A stretch of DNA of 37,413 nt from a virus. The DNA lies in IMG/VR virus record IMGVR_UViG_3300020471_001081, positions 1 through 37,413 of that record; one strand, given 5' to 3'. The notes beneath the pieces were generated by a model. That model did no database searches. It was not told where the DNA came from and saw nothing but the letters and a program-made list of their open reading frames with translations. The position numbers were made by a program, and so were the translations under genes. Below are positions 1 through 37,413 of the stretch, piece after piece (within the stretch, counting starts at the first letter, position 1; each line of letters starts with the position of its first letter).

Positions 1-553
1 CTACCAATCTGTTTGATAGAGCTGCGTCTTCGTTTGTCATATATGTAGAAGCAGTACCAGAACCATCACCAAATCCAGCGATGTACTTTCTAAATGGAAC
101 GTATTGACCAGGAGCTTGACCAATTGTTGTTACATCAATCTCAGCTCTTTCAATCTCAAAAGTCCACTCTCTTACTTGTCCGATAGAAGCAAAATCGTTG
201 TAATAAACTTGAAATTCGTTAGGAGCTGCTGCTGTTCCAACATCAGTTAGGTTTACATCAGAACCACCATTAGTCGCTGATACTTTTAACGCTCCTGTTG
301 TAGCTGTGTACGCAGTAACGTAATAAGTTGTTCCAGCAGTTAATCCAGCAGGTAATGTTCCTGTTCCTGACGCACCAGTGGAGCTGTCTATGACTTGAAA
401 CTTAACTGGATCGCCTACTTTTAGGTTTAAGTAAGTCTGAACCACCATTGTTTCTGTGCCAATAGTGACATCAGCAGGACTGAAAGTACCTGTCGTGCCA
501 GCAGGTTTATAGTAGAGAGCACCTGATGTGCCCGATAGAACAGTAACGGCCAT
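1..553 (-). CDS. Major tail tube protein, C-terminus cut by window edge
   Basis: At least 184 residues are readable from the ATG at 553; the reading frame runs off position 1. The product begins MAVTVLSGTSGALYYKPAG and contains the stretch VREWTFEIERAEIDVTTIG, a pattern typical of siphovirus tail tube subunits, where a strand is followed by an 'xVxTLG'-like turn. Its place directly after the tail terminator gene, in the order used by most siphoviruses, supports the call. It would polymerise into the hollow tail tube through which DNA passes. Two further proteins in this window (33708-34595 and 34599-35045) carry the same core pattern, so the one with most copies in the virion cannot be proven from sequence alone. 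This one has the standard major-tube position. Confidence 0.75.
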   Translation of the reverse strand, partial: MAVTVLSGTSGALYYKPAGTTGTFSPADVTIGTETMVVQTYLNLKVGDPVKFQVIDSSTGASGTGTLPAGLTAGTTYYVTAYTATTGALKVSATNGGSDVNLTDVGTAAAPNEFQVYYNDFASIGQVREWTFEIERAEIDVTTIGQAPGQYVPFRKYIAGFGDGSGTASTYMTNEDAALSNRLV

Positions 554-604
554 GAGGCTGCTTAGAAAATTTATTTACAGGTTAGCGTGTAATGCCAACT
601 TTTA

Positions 605-1036
605 TCAGCTTAGTACAGTTGCTACAAAAGAGGTATCTATTTCACTTTTAAACAAAGGGTTTGATTCAGTACTTGAAAAATCTGGGCCTTCTATTGAACC
701 TAAACGCATATACACACCTGTCGTAGTTTTCTGAGAAGAATTAAGTGTCTCAAGTGTATCTACGGCTGTAGTCATTAATGTTTGATTTCTCGACGGTCCC
801 TTACCTTTTTCTGTAAAAACTTGAATAGTAATTAAACCTCTGGCGTTATCCACGCTTTCTATGAGCGTTGGATCATTTGTTAAGCCAAAATCAATATTTA
901 CCTGCACAAATTCACTTGTACTGTTAGGGGGATCAGCAGTTACGTTGTCAAAATAGATTGGTACAGCAGGACTAAGTGCGCCAAACGCTGTTAATAAGGG
1001 ATTTTCTACAGCAGCCCTAATTTTTTGGTAATTCAT
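605..1036 (-). CDS. Tail terminator protein (gpU / DUF4128-like)
   Basis: The 143-residue protein begins MNYQKIRAAVENPLLTAFGAL and has the usual terminator layout: an N-terminal helix, a strand reading VQVNIDFGLTN, then ARGLITIQVFTEKGKGPSRN, then a helix that ends near residue 100. Terminator proteins form a ring that caps the tail tube and presents it to the head. The gene sits between a connector gene, which it overlaps by 4 bases (ATGA), and the tail tube gene, exactly where terminators lie in siphovirus modules. Length fits the family (about 130-150 residues). The call rests on fold-like pattern and position, not on a catalytic motif. Confidence 0.7.
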   Translation of the reverse strand: MNYQKIRAAVENPLLTAFGALSPAVPIYFDNVTADPPNSTSEFVQVNIDFGLTNDPTLIESVDNARGLITIQVFTEKGKGPSRNQTLMTTAVDTLETLNSSQKTTTGVYMRLGSIEGPDFSSTESNPLFKSEIDTSFVATVLS

Positions 1037-1653
1037 CCAAATCCTCTTGTTGCAGTACGACGATCAGACTTTTTCAAAGCCCTATCCATTTCTATTCTAA
1101 TTGCACGATCCAACTCTCCTGCTTTTACGTATTTTCGGAACCAATTGAGTTTTGCTGTTCTGCTTGGTCTACCTCCTGAACCTGTGTTTATAGAGCCTCT
1201 TAACTTTGGCGTTAACCTGCTTCCAGAACCTACTTCCCACTTACTACTAGGGAAGTAGCCTTCACTTATAAATTTAGGTTCAGGTGTAGGGGGTAGATAC
1301 ATATCTCTTTGAAAGTCAAAGGCTGTCTCTTTGTAGGGAGAGTCATTTTCAATTTCAAAAACAACGCTATTTAGGCTAAATATCCCCTTTATTGCTTCTC
1401 TACCTGTTGTGGTAGGAAATCGGACACCAGTTGGAGCACCCTGACCACGAAAGTTCCTACATTTAAATGTTTTATGCGTGGGTGTTGTTATTTGCCAAGA
1501 ATTTGAAAAACTACCCGTCCAACTTGGTCCTACTTGCTGTAAGTCACTGATTATTCGGGCAGAAGCAAATGCTGGTCCGTGATAAGCAACAGAAGCAGCA
1601 ACTCTATCTACCTCTTTTAGAGCTTTCCATAGTTCATTGACAAATTTTGCCAT
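1033..1653 (-). CDS. Neck/tail-completion protein (HK97 gp10-like position)
   Basis: This 206-residue protein begins MAKFVNELWKALKEVDRVAA. It lies between the head-closure candidate (1653-2027) and the tail terminator (605-1036), sharing one base with the former and overlapping the latter by 4 bases, which indicates translational coupling. HK97 gp10-type minor tail or neck proteins normally fill this slot. The middle is rich in Ser, Thr and Pro and the last 40 residues are basic. I see no diagnostic motif, so the call depends mainly on gene order. It could instead be a virion protein specific to this phage group. Confidence 0.5.
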   Translation of the reverse strand: MAKFVNELWKALKEVDRVAASVAYHGPAFASARIISDLQQVGPSWTGSFSNSWQITTPTHKTFKCRNFRGQGAPTGVRFPTTTGREAIKGIFSLNSVVFEIENDSPYKETAFDFQRDMYLPPTPEPKFISEGYFPSSKWEVGSGSRLTPKLRGSINTGSGGRPSRTAKLNWFRKYVKAGELDRAIRIEMDRALKKSDRRTATRGFG

Positions 1654-2027
1654 TATTGAGGTCTAACAATGAGAGTGTGAAAAATTGGATTGTCACCTCT
1701 TGCTGTACTTACATTTAATACTTTTCCCTCTCTAGTAGCTCCTGCCTGTGGATATTGCATACGATCTGACTCTTTTGGGTAATAATTTCCTAATTCCGCA
1801 GTACCGATGATGACTTTTACATCTGTTGTTTGATACAAACCTTTACTCTCGTTGGTATTTATGCTCGTTATTACACCTTTAACAGTGACATTCGTATCAC
1901 TTGAAGTTGTTTGCCCTGTTGTTGGGTTGTAAGTAGCAGCTCCAGTTTTTATGTAAGTAAAATCCTGGCCCCATGTATTTAGGATGCTTGCTGGAACTGA
2001 TCCAAATACATCATCAATTTTTGCCAT
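1653..2027 (-). CDS. Head-closure / head-tail adaptor candidate
   Basis: The 124-residue product starts at ATG 2027 (MAKIDDVFGSVPASIL). The longer reading from 2105 adds an unlikely Trp/Ser-rich leader that lies inside the upstream gene, and an AGAGG ribosome-binding site precedes ATG 2027. The protein is predicted rich in beta strand (for example NVTVKGVITSIN and TDVKVIIGTAEL), like the small beta-barrel head-closure proteins (SPP1 gp16 / HK97 gp7 class) that plug the portal vestibule and bind the tail. Gene order fits: connector, closure, neck, terminator. No unique motif is visible. Confidence 0.5.
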   Translation of the reverse strand: MAKIDDVFGSVPASILNTWGQDFTYIKTGAATYNPTTGQTTSSDTNVTVKGVITSINTNESKGLYQTTDVKVIIGTAELGNYYPKESDRMQYPQAGATREGKVLNVSTARGDNPIFHTLIVRPQ

Positions 2028-2029
2028 AA

Positions 2030-2560
2030 TTAACCTCTTACCACCCGTACTTGATAGCCGCCAGCTCCACCAAGACAATAAGCACCAAGATAGGACTGGA
2101 GCCAAGGATAAACGTCAAAAACATTGTTCACATTGCCAATAGCAAGACTAGCTTCGTTGTATTTCACCTTTAGTTCACCCATTTCTACTTCTTTTGCAAC
2201 ACCTTCTGTTCCTCTATTTCCAGTCATTGCATCCGTGTCATTCGCTAACGCTCGTGCTAGTTCGTACTGTGCATACTTGATTTTATTAGGGATTGAGCTG
2301 CAATCAAGCTCTACATCATCAACTTGAAAGTTATTTCTAGGCCATTTCAATGCTTGTGATTCATCACATCTATCACCGTAATAATTCAAACTATCAATCC
2401 AGCGACAAGCAGAAATTAACGCTCTATTTTTCTGGTCGTCTGATTTGTTTGTCCACGTTGAATCGTCAGGAGAAGTTTCAAAGTAACTATTAGCTTCTGC
2501 CAAAGTGACATAACTATTAGAACTTTCACCTTTCAAAGTGGCGTGAATAGTTGCTGCCAC
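2030..2560 (-). CDS. DnaT-like head-tail connector
   Basis: The 176-residue protein shows the signature SNSYVTLAEANSYFE near residues 14-28, followed by SDDQKNRALISACRWID and a basic tail. This matches phage proteins labelled 'DnaT-like ssDNA-binding' in databases. In phage structural modules these are generally the helical connector ring below the portal (HK97 gp6 class) rather than replication factors. It is the first gene after the capsid gene and precedes the head-closure candidate, which supports the connector role. A terminator hairpin separates it from the capsid gene, so it may be transcribed at a lower level than the capsid protein. Confidence 0.7.
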   Translation of the reverse strand: MAATIHATLKGESSNSYVTLAEANSYFETSPDDSTWTNKSDDQKNRALISACRWIDSLNYYGDRCDESQALKWPRNNFQVDDVELDCSSIPNKIKYAQYELARALANDTDAMTGNRGTEGVAKEVEMGELKVKYNEASLAIGNVNNVFDVYPWLQSYLGAYCLGGAGGYQVRVVRG

Positions 2561-2601
2561 GTTTATTTCTCGAACATTGTTTTTATTGTAGCGTCATAAA
2601 A

Positions 2602-2629
2602 AACCCCCACCAAATAAATGATGAGGGTT
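2602..2629 (-). terminator. Rho-independent terminator after capsid gene
   Basis: Read on the minus strand, AACCCTCA pairs with TGGGGGTT (8 bp, one T-G wobble) around a 12-base loop and is followed by TTTTTT. It lies 25 bases past the capsid stop, so it would limit readthrough from the abundant capsid message into the connector genes. Confidence 0.75.
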
Positions 2630-2653
2630 CTTTCTTTCCGACTCAATACTAGA

Positions 2654-3736
2654 TCAAGAAATAGTGCTTGTGTCTAGTGGTGTGTTAACAGTTATCTGAA
2701 CAGCAGGGATCAAATCAACATCGTAAGTAGCTGACCACTTGTTAGCAGTAGCTAAGTCGCTGTTATTTGGGTTGTCACCAGCAGCTACCCACTTAGTACC
2801 CATAACGTGGTATGCAGTGTGGTAGTCAACAGAAAGTACGTCCTGTTTGGATAATACGTTTCTATCAGCCTCGATTCTTAGGTCTTGCTGAACACCTTCC
2901 ATGATTGTACCGCCCTTAATTAAGTAGCAGTAGTACTCAGTGATGTGACCTGAAGTACCAGGAGCAACTGTGTTAACAGCTTCGTCAATGATGACATCGC
3001 AACCAGCAAACTGACCAACAGCTCTGGCTCCAACGCCAACACCGCCACCACCCCAAGTGATATTCCCAGAGGAAACCATTGCAGCAGTAGAGAATGTCAA
3101 CATACCTACCTGATAAAGGTAGTAAGCAACATTAGGGTGAACAACTAGAATATTTGGCTCTTCGCCTCTTTCTCCTAGCTTTGCTCTTGCCTGTGAAATT
3201 GTAGAAGCAGTTAGATAGTTAGCTTCAGCAGCACCAGAAGATGCAGCTTTTGCAACATCAAGTGCATTACCACTAAGAGCAGTACCGAATAGACCAGCAA
3301 GTTGTGAGAACAAACGAGCGTTGTTCAACTTGTTGATTGCATCAGCTAACTGATTGCGGATTGCAAGCATTGGATCTTCACCAGCAGCAAGCATTGCAAT
3401 GTCATCAACCGCATAGGCAAAACCTCTGTGGCAGATAGATGCAATCTGTGTTGCAGTTCCGATCTTTTGTGGAGTTAGGTATCCAGCAGAACTTGTTCCC
3501 CAAGTCGCTGTTCCACTCATGATCTCTTCTGTTGGAGATACAGGGTTGAACTCAGGAACTTGGATGCGTGTACCGCCTTCTCTTGCATCAAGGAAGCTGT
3601 TTCTTACAACTGCTCCACTTTTTACAAATTGACTGCGTTCTTTAATTGCCTCTTGTACATAACGAGACAAATTATTTCTTTTTACGATGTCCGCAAGAAG
3701 GACACCGCCAGAGTAATTCTGAAACGGGGCTGCCAT
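2654..3736 (-). CDS. Major capsid protein (HK97 fold)
   Basis: The product is 360 residues, the normal size for this family. It starts MAAPFQNYSGGVLLADIVK, and residues about 27-60 form a long helix and E-loop-like region, with GGTRIQVPEFNPVSP at about 54-68. Downstream is GFAYAVDDIAMLAAGEDPMLAIRNQLADAINK, the helix-rich capsid core, then NILVVHPNVAYYL, a common P-domain strand and helix. It polymerises into the icosahedral shell. It follows the scaffold gene and precedes the connector genes in transcription order, and a strong terminator follows it. I saw no separate protease gene, so maturation probably uses the dissociable scaffold. Assignment to a named capsid family needs a profile search. 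Confidence 0.85.
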   Translation of the reverse strand: MAAPFQNYSGGVLLADIVKRNNLSRYVQEAIKERSQFVKSGAVVRNSFLDAREGGTRIQVPEFNPVSPTEEIMSGTATWGTSSAGYLTPQKIGTATQIASICHRGFAYAVDDIAMLAAGEDPMLAIRNQLADAINKLNNARLFSQLAGLFGTALSGNALDVAKAASSGAAEANYLTASTISQARAKLGERGEEPNILVVHPNVAYYLYQVGMLTFSTAAMVSSGNITWGGGGVGVGARAVGQFAGCDVIIDEAVNTVAPGTSGHITEYYCYLIKGGTIMEGVQQDLRIEADRNVLSKQDVLSVDYHTAYHVMGTKWVAAGDNPNNSDLATANKWSATYDVDLIPAVQITVNTPLDTSTIS

Positions 3737-3798
3737 TTCTAATTAGGAGGATTCTTTAACGAGGTCCAAGTCACAGACTCGGTTGTTAACTCACAGAG

Positions 3799-4521
3799 CT
3801 AACTAGATTGAGCTTCTTTCTTGAGCACTGCTGCAAGATCTGGCTCGGTAGATTCTAAGACCATTTGTTGGGTCAAGTTAATACTACCTTCTTTCCAGGG
3901 ATTAGTCATACCTGGAGAGACATTTGATGTAGGGGTTGGCTTCGCTCCCATCCCTGCCGCAGAGCTAGGTTTGAAGTGGTGTTCCCATCCACTACCAGGA
4001 TTTTTTAGGTTCCCTATGTAAGTTCCTAAGTCCTGTTCAACACCTCCGTTAAGTACAACAACGTCGCCACTTTCGCTTCTTTTTAGTTTATTTTGAAGAA
4101 GAGATAGGGTTTGCTCTGCATTTATAGCACCAGAATTACTGATAGCTGAAAGTGCAGAAGTTCTAATGTTGGCGGCCTCATTGGAGGTCTTTAATGTCTT
4201 TAATTCTTGATTTAAGCTATTTATTTGTTGATCTTTTTCTTGAGCGGTTTTGTTGGCTTCTTCCCATAGGTCTTTCCACTGCCCCTGGTCTTCGAGTGAC
4301 TTTTTCCTTTTGTCATCTGCCTTTTTGTAGACATCATCAAGTTTAGTTTTGATGCCTTGAAACTTTTCGCCTTCTTCAGCGATTTTTGCTTCTAATGCAG
4401 CAATTTTGCTCTCGTACTCAGCCTTAACACTGTCAAGGTTGGGTGCTTGAGGAGTTGGAGTCTCAGCCACGGGCTGTTCCGCAGGAGCCACGGACTCTTG
4501 CTGGATGACTTTTTCTTCCAT
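3799..4521 (-). CDS. Capsid scaffolding protein
   Basis: The 240-residue acidic protein has a Pro/Ala/Glu-rich start, a long charged coiled coil at about residues 30-110 (KAEYESKIAALEAKIAEEG and following) and a C-terminal helical segment beginning near WKEGSINLTQQM. This is the usual scaffold layout: a flexible N-terminus, a central coiled coil and a short C-terminal capsid-binding helix. It lies immediately upstream of the capsid gene. Such scaffolds guide procapsid assembly and leave before DNA packaging. No protease motif was seen, so a scaffold-protease fusion is unlikely. Confidence 0.75.
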   Translation of the reverse strand: MEEKVIQQESVAPAEQPVAETPTPQAPNLDSVKAEYESKIAALEAKIAEEGEKFQGIKTKLDDVYKKADDKRKKSLEDQGQWKDLWEEANKTAQEKDQQINSLNQELKTLKTSNEAANIRTSALSAISNSGAINAEQTLSLLQNKLKRSESGDVVVLNGGVEQDLGTYIGNLKNPGSGWEHHFKPSSAAGMGAKPTPTSNVSPGMTNPWKEGSINLTQQMVLESTEPDLAAVLKKEAQSS

Positions 4522-4523
4522 GT

Positions 4524-4649
4524 TTATTCAGTAGTAGTTTTAGGAGTCGCTGCTGGTTCAGTTTTTGGAGCTGCTTTAGCTTTTGGAGCTGGTTTTGGAG
4601 GACAAGCTGGAGGATTAATATCCTCAAACCTCATTTTTTCGATGGGCAT
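4524..4649 (-). CDS. 41-residue Pro/Ala/Lys-rich mini-protein
   Basis: An ATG at 4649 opens a 41-residue frame that ends just before the scaffold gene. It begins MPIEKMRFEDINPPACPP and then becomes a low-complexity run of Pro, Ala, Lys and Thr. The gap between portal and scaffold is otherwise empty. A TACAAT box 24 bases upstream (4673-4678) suggests a local promoter. Function is unknown. It resembles disordered assembly cofactors or decoration peptides, but this is a guess. The scaffold protein starts with a similar Pro/Ala-rich stretch, so the two may be related segments. Confidence 0.55.
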   Translation of the reverse strand: MPIEKMRFEDINPPACPPKPAPKAKAAPKTEPAATPKTTTE

Positions 4650-4672
4650 AAAATTTAATGCACTTAGCTACT

Positions 4673-4678
4673 ATTGTA
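4673..4678 (-). promoter_or_regulatory. Possible -10 box upstream of scaffold/capsid genes
   Basis: Minus-strand TACAAT occurs in the context ACTACAATAGTA. The same ten-base word ACTACAATAG precedes the genes at 8427-8732 and 12842-13450. No good -35 box lies 17 bases upstream, so activity may need a phage or host activator. It would give the late scaffold and capsid genes a second promoter inside the module. Confidence 0.4.
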
Positions 4679-4680
4679 GT

Positions 4681-6123
4681 CTATTTATTGATTTCAGCTT
4701 CGTTTGCGTTAGGTAAAACTTCACCTTGAACCAATATGTCTCTAAATTCCTCTCTATCTATCACTTGCTGATCAAATAGTGAAGTTAGAGCTGTTATATC
4801 CTGTCCAATTAGCCTCTCAATATCAAAATCACGACTAATTTTTACTTCTGGTGGTTCTAAACCTAAATAATCAGCAGATAAATTAAATGCTTTTTGCATT
4901 TTTTGCTCTAAATCCAAAGAAACCATCGAAAGCATTGAATTTGTATCTACACGATCCAGCCTTCTTGCGTCTGCGGATTCTGCAACAAATTTCTGTTGGG
5001 AAAGTGTACTAATTCCTAAAGTTGCCATTTGGGACTGTAATTCTTGTATTTCTGCTGATTGAGCTTCAAATGCACTAGCGGCTGGCTCTACATAATAGAT
5101 TTTGTTGCCTGGTTGGGTCGCCATTGCGTAGTTGACACTGATTGCTGTGTCTTTTGTCTGGTCATCCCATCCTTCCATTACCAATAATGGCTGTGAAGCA
5201 ACGTGCAAACTATGAATCAAGTCAGCTTGACGTTGAAAATGAGCCAAATTTAAGTACGCAATATCTAATAACGGTGGTTTACTTGTCATCGTGTCTGTTT
5301 TTCCTGCATAAACAGTCACTAAAGGTATTTCTCCAAGTGAAAAATCACCTGATTCGACTAATTCATAGTCTTTTTCGTCAGCAGGAGAGTCAAAATTCCC
5401 TGCAAATGCGTCATCTTCGGTGTACATATCTTTTGTTGTCTCTCTTTTGCGGTAAATCCTGTATTTTCCTGGCTCGATAACCCTTATTTGCTCGTAAACT
5501 TTTTCTCCGAAGTCTCCGTCAGGTACAACAGCTTTTTCTGCTATGCGGACTTGGATTAGTTTTCCGTAGTTAACTTCTCGATCCAGCCGCCAACCGTAAA
5601 TGTTGCTTGGGTCGATCTCGATCCAGTAGGGTCTTCTATTTTGGAGTCGTTCTTCTGCGAGACTTCTTGCTCCTCTGGGTGCAGGGAAATCTACGAGTGT
5701 GTTGCTATGACCATACGTTAGAGCACAGATAAGATTTCTACGGGCGTACTCGTCTAAGTCGGAACCACACCCATCTACGTCTTTTACAAATACGTCCGTC
5801 CAATATGGATCGCCAATAACTGTAATTGGTTTACGAAGAATCAGTCCTGTTGCAGCTCTTACTAATCTTTGGGTGTAGGGGGAGAATACTGAACGGTTAA
5901 CTCTTGATAAATATGCGTCGTAATCTTCTCTTGGTTCTAGGGGTAAGAAAGCCTCGGAGTTTTCTCGGAGATATTCGGTTCCGCTAGATACTGCCTTCAT
6001 TATTTCCCACCCTTTTGTCATATCTAAGACTGCTCTTGTCTTAGAAAATGGATTATCACCCCCGCCTAAATAAGTTTGACTAACTACATTAGTACGAAGT
6101 GCCCCTGGCATTGAGTATGTCAT
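4681..6123 (-). CDS. Portal protein (DUF4055-type)
   Basis: The 480-residue product fits the DUF4055 portal group: an N-terminal segment YDAYLSRVNRSVFSPYTQRLVRAATGLILRKP at about residues 68-99, a mid region RRNLICALTYGHSNTLVDFPAP, a stem-like NLAHFQRQADLIHSLHVASQPLLV, and a crown helix region with LSQQKFVAESADARRLDRVDTNSML. The portal forms the dodecameric DNA entry ring at one capsid vertex and is the docking site for the terminase. It lies between the terminase and scaffold genes as expected. Length is typical. Confidence 0.85.
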   Translation of the reverse strand: MTYSMPGALRTNVVSQTYLGGGDNPFSKTRAVLDMTKGWEIMKAVSSGTEYLRENSEAFLPLEPREDYDAYLSRVNRSVFSPYTQRLVRAATGLILRKPITVIGDPYWTDVFVKDVDGCGSDLDEYARRNLICALTYGHSNTLVDFPAPRGARSLAEERLQNRRPYWIEIDPSNIYGWRLDREVNYGKLIQVRIAEKAVVPDGDFGEKVYEQIRVIEPGKYRIYRKRETTKDMYTEDDAFAGNFDSPADEKDYELVESGDFSLGEIPLVTVYAGKTDTMTSKPPLLDIAYLNLAHFQRQADLIHSLHVASQPLLVMEGWDDQTKDTAISVNYAMATQPGNKIYYVEPAASAFEAQSAEIQELQSQMATLGISTLSQQKFVAESADARRLDRVDTNSMLSMVSLDLEQKMQKAFNLSADYLGLEPPEVKISRDFDIERLIGQDITALTSLFDQQVIDREEFRDILVQGEVLPNANEAEINK

Positions 6124-6175
6124 CTAACTTTTAAGGCTTTCAACAATACATACAGTCTAAACGGTCTTTCCTCGT

Positions 6176-6280
6176 TTACTTTTTCTTTGTAGAACTCTTT
6201 TTCTTAGTTGTAGACTTTTTGCCTTTTCTTACTTTGGCTAGGTAGCCCTCGCATCTTTTCGTTCCAGCAGATTTTTTCAT
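6176..6280 (-). CDS. 34-residue lysine-rich mini-protein
   Basis: An ATG at 6280 directly after the terminase large subunit opens a 34-residue frame that begins MKKSAGTKRCEGYLAKV and ends in Lys/Ser/Thr repeats (KKSTTKKKSSTKKK). About 40 percent of its residues are Lys or Arg. It fills the only gap between terminase and portal and is tightly spaced (5 bases after the terminase stop). The function is not known; a DNA- or RNA-binding peptide in the capsid or packaging complex would fit the charge. The reading frame is short, so existence is probable rather than proven. Confidence 0.5.
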   Translation of the reverse strand: MKKSAGTKRCEGYLAKVRKGKKSTTKKKSSTKKK

Positions 6281-6285
6281 TGTTT

Positions 6286-7539
6286 TTAGTAGATTCTATA
6301 CCCAGTTTGGCCCAAAGTTTCGGGTTTGGCTAAGTTAAATTGCTGGAGACATAAATAACCGAAAGCATCGAAAGCGTGATCAACACCAAGATTTTTATTT
6401 GGTAGTCCTGTGTTCGGGGCATAGGTCAAAGTTCGTAAAGATTTGATGAGTTCTTTGCATCGGGGGTGGATATAAGTTCTTCTTATGCCTGATGCGTCGT
6501 ATAGGGCGGTGTTGACTGCTGTTATTTTGTCTCGGATTTTCCACGGGGCTTTTGGGGAGGAGACGTTGAAGCCGCTTCTTCGGAGGATGCTGTGGTCTGT
6601 TGCTCCGACTCCTGCTGTTTTCCTGGCTCCTCCAGTTGGGTCGGGGCAGGCAACAATTCTACGGTCCACGCCATATCTGCGGATTACTTCTTCTGCGAAA
6701 TCCCAGGTTGTTGCACCTCCAGTCATTATTATTTCGTCGAAAACGTAGAGTTTGTCTTCGTCTTTTACGGCACAGATGCCTGACATGGGATCTACGTTGA
6801 AATCGACTCCTAAAAGGATGGGCATTATGGATATGTCCTTGGCTTTTGTGGAGATATTTTCATCGGAGAATGAGACTGCGACTAGACCCGTGAGATTCTC
6901 AAAGCTGGCCTCAAATTCTTGGCGAAATGTGCGTTGATCTAGTTGAGCACGGGCAGCTTGTACTTCTTCTGCTGGTACGTTTCCTCCTTCTATTGTAGTA
7001 AAACTCCAGCGATTCCACTCGCCTGTTGCATCATCTGGGACGTAGCACCATAGGTCGTAGAACCAGCTTGCTGTGCCGTCGGGTGTGGAAATGAATAGTG
7101 CCCAGCCTTGTTTGTCGGCTAGGGCGGGTCGGATGACCTCGAACCAGACCTCGGAATCCATGAAGGCGGCCTCGTCTAGGACTACTCCAGCGAGGCTTCG
7201 GCCACGGAGAGCCATTGCGTTTTCGGTTCCCTTTAGTTCGATTGTGGAATCGTTGATGAGTTCTATTTTTAGGTCGGTTTCGTTTTTGGATTTGACCCAT
7301 TCTTTTGGGACAAGTTTTTTCATTTCTTTCCAGGCGATGTCTTTTGCCATGCGGTAGGTCGGGGCACAGTAAAAGTAAGTTTCTCCTGGTCTGGATATTG
7401 CTGCTTTTAGGAGTTCGATGCAGGAAAGGTATGATTTCCCGAAGCGGCGGCCAGCGACTAGGACTCTAAATCGCTTTTCATTATTGAAGACCTCGCCTTG
7501 TGCCCAACGTAAAGATAGTGGTTGTGTTTTTACTGCCAT
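6286..7539 (-). CDS. terL: Terminase large subunit
   Basis: The 417-residue packaging motor has an N-terminal ATPase with Walker A AGRRFGKS (residues 29-36) and Walker B VVLDEA (119-124, with D122 and catalytic E123), then motif III FISTPDG at 149-155. The C-terminal RNase H-fold nuclease shows acidic residues D246 (LLGVDFNVDP), D300 (ACPDPTGG) and D388/D391 (GVDHAFDAF). All expected catalytic residues are present, so it should be active. It docks on the portal, translocates DNA and cuts concatemers. It is the first gene of the leftward structural module. The candidate small subunit sits next to it but on the opposite strand. Confidence 0.95.
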   Translation of the reverse strand: MAVKTQPLSLRWAQGEVFNNEKRFRVLVAGRRFGKSYLSCIELLKAAISRPGETYFYCAPTYRMAKDIAWKEMKKLVPKEWVKSKNETDLKIELINDSTIELKGTENAMALRGRSLAGVVLDEAAFMDSEVWFEVIRPALADKQGWALFISTPDGTASWFYDLWCYVPDDATGEWNRWSFTTIEGGNVPAEEVQAARAQLDQRTFRQEFEASFENLTGLVAVSFSDENISTKAKDISIMPILLGVDFNVDPMSGICAVKDEDKLYVFDEIIMTGGATTWDFAEEVIRRYGVDRRIVACPDPTGGARKTAGVGATDHSILRRSGFNVSSPKAPWKIRDKITAVNTALYDASGIRRTYIHPRCKELIKSLRTLTYAPNTGLPNKNLGVDHAFDAFGYLCLQQFNLAKPETLGQTGYRIY

Positions 7540-7639
7540 GTACTACATATTAGTCATCTTTTGTACCCTTCCCCCTGTGTTTATCGACTATTTATCATTT
7601 TGCGGGTTAGTATCGTTTTAGTTGTATGTGTTTCTGCCC

Positions 7640-8095
7640 GTGGCTGAAGCTATTTTAGGGGGCATCGGTGGTGCTCTCGTTCCAGATGATTCGGGGATTG
7701 TTAAGAAGAAGAAAAATCCTGGGAGGTCGGCTGCGTTGGTTGTGAAGGCTAGGCAGCACAGGCTTTATAAGAGGCAGTTGGAGGGTTTGACTGTTAGGCA
7801 GTTGGTTTTGGATCATGCTGCAAAGGAGGGAGTTTGTGAACAGACTGCTTGGTTTGATTGGAGGCAGGTTAATGCGTGGAATGAGGAGGATTGGCAGAAG
7901 GATCGGGAGAATATGATTTCGAGGTTGCAGAGTATGAGGGTTAAGTTGTTTGAGAAGGCTGTGAGGAAGGGACAGCTTCAAACTGCGGCTCAGATTTTGG
8001 ATTCTCTTGGGAAGGTTGTTGGGGAAAGTGTGGAGACTGTGAATATTAACGCTCCAGAGCTTGCTATTCGTGTTGAAGCGAAGCCAGTCGAGTGA
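7640..8095 (+). CDS. Terminase small subunit candidate, divergent from terL
   Basis: The frame opens after a stop at 7619. The likely start is GTG 7640 (MAEAILGGIGG, 151 residues), with GTG 7628 and TTG 7622 as alternatives. The product has a basic N-terminus (GIVKKKKNPGR), a helix-turn-helix-like segment around LTVRQLVLDHAAKEGVCEQTAWFDW, and a helical region LFEKAVRKGQLQTAAQILDSLGKVVG followed by a short beta-like tail ending in VEAKPVE. That order is typical of TerS: DNA-binding domain, oligomerisation helices, TerL-binding tail. It would recognise the packaging site. Its position next to terL supports the call, but the opposite orientation is unusual. The plus strand of this gene is conspicuously rich in G and T. 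Confidence 0.6.
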   Translation: MAEAILGGIGGALVPDDSGIVKKKKNPGRSAALVVKARQHRLYKRQLEGLTVRQLVLDHAAKEGVCEQTAWFDWRQVNAWNEEDWQKDRENMISRLQSMRVKLFEKAVRKGQLQTAAQILDSLGKVVGESVETVNINAPELAIRVEAKPVE

Positions 8096-8280
8096 GGAGG
8101 TTGTTGGATTGGTTGGGGAGTTTCTTTGTTTATCGCTCTCCTAAGCCAGGGCAGGGATACTACAATTTGTTACTACAATTAACTTCTAAGAAGTTGCAAG
8201 TGCTTGCGGGAACTAGGACTCACTACTCGAAAAAGAAATTAGTTGCGATGATTATTGACAATGACAAGCCATTAGTGTAG
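8092..8280 (+). CDS. 62-residue basic protein, SAP/Rho-N-like helix motif
   Basis: It starts at GTG 8092, which overlaps the stop of the terminase small subunit candidate by 4 bases (GTGA), so translation is coupled. The second half reads LTSKKLQVLAGTRTHYSKKK followed by a hydrophobic helix, a helix-extension-helix pattern seen in SAP and Rho N-terminal nucleic-acid-binding motifs. A role together with the small terminase in binding DNA would fit, but this is inference. The gene is conserved in frame and has no in-frame ATG at its start. The last 26 bases contain the -35 box of a promoter that reads onward. Confidence 0.55.
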   Translation: MRRLLDWLGSFFVYRSPKPGQGYYNLLLQLTSKKLQVLAGTRTHYSKKKLVAMIIDNDKPLV

Positions 8281-8283
8281 TAT
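8255..8283 (+). promoter_or_regulatory. Strong sigma70-type promoter into noncoding interval
   Basis: TTGACA (8255-8260), a 17-base spacer and TAGTAT (8278-8283) form a near-consensus promoter at the 3' end of the 62-residue gene. An inverted repeat GTAGTA/TACTAC (8277-8282 and 8291-8296) overlaps the -10 box and likely start site. No plus-strand gene follows directly; the next gene downstream is convergent. Confidence 0.55.
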
Positions 8284-8287
8284 AAGT

Positions 8288-8410
8288 AAGTACTACAGAA
8301 GAGCTTATTTTTACATGTATCAGTAGGTTCCCAGGGAACAGTAGTAAATAAAAAAATTTTTCTACCTTCCCCCCTGGGCAATAAAAAACCCTCACCGAAG
8401 CGAGGGTAAA
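8288..8410 (+). ncRNA. Possible noncoding RNA or attenuator region
   Basis: This interval has no open frame of note but is preceded by a strong promoter. It contains a 13-base palindrome GTTCCC-A-GGGAAC (8327-8339), and the CCCAGGG in it (8330-8336) can instead pair with CCCTGGG at 8372-8378, so two exclusive folds are possible. The transcript would run toward the convergent gene at 8427-8732 and could end at, or act antisense to, that gene. The call depends on the promoter being real. Confidence 0.3.
8388..8407 (-). terminator. Rho-independent terminator with TTCG tetraloop
   Basis: Read on the minus strand, ACCCTCGC pairs with GTGAGGGT (one G-T wobble) around a TTCG tetraloop closed by C-G, followed by TTTTTT. 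It ends the transcript of the gene at 8427-8732. Confidence 0.8.
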
Positions 8411-8426
8411 AAATCTAATTCAAAAT

Positions 8427-8732
8427 TCAAGCGGTTCTGATTTTAAAAGAGATAGCGGAAACAACTTTTTTTAAATCGCTCCAAGTTTCTCTACAGTCAG
8501 ACTTTGCTCTTTCGGTGGCTAGTTCATTTGTTCTATTCAAAACATCGGACCAATCTTTCAAAGATTGACTTTCTGTTTTGTCCTGAAGAATTGCAACTTT
8601 GCCATTCAGATTATCTCTTTCAGATTGAAGTTGATAAATCTGAGCCAATAACAAATCTTTGTTAAATCTCTTTGCCCTTACATAATTTGCATCATCTTTG
8701 GACAGAGTTGAGATTCTAGGAAAAGAAGTCAT
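8427..8732 (-). CDS. Small coiled-coil protein, unknown function
   Basis: From ATG 8732 the product is 101 residues (MTSFPRISTLSKDDANYVRA); a longer frame from 8792 would start within the promoter dyad and is less likely. The central part (about residues 24-60, LLLAQIYQLQSERDNLNGK and on) is a coiled coil. The C-terminal half is charged and ends KIRTA. It is a single-gene unit with its own promoter-like dyad upstream and a strong terminator downstream, between the packaging and early regions. No family was recognised; a small regulator or DNA-associated protein is possible. Confidence 0.65.
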   Translation of the reverse strand: MTSFPRISTLSKDDANYVRAKRFNKDLLLAQIYQLQSERDNLNGKVAILQDKTESQSLKDWSDVLNRTNELATERAKSDCRETWSDLKKVVSAISFKIRTA

Positions 8733-8774
8733 TTTATTTGGTAAGGAGTTGAAAAAATTTTTCTCCTTAATTAC

Positions 8775-8789
8775 TATTGTAGTACAATA
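8775..8789 (-). promoter_or_regulatory. Palindromic operator-like site over a -10 box
   Basis: TATTGT-AGT-ACAATA is a perfect 6+3+6 palindrome. On the minus strand it includes the -10-like TACAAT in the context ACTACAATAG, 44 bases upstream of ATG 8732. A related word ATTGTAGTACA recurs at 8834-8844. A regulator binding here would control the gene at 8427-8732. Confidence 0.4.
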
Positions 8790-8866
8790 CAATCAAAAAA
8801 CCACACACGAAACCTTAAGAAATTATTAAGAAATTGTAGTACATTAATTACACCGAAATGTAAAAA

Positions 8867-9019
8867 ATGACACACCTATTTTTAAAAATTATCCTGTACT
8901 ATTCTAGTAAGTTTTACAAAATCTCTCGGCAAATCGGAACAAATAGGAGAAAACGAGCCAGAGAATTACAGCTTACAAGCAGATACAGGAAAGAAGACAA
9001 AAAACAAACTAATGAGTGA
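8867..9019 (+). CDS. Possible 50-residue basic peptide
   Basis: The 300-base interval 8793-9095 holds no large gene. ATG 8867 opens a 50-residue frame with a hydrophobic start (MTHLFLKIILYYSS) and a strongly basic remainder (NRRKRARELQLTSRYRK). No convincing ribosome-binding site is seen, and many cyanobacterial-type genes lack one. The hydrophobic N-terminus plus basic tail could suit a membrane-active peptide, but chance occurrence in AT-rich DNA is equally possible. The rest of the interval has short GAATG repeats near 9013-9050 and a terminator. Confidence 0.3.
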   Translation: MTHLFLKIILYYSSKFYKISRQIGTNRRKRARELQLTSRYRKEDKKQTNE

Positions 9020-9055
9020 ATGAATGCTCAACCAGTGAATGCTTGAATGATTGCA

Positions 9056-9082
9056 TAAAAAAGACCGTGAATGAACACGGCC
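9056..9082 (-). terminator. Terminator after gene 9096-9623
   Basis: On the minus strand, CCGTG and CACGG pair around a six-base loop, with partial extension on both sides, and are followed by TTTTTT. It lies 14 bases past the stop of the 175-residue gene. Confidence 0.7.
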
Positions 9083-9095
9083 TATGAATCGCAAA

Positions 9096-9623
9096 TTAAG
9101 TGAATCTTTCATTAAGCATATTCAAAAGAGTATGAAAAATAAAATCAATTTCCTCATACTGTCTCGCAGTTGCGAGCTGGCTTAAGTTGCTACTATCTCC
9201 CATGTAGGAGGCATCATTGAACTCTGAGCGACTCGGAATATCTGCGAGCCATTGGAACAAACTAGATGTAGAAATGTCCACACATCCATCGATTATTTCG
9301 TGAGAATAATTATCTAGATATTGTTCTAGTTGGTCCAAACCTTCACTCATTTCATAATCTAAACAAGTGAAGCAAATCTCTTTAATAACTGAATACCTCC
9401 AGTCATTAGGAAATTCGTCGCCGTGACATTCTCTAATAACCGTTTGTAATTGGTCCCTTAAATCTGGATCAATTTCATCAGACAAATAAAAATACTCTTC
9501 TTTATTGTCTCTGGTTCCCTTTAATAGAGAATTGTCTAAATACTGAATAACTTCAGTTAACGAGCCAAAGGAAAAATACTTTCCTCCTTTGCCAGTTCTT
9601 TTCCAGTTCTGTAAATTTGTCAT
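9096..9623 (-). CDS. 175-residue acidic protein, unknown function
   Basis: The likely start is ATG 9623 (MTNLQNWKRTGKGGKYFSFG); a longer reading from 9671 would overlap its own promoter. The protein is acidic, with many Asp, Glu and Tyr residues, and contains the segment DEIDPDLRDQLQTVIRECHGDEFPNDWRYSVI at about 63-95. It has no membrane segment or recognisable catalytic motif. The residue pattern is reminiscent of small helical proteins common in early regions of phages. It is a monocistronic unit with a clear promoter and terminator and sits divergently from the early operon at 9770. Function not known. Confidence 0.75.
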   Translation of the reverse strand: MTNLQNWKRTGKGGKYFSFGSLTEVIQYLDNSLLKGTRDNKEEYFYLSDEIDPDLRDQLQTVIRECHGDEFPNDWRYSVIKEICFTCLDYEMSEGLDQLEQYLDNYSHEIIDGCVDISTSSLFQWLADIPSRSEFNDASYMGDSSNLSQLATARQYEEIDFIFHTLLNMLNERFT

Positions 9624-9642
9624 GCTTGGGTTTAGCGATCTA

Positions 9643-9671
9643 ACAATACTACAATAACATACAACAGACAA
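9643..9671 (-). promoter_or_regulatory. Sigma70-type promoter for gene 9096-9623
   Basis: On the minus strand TTGTCT (9671-9666), a 17-base spacer and TATTGT (9648-9643) lie about 20 bases upstream of ATG 9623. The spacer contains ATTGTAGT, the word shared with other promoters in the window. Confidence 0.5.
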
Positions 9672-9733
9672 AAGGCAATAAATTAATTTTCTCAGATTCT
9701 CATTGAGAAAAATCTGCTCCTTTTATCATTTTA

Positions 9734-9742
9734 TGCTACAGT
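9734..9742 (+). promoter_or_regulatory. Extended -10 promoter of early operon
   Basis: TGC-TACAGT forms an extended -10 element 27 bases before ATG 9770. The surrounding pattern GCTACAGTA-NN-GGAGT recurs at 16326-16340 ahead of another operon. No -35 hexamer is evident. Confidence 0.5.
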
Positions 9743-9769
9743 ATAGGAGTCATCCAAATCCACCAAATT

Positions 9770-10057
9770 ATGACACCTAGAGACATCCAAAAACTTTTTG
9801 AAACTCTCAAAGTTTTAGATACTGACACTTTGACCCTTTATCAAAGACAGTTGGATTTTGCCGAGTCACTTCTTGAAAGTGATAAAACACAAGTTGAATT
9901 TCAAAAGTTTCAAATTGAACTCAACAAAAGTCTTTTTGCAGCATTAGCTCAACAAGAACAAAACAACAAAGTATTTTTTGAATCTCTAAAGTTTCTTGCC
10001 GATAGGTTAGAAAAATTAGATGGACATCAACTCAACATCTCAAAAGTTGAGGACTAA
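9770..10057 (+). CDS. 95-residue coiled-coil protein, first gene of early operon
   Basis: Begins MTPRDIQKLFETLKVLDTDT and is almost entirely helical, with Gln, Leu and Lys heptad-like spacing at about residues 20-85 (QRQLDFAESLLESDK, QIELNKSLFAALAQQEQ). It has no Cys and no membrane segment. It opens an operon of seven tightly packed genes (9770-11676) whose products look like early host-interaction or accessory proteins. I do not recognise the family; an oligomeric binding protein would fit the helix content. Confidence 0.75.
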   Translation: MTPRDIQKLFETLKVLDTDTLTLYQRQLDFAESLLESDKTQVEFQKFQIELNKSLFAALAQQEQNNKVFFESLKFLADRLEKLDGHQLNISKVED

Positions 10058-10060
10058 AAA

Positions 10061-10294
10061 ATGAAATACCGACCCAACGCTCCAGTAGTTTCTCAAATTA
10101 AGCACGCCGTAGATTGTGGCTACACGATCCACTGGTCAAATGAAAGTTACAAAGTAGTTAAGGATTCACTAGGGCAATATCTGATTAAACATGAATCAGG
10201 TCATTGTATAGGCTTAACTCACAAAGACGGAAAAACCCTAAACGGTAAAGACTGGCAATTTTTTAGGGCAGATTTGCCGAGGTGGTATTCATGA
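10061..10294 (+). CDS. 77-residue protein, unknown function
   Basis: Begins MKYRPNAPVVSQIKHAVDCG three bases after the previous stop and ends with ATGA overlap into the next gene. The pattern GYTIHWSNESYKVVKDSLGQYLIKHESGHCIGLTHKDG suggests a small beta-sheet fold with alternating polar residues. It resembles small phage proteins of unknown role. It contains two Cys and several His but no clear metal motif. Confidence 0.7.
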   Translation: MKYRPNAPVVSQIKHAVDCGYTIHWSNESYKVVKDSLGQYLIKHESGHCIGLTHKDGKTLNGKDWQFFRADLPRWYS

Positions 10295-10638
10295 ATAAAG
10301 AAGATTCACTCTCATTCATTAGAAGTGAATTAACAAAGACACTTCTTGAAGATCAAAAAAGACTTTCAAAAGAGGAAATACTAGAAATAGTTATTTCCTC
10401 GGGTCGCTCTAAAGCTTCAGCATATAGAGATTGGGCAGAAGTAGAAAACGAACCAGCAACAGATTGGGACGATATCAGAAGTATTAGAAAGCTTTCAAAA
10501 AATGGCTCGGATAATGAATTAATTTTCGATGCCTTCAGAAAAGCGATTCCAATCTATCAAGAACAAAACAAACATCTTGAAGCCTGCCAACTTGCAGCTC
10601 AATTTGCAACCACCAAAAAACAACTTAGGAGTTTTTAA
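10291..10638 (+). CDS. 115-residue protein with HTH-like segment
   Basis: ATG 10291 overlaps the previous stop (ATGA), so it is preferred over the upstream in-frame GTG. Residues about 20-45 (LSKEEILEIVISSGRSKASAYRDW) read like a winged-helix or homeodomain-like helix-turn-helix, with 'SSGRSKASAYRDW' as the turn and recognition helix. The C-terminal half is helical and ends in a basic KKQLRSF. A DNA-binding regulator encoded in the early operon is plausible but not proven. The segment also resembles the helix-turn-helix part of the terminase small subunit candidate (CEQTAWFDW). Confidence 0.6.
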   Translation: MNKEDSLSFIRSELTKTLLEDQKRLSKEEILEIVISSGRSKASAYRDWAEVENEPATDWDDIRSIRKLSKNGSDNELIFDAFRKAIPIYQEQNKHLEACQLAAQFATTKKQLRSF

Positions 10639-10640
10639 AA

Positions 10641-10862
10641 ATGAAAAGAACTTATCAAGTCACTTATCTTTGTGATTCATACGATCCAAACCCAACAGTC
10701 AAAACTTTTGACGAGTGGTACGAAATGCAAGACTGGATCACTGAGGAAGTAGAAAACAGAGTTCAATTTTTTGTGGATCATTCTCCTTATATGGTCACAG
10801 AAAAGGAAAGAACAGATCAGGAACAACTTGAATATTCATTAATCCAAATCAAAGAGGTTTAA
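10641..10862 (+). CDS. 73-residue acidic protein, unknown function
   Basis: Begins MKRTYQVTYLCDSYDPNPTV and follows the previous stop by two bases. The N-terminal strand and following helix (TFDEWYEMQDWITEEVENRVQF) give a small alpha/beta layout seen in many phage accessory proteins. It is acidic, with Trp and Tyr residues spread along its length. Function not known. Confidence 0.7.
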   Translation: MKRTYQVTYLCDSYDPNPTVKTFDEWYEMQDWITEEVENRVQFFVDHSPYMVTEKERTDQEQLEYSLIQIKEV

Positions 10863-10865
10863 AAA

Positions 10866-11258
10866 ATGAGTTATCAATCCGCACTTAACACGCTCCAATG
10901 GTCAACACATATAGAAGTTGACGAGCCAGACGGCTCTACATATTTTGATGGAACTGACTTTGAGCCTTCAAAAGAACTTGAGCAAAGAATCTTAACCGAT
11001 TGGGAAAACTTCCAGGCACAAGCAATTGAACTAGGTTTCGATCCAGAAAAACACAGAATCACATATATCGATTTATCGGAGGGTGATTATTGGGACTATG
11101 CAGCTCACGATTTTATTCTTACTAGAAATGGACATGGGGCTGGTTTTTGGGATGGAGACTGGCACGAACCAATGGCAACCAAACTTACAGAACTTTGTGA
11201 CAAATTTGGAGAGATTGATATATATCTCTCTGATGAAAATTTATTGGAGGCTTACTAA
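10866..11258 (+). CDS. Conserved phage protein with HDFxLTRNGHGAGFWDG motif
   Basis: The 130-residue protein carries HDFILTRNGHGAGFWDGDW at about residues 78-96 and ends with DKFGEIDIYLSDENLLEAY. This motif block is widespread in small phage and plasmid proteins of unknown function that I recall as a conserved family. The fixed His, Asp, Arg and Gly pattern suggests a conserved binding surface, but no activity is established to my knowledge. It is the best-conserved gene of the early operon. Confidence 0.7.
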   Translation: MSYQSALNTLQWSTHIEVDEPDGSTYFDGTDFEPSKELEQRILTDWENFQAQAIELGFDPEKHRITYIDLSEGDYWDYAAHDFILTRNGHGAGFWDGDWHEPMATKLTELCDKFGEIDIYLSDENLLEAY

Positions 11259-11407
11259 TGGACCCTAGAGAAAAAGCGTTCTTAGAATCCCTGGAGGCTT
11301 ACGAGCCAACAGGGGAAGAACTTGAGCAAATGAGATTAGATCTTGAAGCTCAAGACTATTACAATTCTGCATTAACTCCAGCTCAAAGAAATTCCTTACA
11401 CAAATGA
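11258..11407 (+). CDS. 49-residue acidic protein
   Basis: ATG 11258 shares one base with the previous stop, and the TGA at 11405-11407 overlaps the next ATG. The product is 49 residues (MDPREKAFLESLEAYEPTGE), highly acidic and helical. The perfect packing between two coupled genes is the main argument that it is real. Function not known. Confidence 0.6.
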   Translation: MDPREKAFLESLEAYEPTGEELEQMRLDLEAQDYYNSALTPAQRNSLHK

Positions 11408-11676
11408 AAACAGTACATATATATTACTCCGATTCTAGGGCTTGCGTCGATATGACCAAGCCCGAAAATTTTCATACAAAATTCGAGCCAGGATTTTATT
11501 GGGAACTGGAAACTTCACCCTGGGAAATGGAGGAAATACAAGGATTGATACGAGCCAGAGGCTATGAATGGCAAATTTCCCGTATGAATGGCCCTTTTGG
11601 TACTAAAAATTTAGCTCTTTATAGTATGGAATTTCGCTTTAATCGTCTTGGTTTACCGCTACCAAGTATTGCCTGA
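11404..11676 (+). CDS. 90-residue protein, last gene of early operon
   Basis: Begins MKTVHIYYSDSRACVDMTKP after an ATGA overlap. It has strands at both ends and a helix in the middle (WEMEEIQGLIRARGYEWQ), a small alpha/beta fold. Its last 38 bases overlap the 3' end of the convergent nuclease gene, so the two messages would be partly complementary. No family recognised. Confidence 0.65.
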   Translation: MKTVHIYYSDSRACVDMTKPENFHTKFEPGFYWELETSPWEMEEIQGLIRARGYEWQISRMNGPFGTKNLALYSMEFRFNRLGLPLPSIA

Positions 11677-12496
11677 AACGATCCAGGTATCTTTCTTTTG
11701 CTGCCATTAAATCGATTTCACTTAATATTTTTACTTCTGGTTCACCTGATCTACGGGCAACAACGATTGCAGCTCCCTTTGGTTGGATGCCCGTGAGACT
11801 GGTAAGACCGAGTGCGTACGCTCCACATTGATCCTTAAATTGAGCGTACATTTCTTCGCTCCTTTTATTGCGTGAGGTTTTCCAGTCCACGATATATGGG
11901 CCTTCACCTTGAATGTCCACCATGCAGTCACACGTTCCAGCAAATCCTTGGGTGGAATATTTTGGGGTGTAATGAATGGAAAATTCCACGGCATGAATGG
12001 CCGTAACGTTTGCCTCTATAAAAGTCCGTAGACCTCTGGCGTAGCCACTAGCGGAGAAGTTGATTTTTGGTGCATTGCGGATGGCCTTTTGCATTGCCCA
12101 TGCCGTGATCTTTGATGGTGCACGTTCCAGGCAATCGCCTCCAGTGGTCCAAACTCCTCGGCTATTCGCTGTTTGCCTTGCAAGTTTCGCTGTGGTTTTG
12201 AGGATATATTCGGCGTGTGCATGAGCGTACGTTCCACGCTTGGCGGCCATATCACGTTCTTCATAACTGTTAGGGCGGTTAAGCCAACGTTCCAGGGCAT
12301 CTTTTTGTTCTTGGGGAGCTGTTTGACTAAGGATATGGGTTACTGAAATATATACATTGTCCTTGTTATCTCTATATACACGATGTGGATATATCGTATT
12401 GGAATCATCACGTTCCAGATTCCATTTATGTAGTCCTGCTAATGCGTTTTGAGTATCTACACCGACATTAGTAGGCATTAAAGTACACGTTCCCAT
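11639..12496 (-). CDS. PD-(D/E)XK nuclease, RecB/MGME1-type
   Basis: The 285-residue protein has the exonuclease signature in order: a basic RGTYAHAHAEYIL block (residues 88-100), an acidic E171 in AVEFSIHY, GFAGTCDCMVD with D190, the core IVDWKTS with D204 and K206, and the QxxxY motif QCGAY (223-227). All catalytic positions are present. Such phage enzymes are 5'-3' exonucleases or Cas4/MGME1-like nucleases used in recombination, end processing or removal of host DNA. It is the last gene of the unit that also encodes an ssDNA-binding protein, so a recombination or replication role fits. The start could also be the ATG seven codons inside. The gene contains five copies of CGTTCCA within 500 bases. 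Confidence 0.85.
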   Translation of the reverse strand: MGTCTLMPTNVGVDTQNALAGLHKWNLERDDSNTIYPHRVYRDNKDNVYISVTHILSQTAPQEQKDALERWLNRPNSYEERDMAAKRGTYAHAHAEYILKTTAKLARQTANSRGVWTTGGDCLERAPSKITAWAMQKAIRNAPKINFSASGYARGLRTFIEANVTAIHAVEFSIHYTPKYSTQGFAGTCDCMVDIQGEGPYIVDWKTSRNKRSEEMYAQFKDQCGAYALGLTSLTGIQPKGAAIVVARRSGEPEVKILSEIDLMAAKERYLDRFRQYLVAVNQDD

Positions 12497-12517
12497 AATT
12501 AGTTTACCATAAAAGAG

Positions 12518-12802
12518 CTAAAGGAGCCAGTCATCGTCTTTATGTGTCTTGACGATATATTCTTCGTAGTTAGTATCCTCCTCCATATATCTTCCGAGCC
12601 AGATCATTCCAATTCTTTTTGCTACTGCAAAGCAATCATCTTCGGTGTACCCGTTCTGTCTTAGAGAGTCATACAAATTACATAGGGAAACTCCTGCTTC
12701 CATAACGTTTGCAGATACTTCACCGTTTTCCGTCATTAACTTTCTTAGTCTTATTTCTGTAAGACCAGACGGACCATAGGTAGCGACTTGTTTCTTTTTC
12801 AT
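12518..12802 (-). CDS. 94-residue protein, unknown function
   Basis: Begins MKKKQVATYGPSGLTEIRLR and lies between the ssDNA-binding protein gene and the nuclease gene. It contains two Cys and a helical middle (VMEAGVSLCNLYDSLRQNGY) and ends in an acidic, Trp-containing tail (YIVKTHKDDDWLL), a tail shape often used to bind partners such as the ssDNA-binding protein. It is separated from its upstream neighbour by a terminator. Function not known; a replication accessory factor would suit the context. Confidence 0.7.
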   Translation of the reverse strand: MKKKQVATYGPSGLTEIRLRKLMTENGEVSANVMEAGVSLCNLYDSLRQNGYTEDDCFAVAKRIGMIWLGRYMEEDTNYEEYIVKTHKDDDWLL

Positions 12803-12807
12803 AAGAG

Positions 12808-12835
12808 TAAAAAAGGGGCCGATGAATGGCCCCTT
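12808..12835 (-). terminator. Rho-independent terminator after ssDNA-binding protein gene
   Basis: On the minus strand AAGGGGCC and GGCCCCTT pair perfectly around a seven-base loop, followed by a run of six T. It probably attenuates the messages for the two genes beyond. Confidence 0.85.
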
Positions 12836-12841
12836 ATGTAT

Positions 12842-13450
12842 TTAGTCCTCTTTATCTGAGAACGGGTCGGTTCCGTCAATTAAACGGTTGATGTCGAACC
12901 CTGCTTCTTGGACCTCGGACCAAGCAGCTTCTTTATCCTGTTGAGCACCTTTCTTTTTAGGGGCAGTGCGTAGAGAGTAGGTAGTGTTTTTCTTTACTCC
13001 TTCTCTTGCAAGGACAAAATCCCATTCAAGTAGATCATCTTTGTAATCATCCATTTGGCTGATTTGATCTAACTGAGTGATGAGAGTTTTTTGACTGAAT
13101 TGCAATATTTGTACTGCTTCAGCGTCGTAGTTATATACGGGAATAGCTAAGGCTAGTTTTGCAGGATCAGGTGCAGTACCGTCAAAGTTGAGTCTGCGTG
13201 TGGCTTCACCAGCCATTGCTTCTTCAATATCTTCGGGTGTTGGATCATCTGTAAACCTATAAGGGCGTGACTTGTTAGGGTCTTCCACTAATGCTCCCCA
13301 AACTTCATAGAAGTCCAGTGCATTTTCTTCAAGTAAACAGAATCGAACCGATGATCCGTCTTCCAGTTTTCCTGGGTTAAGGTAACGGTCTACTCCAGAT
13401 GAGGAAGACTTTTTGCCTTCTTCTTGTGCTCTTTTTGATAAAAGTGGCAT
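12842..13450 (-). CDS. Single-stranded DNA-binding protein
   Basis: The 202-residue protein begins MPLLSKRAQEEGKKSSSSG and ends in a strongly acidic tail (GTDPFSDKED), as expected for phage ssDNA-binding proteins whose tail contacts the replisome. The central region has beta-strand and aromatic segments typical of an OB fold: VRFCLLEENALDFYEVWG, the ATRRLNFDGT block, LAIPVYNYDAEAVQILQFSQ and LEWDFVLAREGVKKNTTYSL. Such a protein coats replication intermediates and would work with the polymerase and primase-helicase transcribed in the opposite direction. A near-consensus promoter lies 36 bases upstream and a perfect terminator follows, so strong single-gene expression is expected. Confidence 0.8.
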   Translation of the reverse strand: MPLLSKRAQEEGKKSSSSGVDRYLNPGKLEDGSSVRFCLLEENALDFYEVWGALVEDPNKSRPYRFTDDPTPEDIEEAMAGEATRRLNFDGTAPDPAKLALAIPVYNYDAEAVQILQFSQKTLITQLDQISQMDDYKDDLLEWDFVLAREGVKKNTTYSLRTAPKKKGAQQDKEAAWSEVQEAGFDINRLIDGTDPFSDKED

Positions 13451-13485
13451 GTTTGCTAAGTGGGCATTGCCCTAAGTGCCCTTCT

Positions 13486-13525
13486 ATTGTAGTAGTGTGA
13501 CAGATACCTGTCAATCAGCTACAAT
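13486..13525. promoter_or_regulatory. Symmetric divergent promoters on one palindromic operator
   Basis: Leftward promoter: TTGACA (514-509 of 13xxx), 17-base spacer, TACAAT (491-486). Rightward promoter: GTGACA (13497-13502), 17-base spacer, TACAAT (13520-13525). The two overlap so that each -35 box lies in the other's spacer. Their -35 regions form the perfect dyad TGACAG-ATAC-CTGTCA (13498-13513), and both -10 boxes are equally distant from its centre. RNA polymerase can hold only one orientation at a time, and a repressor on the dyad would silence both the ssDNA-binding protein gene and the primase operon. Confidence 0.75.
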
Positions 13526-13562
13526 GAAAAAACCCCAAGGGCTGAAGGGGCCGATGGGGTTA
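13526..13562 (-). terminator. Terminator-like hairpin in primase leader
   Basis: On the minus strand AACCCC and GGGGTT enclose a GC-rich segment and are followed by TTTTTT. It would stop leftward antisense transcription before it reaches the ssDNA-binding protein promoter. On the plus strand it forms a hairpin in the primase leader without a T run. The segment AAGGGGCCGATG is shared with the terminator at 12808-12835. Confidence 0.55.
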
Positions 13563-13594
13563 AAAGTTAAGTATTTACAAAGGAATTGTATCAC

Positions 13595-16069
13595 ATGAGT
13601 AAGCATCAACAACTATTAGAATTCGTCTCTAATTGTCCTTCTGATTGGTCCACGTGCCCGATATATGCAAAGGGCGTGACTATGAAAGATGGGAAGGTAG
13701 CGAAGGGTAAGTCACCTTATGGAGAAGCTATAAAGCCAGGTGCACATTGGTCCCCTTCAAGATCTGCCTTATTAATTGAAAGAGAGCCAGAAAATTTCAA
13801 AGCTTTTGGAGTATTTACAGGTGTTGCGAGTGGTGGTTTAACCATCTTCGATGTTGATTACAACCTTGGTGCAATTAAGAAAAAATGGGGCAAAGATTTA
13901 GAGAACGCTCCAACGATTACTTCTAATAAAAAGAACGCTGCAAAATATCTTTTTATTGTTCCTGAAGAAGATCGCTTAATTGTTAAGGGGATTTCACATG
14001 TAGCTGCTGATAAAGAAGGCTTTGAAGTTTTGTGGGGAAGGCAAGGTGTTTTATTTGGTGCTTATGGTGGACACGAACCAACTAAGACTCCTGAAGGGAT
14101 ATATAAATTTGAAGGAGATTTAAACAATATTCCTGTTGCTCCAACTTGGTTGTTGGAAAGGATGAAAGAGCAATACAGAAAGGAAAATGAGGATAGGCCA
14201 AAGAGAAGATTGAAAGATACTCGTTGGTCTAAACGAACCAAGGAAGAGAAGGTCATTATTGCTGAGAATTGCTTGAGTGTGATTCCTCATAAGGGTGCTT
14301 ACTCGGAAGAGTATTGGTGGCAGATAGGAGCGATGATTAATTCGGAGCTTCCTGGGGAAGAGGGTTTAAAAGTTTGGGAGAATTGGTCTAAGCAAGATCC
14401 TGAATACTCTTACTGCTGGTCTGTTGGTAATCCGTGTGAGCAGAAATGGAATAGGAGATGGAGGAGTGGTCCTGGTCTTGGTTTTGGAAGTCTTATTCAG
14501 TTGGCTGATGAGGTCGATCCAGAGAGAAAGAGATTTCAGAGAGACGATATATCAGCTTTAGTTGATGAGATAGAGGCTGTTGCTCAGAAATGGAAGCCTG
14601 AATATATCGGTGGTGAAGAATTAATTGCTAGGGGATTGGATCTTGAGGAAGAGATAGAAGATCCTGCTCTACTTGACCAGGCTAAAACTGTGCTTGCTAT
14701 GGAAGCTGGACGGGCCAGGGAAGGGGCTGTAGCGATTGATAGGTTGATTGATGCTCATCTGTCTTACAAACGTAATGCAGGGGGAAAGCCTAAAGATGTG
14801 GGGGATTTGGATGACACAGCTTTTGAGTATTTGATTCCTGGGTTATTACCGAAGCCTTGGTTGCTTTTGATTCATGCAGATGGTGGTACTGGTAAATCTG
14901 CTATGTGTCAGACACTTTGTAAGCACATCAGTCAGGGAAGAGATTTCAATGTGCATGGAGGAATGGTGGATATATCGAAGGGAAAATGTCTTTGGTTGAA
15001 TGGAGATCAGAGTGAAAGGATTACGAGGAGGCAGTTTAATTTGATTGGTGTTGATAGAGGTGTTGATGTAATCGGTGAATGGGATATGGCTTGGTATAGA
15101 AAGTTTTGCAAGATTCAAGGGGGCGGTCCAGGGAAGAAGGGAAGATATGACTTGATTGTTATTGACAGTCTTGATGGTTGTAATGACTCCAATCCTTATG
15201 AGGAAAACAGGAGAGAGTATGCACTTCCTTTAAAGAGATTGGCTAGAAGAAATGGTCAGGACTTTGGTGCTTGTTCAATTATTGTGATTCACCACAACAA
15301 CAGGAACGGTGGTTTTAGAGGAACATCTGCAATTAAGGCTGCTGTAGATGAAACATGGAATATGCAGAAGGTGAGTAAAAAAGAGTTAGCTGAAATGGCA
15401 GCTCCTTTTAACAGCAGACTTGTAACTGTGGAGAAATCAAGAGATGACAGGGAAGGACAAAGGATGTTGTTTAGTTTGCTTCCTGATTACACATATATCA
15501 TTGGTCCCGTTCCAGAAGGGAAGGATACTCAGAAGGACAACACTCCTAATCAGCACATGCTGGATATTCTTCAGTTGATGAGGGAGGAGAGAGTTCCTTG
15601 GTCTGCGGATTTATTAACTGATCACGAAAAAGTTGGAGGTATGCACAGAAAACGTGCCATCAGATATAGCCTCTCGAAGTTGCTTGCTCAGAAGTTGATT
15701 GTTAAGTGTGACGCACCAGAAAATATATCTTTTAAAGGCCGTCCACCTGCTTTTTACATGGCTCTTGGTACGAACCTAAAAACCTTCAGAAAAAGGGCAG
15801 TTTCCTTAACGCCCGATAATAGTAGTGTATTAACTCAAACTTCTTCTGCTGGAACGGATCTTATTGACAAAACGGAATTGTCAAAAGTCCCTTTTGTCAA
15901 AAGTCCTGGCTCGGATAAAGTAGAAGCAAATACTTTTGACAAAAATAGTTTTGACAAAACACCGATTGTCAATAAGAACGCTTCTGCTGGAACGGAAAAG
16001 AGTTTTTACACTCCCACACACAGACATAGGGAAAATGCACAAAAGTTCTGGAACGATCCAAAACCATGA
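13595..16069 (+). CDS. Bifunctional primase-polymerase / replicative helicase
   Basis: ATG 13595 gives 824 residues. The N-terminal archaeo-eukaryotic Prim-Pol domain shows the metal motif FDVDYN (D86 and D88), an AAKYLFIVP strand at about 115-123 and GVLFGAYGGHEP at about 151-162. A PriCT-like helical domain follows (about 225-310, with YWWQIGAMINSELPGEEGL). The C-terminal RecA-like ATPase has Walker A DGGTGKS at about 430-436 and Walker B LIVIDSLDG at about 519-527, followed by VIHHNNRNGGFRGTSAIKA. The last 100 residues are disordered and Ser/Thr/Lys-rich. It would unwind and prime the phage chromosome for the family A polymerase. The DNA of the tail carries an iteron-like cluster. Confidence 0.9.
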   Translation: MSKHQQLLEFVSNCPSDWSTCPIYAKGVTMKDGKVAKGKSPYGEAIKPGAHWSPSRSALLIEREPENFKAFGVFTGVASGGLTIFDVDYNLGAIKKKWGKDLENAPTITSNKKNAAKYLFIVPEEDRLIVKGISHVAADKEGFEVLWGRQGVLFGAYGGHEPTKTPEGIYKFEGDLNNIPVAPTWLLERMKEQYRKENEDRPKRRLKDTRWSKRTKEEKVIIAENCLSVIPHKGAYSEEYWWQIGAMINSELPGEEGLKVWENWSKQDPEYSYCWSVGNPCEQKWNRRWRSGPGLGFGSLIQLADEVDPERKRFQRDDISALVDEIEAVAQKWKPEYIGGEELIARGLDLEEEIEDPALLDQAKTVLAMEAGRAREGAVAIDRLIDAHLSYKRNAGGKPKDVGDLDDTAFEYLIPGLLPKPWLLLIHADGGTGKSAMCQTLCKHISQGRDFNVHGGMVDISKGKCLWLNGDQSERITRRQFNLIGVDRGVDVIGEWDMAWYRKFCKIQGGGPGKKGRYDLIVIDSLDGCNDSNPYEENRREYALPLKRLARRNGQDFGACSIIVIHHNNRNGGFRGTSAIKAAVDETWNMQKVSKKELAEMAAPFNSRLVTVEKSRDDREGQRMLFSLLPDYTYIIGPVPEGKDTQKDNTPNQHMLDILQLMREERVPWSADLLTDHEKVGGMHRKRAIRYSLSKLLAQKLIVKCDAPENISFKGRPPAFYMALGTNLKTFRKRAVSLTPDNSSVLTQTSSAGTDLIDKTELSKVPFVKSPGSDKVEANTFDKNSFDKTPIVNKNASAGTEKSFYTPTHRHRENAQKFWNDPKP
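15843..15996. repeat. Iteron-like cluster inside primase-helicase gene
   Basis: Two exact 16-base direct repeats, CTTCTGCTGGAACGGA (15843-15858 and 15981-15996), flank six copies of a TTTTGACAAAA-type site. Plus-strand copies are at 15864, 15934 and 15949; minus-strand copies are at 15878, 15892 and 15966 (left ends). Three are perfect 11-mers, and the core TTTTG-W-CAAAA is itself symmetric. Copies on the two strands encode different residues, so the repetition is at DNA level. This looks like initiator-binding iterons of a replication origin. Confidence 0.55.
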
Positions 16070-16317
16070 TTAAGTTTCCTGTTCGCCTCGCTATTTACCA
16101 AATGCGATACACAGAAGCTCTTGCTTGTGTTCGATATACCTCTTATGGAGAAGACGGAATTGCAAATGGTGTAGATGTTGTGGACTATGGATATGGTGAA
16201 GAAGATTTAATGGAAACGGATACGACTTCTGCAATTGAGATGGGTATGGATGTTTCGATAATCACATCAAAAGATATAAAAATGTTTCCAAGGCTTGCCG
16301 AATATACTCAAAACTAA
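16066..16317 (+). CDS. 83-residue acidic protein, unknown function
   Basis: Begins MIKFPVRLAIYQMRYTEALA after an ATGA overlap with the primase-helicase stop, so it is cotranslated with it. The N-terminal third is basic and hydrophobic; the rest is acidic with many Gly and Asp residues (YGYGEEDLMETDTTS). It has no recognisable motif. Coupling to the helicase gene suggests a replication accessory role, as inference only. Confidence 0.65.
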   Translation: MIKFPVRLAIYQMRYTEALACVRYTSYGEDGIANGVDVVDYGYGEEDLMETDTTSAIEMGMDVSIITSKDIKMFPRLAEYTQN

Positions 16318-16323
16318 TATTTG

Positions 16324-16332
16324 TGCTACAGT
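16324..16332 (+). promoter_or_regulatory. Extended -10 promoter before polymerase operon
   Basis: TGC-TACAGT lies in the same context (GCTACAGTA-NN-GGAGT) as the early promoter at 9734-9742, just past the stop at 16317. It probably drives the genes from 16377 to the DNA polymerase. Confidence 0.5.
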
Positions 16333-16376
16333 AATGGAGTAAACATTCAGGGGCGGTATCCATTCCGTTATACCCA

Positions 16377-16697
16377 ATGCAAAATGCAATTAACGTCCGT
16401 CTTTCAGACAAGCAATTCCACTTCGTTAAGGAATTTGCCAAGGATAAAGTAAGAACACCAGAACAAATTCTTTGGTTAGCACTTACTGAATACTTTGAAA
16501 GTGTTAGATACAGAGAGGAAGTTTGTGTCTACAGAGATCCAGCAGATTTCTCTGAAGAAGAGAAGGAAAAAATGGCTAGATGGGATTCAAATGATGAAAA
16601 GAAATCAGAGGATTATGTGCAAAGAACTTACGATGACAAAGCAACAGAAGAAATTGCCAAGTCTTTTGCACAAAATATATTAGAAGGGGTGCAGTAA
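16377..16697 (+). CDS. Ribbon-helix-helix-like small protein
   Basis: The 106-residue protein begins MQNAINVRLSDKQFHFVKEF. The order strand (INVRLS), helix (DKQFHFVKEFAKDK), turn (RTPEQ) and helix (ILWLALTEYFESVR) fits an Arc/CopG ribbon-helix-helix DNA-binding domain. An acidic helical C-terminus could bind partners. It is the first gene behind the 16324 promoter and may control that operon. RHH domains are hard to call by eye, so this is tentative. Confidence 0.55.
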   Translation: MQNAINVRLSDKQFHFVKEFAKDKVRTPEQILWLALTEYFESVRYREEVCVYRDPADFSEEEKEKMARWDSNDEKKSEDYVQRTYDDKATEEIAKSFAQNILEGVQ

Positions 16698-16861
16698 TGA
16701 ATAAATTTACTTCAGAGGAACTAGATCTTCTTTATAACTTGGTTCGTGATCAACATGACGATGTTATGAGAGGAGATTGGGATGCAGTAAAAGATGAAAT
16801 ATCTGAACTGCACTTAATCATGCACAAGATACTTAAGTTTCAAAAAGGAGGAAATATATAA
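16697..16861 (+). CDS. 54-residue helical protein
   Basis: ATG 16697 overlaps the previous TAA by one base. The product begins MNKFTSEELDLLYNLVRDQH and is helical and acidic, ending KFQKGGNI. Its last codons contain the AAGGAGG ribosome-binding site of the next gene. No function recognised. Confidence 0.6.
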   Translation: MNKFTSEELDLLYNLVRDQHDDVMRGDWDAVKDEISELHLIMHKILKFQKGGNI

Positions 16862-17031
16862 TGAATAAAAAACTAATCAAATTTGAATTTACTGAAAAAG
16901 AAGCAGCCTATCTGTATGAAGAAATTCATAGAATAGAAGGCTATGTAGGAATTTTAGGATTAGAGGATGAATGTGAACCTTGGGTTATATGCAACAAGTT
17001 TTGTAAACAGTATAAGGAGCAAATCAAATGA
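16861..17031 (+). CDS. 56-residue protein, unknown function
   Basis: ATG 16861 is preceded by an AAGGAGG ribosome-binding site at a good distance, and the stop overlaps the next ATG (ATGA). It begins MNKKLIKFEFTEKEAAYLYE, contains three Cys residues in its second half and is mostly helical. It resembles the small phage proteins that regulate or accompany replication genes, but no family is recognised. Confidence 0.65.
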   Translation: MNKKLIKFEFTEKEAAYLYEEIHRIEGYVGILGLEDECEPWVICNKFCKQYKEQIK

Positions 17032-17285
17032 AGGAATTATCTGAACTTGATGCCATTAAATATGCTCTTAAAGCACTAACAAGAGTGCAGACAAGAGAAG
17101 ATAAAAGGCATATAATGGATGCCCATCTAAATGCTGAAATGCGTGAATACTTAGAAGAGGCTATTGAACTTTTGGAACGTATTGATGAGTACGAACCAAT
17201 GGCTGTTCACACACCTGGAACGATTAAAGCTAAAAAGTACGATGATTATCTTTTTGGTGACTGCGAAGCGGAGGATCTCAAATGA
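17028..17285 (+). CDS. 85-residue helical protein
   Basis: Begins MKELSELDAIKYALKALTRV and is predicted to form two long helices up to about residue 52 (LEEAIELLERIDEYEPM), then a short C-terminal segment with Cys. It overlaps both neighbours by four bases (ATGA), so it is part of a translationally coupled run leading to the polymerase. Function not known. Confidence 0.65.
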   Translation: MKELSELDAIKYALKALTRVQTREDKRHIMDAHLNAEMREYLEEAIELLERIDEYEPMAVHTPGTIKAKKYDDYLFGDCEAEDLK

Positions 17286-18007
17286 TTGAATTTAATCAAA
17301 AAGAGATGTTAACTAAGCGATCTGTGCTTAGTTTTGCTGGCTCTGAAATTGACGCTGTAAAGGAAGAAGATGGCATTATATATGTTGTCTTTAAGGAAGA
17401 AAATAGTGAACTACAACAGCTTGATATATGGGTTGTTCAGTTAACTAAAGATCAGTTCTCCCAGGTAAGGAGAGAGATTGACATTCAGCCTATTTCTAAT
17501 GAACAACTTCGGGCTATACATGCCAAAGAAGATGAAAAGGAAAGGAAGAAAAAAGTAGCAGAACTTATACCTGTTCCTACTCCAGAAGTTGAGGTAACTA
17601 TCTCTACTCCTAGTGCAAAAGGTAAGGTTGTTCTTCCTACAGAAAAGCAAGCTCCTATTAACTGGAAAGATAATTCTTGCGTACAGGAAGCTAGGAGAAG
17701 TCGTCAAAAATTAGACGAACCTTTTGTTAGCAGTATGCTTCAGCTTATCTTTAGATGGCACAGCAAAAATGATTATTCAAAGCATAGAAATGCTAATCAT
17801 AGTTTGTCTCATTTACTAAAGAAAACTATTCCAGGTCAATTCAAATTACCTTTTGAAAACTGTAGGAGAATTTACTGTGCACAATCTTATGCAGAGTGGA
17901 CAACTCCTTACGCAAACAATTGGAAAAGGCTAGTAAAAGAGCTAAAAGATAGAGGTTATCACGACGCAATTCCACCCTACTTATTGAAACATTATGGATC
18001 TAATTGA
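17282..18007 (+). CDS. 241-residue two-part protein, unknown function
   Basis: The N-terminal part (about 1-75) is beta-rich (IIYVVFKEENSELQQLDIWVVQLTKDQF). A charged, Pro/Thr/Val-rich linker follows (about 85-125, with KEDEKERKKKVAEL), then a basic C-terminal domain (about 140-235) with His, Trp and Arg residues (FRWHSKNDYSKHRN; NWKRLVKELKDRGYHDAI). The C-terminal domain could bind nucleic acid. It lies in the coupled run before the polymerase gene and overlaps the next gene by 14 bases. No family recognised. Confidence 0.65.
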   Translation: MIEFNQKEMLTKRSVLSFAGSEIDAVKEEDGIIYVVFKEENSELQQLDIWVVQLTKDQFSQVRREIDIQPISNEQLRAIHAKEDEKERKKKVAELIPVPTPEVEVTISTPSAKGKVVLPTEKQAPINWKDNSCVQEARRSRQKLDEPFVSSMLQLIFRWHSKNDYSKHRNANHSLSHLLKKTIPGQFKLPFENCRRIYCAQSYAEWTTPYANNWKRLVKELKDRGYHDAIPPYLLKHYGSN

Positions 18008-18233
18008 AGAGCTACAAATTCAAAGAGCTTTATCAGAAGCTTTTAATGAATTAAACACGAAAAAGGAAGCTATTTACAAAAAACACACCCTTAATCGTGC
18101 ACAACAAAGTACTGAGGAATTTGAAAAATCCTGGCAGTACTATGAAGGATACAGAGACGCAACAATGGCTCTCTTAGAACATTCAATCTCCCTCGGAAAA
18201 CCCACTCAACTGGAGCTTAACTTAAATGTCTGA
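17994..18233 (+). CDS. 79-residue helical protein
   Basis: Begins MDLIEELQIQRALSEAFNEL and is helical throughout with a basic middle. The C-terminal TQLELNLNV is reminiscent of a short clamp- or polymerase-binding peptide (QL-[DE]-[LF]-like), which is speculative. It overlaps the upstream gene by 14 bases and the polymerase gene by eight, so the products are made together. Function not known. Confidence 0.6.
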   Translation: MDLIEELQIQRALSEAFNELNTKKEAIYKKHTLNRAQQSTEEFEKSWQYYEGYRDATMALLEHSISLGKPTQLELNLNV

Positions 18234-20058
18234 CTACAAAGTGTACTACGGTATTGAGAACCTACATCTTCTTGATACCTGCATAACGATAGCGTTTGAT
18301 ACGGAAACGCTCCAGCTACAACCAGAAAAGGGGAAGCTCAGACTTCTTCAGATTGGTTGCAAAGAACGGAACACAATCATAGTTATTGATTGTTTTGAAT
18401 TAGAGGAAAGGGACTGGAAGTATCTGGAACGATTCTTTGATACTCCTCGTTTTTGGATTGCCCATAATGCTGTGTTCGATATTGCTTGGTTGCAGGAGTA
18501 CAACATTCACCTAAAAGGAACGCTTCGATGCACAATGCTTGCAAATCGTTTACTTACAAATGGGATACCAGCTTTAAAACATGGATTAGATAGTGTTGTT
18601 AAAAGACACTTAGGTATTGAGTTATCTAAGGAACAACAAAAATCTGATTGGAGCGTACCTGAGTTAAGTGAAGAACAACTTGAGTATGCAGCCAAAGATG
18701 TTGAAGTTCTTTTGGAATTAGACAGGAAGCTGGAAGACAAGATCAACTATGGACAGCTTGATATTGCAGAAGAGTTAGAGGTTAGAACTATTCCTGCTCT
18801 TGCTCAGATGTGGAGAACAGGTCTTCCCTGGAACAAAACTGCATTAGAGCAGTGTCGCTCTGATTATGAATATGATGTGGAGCAACTTGGAAGAGAGTTC
18901 TTAATCAAATTAGATGAAGCTTTGCCTGAAGATCAAAAGCTTCCTAGAGATGGTGACGATGACATGGCTCCATTTAATTTACGAGCCAAGGATGAAGGTT
19001 CTATTCGGTTAGGGACTAAAAAATATAAGGGGTTTAATTTGAATAGTCCAAAACAGTTGCTTGAAAAATTTACGGCTGTGTTAGGTGAGGAGCCTAAAGA
19101 CTCTAATGGAAAAAAGAGTGCTTCAAGGCAAGCATTGAGAGGGTATGCAGCAGACCATGAAGTAATTCAAATTTACTTGCAATGGAAGCGCACAGAAAAG
19201 AGAAGGCAAATGGTGACTTCTATTCAGGAGAAGATGGATAATGATGGATTTGTTCGAGCTTCATATATGCAGCTTGGAGCAGATACAGGTCGGATGAGTT
19301 GCATTAAGCCGAATAATCAGCAGATTCCTAGGGATGATTCTTTTAGGCAATGTGTTCAGGCTCCTGATGGTTGGGTGCTGGTAGATGCTGACTATGGGCA
19401 GATGGAATTAAGACTTGCTGCTGCATTAGCGGAAGACGAGAACATGATTTCTGTGTTTAAAGAAGGTGGTGATTTGCATGAATACACAGCACAGGCAATG
19501 GGTTGTGACAGGCAGGTAGCAAAATCCGCAAACTTTGGTTTGTTGTATGGGGCAGGTGCAGATGGCTTGCGAAATTACGCAGGTGCTAGTGGCCTAACTA
19601 TGACAAGAGATGAAGCTGCCAAGATACGCAACGACTGGCTTGGCACGTACCAGGGAGTTAGGGATTGGCAGAGAGAAAACGCCGAGGAAGCTGATCGTAC
19701 ACAGAAAAATGAGAAGCCTTACATAAGGATTCCCGTGTCAAAAATGAGACGATTTCTTCCAGGCGATTTGAACAAAATTACGGTACGATGCAATACCCCA
19801 ATACAGGGGGCAGGTGCAGCAATATTGAAGAAGGCTTTAGGGGAACTTTGGCCTGTGGTTAAAGAAGCAGGAGAAGACACCGTTCGTATTGCAGCAGCGA
19901 TACATGACGAAATTCTTTTGTTGGTTAAAGAAGAGGAAGCGGAAAAGTGGGCAGCGATATTGAGGGAAAAAATGGAAGAGGCAGAGGCTATCTGGCTCGG
20001 AGAAATACCTGCGTTAGCAGAGACATCTATCGGCAAAACATGGAGGGAGGTCCATTGA
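18226..20058 (+). CDS. DNA polymerase, family A, with 3'-5' exonuclease
   Basis: The 610-residue enzyme has an N-terminal DnaQ-like proofreading domain: FDTET (D25, E27), HNAVFD (N81, D85) and YAAKD (Y154, D158). The palm contains motif A VDADYGQMELR with catalytic D389; the usual DYSQ serine is a glycine here. The O helix reads RQVAKSANFGLLYG (residues 429-442) with Phe at 437, the position equivalent to E. coli Pol I Phe762, and Tyr at 441. Motif C is IHDEILL (H560, D561). There is no 5'-3' exonuclease domain, as is usual for phage replicases. It works with the primase-helicase and ssDNA-binding protein in this window. Phe at the 762 position has been linked to virulent phages in virioplankton surveys. 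Confidence 0.95.
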   Translation: MSDYKVYYGIENLHLLDTCITIAFDTETLQLQPEKGKLRLLQIGCKERNTIIVIDCFELEERDWKYLERFFDTPRFWIAHNAVFDIAWLQEYNIHLKGTLRCTMLANRLLTNGIPALKHGLDSVVKRHLGIELSKEQQKSDWSVPELSEEQLEYAAKDVEVLLELDRKLEDKINYGQLDIAEELEVRTIPALAQMWRTGLPWNKTALEQCRSDYEYDVEQLGREFLIKLDEALPEDQKLPRDGDDDMAPFNLRAKDEGSIRLGTKKYKGFNLNSPKQLLEKFTAVLGEEPKDSNGKKSASRQALRGYAADHEVIQIYLQWKRTEKRRQMVTSIQEKMDNDGFVRASYMQLGADTGRMSCIKPNNQQIPRDDSFRQCVQAPDGWVLVDADYGQMELRLAAALAEDENMISVFKEGGDLHEYTAQAMGCDRQVAKSANFGLLYGAGADGLRNYAGASGLTMTRDEAAKIRNDWLGTYQGVRDWQRENAEEADRTQKNEKPYIRIPVSKMRRFLPGDLNKITVRCNTPIQGAGAAILKKALGELWPVVKEAGEDTVRIAAAIHDEILLLVKEEEAEKWAAILREKMEEAEAIWLGEIPALAETSIGKTWREVH

Positions 20059-20234
20059 TTTCAATTTTTCATACGGAATCTGGCTGGTGTTTACGTCAGC
20101 TAGAAGACGAGCTAGGTTACTACAGCAGTCTGCCAGAGGTTATGAATGTCGCCTATTCAAAAGAGTGGCAGACAGATAATTATGGAGAGGTTGAACAAAG
20201 AGATTGTTCAAGCGACTACGGGAGATCTCCATAG
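20055..20234 (+). CDS. 59-residue protein, TTG start, unknown function
   Basis: The likely start is TTG 20055, which overlaps the polymerase stop and follows a GGAGGGAGG ribosome-binding site. The product reads LISIFHTESGWCLRQLEDEL at its start and continues with YYSSLPEVMNVAYSKEWQTD. It is acidic and overlaps the next gene by 53 bases. The ribosome-binding site is the main support. Function not known. Confidence 0.5.
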   Translation: MISIFHTESGWCLRQLEDELGYYSSLPEVMNVAYSKEWQTDNYGEVEQRDCSSDYGRSP

Positions 20235-20358
20235 GGCAGCAGACTTTTTAGAGGGAGCTAGGAAAATTCGTGCTGGTTCTAAAAGACAAAGGAACGCATC
20301 CAGGCAAGCTCAGCGAACCGCTTATCTTAAAAAAGTCGATAATCCTATTTCGTGGTAG
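20182..20358 (+). CDS. 58-residue basic protein
   Basis: The start ATG 20182 (MERLNKEIVQATTGDLHRAA) is preferred because the longer frame from 20146 uses codons inside the previous gene without a ribosome-binding site; GAGAGG overlaps the chosen start. The second half is highly basic (KIRAGSKRQRNASRQAQRT), so nucleic acid binding is likely. Function not known. Confidence 0.55.
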   Translation: MERLNKEIVQATTGDLHRAADFLEGARKIRAGSKRQRNASRQAQRTAYLKKVDNPISW

Positions 20359-20381
20359 AGTAGTACAACGACAATGTTGAA

Positions 20382-20687
20382 ATGGCTCTCAGACACGGAA
20401 ACAAGACTTATCTTCAAATTCTGCTCGATCCAAACAGAGCAAAACTTCTAATGGGTCAAGCACAAGCGGAAAATATAAGGGCTACTGCCTGGGTACGGAA
20501 CTTAATCTACAAGGAACTAGAGAAGCAATTACCTAGCTCTGTCTATAAAGAAGCGGTTGCACAAGACGAAGCTTCATGGAGAAAATCTATTCGCAAGAGA
20601 ATAGAAGGCCGATTACCAAACAACTCACCTACAGAACAAAATAACGATGACGACAGCATCCACGACCCCGAAATTCAAGGTCAATGA
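20382..20687 (+). CDS. Ribbon-helix-helix-type DNA-binding protein
   Basis: The 101-residue protein begins MALRHGNKTYLQILLDPNRA. It shows the RHH order: a strand (KTYLQILLD), a helix (RAKLLMGQAQAENI), the turn RATA and a second helix (WVRNLIYKELEKQL). The C-terminal 40 residues are polar and acidic (NNDDDSIHDPE). Such proteins are usually dimeric repressors that bind inverted repeats. It is a candidate regulator of the dyads found at 13498-13513 or 8775-8789, as inference. Its 3' end overlaps the next gene by 41 bases. Confidence 0.65.
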   Translation: MALRHGNKTYLQILLDPNRAKLLMGQAQAENIRATAWVRNLIYKELEKQLPSSVYKEAVAQDEASWRKSIRKRIEGRLPNNSPTEQNNDDDSIHDPEIQGQ

Positions 20688-20868
20688 CCAGGTAAATAAA
20701 AAGGTAAATTCAGGCGTTTATCTATATGTAGGGTCTACGGCTGGAACGATCACAGAAGTTAAAACTAAATACAACGTCAGAGGTCGAATTTGTTATTACT
20801 ACGGAGTTAAATGGCCTGACGGTAGAAGCTCAGAACATGCACAGCACATATTAGTTCCAGCTCCATAA
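20647..20868 (+). CDS. KOW/SH3-like small protein
   Basis: The 73-residue protein is beta-rich: FKVNDQVNKKVNSGVYLYVG, then GTITEVKTKYNVRGRICYYYGVKWPDGRSSEHAQ. This 'entry strand, GTI, long hairpin, WPDG' layout is common in phage SH3-barrel proteins of unknown role and resembles KOW motifs. It may bind nucleic acid or another protein. The stop shares a base with the next start. Confidence 0.6.
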   Translation: MTTASTTPKFKVNDQVNKKVNSGVYLYVGSTAGTITEVKTKYNVRGRICYYYGVKWPDGRSSEHAQHILVPAP

Positions 20869-21089
20869 TGGTTAATAAAATTCAAGCAGACTGTCCTAAG
20901 TGCAGCGTTACTAGGACTAGAGTTGTATGCACTAAACGTGCTCCCGATGGAGTCACTATTAGACGTAGAAGATGTGTTATCTGTGATCACCGTTGGTACA
21001 CGATCCAATACCCTGAAATTGCTGTTTCAAATACTGAAATAAAGTGGGTAGGAACTGGAAGTAACGCTAGATTTACACCGTCTGCATAG
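20868..21089 (+). CDS. NrdR-type zinc-ribbon protein without ATP cone
   Basis: The 73-residue product has CPKC (residues 9-12) and CVIC (36-39) around the segment TRVVCTKRAPDGVTIRRRRC. This matches the zinc ribbon of NrdR, the repressor of ribonucleotide reductase genes, where 'DG..IRRRR..C' is diagnostic. The ATP-cone domain of NrdR is absent, so nucleotide sensing is lost. It could bind NrdR boxes of the host or act as a phage transcription factor. It ends the replication operon just before a bidirectional terminator. Confidence 0.65.
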   Translation: MVNKIQADCPKCSVTRTRVVCTKRAPDGVTIRRRRCVICDHRWYTIQYPEIAVSNTEIKWVGTGSNARFTPSA

Positions 21090-21097
21090 ACAGCAAA

Positions 21098-21129
21098 ACC
21101 TCTTGCACTGGGGATCTGATGCAAGAGGT
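21098..21129. terminator. Bidirectional terminator between convergent operons
   Basis: ACCTCTTGCA and TGCAAGAGGT pair over 10 bp around a 12-base loop. T-rich tracts follow on both strands (CTTTT on plus further out, TTTT directly on minus). It separates the rightward replication operon from the leftward small-gene stack. Confidence 0.8.
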
Positions 21130-21169
21130 CTTGTGCTTTTCGCCGTGGAGCATCATTAAGACTCCGCTA

Positions 21170-21466
21170 CTATTCTAGCTTTAATATTTTTTTAAGCAAA
21201 TTCTTGCTTTCTTTAGGTTGTTTATCCATATTTCTAACAACTAATGTTTGCAGTTCTGCAATCCTTGTAAGGCATCCAGCAATAAAAATACTTTGTTGAT
21301 GATTTTGTCTTGCAACATCTTCTGCATATCTTTTAACTCGCTCAATATCATCAGAAACCTTGATAGATCTTATTTCTTTTTCTAAATGCAGTTCTTCTTC
21401 TAGGCTTGGAGGTTGAGCTAGTTCTAAGACAAACGAAAAATCAAGAGGTACGTCTGCTTTTTTCAT
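21170..21466 (-). CDS. 98-residue helical protein of cyanophage type
   Basis: Begins MKKADVPLDFSFVLELAQPP and continues as helices with SLEEELHLEKEIRSIKVSDD, then DVARQNHQQSIFIAGCLTRIAELQ. I recall small cyanophage proteins with the same order (an 'LDF.F.LELA' start, then 'DDIE..KRYA...ARQ..QQ..FIA.CL..IAELQ'), but cannot confirm this here. It is the last gene of the leftward stack. No function is known. Confidence 0.65.
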   Translation of the reverse strand: MKKADVPLDFSFVLELAQPPSLEEELHLEKEIRSIKVSDDIERVKRYAEDVARQNHQQSIFIAGCLTRIAELQTLVVRNMDKQPKESKNLLKKILKLE

Positions 21467-21581
21467 CGTTTTTATTTATATGTAGCAATAATTCTTGCCA
21501 CTTCCCATGCCTAGCTTGTTGTCTTCTTAGTTCTTTGCAATGAGGGCAATCACACAATTCCGTCGAAGCTGTCGAGGTCAT
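21441..21581 (-). CDS. 46-residue Cys-cluster peptide
   Basis: ATG 21581 opens a 46-residue frame that overlaps both neighbours. It contains CDCPHC (residues 10-15) followed by a basic helix (KELRRQQARHGKWQELLLH), which could form a minimal metal-binding knuckle. Overlap on both sides (32 and 26 bases) is longer than typical coupling, so the gene is uncertain. Confidence 0.4.
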   Translation of the reverse strand: MTSTASTELCDCPHCKELRRQQARHGKWQELLLHINKNDEKSRRTS

Positions 21582-21720
21582 TTGCTTTAGCCGCTAAACC
21601 AGTATAGATCCCGTGTTGAGGGTGGTCTGGTCTATGACGGCCATCGAGAACGTACCAACGCTCCATATCAAGTACTCTCTGGCGATCTTCTTCTAGCCAT
21701 TCTTTCTGGTACGCAATCAT
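21550..21720 (-). CDS. 56-residue protein, unknown function
   Basis: ATG 21720 overlaps the upstream stop by four bases. The product reads MIAYQKEWLEEDRQRVLDME, then WYVLDGRHRPDHPQHGIYTGLAA. The 'DGRHRPDHP.HG.YTGL' segment is known to me from small proteins of marine cyanophages and possibly cyanobacteria, but no function is established. Coupling to its neighbours supports it. Confidence 0.6.
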   Translation of the reverse strand: MIAYQKEWLEEDRQRVLDMERWYVLDGRHRPDHPQHGIYTGLAAKANDLDSFDGIV

Positions 21721-21872
21721 TGAAGTTTTAATGTTCGATTAGGCCATAGCCTAGCTTCTATAAAGTCAACATCATCAATCGTTAGACTGTTGTTGTTTTG
21801 TTCGGTAGCAGATGTTAATACCCAAAGCGTGAAGCGTTTGCCTTGGTTACTGCTAAAAAATAGTTGTTTCAC
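21717..21872 (-). CDS. 51-residue protein, GTG start
   Basis: GTG 21872 overlaps the upstream TGA by four bases, and its own stop overlaps the next ATG by four. The product begins MKQLFFSSNQGKRFTLWVLT and continues with a short acidic strand (LTIDDVDFIEARLWP). It looks like a small beta-rich protein. Function not known. Confidence 0.55.
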   Translation of the reverse strand: MKQLFFSSNQGKRFTLWVLTSATEQNNNSLTIDDVDFIEARLWPNRTLKLQ

Positions 21873-22048
21873 TGTCCACGCCAATTTCTCGGTCTGTTTG
21901 CTTCAACTCTTGCTATGTCTTTTTCAATAGCATTTAGGCGGTGAAAAATTTCTCTAATATCACCTTGCCGTTTGCTTGACCTGTTAGACAAGACCATCAG
22001 CAACGCTGACACCATAGCACCAAGAAGAGCAGCGTAGATTTCAGGCAT
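21869..22048 (-). CDS. 59-residue single-pass membrane protein
   Basis: Starts MPEIYAALLGAMVSALLMVL, an N-terminal membrane segment of about 18 residues, followed by a basic, amphipathic cytoplasmic helix (NRSSKRQGDIREIFHRLNAI) and a short polar tail. It overlaps the upstream gene by eight bases and the next by four. Small one-pass proteins of this type include pinholins, superinfection-exclusion proteins and spanin partners. It is one of several lysis candidates in a window without a visible endolysin. Confidence 0.65.
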   Translation of the reverse strand: MPEIYAALLGAMVSALLMVLSNRSSKRQGDIREIFHRLNAIEKDIARVEANRPRNWRGQ

Positions 22049-22232
22049 TTACATTAGGCCAAGTTCCTTGCTGAATCCTAATCCATTCCTTTTGAGCTTC
22101 TACTAGATCAGGCTTAGAAACATCTGGATCATTAATGATGCTCCATAGCTCAATTCTTTTATTTATAGATTCAACGGTTATTCCATAACTTTTAGAAATA
22201 GTCTCTTTTTGTTCTTGGCTTAGGAATTTCAT
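22041..22232 (-). CDS. 63-residue helical protein, first gene of leftward stack
   Basis: Begins MKFLSQEQKETISKSYGITV and is helical, with a Trp-rich C-terminal half (EWIRIQQGTWPNVNA). The N-terminal 'LSQEQKETISKSYGITVESINKRIELW' is reminiscent of a helix-turn-helix, but weakly. A -10-like ACTACATTAG lies upstream on the same strand. It heads the six-gene stack and may be regulatory. Function not known. Confidence 0.6.
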   Translation of the reverse strand: MKFLSQEQKETISKSYGITVESINKRIELWSIINDPDVSKPDLVEAQKEWIRIQQGTWPNVNA

Positions 22233-22283
22233 TACTTTTTATCCATTTATGACTAATGTAGTTATGTTTTCTATGTTTTCCGC

Positions 22284-22724
22284 ATGGCAGAAACAAAAGC
22301 TGACGAACCAAAAAAGAAAAATCCTCTCCAAAAACTAAAGGAGGGTTTTGATGATAAAGAAGAACAACTGCAAGTTTTATCTACATTTGTGAGGCTTGGC
22401 GTTGTGATTTGGAGTGGGTTTATCTTAACTTTAAACTATGTAGAATTGCCAGGTTTAGGTAAACAAGAAAGGATCGACCCGACTTTCATAGCAAGCGTTT
22501 TCACGGGAGCACTTGCCAGTTTTGGGCTTGAAACTGCAAAGAAAAGAGGTGATGGAACTTACAAAGCTGATGAAGAGAAAAAGAAAGCTCAAGCTGGTTC
22601 GGGAGGCGGTGTTCCTTACACAATGATTCGAGTTGAAACGCCAATCAAGCTTGTACCAGTTGAACCTAAAATCGACCCAATAACAAATAAACCTATTGAT
22701 CCTGAAAGTGGGAGGTTGACATGA
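22284..22724 (+). CDS. Two-pass membrane protein, holin-like candidate
   Basis: The 146-residue protein has a Lys/Glu-rich N-terminus, a membrane segment at about 34-55 (FVRLGVVIWSGFILTLNYVEL), a second at about 66-88 (FIASVFTGALASFGLETA) and a soluble, Pro-rich C-terminus. I recall similar proteins in T4-like cyanophages without established function. Two membrane segments with a charged N-terminus fit a class II holin, but the long tail is unusual. It opens a five-gene rightward operon with a coiled-coil membrane protein and exported proteins. Confidence 0.7.
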   Translation: MAETKADEPKKKNPLQKLKEGFDDKEEQLQVLSTFVRLGVVIWSGFILTLNYVELPGLGKQERIDPTFIASVFTGALASFGLETAKKRGDGTYKADEEKKKAQAGSGGGVPYTMIRVETPIKLVPVEPKIDPITNKPIDPESGRLT

Positions 22725-22930
22725 TGAGTGAAGATCTTTCGATTGATGCAAGACAAGAAACTCGTATTGTCTGCCAAGAGATGAAAATTAAACGAGCAGA
22801 AGAAAAGATAAACGATTTAGAAGATAGGGTCAGACTTTTAGAGAAAAGGGTATTCCAAGCTGCCGCAGTTGTTAGTGCTGCTCTGGCATTATTAGGATTA
22901 CTAGCACAGATTTCAAAAGCCTACTTATGA
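22721..22930 (+). CDS. XhlA-like coiled-coil, C-terminal membrane anchor
   Basis: The 69-residue protein has a coiled coil (AEEKINDLEDRVRLLEKRV) and one C-terminal membrane helix (AAAVVSAALALLGLLAQI). The layout is that of XhlA-type haemolysin/holin partners. It overlaps the upstream stop (ATGATGA) and the downstream ATG. Either the first or the second ATG (22721 or 22724) may be used. A lysis role together with the preceding membrane protein is a reasonable inference. Confidence 0.65.
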   Translation: MMSEDLSIDARQETRIVCQEMKIKRAEEKINDLEDRVRLLEKRVFQAAAVVSAALALLGLLAQISKAYL

Positions 22931-23427
22931 AACGCTTTCTTCCCCTCTTGCTTTTATTAGCAGCTCCAGCCAGTGCTGACATAGCAATCAAGCATACTCA
23001 ATCAGCAAGCTTAAAAGTTGATGGAGCAGCAGTACAGGCCATTAGAGTTCCATCTACTTACGCTGTCTCTGGTAACAACATGAAAGTTACTACTGGAGAG
23101 CATTTTGGAAAGATAACAGCAGGATCAGCCACAGCAGCAGCAACACTTGATGTTGGTGTGTACGAGATGAATACTTCGGGCAGCAGCTTCAGTTTTGAAG
23201 AAAGCTGGCTCCAAGGAGACGCTATCCCTGCCATCGGAAGTGGTGTGGATGTCTCCGCAGGAGTTGTAGCTGATATGCCAGCCTTCGGAAATACAGTTGT
23301 CACCTCTGGAGGCGTAGCTGGAAATTTAGCTGGAACGATTACAAGTGCTGGAGTCGTTACCATCACTGCTGGAGGAGCAGGTACAACAGCGACAGGACAA
23401 TCAAGTTCAGAAATAACTGTTAAATAG
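22927..23427 (+). CDS. Exported Ala/Gly/Thr-rich protein
   Basis: The 166-residue precursor begins MKRFLPLLLLLAAPASA with a clear signal peptide, cut after ASA at about residue 17. The mature part is a repetitive beta-rich chain (IKHTQSASLKVDGAAVQAIR; TITSAGVVTITAGGAGTTAT). I recall closely patterned proteins in T4-like cyanophages ('IAIKHT.SA.L.VDG.A'). Signal peptides on phage proteins that are not lysins are rare, so this is probably secreted, periplasmic or virion-associated. Its start overlaps the upstream stop. Confidence 0.7.
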   Translation: MKRFLPLLLLLAAPASADIAIKHTQSASLKVDGAAVQAIRVPSTYAVSGNNMKVTTGEHFGKITAGSATAAATLDVGVYEMNTSGSSFSFEESWLQGDAIPAIGSGVDVSAGVVADMPAFGNTVVTSGGVAGNLAGTITSAGVVTITAGGAGTTATGQSSSEITVK

Positions 23428-23873
23428 TGCATAAAATATATAAGTTATTATTGCTTATATCCTTTACAGGAACTAGCGTTTCTGCTGTTCCCGTTGTGCC
23501 AACCTTCTCAACTGGTACTCTAAACAGCAGACAAGAAACTAAAACTGTGGTGAATGAAACTATCACCTCAGTTGATTACCGTTCAGGATATGAATACGTT
23601 GTCTCTGGGCATAATATCGAACCACTAAATACAAACACTATTTCACCTAAAGCTGTATTAAATACACCTCAAACAGTTGACAACATCACCTTTACATGGA
23701 CATCAGTAGATGTAACGCCAGCAAACAAGCCCGACTGGGGAATAAAAACTGCTGGCAACGCTTTTTCATTCACAGAGACACTAGCCAATCCTGGCCTTTC
23801 AAATGTAACAACAATCAACCGAACCACTACAACAGAATCCTTAGTCGAATCGGTATCTGTCTTTACTCAATAA
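23427..23873 (+). CDS. Exported protein, second of the set
   Basis: GTG 23427 shares a base with the previous stop. The 148-residue precursor has a signal peptide (MHKIYKLLLLISFTGTSVSA) and a Ser/Thr/Val-rich beta-type chain with the segment SGYEYVVSGHNIEP and, near the end, INRTTTTESLVESVSVFTQ. It looks like a divergent relative of the preceding protein, with a shared 'yxVSG.N' strand (AVSGNNM in the first, VVSGHNI in this one). The two were probably produced by duplication. Role unknown; export is the main clue. Confidence 0.65.
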   Translation: MHKIYKLLLLISFTGTSVSAVPVVPTFSTGTLNSRQETKTVVNETITSVDYRSGYEYVVSGHNIEPLNTNTISPKAVLNTPQTVDNITFTWTSVDVTPANKPDWGIKTAGNAFSFTETLANPGLSNVTTINRTTTTESLVESVSVFTQ

Positions 23874-24556
23874 CATTTAGTCAACCAGTATTTGCAAACT
23901 CAACAACAATAGCCTCTCCAAGTGCAACATCACAAGGCTCGGTAATTAATCAAGGTATCCAGGTTCAGTCGGGAAGCTTTATGTTTCAAGAAGTAGGTGA
24001 TGGAATCCGTTGCAGTGGCACGACTCTTACAATTAATCCCTTCATTTCTAAAGTGAATACTTGGAAAGATCCGTTTGAACCTTATTACCAAGAAAATGTA
24101 TATGATGATAGTACAGATGATGACGGTAATTTAATAAATCCTGGTGGAGTTTTATATACAAAACCAGTTAGAACAGGGCAAGCTAAAAATAACTTAAGTT
24201 TTAATTATGGTATTACAGCTACGATTGCCGTTCCACTAGATAGACGCATGACTAATAACTGCGTAGCTGCTATGAATACAAGAGTAAAGTATTTAGAACA
24301 AGCCTATAAAGCTAAAAAGTTAGATTATGCTTTGGGACGTTTAAAAGTATGTGCTGAGCAATTAAAACTAGGTGTTGTTTATGCAAAAGACAGTCCTAGT
24401 TATGTTGTTTGTGAAGATGTAAGACTAGTCAATCCTCCTAATACATTGCCAGATCACACTCATAGTATTGAGGTGACTGAAGTTACTTCCGAGAGTCTCT
24501 CTGATCCTTTTTCCTTTCAGCGAGGGACTTTACAGGAGGTTTCTTCCCCCGAATAG
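23696..24556 (+). CDS. Exported cyanophage-type virion protein, start unclear
   Basis: The mature part (from about 23900, NSTTIASPSATSQGSVINQG) matches, as I recall, a conserved cyanophage protein with 'I.C.G.TL...PF', 'NPG..L...P.RTGQ..N.S.N.GI.ATI..PLD' and 'C....LVNPP....PHTHSI'. A signal-peptide-like stretch (RIGICLYSITFSQPVFA) precedes it, yet no ATG, GTG or TTG lies in frame close to it. The only upstream standard start is ATG 23696, deep in the previous gene; the next is inside the mature part. Translation may use ATC/ATA, or be coupled at the previous stop. Its 3' end overlaps the convergent gene by 74 bases. Confidence 0.6.
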   Translation: MDISRCNASKQARLGNKNCWQRFFIHRDTSQSWPFKCNNNQPNHYNRILSRIGICLYSITFSQPVFANSTTIASPSATSQGSVINQGIQVQSGSFMFQEVGDGIRCSGTTLTINPFISKVNTWKDPFEPYYQENVYDDSTDDDGNLINPGGVLYTKPVRTGQAKNNLSFNYGITATIAVPLDRRMTNNCVAAMNTRVKYLEQAYKAKKLDYALGRLKVCAEQLKLGVVYAKDSPSYVVCEDVRLVNPPNTLPDHTHSIEVTEVTSESLSDPFSFQRGTLQEVSSPE

Positions 24557-25301
24557 CTAACAGCTTCTTAGTAATCTTCTTGGAAAATGATTTAACCTGC
24601 CCTTTAACTTGCTTTTGAAAGAATTTTGCTATTGGCTGACCAATAACAGTAACACCAATAACTGACGTAACAGCAATCACAGATGTATTTACAAGAACAG
24701 TAGGTTGTGGAGCGTAATTACCTGCTATTTCTATAGGACTTAAACCTTCCCATACTGTTTCACATTTACCTGTAAGCTCATCTCTTTTCCAGCCTTTAAT
24801 TCTTGCAAGTCCGCCTTTACCTAACGAACCAACAGGAGTTTTAGCAAGTGTGTCTAACGGTGGGCAAGGCAGAATATCTGCAATAAACTCTCCATCAACA
24901 TCTGGAATTTTAAACTCTTGTTGCCCTACATCGGTATCTCCCTTCTCGTCATTTTCGCTATTCTCTTCTTCCACTTCCTTTCTCTGATTCCCTTTTAACT
25001 TTGGAATAGGTGGAACTATTTCTGGCTCTTCTGCTTTTACAGGTCCAACAGCAGATAGTCCGTCCCAATCAACAGCCATACTCTCAAGCGTTGGTACGTT
25101 TCCATCGCAGACATAGAAATTTCCAGCAGGATCTGTAGTAACTAAATTTTTATTTTTTAACGTCCTAGCCCTTACACAGCCAGGCATTTGAATAACTGGG
25201 AAACCTATATTGCTAGGTATTTGTGGGTTTGATGTACGGATTATTGTTGTATCAATTGAAGCGTCTGGTATCTCTCTAATTCCAATTTCTTCTATTTCCA
25301 T
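24483..25301 (-). CDS. Cyanophage-type structural protein, C-terminal membrane/basic region
   Basis: The 272-residue protein contains PGCVRARTLKNKNLVTTDPAGN and CDGNVPTLESM at about residues 40-75, an acidic Glu-rich segment (EEENSENDEKGD) at about 110-125, a hydrophobic helix (VNTSVIAVTSVIGVTVIG) at about 207-225 and a basic tail (KKITKKLLAIRGKKPPVK). I recall the 'PGCV.A...N..L..DDP.GN...CDG..PS' block from T4-like cyanophage proteins next to structural genes. The order acidic segment, membrane segment, basic tail suggests a membrane or virion protein. Function not established. Confidence 0.7.
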   Translation of the reverse strand: MEIEEIGIREIPDASIDTTIIRTSNPQIPSNIGFPVIQMPGCVRARTLKNKNLVTTDPAGNFYVCDGNVPTLESMAVDWDGLSAVGPVKAEEPEIVPPIPKLKGNQRKEVEEENSENDEKGDTDVGQQEFKIPDVDGEFIADILPCPPLDTLAKTPVGSLGKGGLARIKGWKRDELTGKCETVWEGLSPIEIAGNYAPQPTVLVNTSVIAVTSVIGVTVIGQPIAKFFQKQVKGQVKSFSKKITKKLLAIRGKKPPVKSLAERKKDQRDSRK

Positions 25302-25883
25302 TTAAGTAAAAGAAAACCATCCAGTAATAATGTGTTTTTCTAAAGTATGGCTAACTCTTCCACGGTGAGTATGTGTCCAATCACAAGGCCAAATAATTGT
25401 ATAGCCTTTTTGGGCTGGTATATAAAGATTTTGATGAAACCATTCAGTGCCACCATCAGGGACATCATTAAGATACGTCATCCATGCTAAATGCCTATAA
25501 ACAGTATTAGGTGAAGCATTAGTTCTTTCTGTATGCCAAGCTTTATAACCACCTGACACTGGATAAGATTGCATCCTCATGCCTTGCATTAGTTCAAATC
25601 TTGATGTCTTGCAAAAAGGAAATTTATTACAATAGCTATTTAGTACTGTTTGTAATGCTGCTAAAAAGTTTTGAATATGTGGCACATTTATTTGATGAGG
25701 GATATATAAATCAACAGAATCTTTTACGTTTTTATCAACATTAATATCACCCTTACTATTATAACTTTGACCTTTTGTAACAGGCAAAAATGTCTGTTGC
25801 TTTTTAAATTCTAATAAGTTATCACATATTTTAATGTCTATAAAATCACCCCAAACAAAATCAGTACTCTTTTCTTTTTCCAC
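25302..25883 (-). CDS. 2OG-Fe(II) oxygenase, prolyl-hydroxylase type
   Basis: From GTG 25883 the product is 193 residues. It carries the 2-oxoglutarate/iron pattern: MRMQSYPVSGGYKAWHTE with metal ligands H117 and E119, TYLNDVPDGGTEWF, then GYTIIWPCDWTHTHRGR with a second His (H171 or H173) and a downstream K183 for 2-oxoglutarate. Such enzymes hydroxylate proteins or nucleic acids. The first carboxylate is Glu instead of the common Asp. The gene follows another oxygenase gene by one base, so the two are coexpressed. They are frequent in T4-like cyanophages, where no clear target is known. Confidence 0.75.
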   Translation of the reverse strand: MEKEKSTDFVWGDFIDIKICDNLLEFKKQQTFLPVTKGQSYNSKGDINVDKNVKDSVDLYIPHQINVPHIQNFLAALQTVLNSYCNKFPFCKTSRFELMQGMRMQSYPVSGGYKAWHTERTNASPNTVYRHLAWMTYLNDVPDGGTEWFHQNLYIPAQKGYTIIWPCDWTHTHRGRVSHTLEKHIITGWFSFT

Positions 25884-25884
25884 T

Positions 25885-26523
25885 TTATTTGAACCAGTTA
25901 GTATCTAAGGTTGAATCATGCCCAGTGCCAAACTTTCCAACAGGGAAAAAATTACAGGCTAAAGATCTTCTTGGAATTGATGATTTGAACGGAGGATGAA
26001 AATGTTTTAGATAACTAGGAAAAAATAACATTAATCCCTTTTTAATAGGAGCTACATACGACACACAAGTAAATGGATTGTCATTCTTAGTTTGAACAAA
26101 CCAACCATTATTTAATTGTTCATTGATTGGATTAGTAAAATGCAATTGAGCATGATCTTCTGAACAAGTATCAAAGTATAGAACAGATGAATACAAGCAA
26201 TTTCTATGATTATGTATAGCCATCTCTTTACCGTCTTTATTTTCAGTAATCCATGATGTTGTTATCATCCATTCATGAGGAACTCCAAGAATACTATTGA
26301 CCCAAGAAGCAAAAATATCTGTTATAGCTTGCTTTGTCTCTAGGTTTTTATCTAAAATTCTCCAATCAATATCTTCTTTAGCCTCCTTAAATTGTTTATC
26401 TTGATCTTGCATCATTCCTTTGTAATCTTTTAATTGATCACATATTTCATCAGGAATTTGCACAGCACCTATTGGAATACAAAAAGCACTTACAGTATTA
26501 ATTTCTAACTCATTAGCAGTCAT
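25885..26523 (-). CDS. 2OG-Fe(II) oxygenase, Oxy_5-like family
   Basis: ATG 26523 gives 212 residues; a GTG at 26544 is less likely. The segment TTSWITENKDGKEMAIHNHR holds metal-ligand candidates H104 and H106. It is followed by SVLYFD and later KKGLMLFFPSYLKHFHPPFK (second His, H174 or H176) and RRSLACNFFP with a probable 2-oxoglutarate-binding Arg. This is the layout of the putative 2OG-Fe(II) oxygenase family PF13759 seen in phages. It overlaps the upstream membrane protein gene by 11 bases and lies one base from the second oxygenase. Substrate unknown. Confidence 0.7.
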   Translation of the reverse strand: MTANELEINTVSAFCIPIGAVQIPDEICDQLKDYKGMMQDQDKQFKEAKEDIDWRILDKNLETKQAITDIFASWVNSILGVPHEWMITTSWITENKDGKEMAIHNHRNCLYSSVLYFDTCSEDHAQLHFTNPINEQLNNGWFVQTKNDNPFTCVSYVAPIKKGLMLFFPSYLKHFHPPFKSSIPRRSLACNFFPVGKFGTGHDSTLDTNWFK

Positions 26524-27070
26524 TCCATTGACCAGCAAGATCACTACTTAAATTGCCAACCTGCTTTCTTGCTTGCCCAAAAAATATTCCAGCTAATACT
26601 GGCCCTACTATTGGAACGCTGGCTATAGCTGGTGTTACTTGAACGCTTGCACTATCAGCAATCAGTTGACCATTAGAGCGACCTTGTGCCATTTTTTCAA
26701 TACAGGCAATCTGATCTGCTGAAAGTTTTCCGTCCTGTCCTTTCGGATAGATTGCAAATTGAGCTACATCTTGTTTATGTGTATATCTCTTCTTAATCCC
26801 ACCATTAAACGTAGGCTTGGAATCATCAATGATAGTTGTGACTAGCTTTGGATCGTGCTGCTTAGAGTTAAACATCCACTCTTCTGCACCATCAGGCTTA
26901 GTCTCACTCCTGATTTGAATTGAACTATAAGGAGTACTAGAAAGCTTGGCAATGTCTGGAATGCCAGAATCTTTACGAGCCAGAAGATTAAGGCTCATAA
27001 AGTTTGTAGCAATTAAACCACCGCCTAGAACAAGAGAAGTTAGGCCGTTAAATGACTTAAATTGAATCAC
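26513..27070 (-). CDS. 185-residue membrane-associated protein
   Basis: Begins MIQFKSFNGLTSLVLGGGLI, with an N-terminal membrane segment, and has a second hydrophobic stretch near the C-terminus (AIASVPIVGPVLAGIFFG, about residues 145-163). The middle is basic and Ser/Thr-rich (TTIIDDSKPTFNGGIKKRY). It overlaps the oxygenase gene and the upstream membrane-protein gene. Similar double-anchored proteins occur in cyanophages near tail genes, in my recollection. Function unknown. Confidence 0.6.
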   Translation of the reverse strand: MIQFKSFNGLTSLVLGGGLIATNFMSLNLLARKDSGIPDIAKLSSTPYSSIQIRSETKPDGAEEWMFNSKQHDPKLVTTIIDDSKPTFNGGIKKRYTHKQDVAQFAIYPKGQDGKLSADQIACIEKMAQGRSNGQLIADSASVQVTPAIASVPIVGPVLAGIFFGQARKQVGNLSSDLAGQWNDC

Positions 27071-27273
27071 TTAGTAAAAGGATTAACAGGGCCAGTAGCT
27101 GAAGGCATTTTTGGAATAGATGGCATTGCTCCTTTAACAAGAGCAGGCAATTGCTTTTGCACTTCAGTCATTATGGATTCTGTAATCTTGCCACGATTAA
27201 AGTAAGCAAACGTACCACCAGCTACCGCCAACACTAGAGCAGTAGCATTTATATAGGTAAGAACCTTAATCAT
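27067..27273 (-). CDS. 68-residue membrane-anchored protein
   Basis: Starts MIKVLTYINATALVLAVAGG with one membrane segment, then a helix (ITESIMTEVQKQLPALVKGA) and a Pro-rich end (MPSIPKMPSATGPVNPFTK). It overlaps its upstream neighbour by four bases and its downstream neighbour by four. I recall this small-protein layout near tail genes of T4-like cyanophages. Function unknown. Confidence 0.65.
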   Translation of the reverse strand: MIKVLTYINATALVLAVAGGTFAYFNRGKITESIMTEVQKQLPALVKGAMPSIPKMPSATGPVNPFTK

Positions 27274-27416
27274 CCAATTTCATCCAGGTTAGCCTTTAGT
27301 AATTGAGCTGTTTTGGCTTCTAATTTTGCTTGTCCCTCTTTCCATTCAGCAGCTTTTGTCTCTTGCTCTACTTGTAATTGCTTGACTTCTGCTGCAAGGC
27401 TTAAACGATCAGACAT
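27270..27416 (-). CDS. 48-residue helical protein
   Basis: ATG 27416 opens a frame of 48 residues (MSDRLSLAAEVKQLQVEQET) that ends on TGA within the next ATG (ATGA). It is an uninterrupted charged helix with coiled-coil character (KEGQAKLEAKTAQLLKANL). Its clean coupling to the following membrane protein supports it. Such short helices accompany membrane proteins as partners; function unknown. Confidence 0.6.
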   Translation of the reverse strand: MSDRLSLAAEVKQLQVEQETKAAEWKEGQAKLEAKTAQLLKANLDEIG

Positions 27417-27459
27417 GAAAATAATACATTTACCGAAATTATAAACCTATTTTGCACAT

Positions 27460-27825
27460 CTACAACTTACGCTCAATTTTTGAAGGCCACCAAGGTAAAG
27501 CTAAGTTTGATTTTGTCCCGTCTTGTAGTTCTTTCAAAAGATCGTTTACTTCTGTTTCCATTTCATTAACTTTTGTTGTTCCTAAAACATCCTTAGCCCA
27601 CCCACAACAGATTTCGTCTGTTAAAGAGTCGAAATCAATAAAATTTTCACTATCTGGACTGCTTAAAGTTACTCTTCCATATTGAAAAGTAACTTCTGTG
27701 CCGCTAACTCCATTCCCTCGTTCAATCTCTCCTACAAGCAGTACGTCCATCGTTTTACAAACGTTAGACAAACCTCCTTCAGTAGGAACCTTATCGATGC
27801 AAGTAACTAACCAAGTTAAAGCCAT
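27460..27825 (-). CDS. Small conserved cyanophage-type protein (DUF7936-like)
   Basis: The 121-residue protein begins MALTWLVTCIDKVPTEGGLS and contains FDSLTDEICCGWAKDVLGTT and KVNEMETEVNDLLKEL. The order 'xLTxEx..GW.K..LG..KV.EME' agrees with a small cyanophage family I know as DUF7936-like; the numbering is from memory. It sits at the end of the fibre genes. Role unknown, possibly virion-associated. Confidence 0.6.
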   Translation of the reverse strand: MALTWLVTCIDKVPTEGGLSNVCKTMDVLLVGEIERGNGVSGTEVTFQYGRVTLSSPDSENFIDFDSLTDEICCGWAKDVLGTTKVNEMETEVNDLLKELQDGTKSNLALPWWPSKIERKL

Positions 27826-27868
27826 TGTTTTTGTTAAAAAAGTTTAAAAGCAGAGTGAATAATCATTG

Positions 27869-28687
27869 TTATTCATCTGCTGTACGTGTAGATGGGAAAG
27901 ATCTTTCATCGCCAGGCCAAATAATACGAATAGCTCCAGGTGCAGCCGTACCATTACCTGCTGCTCCACCTCCATAGCTACCACCAACACCTGATTGTGC
28001 ACCATCCCCACCACCAGAACCCCCGTATCCTGGACCACCTTGCCCTCCAGCATTAGGAAATCCACTACCACCAATACCACTTGAACCTTCTCCAAGAACA
28101 CCTACTCCACCTCCACTAGTTCCTCCACCCCAGCCAGCACCACCTCCGCCGCCACCGCCACCACTACCGCTACCAGCAGCACTAGCATTCCAATAACCTG
28201 TCATAGATCCACCATAACCACCAGAGCCAGAATATCCACCAGCACCACCACCACCGCCTCTCAACAAGCTGTGATTACCATCACCACCGTTTCCTCCAGA
28301 ACCTCCACCATCACCTTCCGAAGAAGTAGGAGCAGAACCGCCAGTACCCACTTGAGTAGAAGAAGAACCACCACCCCCGTTAGCTTCTACATAGTTACTT
28401 GAACCTGATTCAAATTGAACATACGAATCTCCACCAGTACCGACTCCAGCGGCTCCAACCGAGACTGTATAAGAAGTTCCAGGAACAACAGAGCAATTAT
28501 TTCTATAAGATAAGCCGCCGCCACCGCCACCTTTTTGACCAGCGGTACCACCACCACCACCTACTGCAACTACTGACACCGTAGTAACACCAGCAGGGCA
28601 AGTAAACGTTCCATTAGCTGTAAAAAGTTCTTGTCCAGGTTGGACTGCTCCAGCTTGCCCAATAAATAACTGTTGAATAATTGCCAT
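27869..28687 (-). CDS. Glycine-rich receptor-binding adhesin
   Basis: ATG 28687 (MAIIQQLFIGQAGAVQPGQE) gives 272 residues. A short N-terminal domain (TANGTFTCPAGVTTVSVVAV) is followed by about 190 residues dominated by Gly, Ser and Ala in polyglycine patches, ending in APGAIRIIWPGDERSFPSTRTADE. Polyglycine-rich distal adhesins such as T2 gp38 use this build, and 'RIIWPG' with 'FPSTRT' is a common cyanophage fibre end, in my recollection. It would contact the host surface. Glycine-rich repeats make the gene prone to recombination and host-range change. Confidence 0.75.
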   Translation of the reverse strand: MAIIQQLFIGQAGAVQPGQELFTANGTFTCPAGVTTVSVVAVGGGGGTAGQKGGGGGGLSYRNNCSVVPGTSYTVSVGAAGVGTGGDSYVQFESGSSNYVEANGGGGSSSTQVGTGGSAPTSSEGDGGGSGGNGGDGNHSLLRGGGGGAGGYSGSGGYGGSMTGYWNASAAGSGSGGGGGGGGAGWGGGTSGGGVGVLGEGSSGIGGSGFPNAGGQGGPGYGGSGGGDGAQSGVGGSYGGGAAGNGTAAPGAIRIIWPGDERSFPSTRTADE

Positions 28688-28688
28688 A

Positions 28689-29162
28689 TTATGAAACTCC
28701 TGCTCCTGATACGTAAACAACAGTGCTACTTGCCACAATCAAGGTCGCAAGTCCTCTACTGGCAAGCGTTCTTGTTCCTGTAGTTTGATCAGAAGAGTTG
28801 TACATAGTGCCACCAGTATGAGCTATCGATACGTTTCCTGACGTATTATTAACAATACTAAAAACGTCCCCAACAGATAAATTTGCTGGAACGATGGTAA
28901 TTGTGATACTTGCTGTGTTACAAAGAATATGTTTACCTACATCAGTAGCAGCAAGCTCATAATTGGCTGTTTTAGCTAGCTGAGGAATATTGCCAGGAGA
29001 ATGTGTAAGACCTACTAAATTAGATCCTTCTTTTACATATAATTTGTCTTGATCTTCTGCATAAACAATTTCACCATCTCCAAGATCAGAAATGCTGCTA
29101 TTTAAATTTGAATAAGAACCTCTAGCGATTCTTACGGGAGTTCTAGAACTGGGTGTTGGCAT
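28689..29162 (-). CDS. Tail fibre / tropism-type protein
   Basis: The 157-residue protein has an N-terminal domain TPVRIARGSYSNLNSSI with LGDGEIVYAEDQDKLYVKEG at about 24-45, which matches a phage fibre N-terminal domain (major tropism determinant-like) from memory. A beta-rich C-terminus (TNTSGNVSIAHTGGT; TLIVASSTVVYVSG) follows. It lies between the large fibre and the adhesin genes and starts one base after the adhesin's upstream limit. It probably joins the distal fibre or adhesin. Confidence 0.7.
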   Translation of the reverse strand: MPTPSSRTPVRIARGSYSNLNSSISDLGDGEIVYAEDQDKLYVKEGSNLVGLTHSPGNIPQLAKTANYELAATDVGKHILCNTASITITIVPANLSVGDVFSIVNNTSGNVSIAHTGGTMYNSSDQTTGTRTLASRGLATLIVASSTVVYVSGAGVS

Positions 29163-29164
29163 AA

Positions 29165-32100
29165 TTAAGTACCGAAGTCGCCTCCATCAAATACTTGTGT
29201 TGATGACACTGTACTCGAACCATTATCAAAATTGCCACCATCTATAAGAATTACACTACCTGCTGCATCTTGCCAGCTAGGAGCTGCACTTGCACCGCCT
29301 GAAGTTAATATCTGTCCACTTGTTCCGTAATTAGCTCCACCGACTCCTAATTGGCCTGAAGATCCGAAGCGGAATTTTTCTGAAGCACTAACACCAAACT
29401 GTCCAATATAAAATATTACATCAGAACTTGCATGTCCAGATGCTATGTCTAAATCAGTATTAGTACCTTCATGACCAGTGATAGATTGAGTTTCTGTCCT
29501 ACCAGCTACTGTAAGAAGGTTTCCAGGAGAAGCATCCCCAATACCAACCCGATTATTTGTAGCGTCAACGTGAAGTGTATTTGTATCGACTGTTAGGTTT
29601 CCACTAATGCCAAGTGAAGTAAGCGTTCCAACAGAAGTGATCGCAGATTGAGCAGCACCCGTAACACTTGCAGCCGTTCCAGTTGTGTCTTGGTTGAGTG
29701 TTGGAACCCTAGCTGCTGCAATCGTTCCAGAAGATATATTTGATGCGTTTAATGCACTTGATGAATCAAGAACAGTCGAGAAGCTGGTTCCATTATTTGA
29801 TGACCATCTAAGAGTTGCTCCTACAGACAGAATCGTTGAATGTTCTACGTTTTGAGTAAAAAATTCTCCAGCACTAGCCTGCCAAATCAAATAAGCCTTT
29901 AAAGTTGTATCTTCGTAATAAGTAATTCGAGGCTCAGTACTGCCTTTTAGTTCTATCTTTGTTCCACCAGCACCACTACCATCAATTATTAATGGAACAG
30001 GAGTAGAACCAGATCCATGACTTATTGTTAGTCCTCCTGTAAGAGCTAAATCAGTTCCATCAAAAGTAAGGTTAGCTTCTCCAGTTAAAGTATTAGTTGT
30101 TCCAGTAGCAGTAATAATTCTGTTATCTGACTGATTATTAATTGTTATCGCAGCAGGAACAGCAGACCAAACTGGGTCAGCACCTGAACCTTGCGTCTTT
30201 AAGAAATACCCGCTTGTACCAGCAGCTAATCTTTGATCTCCAGAAGCATCTCTAAATAAAATGTCTCCTTGAGTTGTTAAAGGAGTTGAATACTGAGAAA
30301 TACTTCCCCAAGTATTATCACCTCTTAAATAAGTGGAACTTGAAGTTGTCCCACTTCCTAATCTCGCTGCTGCAACAGTTCCAGAACTTAAATTCGATGC
30401 GTTTAATGTTGTTAAAGAAGCACCTGAACCACTAAAGGTAGTCGCTGTTGCTGTTCCTGTTATCGTTACACCTGTTGCAGTAGTTTCAAGCTTTTTAACA
30501 GCCACACCAGCAGCATTCCCGTCGTAAAGTTCGACTGAACCATCACGATGAAGCCAAAGACCAGGCTCACCTCCTTTAGGTTCAAGTCTTATATCTCCTA
30601 CTCCGTTTTGAATATATAAATCGGTGCTGTTATGGAAAAGAGTACTAGTGCCAAACTGAGCCTTGGCTTCATTTTCAAATATCAAGGAATCTGCTGACCG
30701 ATCAAAAGTTATATCTCTACCTGTTGTCGCTCCCTCAAAAATGACATCACCAGTTAATGTTCCACCTGTTAAAGGAAGCTTAGTATTGTCAGTTGCGTTA
30801 TCTGTGCCCCAACTTAAATTTCCTGATCCATCTGTCTTTAAGAACTGATTTGCACTTCCATCACCATCAGGAAGAGTCCAAGTAATATCAGCCGTTACAG
30901 AATCAGGAGCTTTTAAACCTAGATAATTTGCACCGTTTGAATCTGCTTCGCTAAATCTAACTTCTTTCGCATTATCAAGTATTAAATTGCCAGTCATTGT
31001 GTCACCAGCTTTTTCAACCGCAGCATTAGCAGTTGTATTTGCTGTATTAGCTAAGTCATAAGCAGTTTTAACAGCGTTAGGAGTGGCAGCAGTAGTGGCA
31101 GAAGTTGAGCTTGTGCTATCCGTTAACTGCAAGACACCGACAGCACTTGTTGTTCCAGTGGCAATCTTTGATCCTGTAATTGCAGCCGATCCAGATATGT
31201 CAGCGTCAACAATGACTCCAGCAGCAATAGCTGTGAGTCCTGCATTGTCTATGCTTATGTCTCCTGTTACTGCAACTGCTGTTGCCTCATTTGAGGCATT
31301 ACCAACAAGGATTTGAGCAGAAGTTAAAGCAGCTAATTTTGTAAAAGCAATTGCAGCATCACTCTTTATATTGACATTCTGAATTGTGTCATTAGCAATC
31401 ATTGTGCTATTAACAGTTCCAGTATCTCCACTTGTAATTACTGTTCCAGTTACGTTAGGCAAAGTAATAGTTTTATCTGACGTTGTTGGATCGGCAACTG
31501 TTAAAGTTGTTTCATAAGCATCAACAGTAGACCCTTCAAATACAAGGCTTCCAGTATTACCAATTAACACCTGACCTGTAACAGTACCACCAGCTTTTGC
31601 TAGTTTTTCTGTCTCTAATTCTTGAAGTGCATCTTGCAAATTAGTCGCACTAATTTGTCCATAAGGTGTGAAAGTAATGTTACTCGCAACTTGCCCAGCT
31701 ACGGTCTGCGATAAATCGACCTCATTCCATGATGATCCAGCACTATTTGTTACTCCTAAAATGTAATCAGGTGGAGCAAAAGCAATAGCTGGAGCAGGAG
31801 AAGCTGGCGTTCCAGAAGTTGCTACTACAACATAAACACCGTCTGTAGTCGATGAAGGAGTAGGTAGATTAGATCCAACTGCCAAACCAGCCGCAATTCC
31901 TGCGGAGGTAGTTGCTACCATCTGGCTCGTACTTGCGTTGTAGGTTCCACCAAAAACGAGACTTCCTTTGGTTAAGGTAGTAATTGCTTGCCAAGCGTTG
32001 CCGTCCCAGATGAACGCATCTTCAGAAACAGTATCAAAAAGAATTTGACCTGAGAACTGAGCTGTTGGATAACCGCTTTGAGCTATAGATTGAAAGACTG

Positions 32101-33676
32101 CTGTAGAAGTATTGCTTAGTTTTGTGCCATCAATTGAATCATTTGCAATTCTCGCAGCATCAAAACTTCCACTTGTTATTTTGCTTGCAGCAAGATCAGG
32201 AATTAAAGCTGCTGTTAATGCTGCACCTGCTGTTGCTACACCCTTATTATTTACAGTGATTGATTGATATGTTCCAGCACTAATTCCACTTGTTGAAGTC
32301 GCTAGATTTCCTGAACCATCAACAGTTAATCCTCCTCCAGATGTGATTTGAACTGCACCTTTGGCACTTGTTGTTGATACTGGGAGGTCGCTGGCTACTA
32401 AAGCCGTGGCAGCAGTGATTTGACCAGTATTTGAGAACGTGATTCCAGAAACAGTTGCACCAGTTACGCTATTTGACAGAGATAACGCACCAGCTCCGTT
32501 AACCGCTAAACCAGTACCAACAGAAACACCACCAACAGCAGAAGTAGTAGCAACAGGTAAATCAGCAGCAGCAAGAGCAACAGTTCCAGTGATGAGTCCT
32601 TGAGCGTTATATGTAATACCTGATCGAGTAGCAGCAGTGATTACGTTATTAATTCCAAGATTGCCACTAGCTACGTTTAATGAACGATCCAGATTAGAAG
32701 TATTGAATTTTGCAGCAGTAATTGTTCCGTCAGCAATCTTCGCATTAGTTACAGCGTTTGCAGCGATTTTTGCCTCTATAACGGCATTACTTTCTATGGC
32801 TCCAGAGTCAACAGCATTATCAGCTAAAGCATTTGCATCAACAGCGTTTGCAGCAAGTTTTGTACTATCAACAGCATCATTATCAAGTTTTGCAGTTGTA
32901 ACAGCACCATCAGCAAGAGTTCCAGCTTCAATTGTTCCTGAGAGCTTGGCGGTTGTTATAGCGTTATTTGCTATCTGGTCTGTTCCAATTGTCAGGTCTG
33001 CTATTTGAGCACTTGTAATCGTGTTATTAACAATATTTCCAGCAGCAATAGTATTGCTTGCAATTTTGGCTCCAGTAATTACTCCACTAGCAATTGCATT
33101 TGCATCAACAGCGTTATCTGCAAGTTCTGTGGCAGTAACAGAATTTGTTGCTAATTGAGTCGATGTAATTCCACCTGCTGCAATCTTTGCTCCAGGAATA
33201 TCTCCATCACTTAAATTTAATTTTGCATAAGCAATTGTTGTATTAGCAATTTTGTCATTATCAACAGCAAGATCAGCAATAGCAGCATTATCTACAGCAT
33301 TATCAGCAAGTTCAGAAGCAGTTATCGCATTAGCGGCTATTTGTGTAGCAGTAACAGTATCGTCAACTAACTTTGCTCCAGTTATCGTTGCGTTTGCTAT
33401 CTGAGTCGCAGTTATTGTTCCGTTTGCAATCTTTCCAGCAGTTACAGCTAAATTCTGAATTGTTGCTGTCGCTACAGCATCAGTAGCAAAGGGAGTAGCA
33501 ACCTTGGCAGCAGGAATATCTCCAGAATCTAAAAGTGCTACAGCAGCAGCTACTAAGTCTTTTACAGTTACTTTTTTTGTCTCGGTAGCACTGAGATCCG
33601 CTAGGGCTAATACATCAGTTGCTTGAATACCAGCTTCACCAAGGGCAGGTAAAGCACTTATCTGAAGATCAGCCAT
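29165..33676 (-). CDS. Giant repetitive tail fibre protein
   Basis: The 1,503-residue product starts MADLQISALPALGEAGIQAT. Residues about 70-340 are imperfect repeats of about 12-18 residues (ADNAVDNAAIADLAVDNDKI-like), which suit a triple beta-helix or spiral shaft. Later come fibre modules with TLPNVTGTVITSGDTG, EKAGDTMTGNLILDNAKE, DGDGSANQFLKTDGSGNLSW and repeated ASN[LI]SSGT[VI]AAAR. The C-terminus holds two near-copies of an FDGGDF-type motif (IDGGNFDNGSS and VFDGGDFGT). I see no Peptidase S74 chaperone end. It attaches to the tail tip and reaches the receptor, probably with the next two genes. Confidence 0.85.
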   Translation of the reverse strand: MADLQISALPALGEAGIQATDVLALADLSATETKKVTVKDLVAAAVALLDSGDIPAAKVATPFATDAVATATIQNLAVTAGKIANGTITATQIANATITGAKLVDDTVTATQIAANAITASELADNAVDNAAIADLAVDNDKIANTTIAYAKLNLSDGDIPGAKIAAGGITSTQLATNSVTATELADNAVDANAIASGVITGAKIASNTIAAGNIVNNTITSAQIADLTIGTDQIANNAITTAKLSGTIEAGTLADGAVTTAKLDNDAVDSTKLAANAVDANALADNAVDSGAIESNAVIEAKIAANAVTNAKIADGTITAAKFNTSNLDRSLNVASGNLGINNVITAATRSGITYNAQGLITGTVALAAADLPVATTSAVGGVSVGTGLAVNGAGALSLSNSVTGATVSGITFSNTGQITAATALVASDLPVSTTSAKGAVQITSGGGLTVDGSGNLATSTSGISAGTYQSITVNNKGVATAGAALTAALIPDLAASKITSGSFDAARIANDSIDGTKLSNTSTAVFQSIAQSGYPTAQFSGQILFDTVSEDAFIWDGNAWQAITTLTKGSLVFGGTYNASTSQMVATTSAGIAAGLAVGSNLPTPSSTTDGVYVVVATSGTPASPAPAIAFAPPDYILGVTNSAGSSWNEVDLSQTVAGQVASNITFTPYGQISATNLQDALQELETEKLAKAGGTVTGQVLIGNTGSLVFEGSTVDAYETTLTVADPTTSDKTITLPNVTGTVITSGDTGTVNSTMIANDTIQNVNIKSDAAIAFTKLAALTSAQILVGNASNEATAVAVTGDISIDNAGLTAIAAGVIVDADISGSAAITGSKIATGTTSAVGVLQLTDSTSSTSATTAATPNAVKTAYDLANTANTTANAAVEKAGDTMTGNLILDNAKEVRFSEADSNGANYLGLKAPDSVTADITWTLPDGDGSANQFLKTDGSGNLSWGTDNATDNTKLPLTGGTLTGDVIFEGATTGRDITFDRSADSLIFENEAKAQFGTSTLFHNSTDLYIQNGVGDIRLEPKGGEPGLWLHRDGSVELYDGNAAGVAVKKLETTATGVTITGTATATTFSGSGASLTTLNASNLSSGTVAAARLGSGTTSSSTYLRGDNTWGSISQYSTPLTTQGDILFRDASGDQRLAAGTSGYFLKTQGSGADPVWSAVPAAITINNQSDNRIITATGTTNTLTGEANLTFDGTDLALTGGLTISHGSGSTPVPLIIDGSGAGGTKIELKGSTEPRITYYEDTTLKAYLIWQASAGEFFTQNVEHSTILSVGATLRWSSNNGTSFSTVLDSSSALNASNISSGTIAAARVPTLNQDTTGTAASVTGAAQSAITSVGTLTSLGISGNLTVDTNTLHVDATNNRVGIGDASPGNLLTVAGRTETQSITGHEGTNTDLDIASGHASSDVIFYIGQFGVSASEKFRFGSSGQLGVGGANYGTSGQILTSGGASAAPSWQDAAGSVILIDGGNFDNGSSTVSSTQVFDGGDFGT
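32640..33480 (-). repeat. Imperfect repeats coding the fibre shaft
   Basis: This stretch encodes runs such as ITAAKLADNAV, NTITSAQIADLTI and NAITTAKLSGTI. The common pattern is [NT]-x-I-x(2)-[AS]-x-[IL]-A-[DN]-x-[AT]-[IV]. The DNA shows corresponding 36-54 base units (for example GCATTAGCTGTAACAGC-like words). Such repeats allow length change by recombination. Confidence 0.7.
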
Positions 33677-33707
33677 TGACTACTATCTAAAAACCATTAG
33701 CAATAGT

Positions 33708-34595
33708 TTAAACCTGTTCCTGCAATATGGGACTTTGATTTTCTTGAAGAACCTTATCTGAGTCCTCCTGAAGGATGTAACCAGCAGTATCACCAGTCTT
33801 TAAACGAATAACTCCATTAGTTACAAATTCAATTCTTGTATCTATAACTTCAGCAGCATTAACACTTACAGCAACATTAGTAATGATGCAGTTAGCCTCA
33901 TAGTAAACACTGTTCTTTTTATTATTTGAATCACGATAAAGATAAAATAAACCATCGAAATCTGAACCTTGTTGTGTTCTAACAATTAGTTGAGCCAAAT
34001 AAAACGCAAACTCAGACTCAGCTCCATATTCATTTTCTCTATCTGAATCGTAATAACGATGCTCCCAAATACAAGTCATGGAGCCTTGGCCGCTAATCAA
34101 ACCAGCCTCATATTGATTTCTAAATTCATCTCCAAGATTTGTTAAATCAACTTGCTCTCTACTCGTTGTCATTTCAAAATCTCGAACATTGGCAACGTGC
34201 CTAAATCTTTCATTTGTAGTGCTAATTAAAATATCTTTGGCTGCACTAGGAGCAACAAGAGCTAAAGCATTAGAAGTTAATCCTTCAATTGCTTTTGCAA
34301 AAGAATCAAAAAGTCTTAAACCACCAACAGGATCAACATTTATAAACCATTTGCCATCTGGATAGTAATCACTCGTAGCTGGATCAATATGACCATCAAC
34401 AAGTTTCAAAGGTGATTTATCAGCAGTTTCTATAAAAACCTCATCTCCTGTAAGTAACGATCCAGAGCTATGGTCAACACTGAATCTTTTCGTTGAAGTG
34501 TTTACGTCAAAAGGATCTAACTTCGTCTGCAAAGCAGCTTGAAGTGCATCTCTTTTAAGGGCTATTTCACCCGATTGCCCAAAATAAACACCCAT
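33708..34595 (-). CDS. Tail-tube-like protein with fibre-type C-terminal repeats
   Basis: The 295-residue protein starts MGVYFGQSGEIALKRDALQA and contains VRDFEMTTSREQVDLTNLGD, the strand-turn pattern of the tail tube family, with an extended middle. The last 25 residues repeat a short unit three times (ILQED, VLQEN, ILQEQ). That C-terminal unit is common on fibre or tail-tip proteins. A tail-tip or second tube protein that docks the fibre would fit its position between a tube-like gene and the giant fibre. Confidence 0.6.
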   Translation of the reverse strand: MGVYFGQSGEIALKRDALQAALQTKLDPFDVNTSTKRFSVDHSSGSLLTGDEVFIETADKSPLKLVDGHIDPATSDYYPDGKWFINVDPVGGLRLFDSFAKAIEGLTSNALALVAPSAAKDILISTTNERFRHVANVRDFEMTTSREQVDLTNLGDEFRNQYEAGLISGQGSMTCIWEHRYYDSDRENEYGAESEFAFYLAQLIVRTQQGSDFDGLFYLYRDSNNKKNSVYYEANCIITNVAVSVNAAEVIDTRIEFVTNGVIRLKTGDTAGYILQEDSDKVLQENQSPILQEQV

Positions 34596-34598
34596 GAT

Positions 34599-35045
34599 TT
34601 AGATAGATACTTCTGTAGGTGCTCCATTTGATTCCCAACTAATATCAGCACTTAAAACTTCACCAACAGCACTATTCATTGATATTCCAGTAATCAAAGT
34701 AGAGAAAGTAATAAAACGACCATTAGCAGAACCATCAGCAATTTTTAATTTTAACAAAGCAGAACTAGAATCAGCAGCCGTTCCATCACCAGCTCCACTT
34801 CCAGCTTTGATACATTTATTAATTAACGTTGTAACATCTCCACCAGATCCAGCAGAAGCTTGATAGTAAAACAATCTTGCACTACCGCTATAGCTTCTTA
34901 CACCTTGAACAATTGTCCTATCAGTGTCTTCTAAAGAAGTTGTTTCAAGAACAGCTTGTGAACTAGAAAAAGACCAAGATTGAACCTTGGCGGCTTTATT
35001 GCCGTCAATAAAAAGCTGTCCATCCTTTCCGCTATAAAAAGCCAC
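34599..35045 (-). CDS. Second tail-tube-like protein
   Basis: The 148-residue protein begins MAFYSGKDGQLFIDGNKAAK and contains VQSWSFSSSQAVLETTSLED followed by GVRSYSGSARLFYYQ and a C-terminal SADISWESNG. This is the classic small tail tube layout (strand, 'LETTSL' turn, strand, helix, strand). Because a tube gene already sits in the standard place at the left edge, this copy could be a tail-tip ring protein of the same fold, as seen in siphovirus distal tails. It is separated from the next gene by three bases. Confidence 0.65.
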   Translation of the reverse strand: MAFYSGKDGQLFIDGNKAAKVQSWSFSSSQAVLETTSLEDTDRTIVQGVRSYSGSARLFYYQASAGSGGDVTTLINKCIKAGSGAGDGTAADSSSALLKLKIADGSANGRFITFSTLITGISMNSAVGEVLSADISWESNGAPTEVSI

Positions 35046-35085
35046 GACCTAAAAAATTAAAACGTTGTTTTTATTGTAAAGGGTT

Positions 35086-35526
35086 TTAGCCTATTGGGAC
35101 TTGATTAGTTCTTATCCCTGAAGGTGCATCTAGGCAAGCAACAAAATTACAGCTTACATTGCTCATACCTTTAAAGGTACTTGTAACAGAAGGAGGCCCA
35201 GAATAACGCCATTTTAAACCTGATACATCCTCTTTAAAGTAATTAGAAAGATTTGTGCTACCTACTCCTGCTGTTCCACTTACAGAAGAAAAAGTTACAT
35301 AGTCCCAGTCAGAATTTACATCTTCATAATTATCCAAAATCGAAGCAGCCTCAGCATCAGTAATGTTTGAAAAGCCAAGGCTCAAGGTTGCATTAACTCT
35401 TTTATTTCCATAACGAATATGCGTCTTTGTACCGTCTAACGATTCAAAATTAGTACTTGGATAACTTCCAGGCGTGTAACTTCTGGAAGTTGGTTTAATG
35501 TTCGGAAAAGCTCTTGCGGTTGCCAT
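35086..35526 (-). CDS. Tail-tip-associated protein
   Basis: The 146-residue protein starts MATARAFPNIKPTSRSYTPG and contains ESLDGTKTHIRYGNKRVNAT, a segment LGFSNITDAEAASILDNYED, and near the end WRYSGPPSVTSTFKGMSNVS. I recall this layout ('FP.IKP..R', 'YGN', 'FSNI.D..A..I...Y') from small proteins beside tail-tip genes in cyanophages and marine siphoviruses. It shares one base with the tip protein stop. A role in tip assembly is inferred from position. Confidence 0.6.
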   Translation of the reverse strand: MATARAFPNIKPTSRSYTPGSYPSTNFESLDGTKTHIRYGNKRVNATLSLGFSNITDAEAASILDNYEDVNSDWDYVTFSSVSGTAGVGSTNLSNYFKEDVSGLKWRYSGPPSVTSTFKGMSNVSCNFVACLDAPSGIRTNQVPIG

Positions 35527-37413
35527 TAATTCCCTTCAGTAAAAATCAAAGTATTTGAATTGGACCAATTTTGTAACATTGCTAGTTTACCGTCTGCTGT
35601 TAATTCTGCGTACGAACCAGTTAATTCCACAAGGCCATCATCTCCAAAAGTAATACTTTCTACTTTGTAGCACTGATCTGATGCTTCTTCTTCTTTGATC
35701 GTAAATAATGATCCTCTGTATGGAGAAGGTAATGGACTTGAGAAATTTGCAGTGGCTTCTGTTACTGGCATTATTTCGCCAGCCACTATTGTTGACGGAT
35801 TCCAATAATAAAAAGTTTTACTACCACTAATTGTGTCTTTACTTACGACAGTTCCATCATCAAGAATTGCACCATTGTTAAATCGCTGAACGTGTTGTGT
35901 TGTTGAAAATACCCTGATGTAATCTCCTGGCCTAACACCGTTAATGTAATGAGGAGCAGTTTTAAAACTTACTGTGTGATCTAAGTGTTTTCTTAAAACT
36001 AATGTGTATCTTGCAAACCAAACTGCTGCTGCACGGCTAGTACAAAAACCGCTTAAATCAAAAGTCTCTAATGGATCGTCTACATGATCTGAACCAGCCA
36101 ATTGAACAATGGCAGACTTTATTTCAGGGAATCCATTCTCTTGTTCTTGACGATAAAGAACATTTATTTTGAAAGCTTGCCTATCTTCTGGAGATAAGAA
36201 AGAAACACTTAAGTCACTGATATTTCCATCAGTAAACATTGCTTTAATTTTGGGCTTTGAGTGTGGCCCATCTAAGTCAATTTCAAACGTATTAGGATCA
36301 AAAGGAACAGCAGGATATAAGCTAAACTTTCCTCCAATAATCGTAAAATCTAATAAACAGTAAAGAGCTTGTTGATAAATAAATTCTCTTAGATTTACTC
36401 GATCTGCAATCATCCCGTCCCAGAAAAGATTATTTGCTTTACAGAATCTTGCTGCAACTGTCATGTTTACCTCATCAACAGAAGATTCACTAATAACTGC
36501 TCCAGCTCCTAGCGTTTTATCTGTTAACAAAGCATAAGCAATTTCAGGAAATAGATTTGTTGCTTTTCTAGTTCCATCTATCAAACTTTTAACCTTTACT
36601 CCTTCTTTAAAATAAGCAGAAAACTGACTGAAGTTTGTCCATTCTTTTGAGCTATTAATCCTTAATCCTGCATAAGCTAGATTTTCATAAGTCGCTGGTT
36701 CTCCTTCTCTTCTATCCCCTTCTGTTTCTACAATTTCATTACAGTATGTGATCTGATGTTCTGGTCCGTCTAAATGACTTGATCTGTCACCTTCATACTG
36801 CCAAAAATCAGAAGCAGCATCATAAGGATTTAATTCAGCAGATCCAATTTCATCACTGTAAACACTAGAGGATGACGTATTAACATTTACGTTAAATTTT
36901 ATATCTGTTGCTCCAGAATTAATAATTTCGCTAGTAAAAATATCGTCTTTATCTATATAAACAGTTTGATTGTTTGAATAATCTTGTCCTACATCACTTA
37001 ATGACCATTCGGCATACCACTCAACACCAAGAGAATAAACAACAACATTAGCTTTTAAGCCTGAACCATCATCACCAGAAAGTGTTTGAACATTTACTTC
37101 TCCTTGGAAAGAAGGAGTTGCTGTTAAGGCTGTCTGCTCATCTTTTGTAACTCCATAAATAGGATTTCCACTGCTTGTATTTAATTGATGAGTACCTAAC
37201 GTGAATTTTCCTCCTCTACCATCTAATGTTGTGTAATGAAACTCAACGGGACTATTATCCCCTGGTGCTTTTATTTGATGATTAGCCCATGCAGGGCCAT
37301 TAAGACCTTGAATATTTGGAGTTACATCAGCTTGATTAATGTATAAGGAATACTGGGTAAAACCAGCACTAGGGTAATTTTGCCAACCAACAATAACTGT
37401 TCCATGAGCACCA
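35526..37413 (-). CDS. Tail-tip protein, J-like, N-terminus beyond window
   Basis: The frame stays open to the right edge and gives at least 628 residues ending IFTEGN. It has EGEPATYENLAYAGLRINSS and FSQFSAYFKEGVKVKSLIDG in the middle, then ALLTDKTLGAGAVISESSVD and VNLREFIYQQALYCLLDF, the hallmark order of lambda J-like proteins ('Tip attachment protein J'). A TTG codon at 36584 lies inside this frame and is not the start. The protein forms the tip and usually binds the host receptor, or here the fibre. Upstream genes for the tape measure and distal tail proteins should lie off the right edge. Confidence 0.85.
   Translation of the reverse strand, partial: GAHGTVIVGWQNYPSAGFTQYSLYINQADVTPNIQGLNGPAWANHQIKAPGDNSPVEFHYTTLDGRGGKFTLGTHQLNTSSGNPIYGVTKDEQTALTATPSFQGEVNVQTLSGDDGSGLKANVVVYSLGVEWYAEWSLSDVGQDYSNNQTVYIDKDDIFTSEIINSGATDIKFNVNVNTSSSSVYSDEIGSAELNPYDAASDFWQYEGDRSSHLDGPEHQITYCNEIVETEGDRREGEPATYENLAYAGLRINSSKEWTNFSQFSAYFKEGVKVKSLIDGTRKATNLFPEIAYALLTDKTLGAGAVISESSVDEVNMTVAARFCKANNLFWDGMIADRVNLREFIYQQALYCLLDFTIIGGKFSLYPAVPFDPNTFEIDLDGPHSKPKIKAMFTDGNISDLSVSFLSPEDRQAFKINVLYRQEQENGFPEIKSAIVQLAGSDHVDDPLETFDLSGFCTSRAAAVWFARYTLVLRKHLDHTVSFKTAPHYINGVRPGDYIRVFSTTQHVQRFNNGAILDDGTVVSKDTISGSKTFYYWNPSTIVAGEIMPVTEATANFSSPLPSPYRGSLFTIKEEEASDQCYKVESITFGDDGLVELTGSYAELTADGKLAMLQNWSNSNTLIFTEGN

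Follow-up and report, generated by a model that had tools for sequence, protein, structure and literature searches.

An inverted array of short sites in the coding tail of a marine phage primase-helicase gene as a probable replication origin

What is the function of a tight cluster of near-identical short sites, placed on both strands close to the 3′ end of a phage primase-helicase gene? An earlier note on this DNA had taken the cluster for an iteron-like replication origin inside the gene, in the manner of the iterons of phage λ. The window analysed here is the entire record, 37,413 bases of linear viral DNA, and includes tailed-phage genes recognised by Pfam and PHROGs (terminase, portal, major head and tail-fibre). 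The bacterial and archaeal genomes searched contained no relative, the phage collection searched contained no close named relatives of this marine phage group, and a search of the window against Rfam gave no match. The genes that serve as landmarks are the following:

6286–7539: terminase (Pfam), about 8 kb from the array
13586–16069 (+): primase-helicase gene, 827 aa (P0001), likely start ATG at 13595
18226–20058: DNA polymerase A, about 2 kb downstream of the primase-helicase gene

Near the 3′ end of the primase-helicase gene, positions 15864–15972 hold six perfect TTGWCAA cores, divided equally between the two strands, in a span of 109 bases or about 116 with their flanks. Both this cluster and the two exact 16-base repeats that bracket it were confirmed as the earlier note had described them. 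The exact 11-mer TTTTGACAAAA has three copies in the window, all within the array, at 15892 (−), 15934 (+) and 15949 (+). The elements are as follows:

15843–15858 (+): left bracket repeat CTTCTGCTGGAACGGA, exact 16-mer, conserved across word classes
15852–15984 (no strand): dyad (inverted-repeat) element with all six sites, from inverted repeats I3 and I4
15864–15870 (+): outer site 1, TTGACAA, pairs with site 6
15878–15884 (−): inner iteron 2, TTGACAA, from the core scan
15894–15900 (−): inner iteron 3, TTGACAA, full 11-mer at 15892–15902
15936–15942 (+): inner iteron 4, TTGACAA, full 11-mer at 15934–15944
15951–15957 (+): inner iteron 5, TTGACAA, full 11-mer at 15949–15959
15966–15972 (−): outer site 6, TTGACAA, from the core scan
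15981–15996 (+): right bracket repeat CTTCTGCTGGAACGGA, exact 16-mer copy of the left bracket
16003–16011 (+): degenerate seventh site TTTTTACAC, from the homologue alignment
16019–16031 (+): short downstream element CACAGACATAGGG, conserved 3′ of the array, also where the region is non-coding

As in iteron arrays, copies of one short word are clustered at defined spacings. Since the spacings (14, 16, 42, 15 and 15) and the strand order (+ − − / + + −) are nearly mirror-symmetric, the array is a dyad of about 133 bases. The dyad has a hairpin z-score of −6.4 in the window and is retained in all word classes found among the homologues. The seventh site reads TTTTGACGC in most homologues of the window's word class, and CACAGACATAGGG occurs only once in the window.

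Of 500 sequences generated from a third-order Markov model of the window, none contained more than three cores in 125 bp. When synonymous codons were redrawn 20,000 times with the protein kept, six cores never appeared and five appeared twice. Over the whole window, with two mismatches allowed, the word is not enriched (43 matches versus 40.5 expected); the signal is the cluster, not the abundance of the word. Sites 1 to 6 encode IDK, LSK, FVK, FDK, FDK and IVN, respectively. Together with the synonymous null, this bears out the earlier statement that copies on the two strands encode different residues and are not explained by protein repetition.

A comparison with about 80 homologues taken from viral contigs shows that the DNA, and not the peptide, is conserved in the array. 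The GACAAA-type word occurs in all three frames among these homologues (FDK, LTK, CQK). The window reads TTT-GAC-AAA (FDK), L009 and its kin read CTT-TTG-ACA-AAA (LLTK), and homologues carry AAT-TGT-CAA-AAG, encoding NCQK, at the position of the window's ELSK. All three frames are present inside the single tail of L085 (DCQ, FVK, FDK, LTN, LSN). The earlier note had proposed to look in related phages for conservation of the 11-mer regardless of codon position, and would have been contradicted by homologues that keep the residues and lose the DNA words; the opposite was seen, with words that persist while frame and residues vary. In one subfamily (L028–L031), a stop codon follows the third site, and the mirror half lies beyond it, before the next likely gene, with the outer site, the bracket, the seventh site and the TATAAGGG element still recognisable. 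This gap is likely, rather than certainly, non-coding since a mechanical TTG-started ORF overlaps it in L029. The array of L034, which has a different word (CGGCAAAA), likewise lies partly past its stop. Between the window and L006 (84% identity), none of the 25 site codons with identical residues shows a synonymous change, versus 233 of 606 (38%) in the body of the gene; by our own arithmetic, the probability of this under the body rate is about 5e-6. Finally, when all IMG/VR contigs were scanned for a tandem pair of TTTTGACAAA words, 52 stretches were identified, 44 of them at genes of the primase-helicase family (39 inside the gene and 5 located 4–11 nt 3′ of it). The other eight were unrelated pairs without the remainder of the array.

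The protein encoded by the gene supplies a candidate reader for this DNA. Its N-terminus is primase-like, with PriCT_2 at aa. 227–307, and a RecA-like hexameric helicase/AAA_25 domain is found at aa. 413–575 (Pfam); PHROGs matches were to DNA primase and DnaB-like helicase. When the helicase part of the AlphaFold model was searched with Foldseek, the top matches were RecA-like (RSF1010 RepA, RadA and DnaB) and did not indicate an SF3/AAA+ helicase domain. A sequence search with profiles found no solved structure. The parts of the protein that concern the array are:

15545–15763 (+): winged-helix domain, aa. 654–726, proposed reader of the array (AlphaFold)
15662–15664 (+): codon of Arg693, in the predicted recognition helix (aa. 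686–701); the residue follows the site word among homologues
15779–16066 (+): predicted disordered C-terminal tail carrying the array (AlphaFold)

A C-terminal winged helix after the helicase is the order found in SaPI/P4/pRN1-type primase-helicase initiators. The domain was predicted with a pLDDT of about 80–93 across an H-H-H-E-E arrangement, and its best Foldseek matches were mostly winged-helix proteins, none with an E-value below 0.01. For the tail (aa. 732–827) the pLDDT falls below 50, in line with the earlier expectation that the array-encoded segment is disordered. With iterons placed in such a tail, the DNA could be rewritten with minor consequences for the protein.

Between lineages, the word changes throughout an array while the layout stays the same, the three classes being GACAAA, TACAAA and C[CG]GAAA. 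In an alignment of the protein that ended with the winged helix, residue 693 was the sole column of 817 with disjoint residues across the three word classes. Since these classes had first been named from the residue, which is circular, the test was repeated on 81 distinct sequences with classes derived from DNA alone. Glu693 was accompanied by CCGG-type words in 11 of 11 sequences, Lys or Arg693 by GACA in 45 of 51 (the rest being two GGCA, one CCGGAGAAA and three unclear), and Val or Ile693 by TACA in 15 of 19 (the other four unclear). Gln693 was present in two sequences (L101 and L109), both with TACAAA words. The pairing at this position is therefore K/R with G, V/I/Q with T and E with C. 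L127 (CCGGAGAAA, Val at 695) departs from this pairing, as do the GGCA arrays of L034 and L129; seven sequences, L057 among them, have no clear majority word by these counts. Contacts of Lys or Arg with G and of Glu with C are textbook examples of protein–DNA recognition.

The covariation represents few independent events, namely a single clade for TACA and two or three lineages for Glu. The winged-helix tree needs three changes and no bootstrap tree contained a single Glu clade, a topology that is not rejected by the AU test (p-AU 0.077). Further evidence comes from module exchange. L033 and L026 are 93% identical over the first 300 aa compared versus 41% in the winged helix, and L081 and L021 are 91% identical over the first 300 aa compared versus 40% in the winged helix, with the L081 winged helix matching that of L022 at 78%. 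L033 and L081 each combine the body of one clade with the winged helix and array of another, the two having been swapped together. By correlation, the covariation at residue 693 and the joint exchange indicate a word that is specific to its cognate initiator, as is expected of iterons.

Since the winged helix of the primase-helicase appears to read an array in its own gene, the best account of the protein is that of an initiator whose origin is embedded in the gene. Sequence-specific binding by the winged helix is strongly supported by these comparisons, and the array that it would bind is probably the replication origin of the phage. Origin activity, physical binding, strand opening and bidirectional loading are what we infer from this arrangement. 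In the mechanism proposed, the C-terminal winged helix (aa. 654–726) would bind the four inner iterons, aided by the outer elements and brackets. The mirror layout would set two helicase assemblies face to face, or the dyad might open as a stem-loop. The RecA-like helicase would then unwind the DNA, the primase part would prime it, and the phage DNA polymerase A would extend.

Of the earlier proposal of an origin inside the primase-helicase gene, the part that stands is a codon-independent DNA element in an initiator gene, covarying with the winged helix; that the element is the replication origin is probable, and GC skew lends this no support. Cumulative skew follows gene direction and does not turn at 15.9 kb, and skew at four-fold sites is uninformative, likewise with no extremum at the array. 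DnaA boxes have three matches in the window, fewer than expected. No AT-rich stretch lies beside the array, where local AT is near the genome mean. As an AT-rich unwinding region was not found there, strict membership in the classical iteron-origin class is not claimed. The AT-richest 60-base windows (82%) are at 16829–16902 and 25786–25861. The first lies less than 1 kb downstream of the array and may be an unwinding region or plain intergenic DNA.

A winged helix bound to a dyad might also act as a regulator, with the array serving as an operator for transcription downstream (16066 to polA) or for read-through. Winged helices of this kind are common among regulators; further replication genes lie downstream of the array, and a conserved CAYAGGG-like element comes after it. 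However, the binding domain is here part of a primase-helicase fusion, and a symmetric array within an initiator gene looks like the origins of phages and plasmids. By eye, no normally spaced sigma-70 promoter was recognised adjoining the array, and the spacing between the seventh site and CATAGGG would be too short for sigma-70. An operator is an unlikely alternative to the origin.

The strong folding of the dyad raises the question of whether a hairpin is the conserved object, either as a 3′ structure of the mRNA or as a DNA stem-loop or cruciform recognised by shape. A shape-recognised stem-loop was proposed for the pRN1 origin, which requires a 100-bp stem-loop 3′ of the primase-helicase gene (PMC4234260). 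The dyad would form a stable RNA or cruciform hairpin, and folding is strong in nearly all homologues (median z of −5.9, −5.6 and −4.1 in the three word classes). Outer sites 1 and 6 resemble chiefly each other, with a likeness of 0.73–0.89 versus 0.56–0.75 to the inner sites. L057 (5789–6409), which has Arg693, carries CGCAA-type words in sites 1, 2, 5 and 6 and TACAA in sites 3 and 4, and these mixed words nonetheless pair within the dyad; its array is possibly transitional. The inner sites behave differently. Within the GACA class, the likeness among sites 2–5 is 0.95 for hairpin partners and 0.98 for non-partners, falling to 0.70 between word classes. The four share a word regardless of partnership and switch it with the recognition-helix residue, a pattern more in keeping with protein-binding sites than with conserved base pairing. 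A hairpin as the conserved object is quite improbable, and since a DNA stem-loop would still be an origin, that form of it would merge with the origin reading. According to the site comparisons, the dyad consists of four inner iterons, which are equivalent, flanked by two outer elements. The name iteron given in the earlier note suits the four inner sites; the outer two are related but of a distinct, paired type.

The bracket repeats, with a consensus of CCTTCCCCTGGAACGGAT in homologues, remain constant while the iteron word changes, and their binding partner may not be the winged helix. The downstream element, CACAGACATAGGG in the window, has the variants GTGTATAAGGG, ACGTACATAGGG and GGTTATATAGAGG in others, including L029 and L034 past the stop. 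It is similar to phage RNA-polymerase promoters at their start-site end; no phage RNA polymerase was seen among the scanned proteins.

Packaging (pac), partition or recombination sites also occur as clustered inverted sites, but such a role is very doubtful here with the terminase about 8 kb off, no partition gene among the proteins scanned, and a word that covaries with the primase-helicase winged helix. Equally hard to credit is that the repeats encode linear peptide motifs of the tail (FDK, LSK, SAGTD): the bracket repeats do keep one frame in most homologues, but this explanation was rejected as the words change frame and residues and run past a stop codon, and the synonymous null yields no such array.

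The occurrence of initiator and origin together has several precedents (PMC7581432, PMC4234260, PMC7466680, PMC3155836, PMC8263062). In λ and Stx phages the iterons are inside the initiator gene O, four in λ and six in Stx phages, and their number alters initiator length (PMC7466680). The sites here are also within the initiator coding sequence, only half of them in L028–L031, and to this extent the λ-like arrangement holds; the initiator, however, is a PriCT_2/AAA_25 primase-helicase and not a homologue of λ O. λ O, an initiator with neither primase nor helicase, recruits P and DnaB, and its iterons are mid-gene by an AT-rich tract (PMC7466680); the present array is an inverted dyad in the tail of a primase-helicase gene. 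SaPI Rep and SCCmec Cch2 are self-loading replicative helicases with a C-terminal domain that binds short iterons by the 3′ end of the gene; their origin is downstream of the gene rather than inside it, and their helicases are DUF927 and D5-like rather than RecA-like of the RSF1010 RepA type (PMC7581432). The pRN1 ORF904 and phage BIP-1 proteins share the primase-helicase-winged-helix order and an essential dyad or stem-loop of ~100 bp at the 3′ end of the gene, and a pRN1-like layout has been proposed in phages (PMC4234260). In contrast to the RecA-like helicase and coding-tail array described here, ORF904 has an SF3 helicase and a stem-loop outside the gene, and no shared iteron word was reported for pRN1 and BIP-1, in which the stem sequence is poorly conserved (PMC4234260). 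The origin of repABC plasmids is inside the coding sequence of RepC, whose C-terminus determines incompatibility, but it has an A+T-rich region and no iterons, and RepC is not a primase-helicase (PMC3155836). For the RepA_N initiator of PLE, the DNA-binding domain and iteron origin covary and are exchanged as a module; the initiator is not a primase-helicase fusion, and its origin is not described as inside the repA gene (PMC8263062). The present system differs from these precedents in its RecA-like rather than SF3 helicase, its coding-tail location, its mirror dyad and its evolvable pairing of word and residue.

A more tentative proposal is that the winged helix and the origin directly 3′ of it in the same gene form a self-contained, swappable cassette with a code at residue 693 (K/R for G, V/I/Q for T, E for C), in which a change of about 50 codons and one residue could create new, mutually incompatible replication specificities. 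The array points to where DNA replication probably begins in an uncultivated but widely sampled marine phage group. Its homologues amount to a naturally occurring set of initiator/site pairs that differ jointly by one residue and one base, a ready test of origin choice and of the evolution of new specificities. They also suggest a search rule, which is to look in the disordered tails of primase-helicases for inverted words that do not depend on frame. Elsewhere in the window, a 2OG-Fe(II) oxygenase family protein (PHROG 81) is encoded at 25885–26544 (−) and a tail-fibre protein of 1503 aa with a Phage_fiber_2 repeat at 29165–33676 (−).
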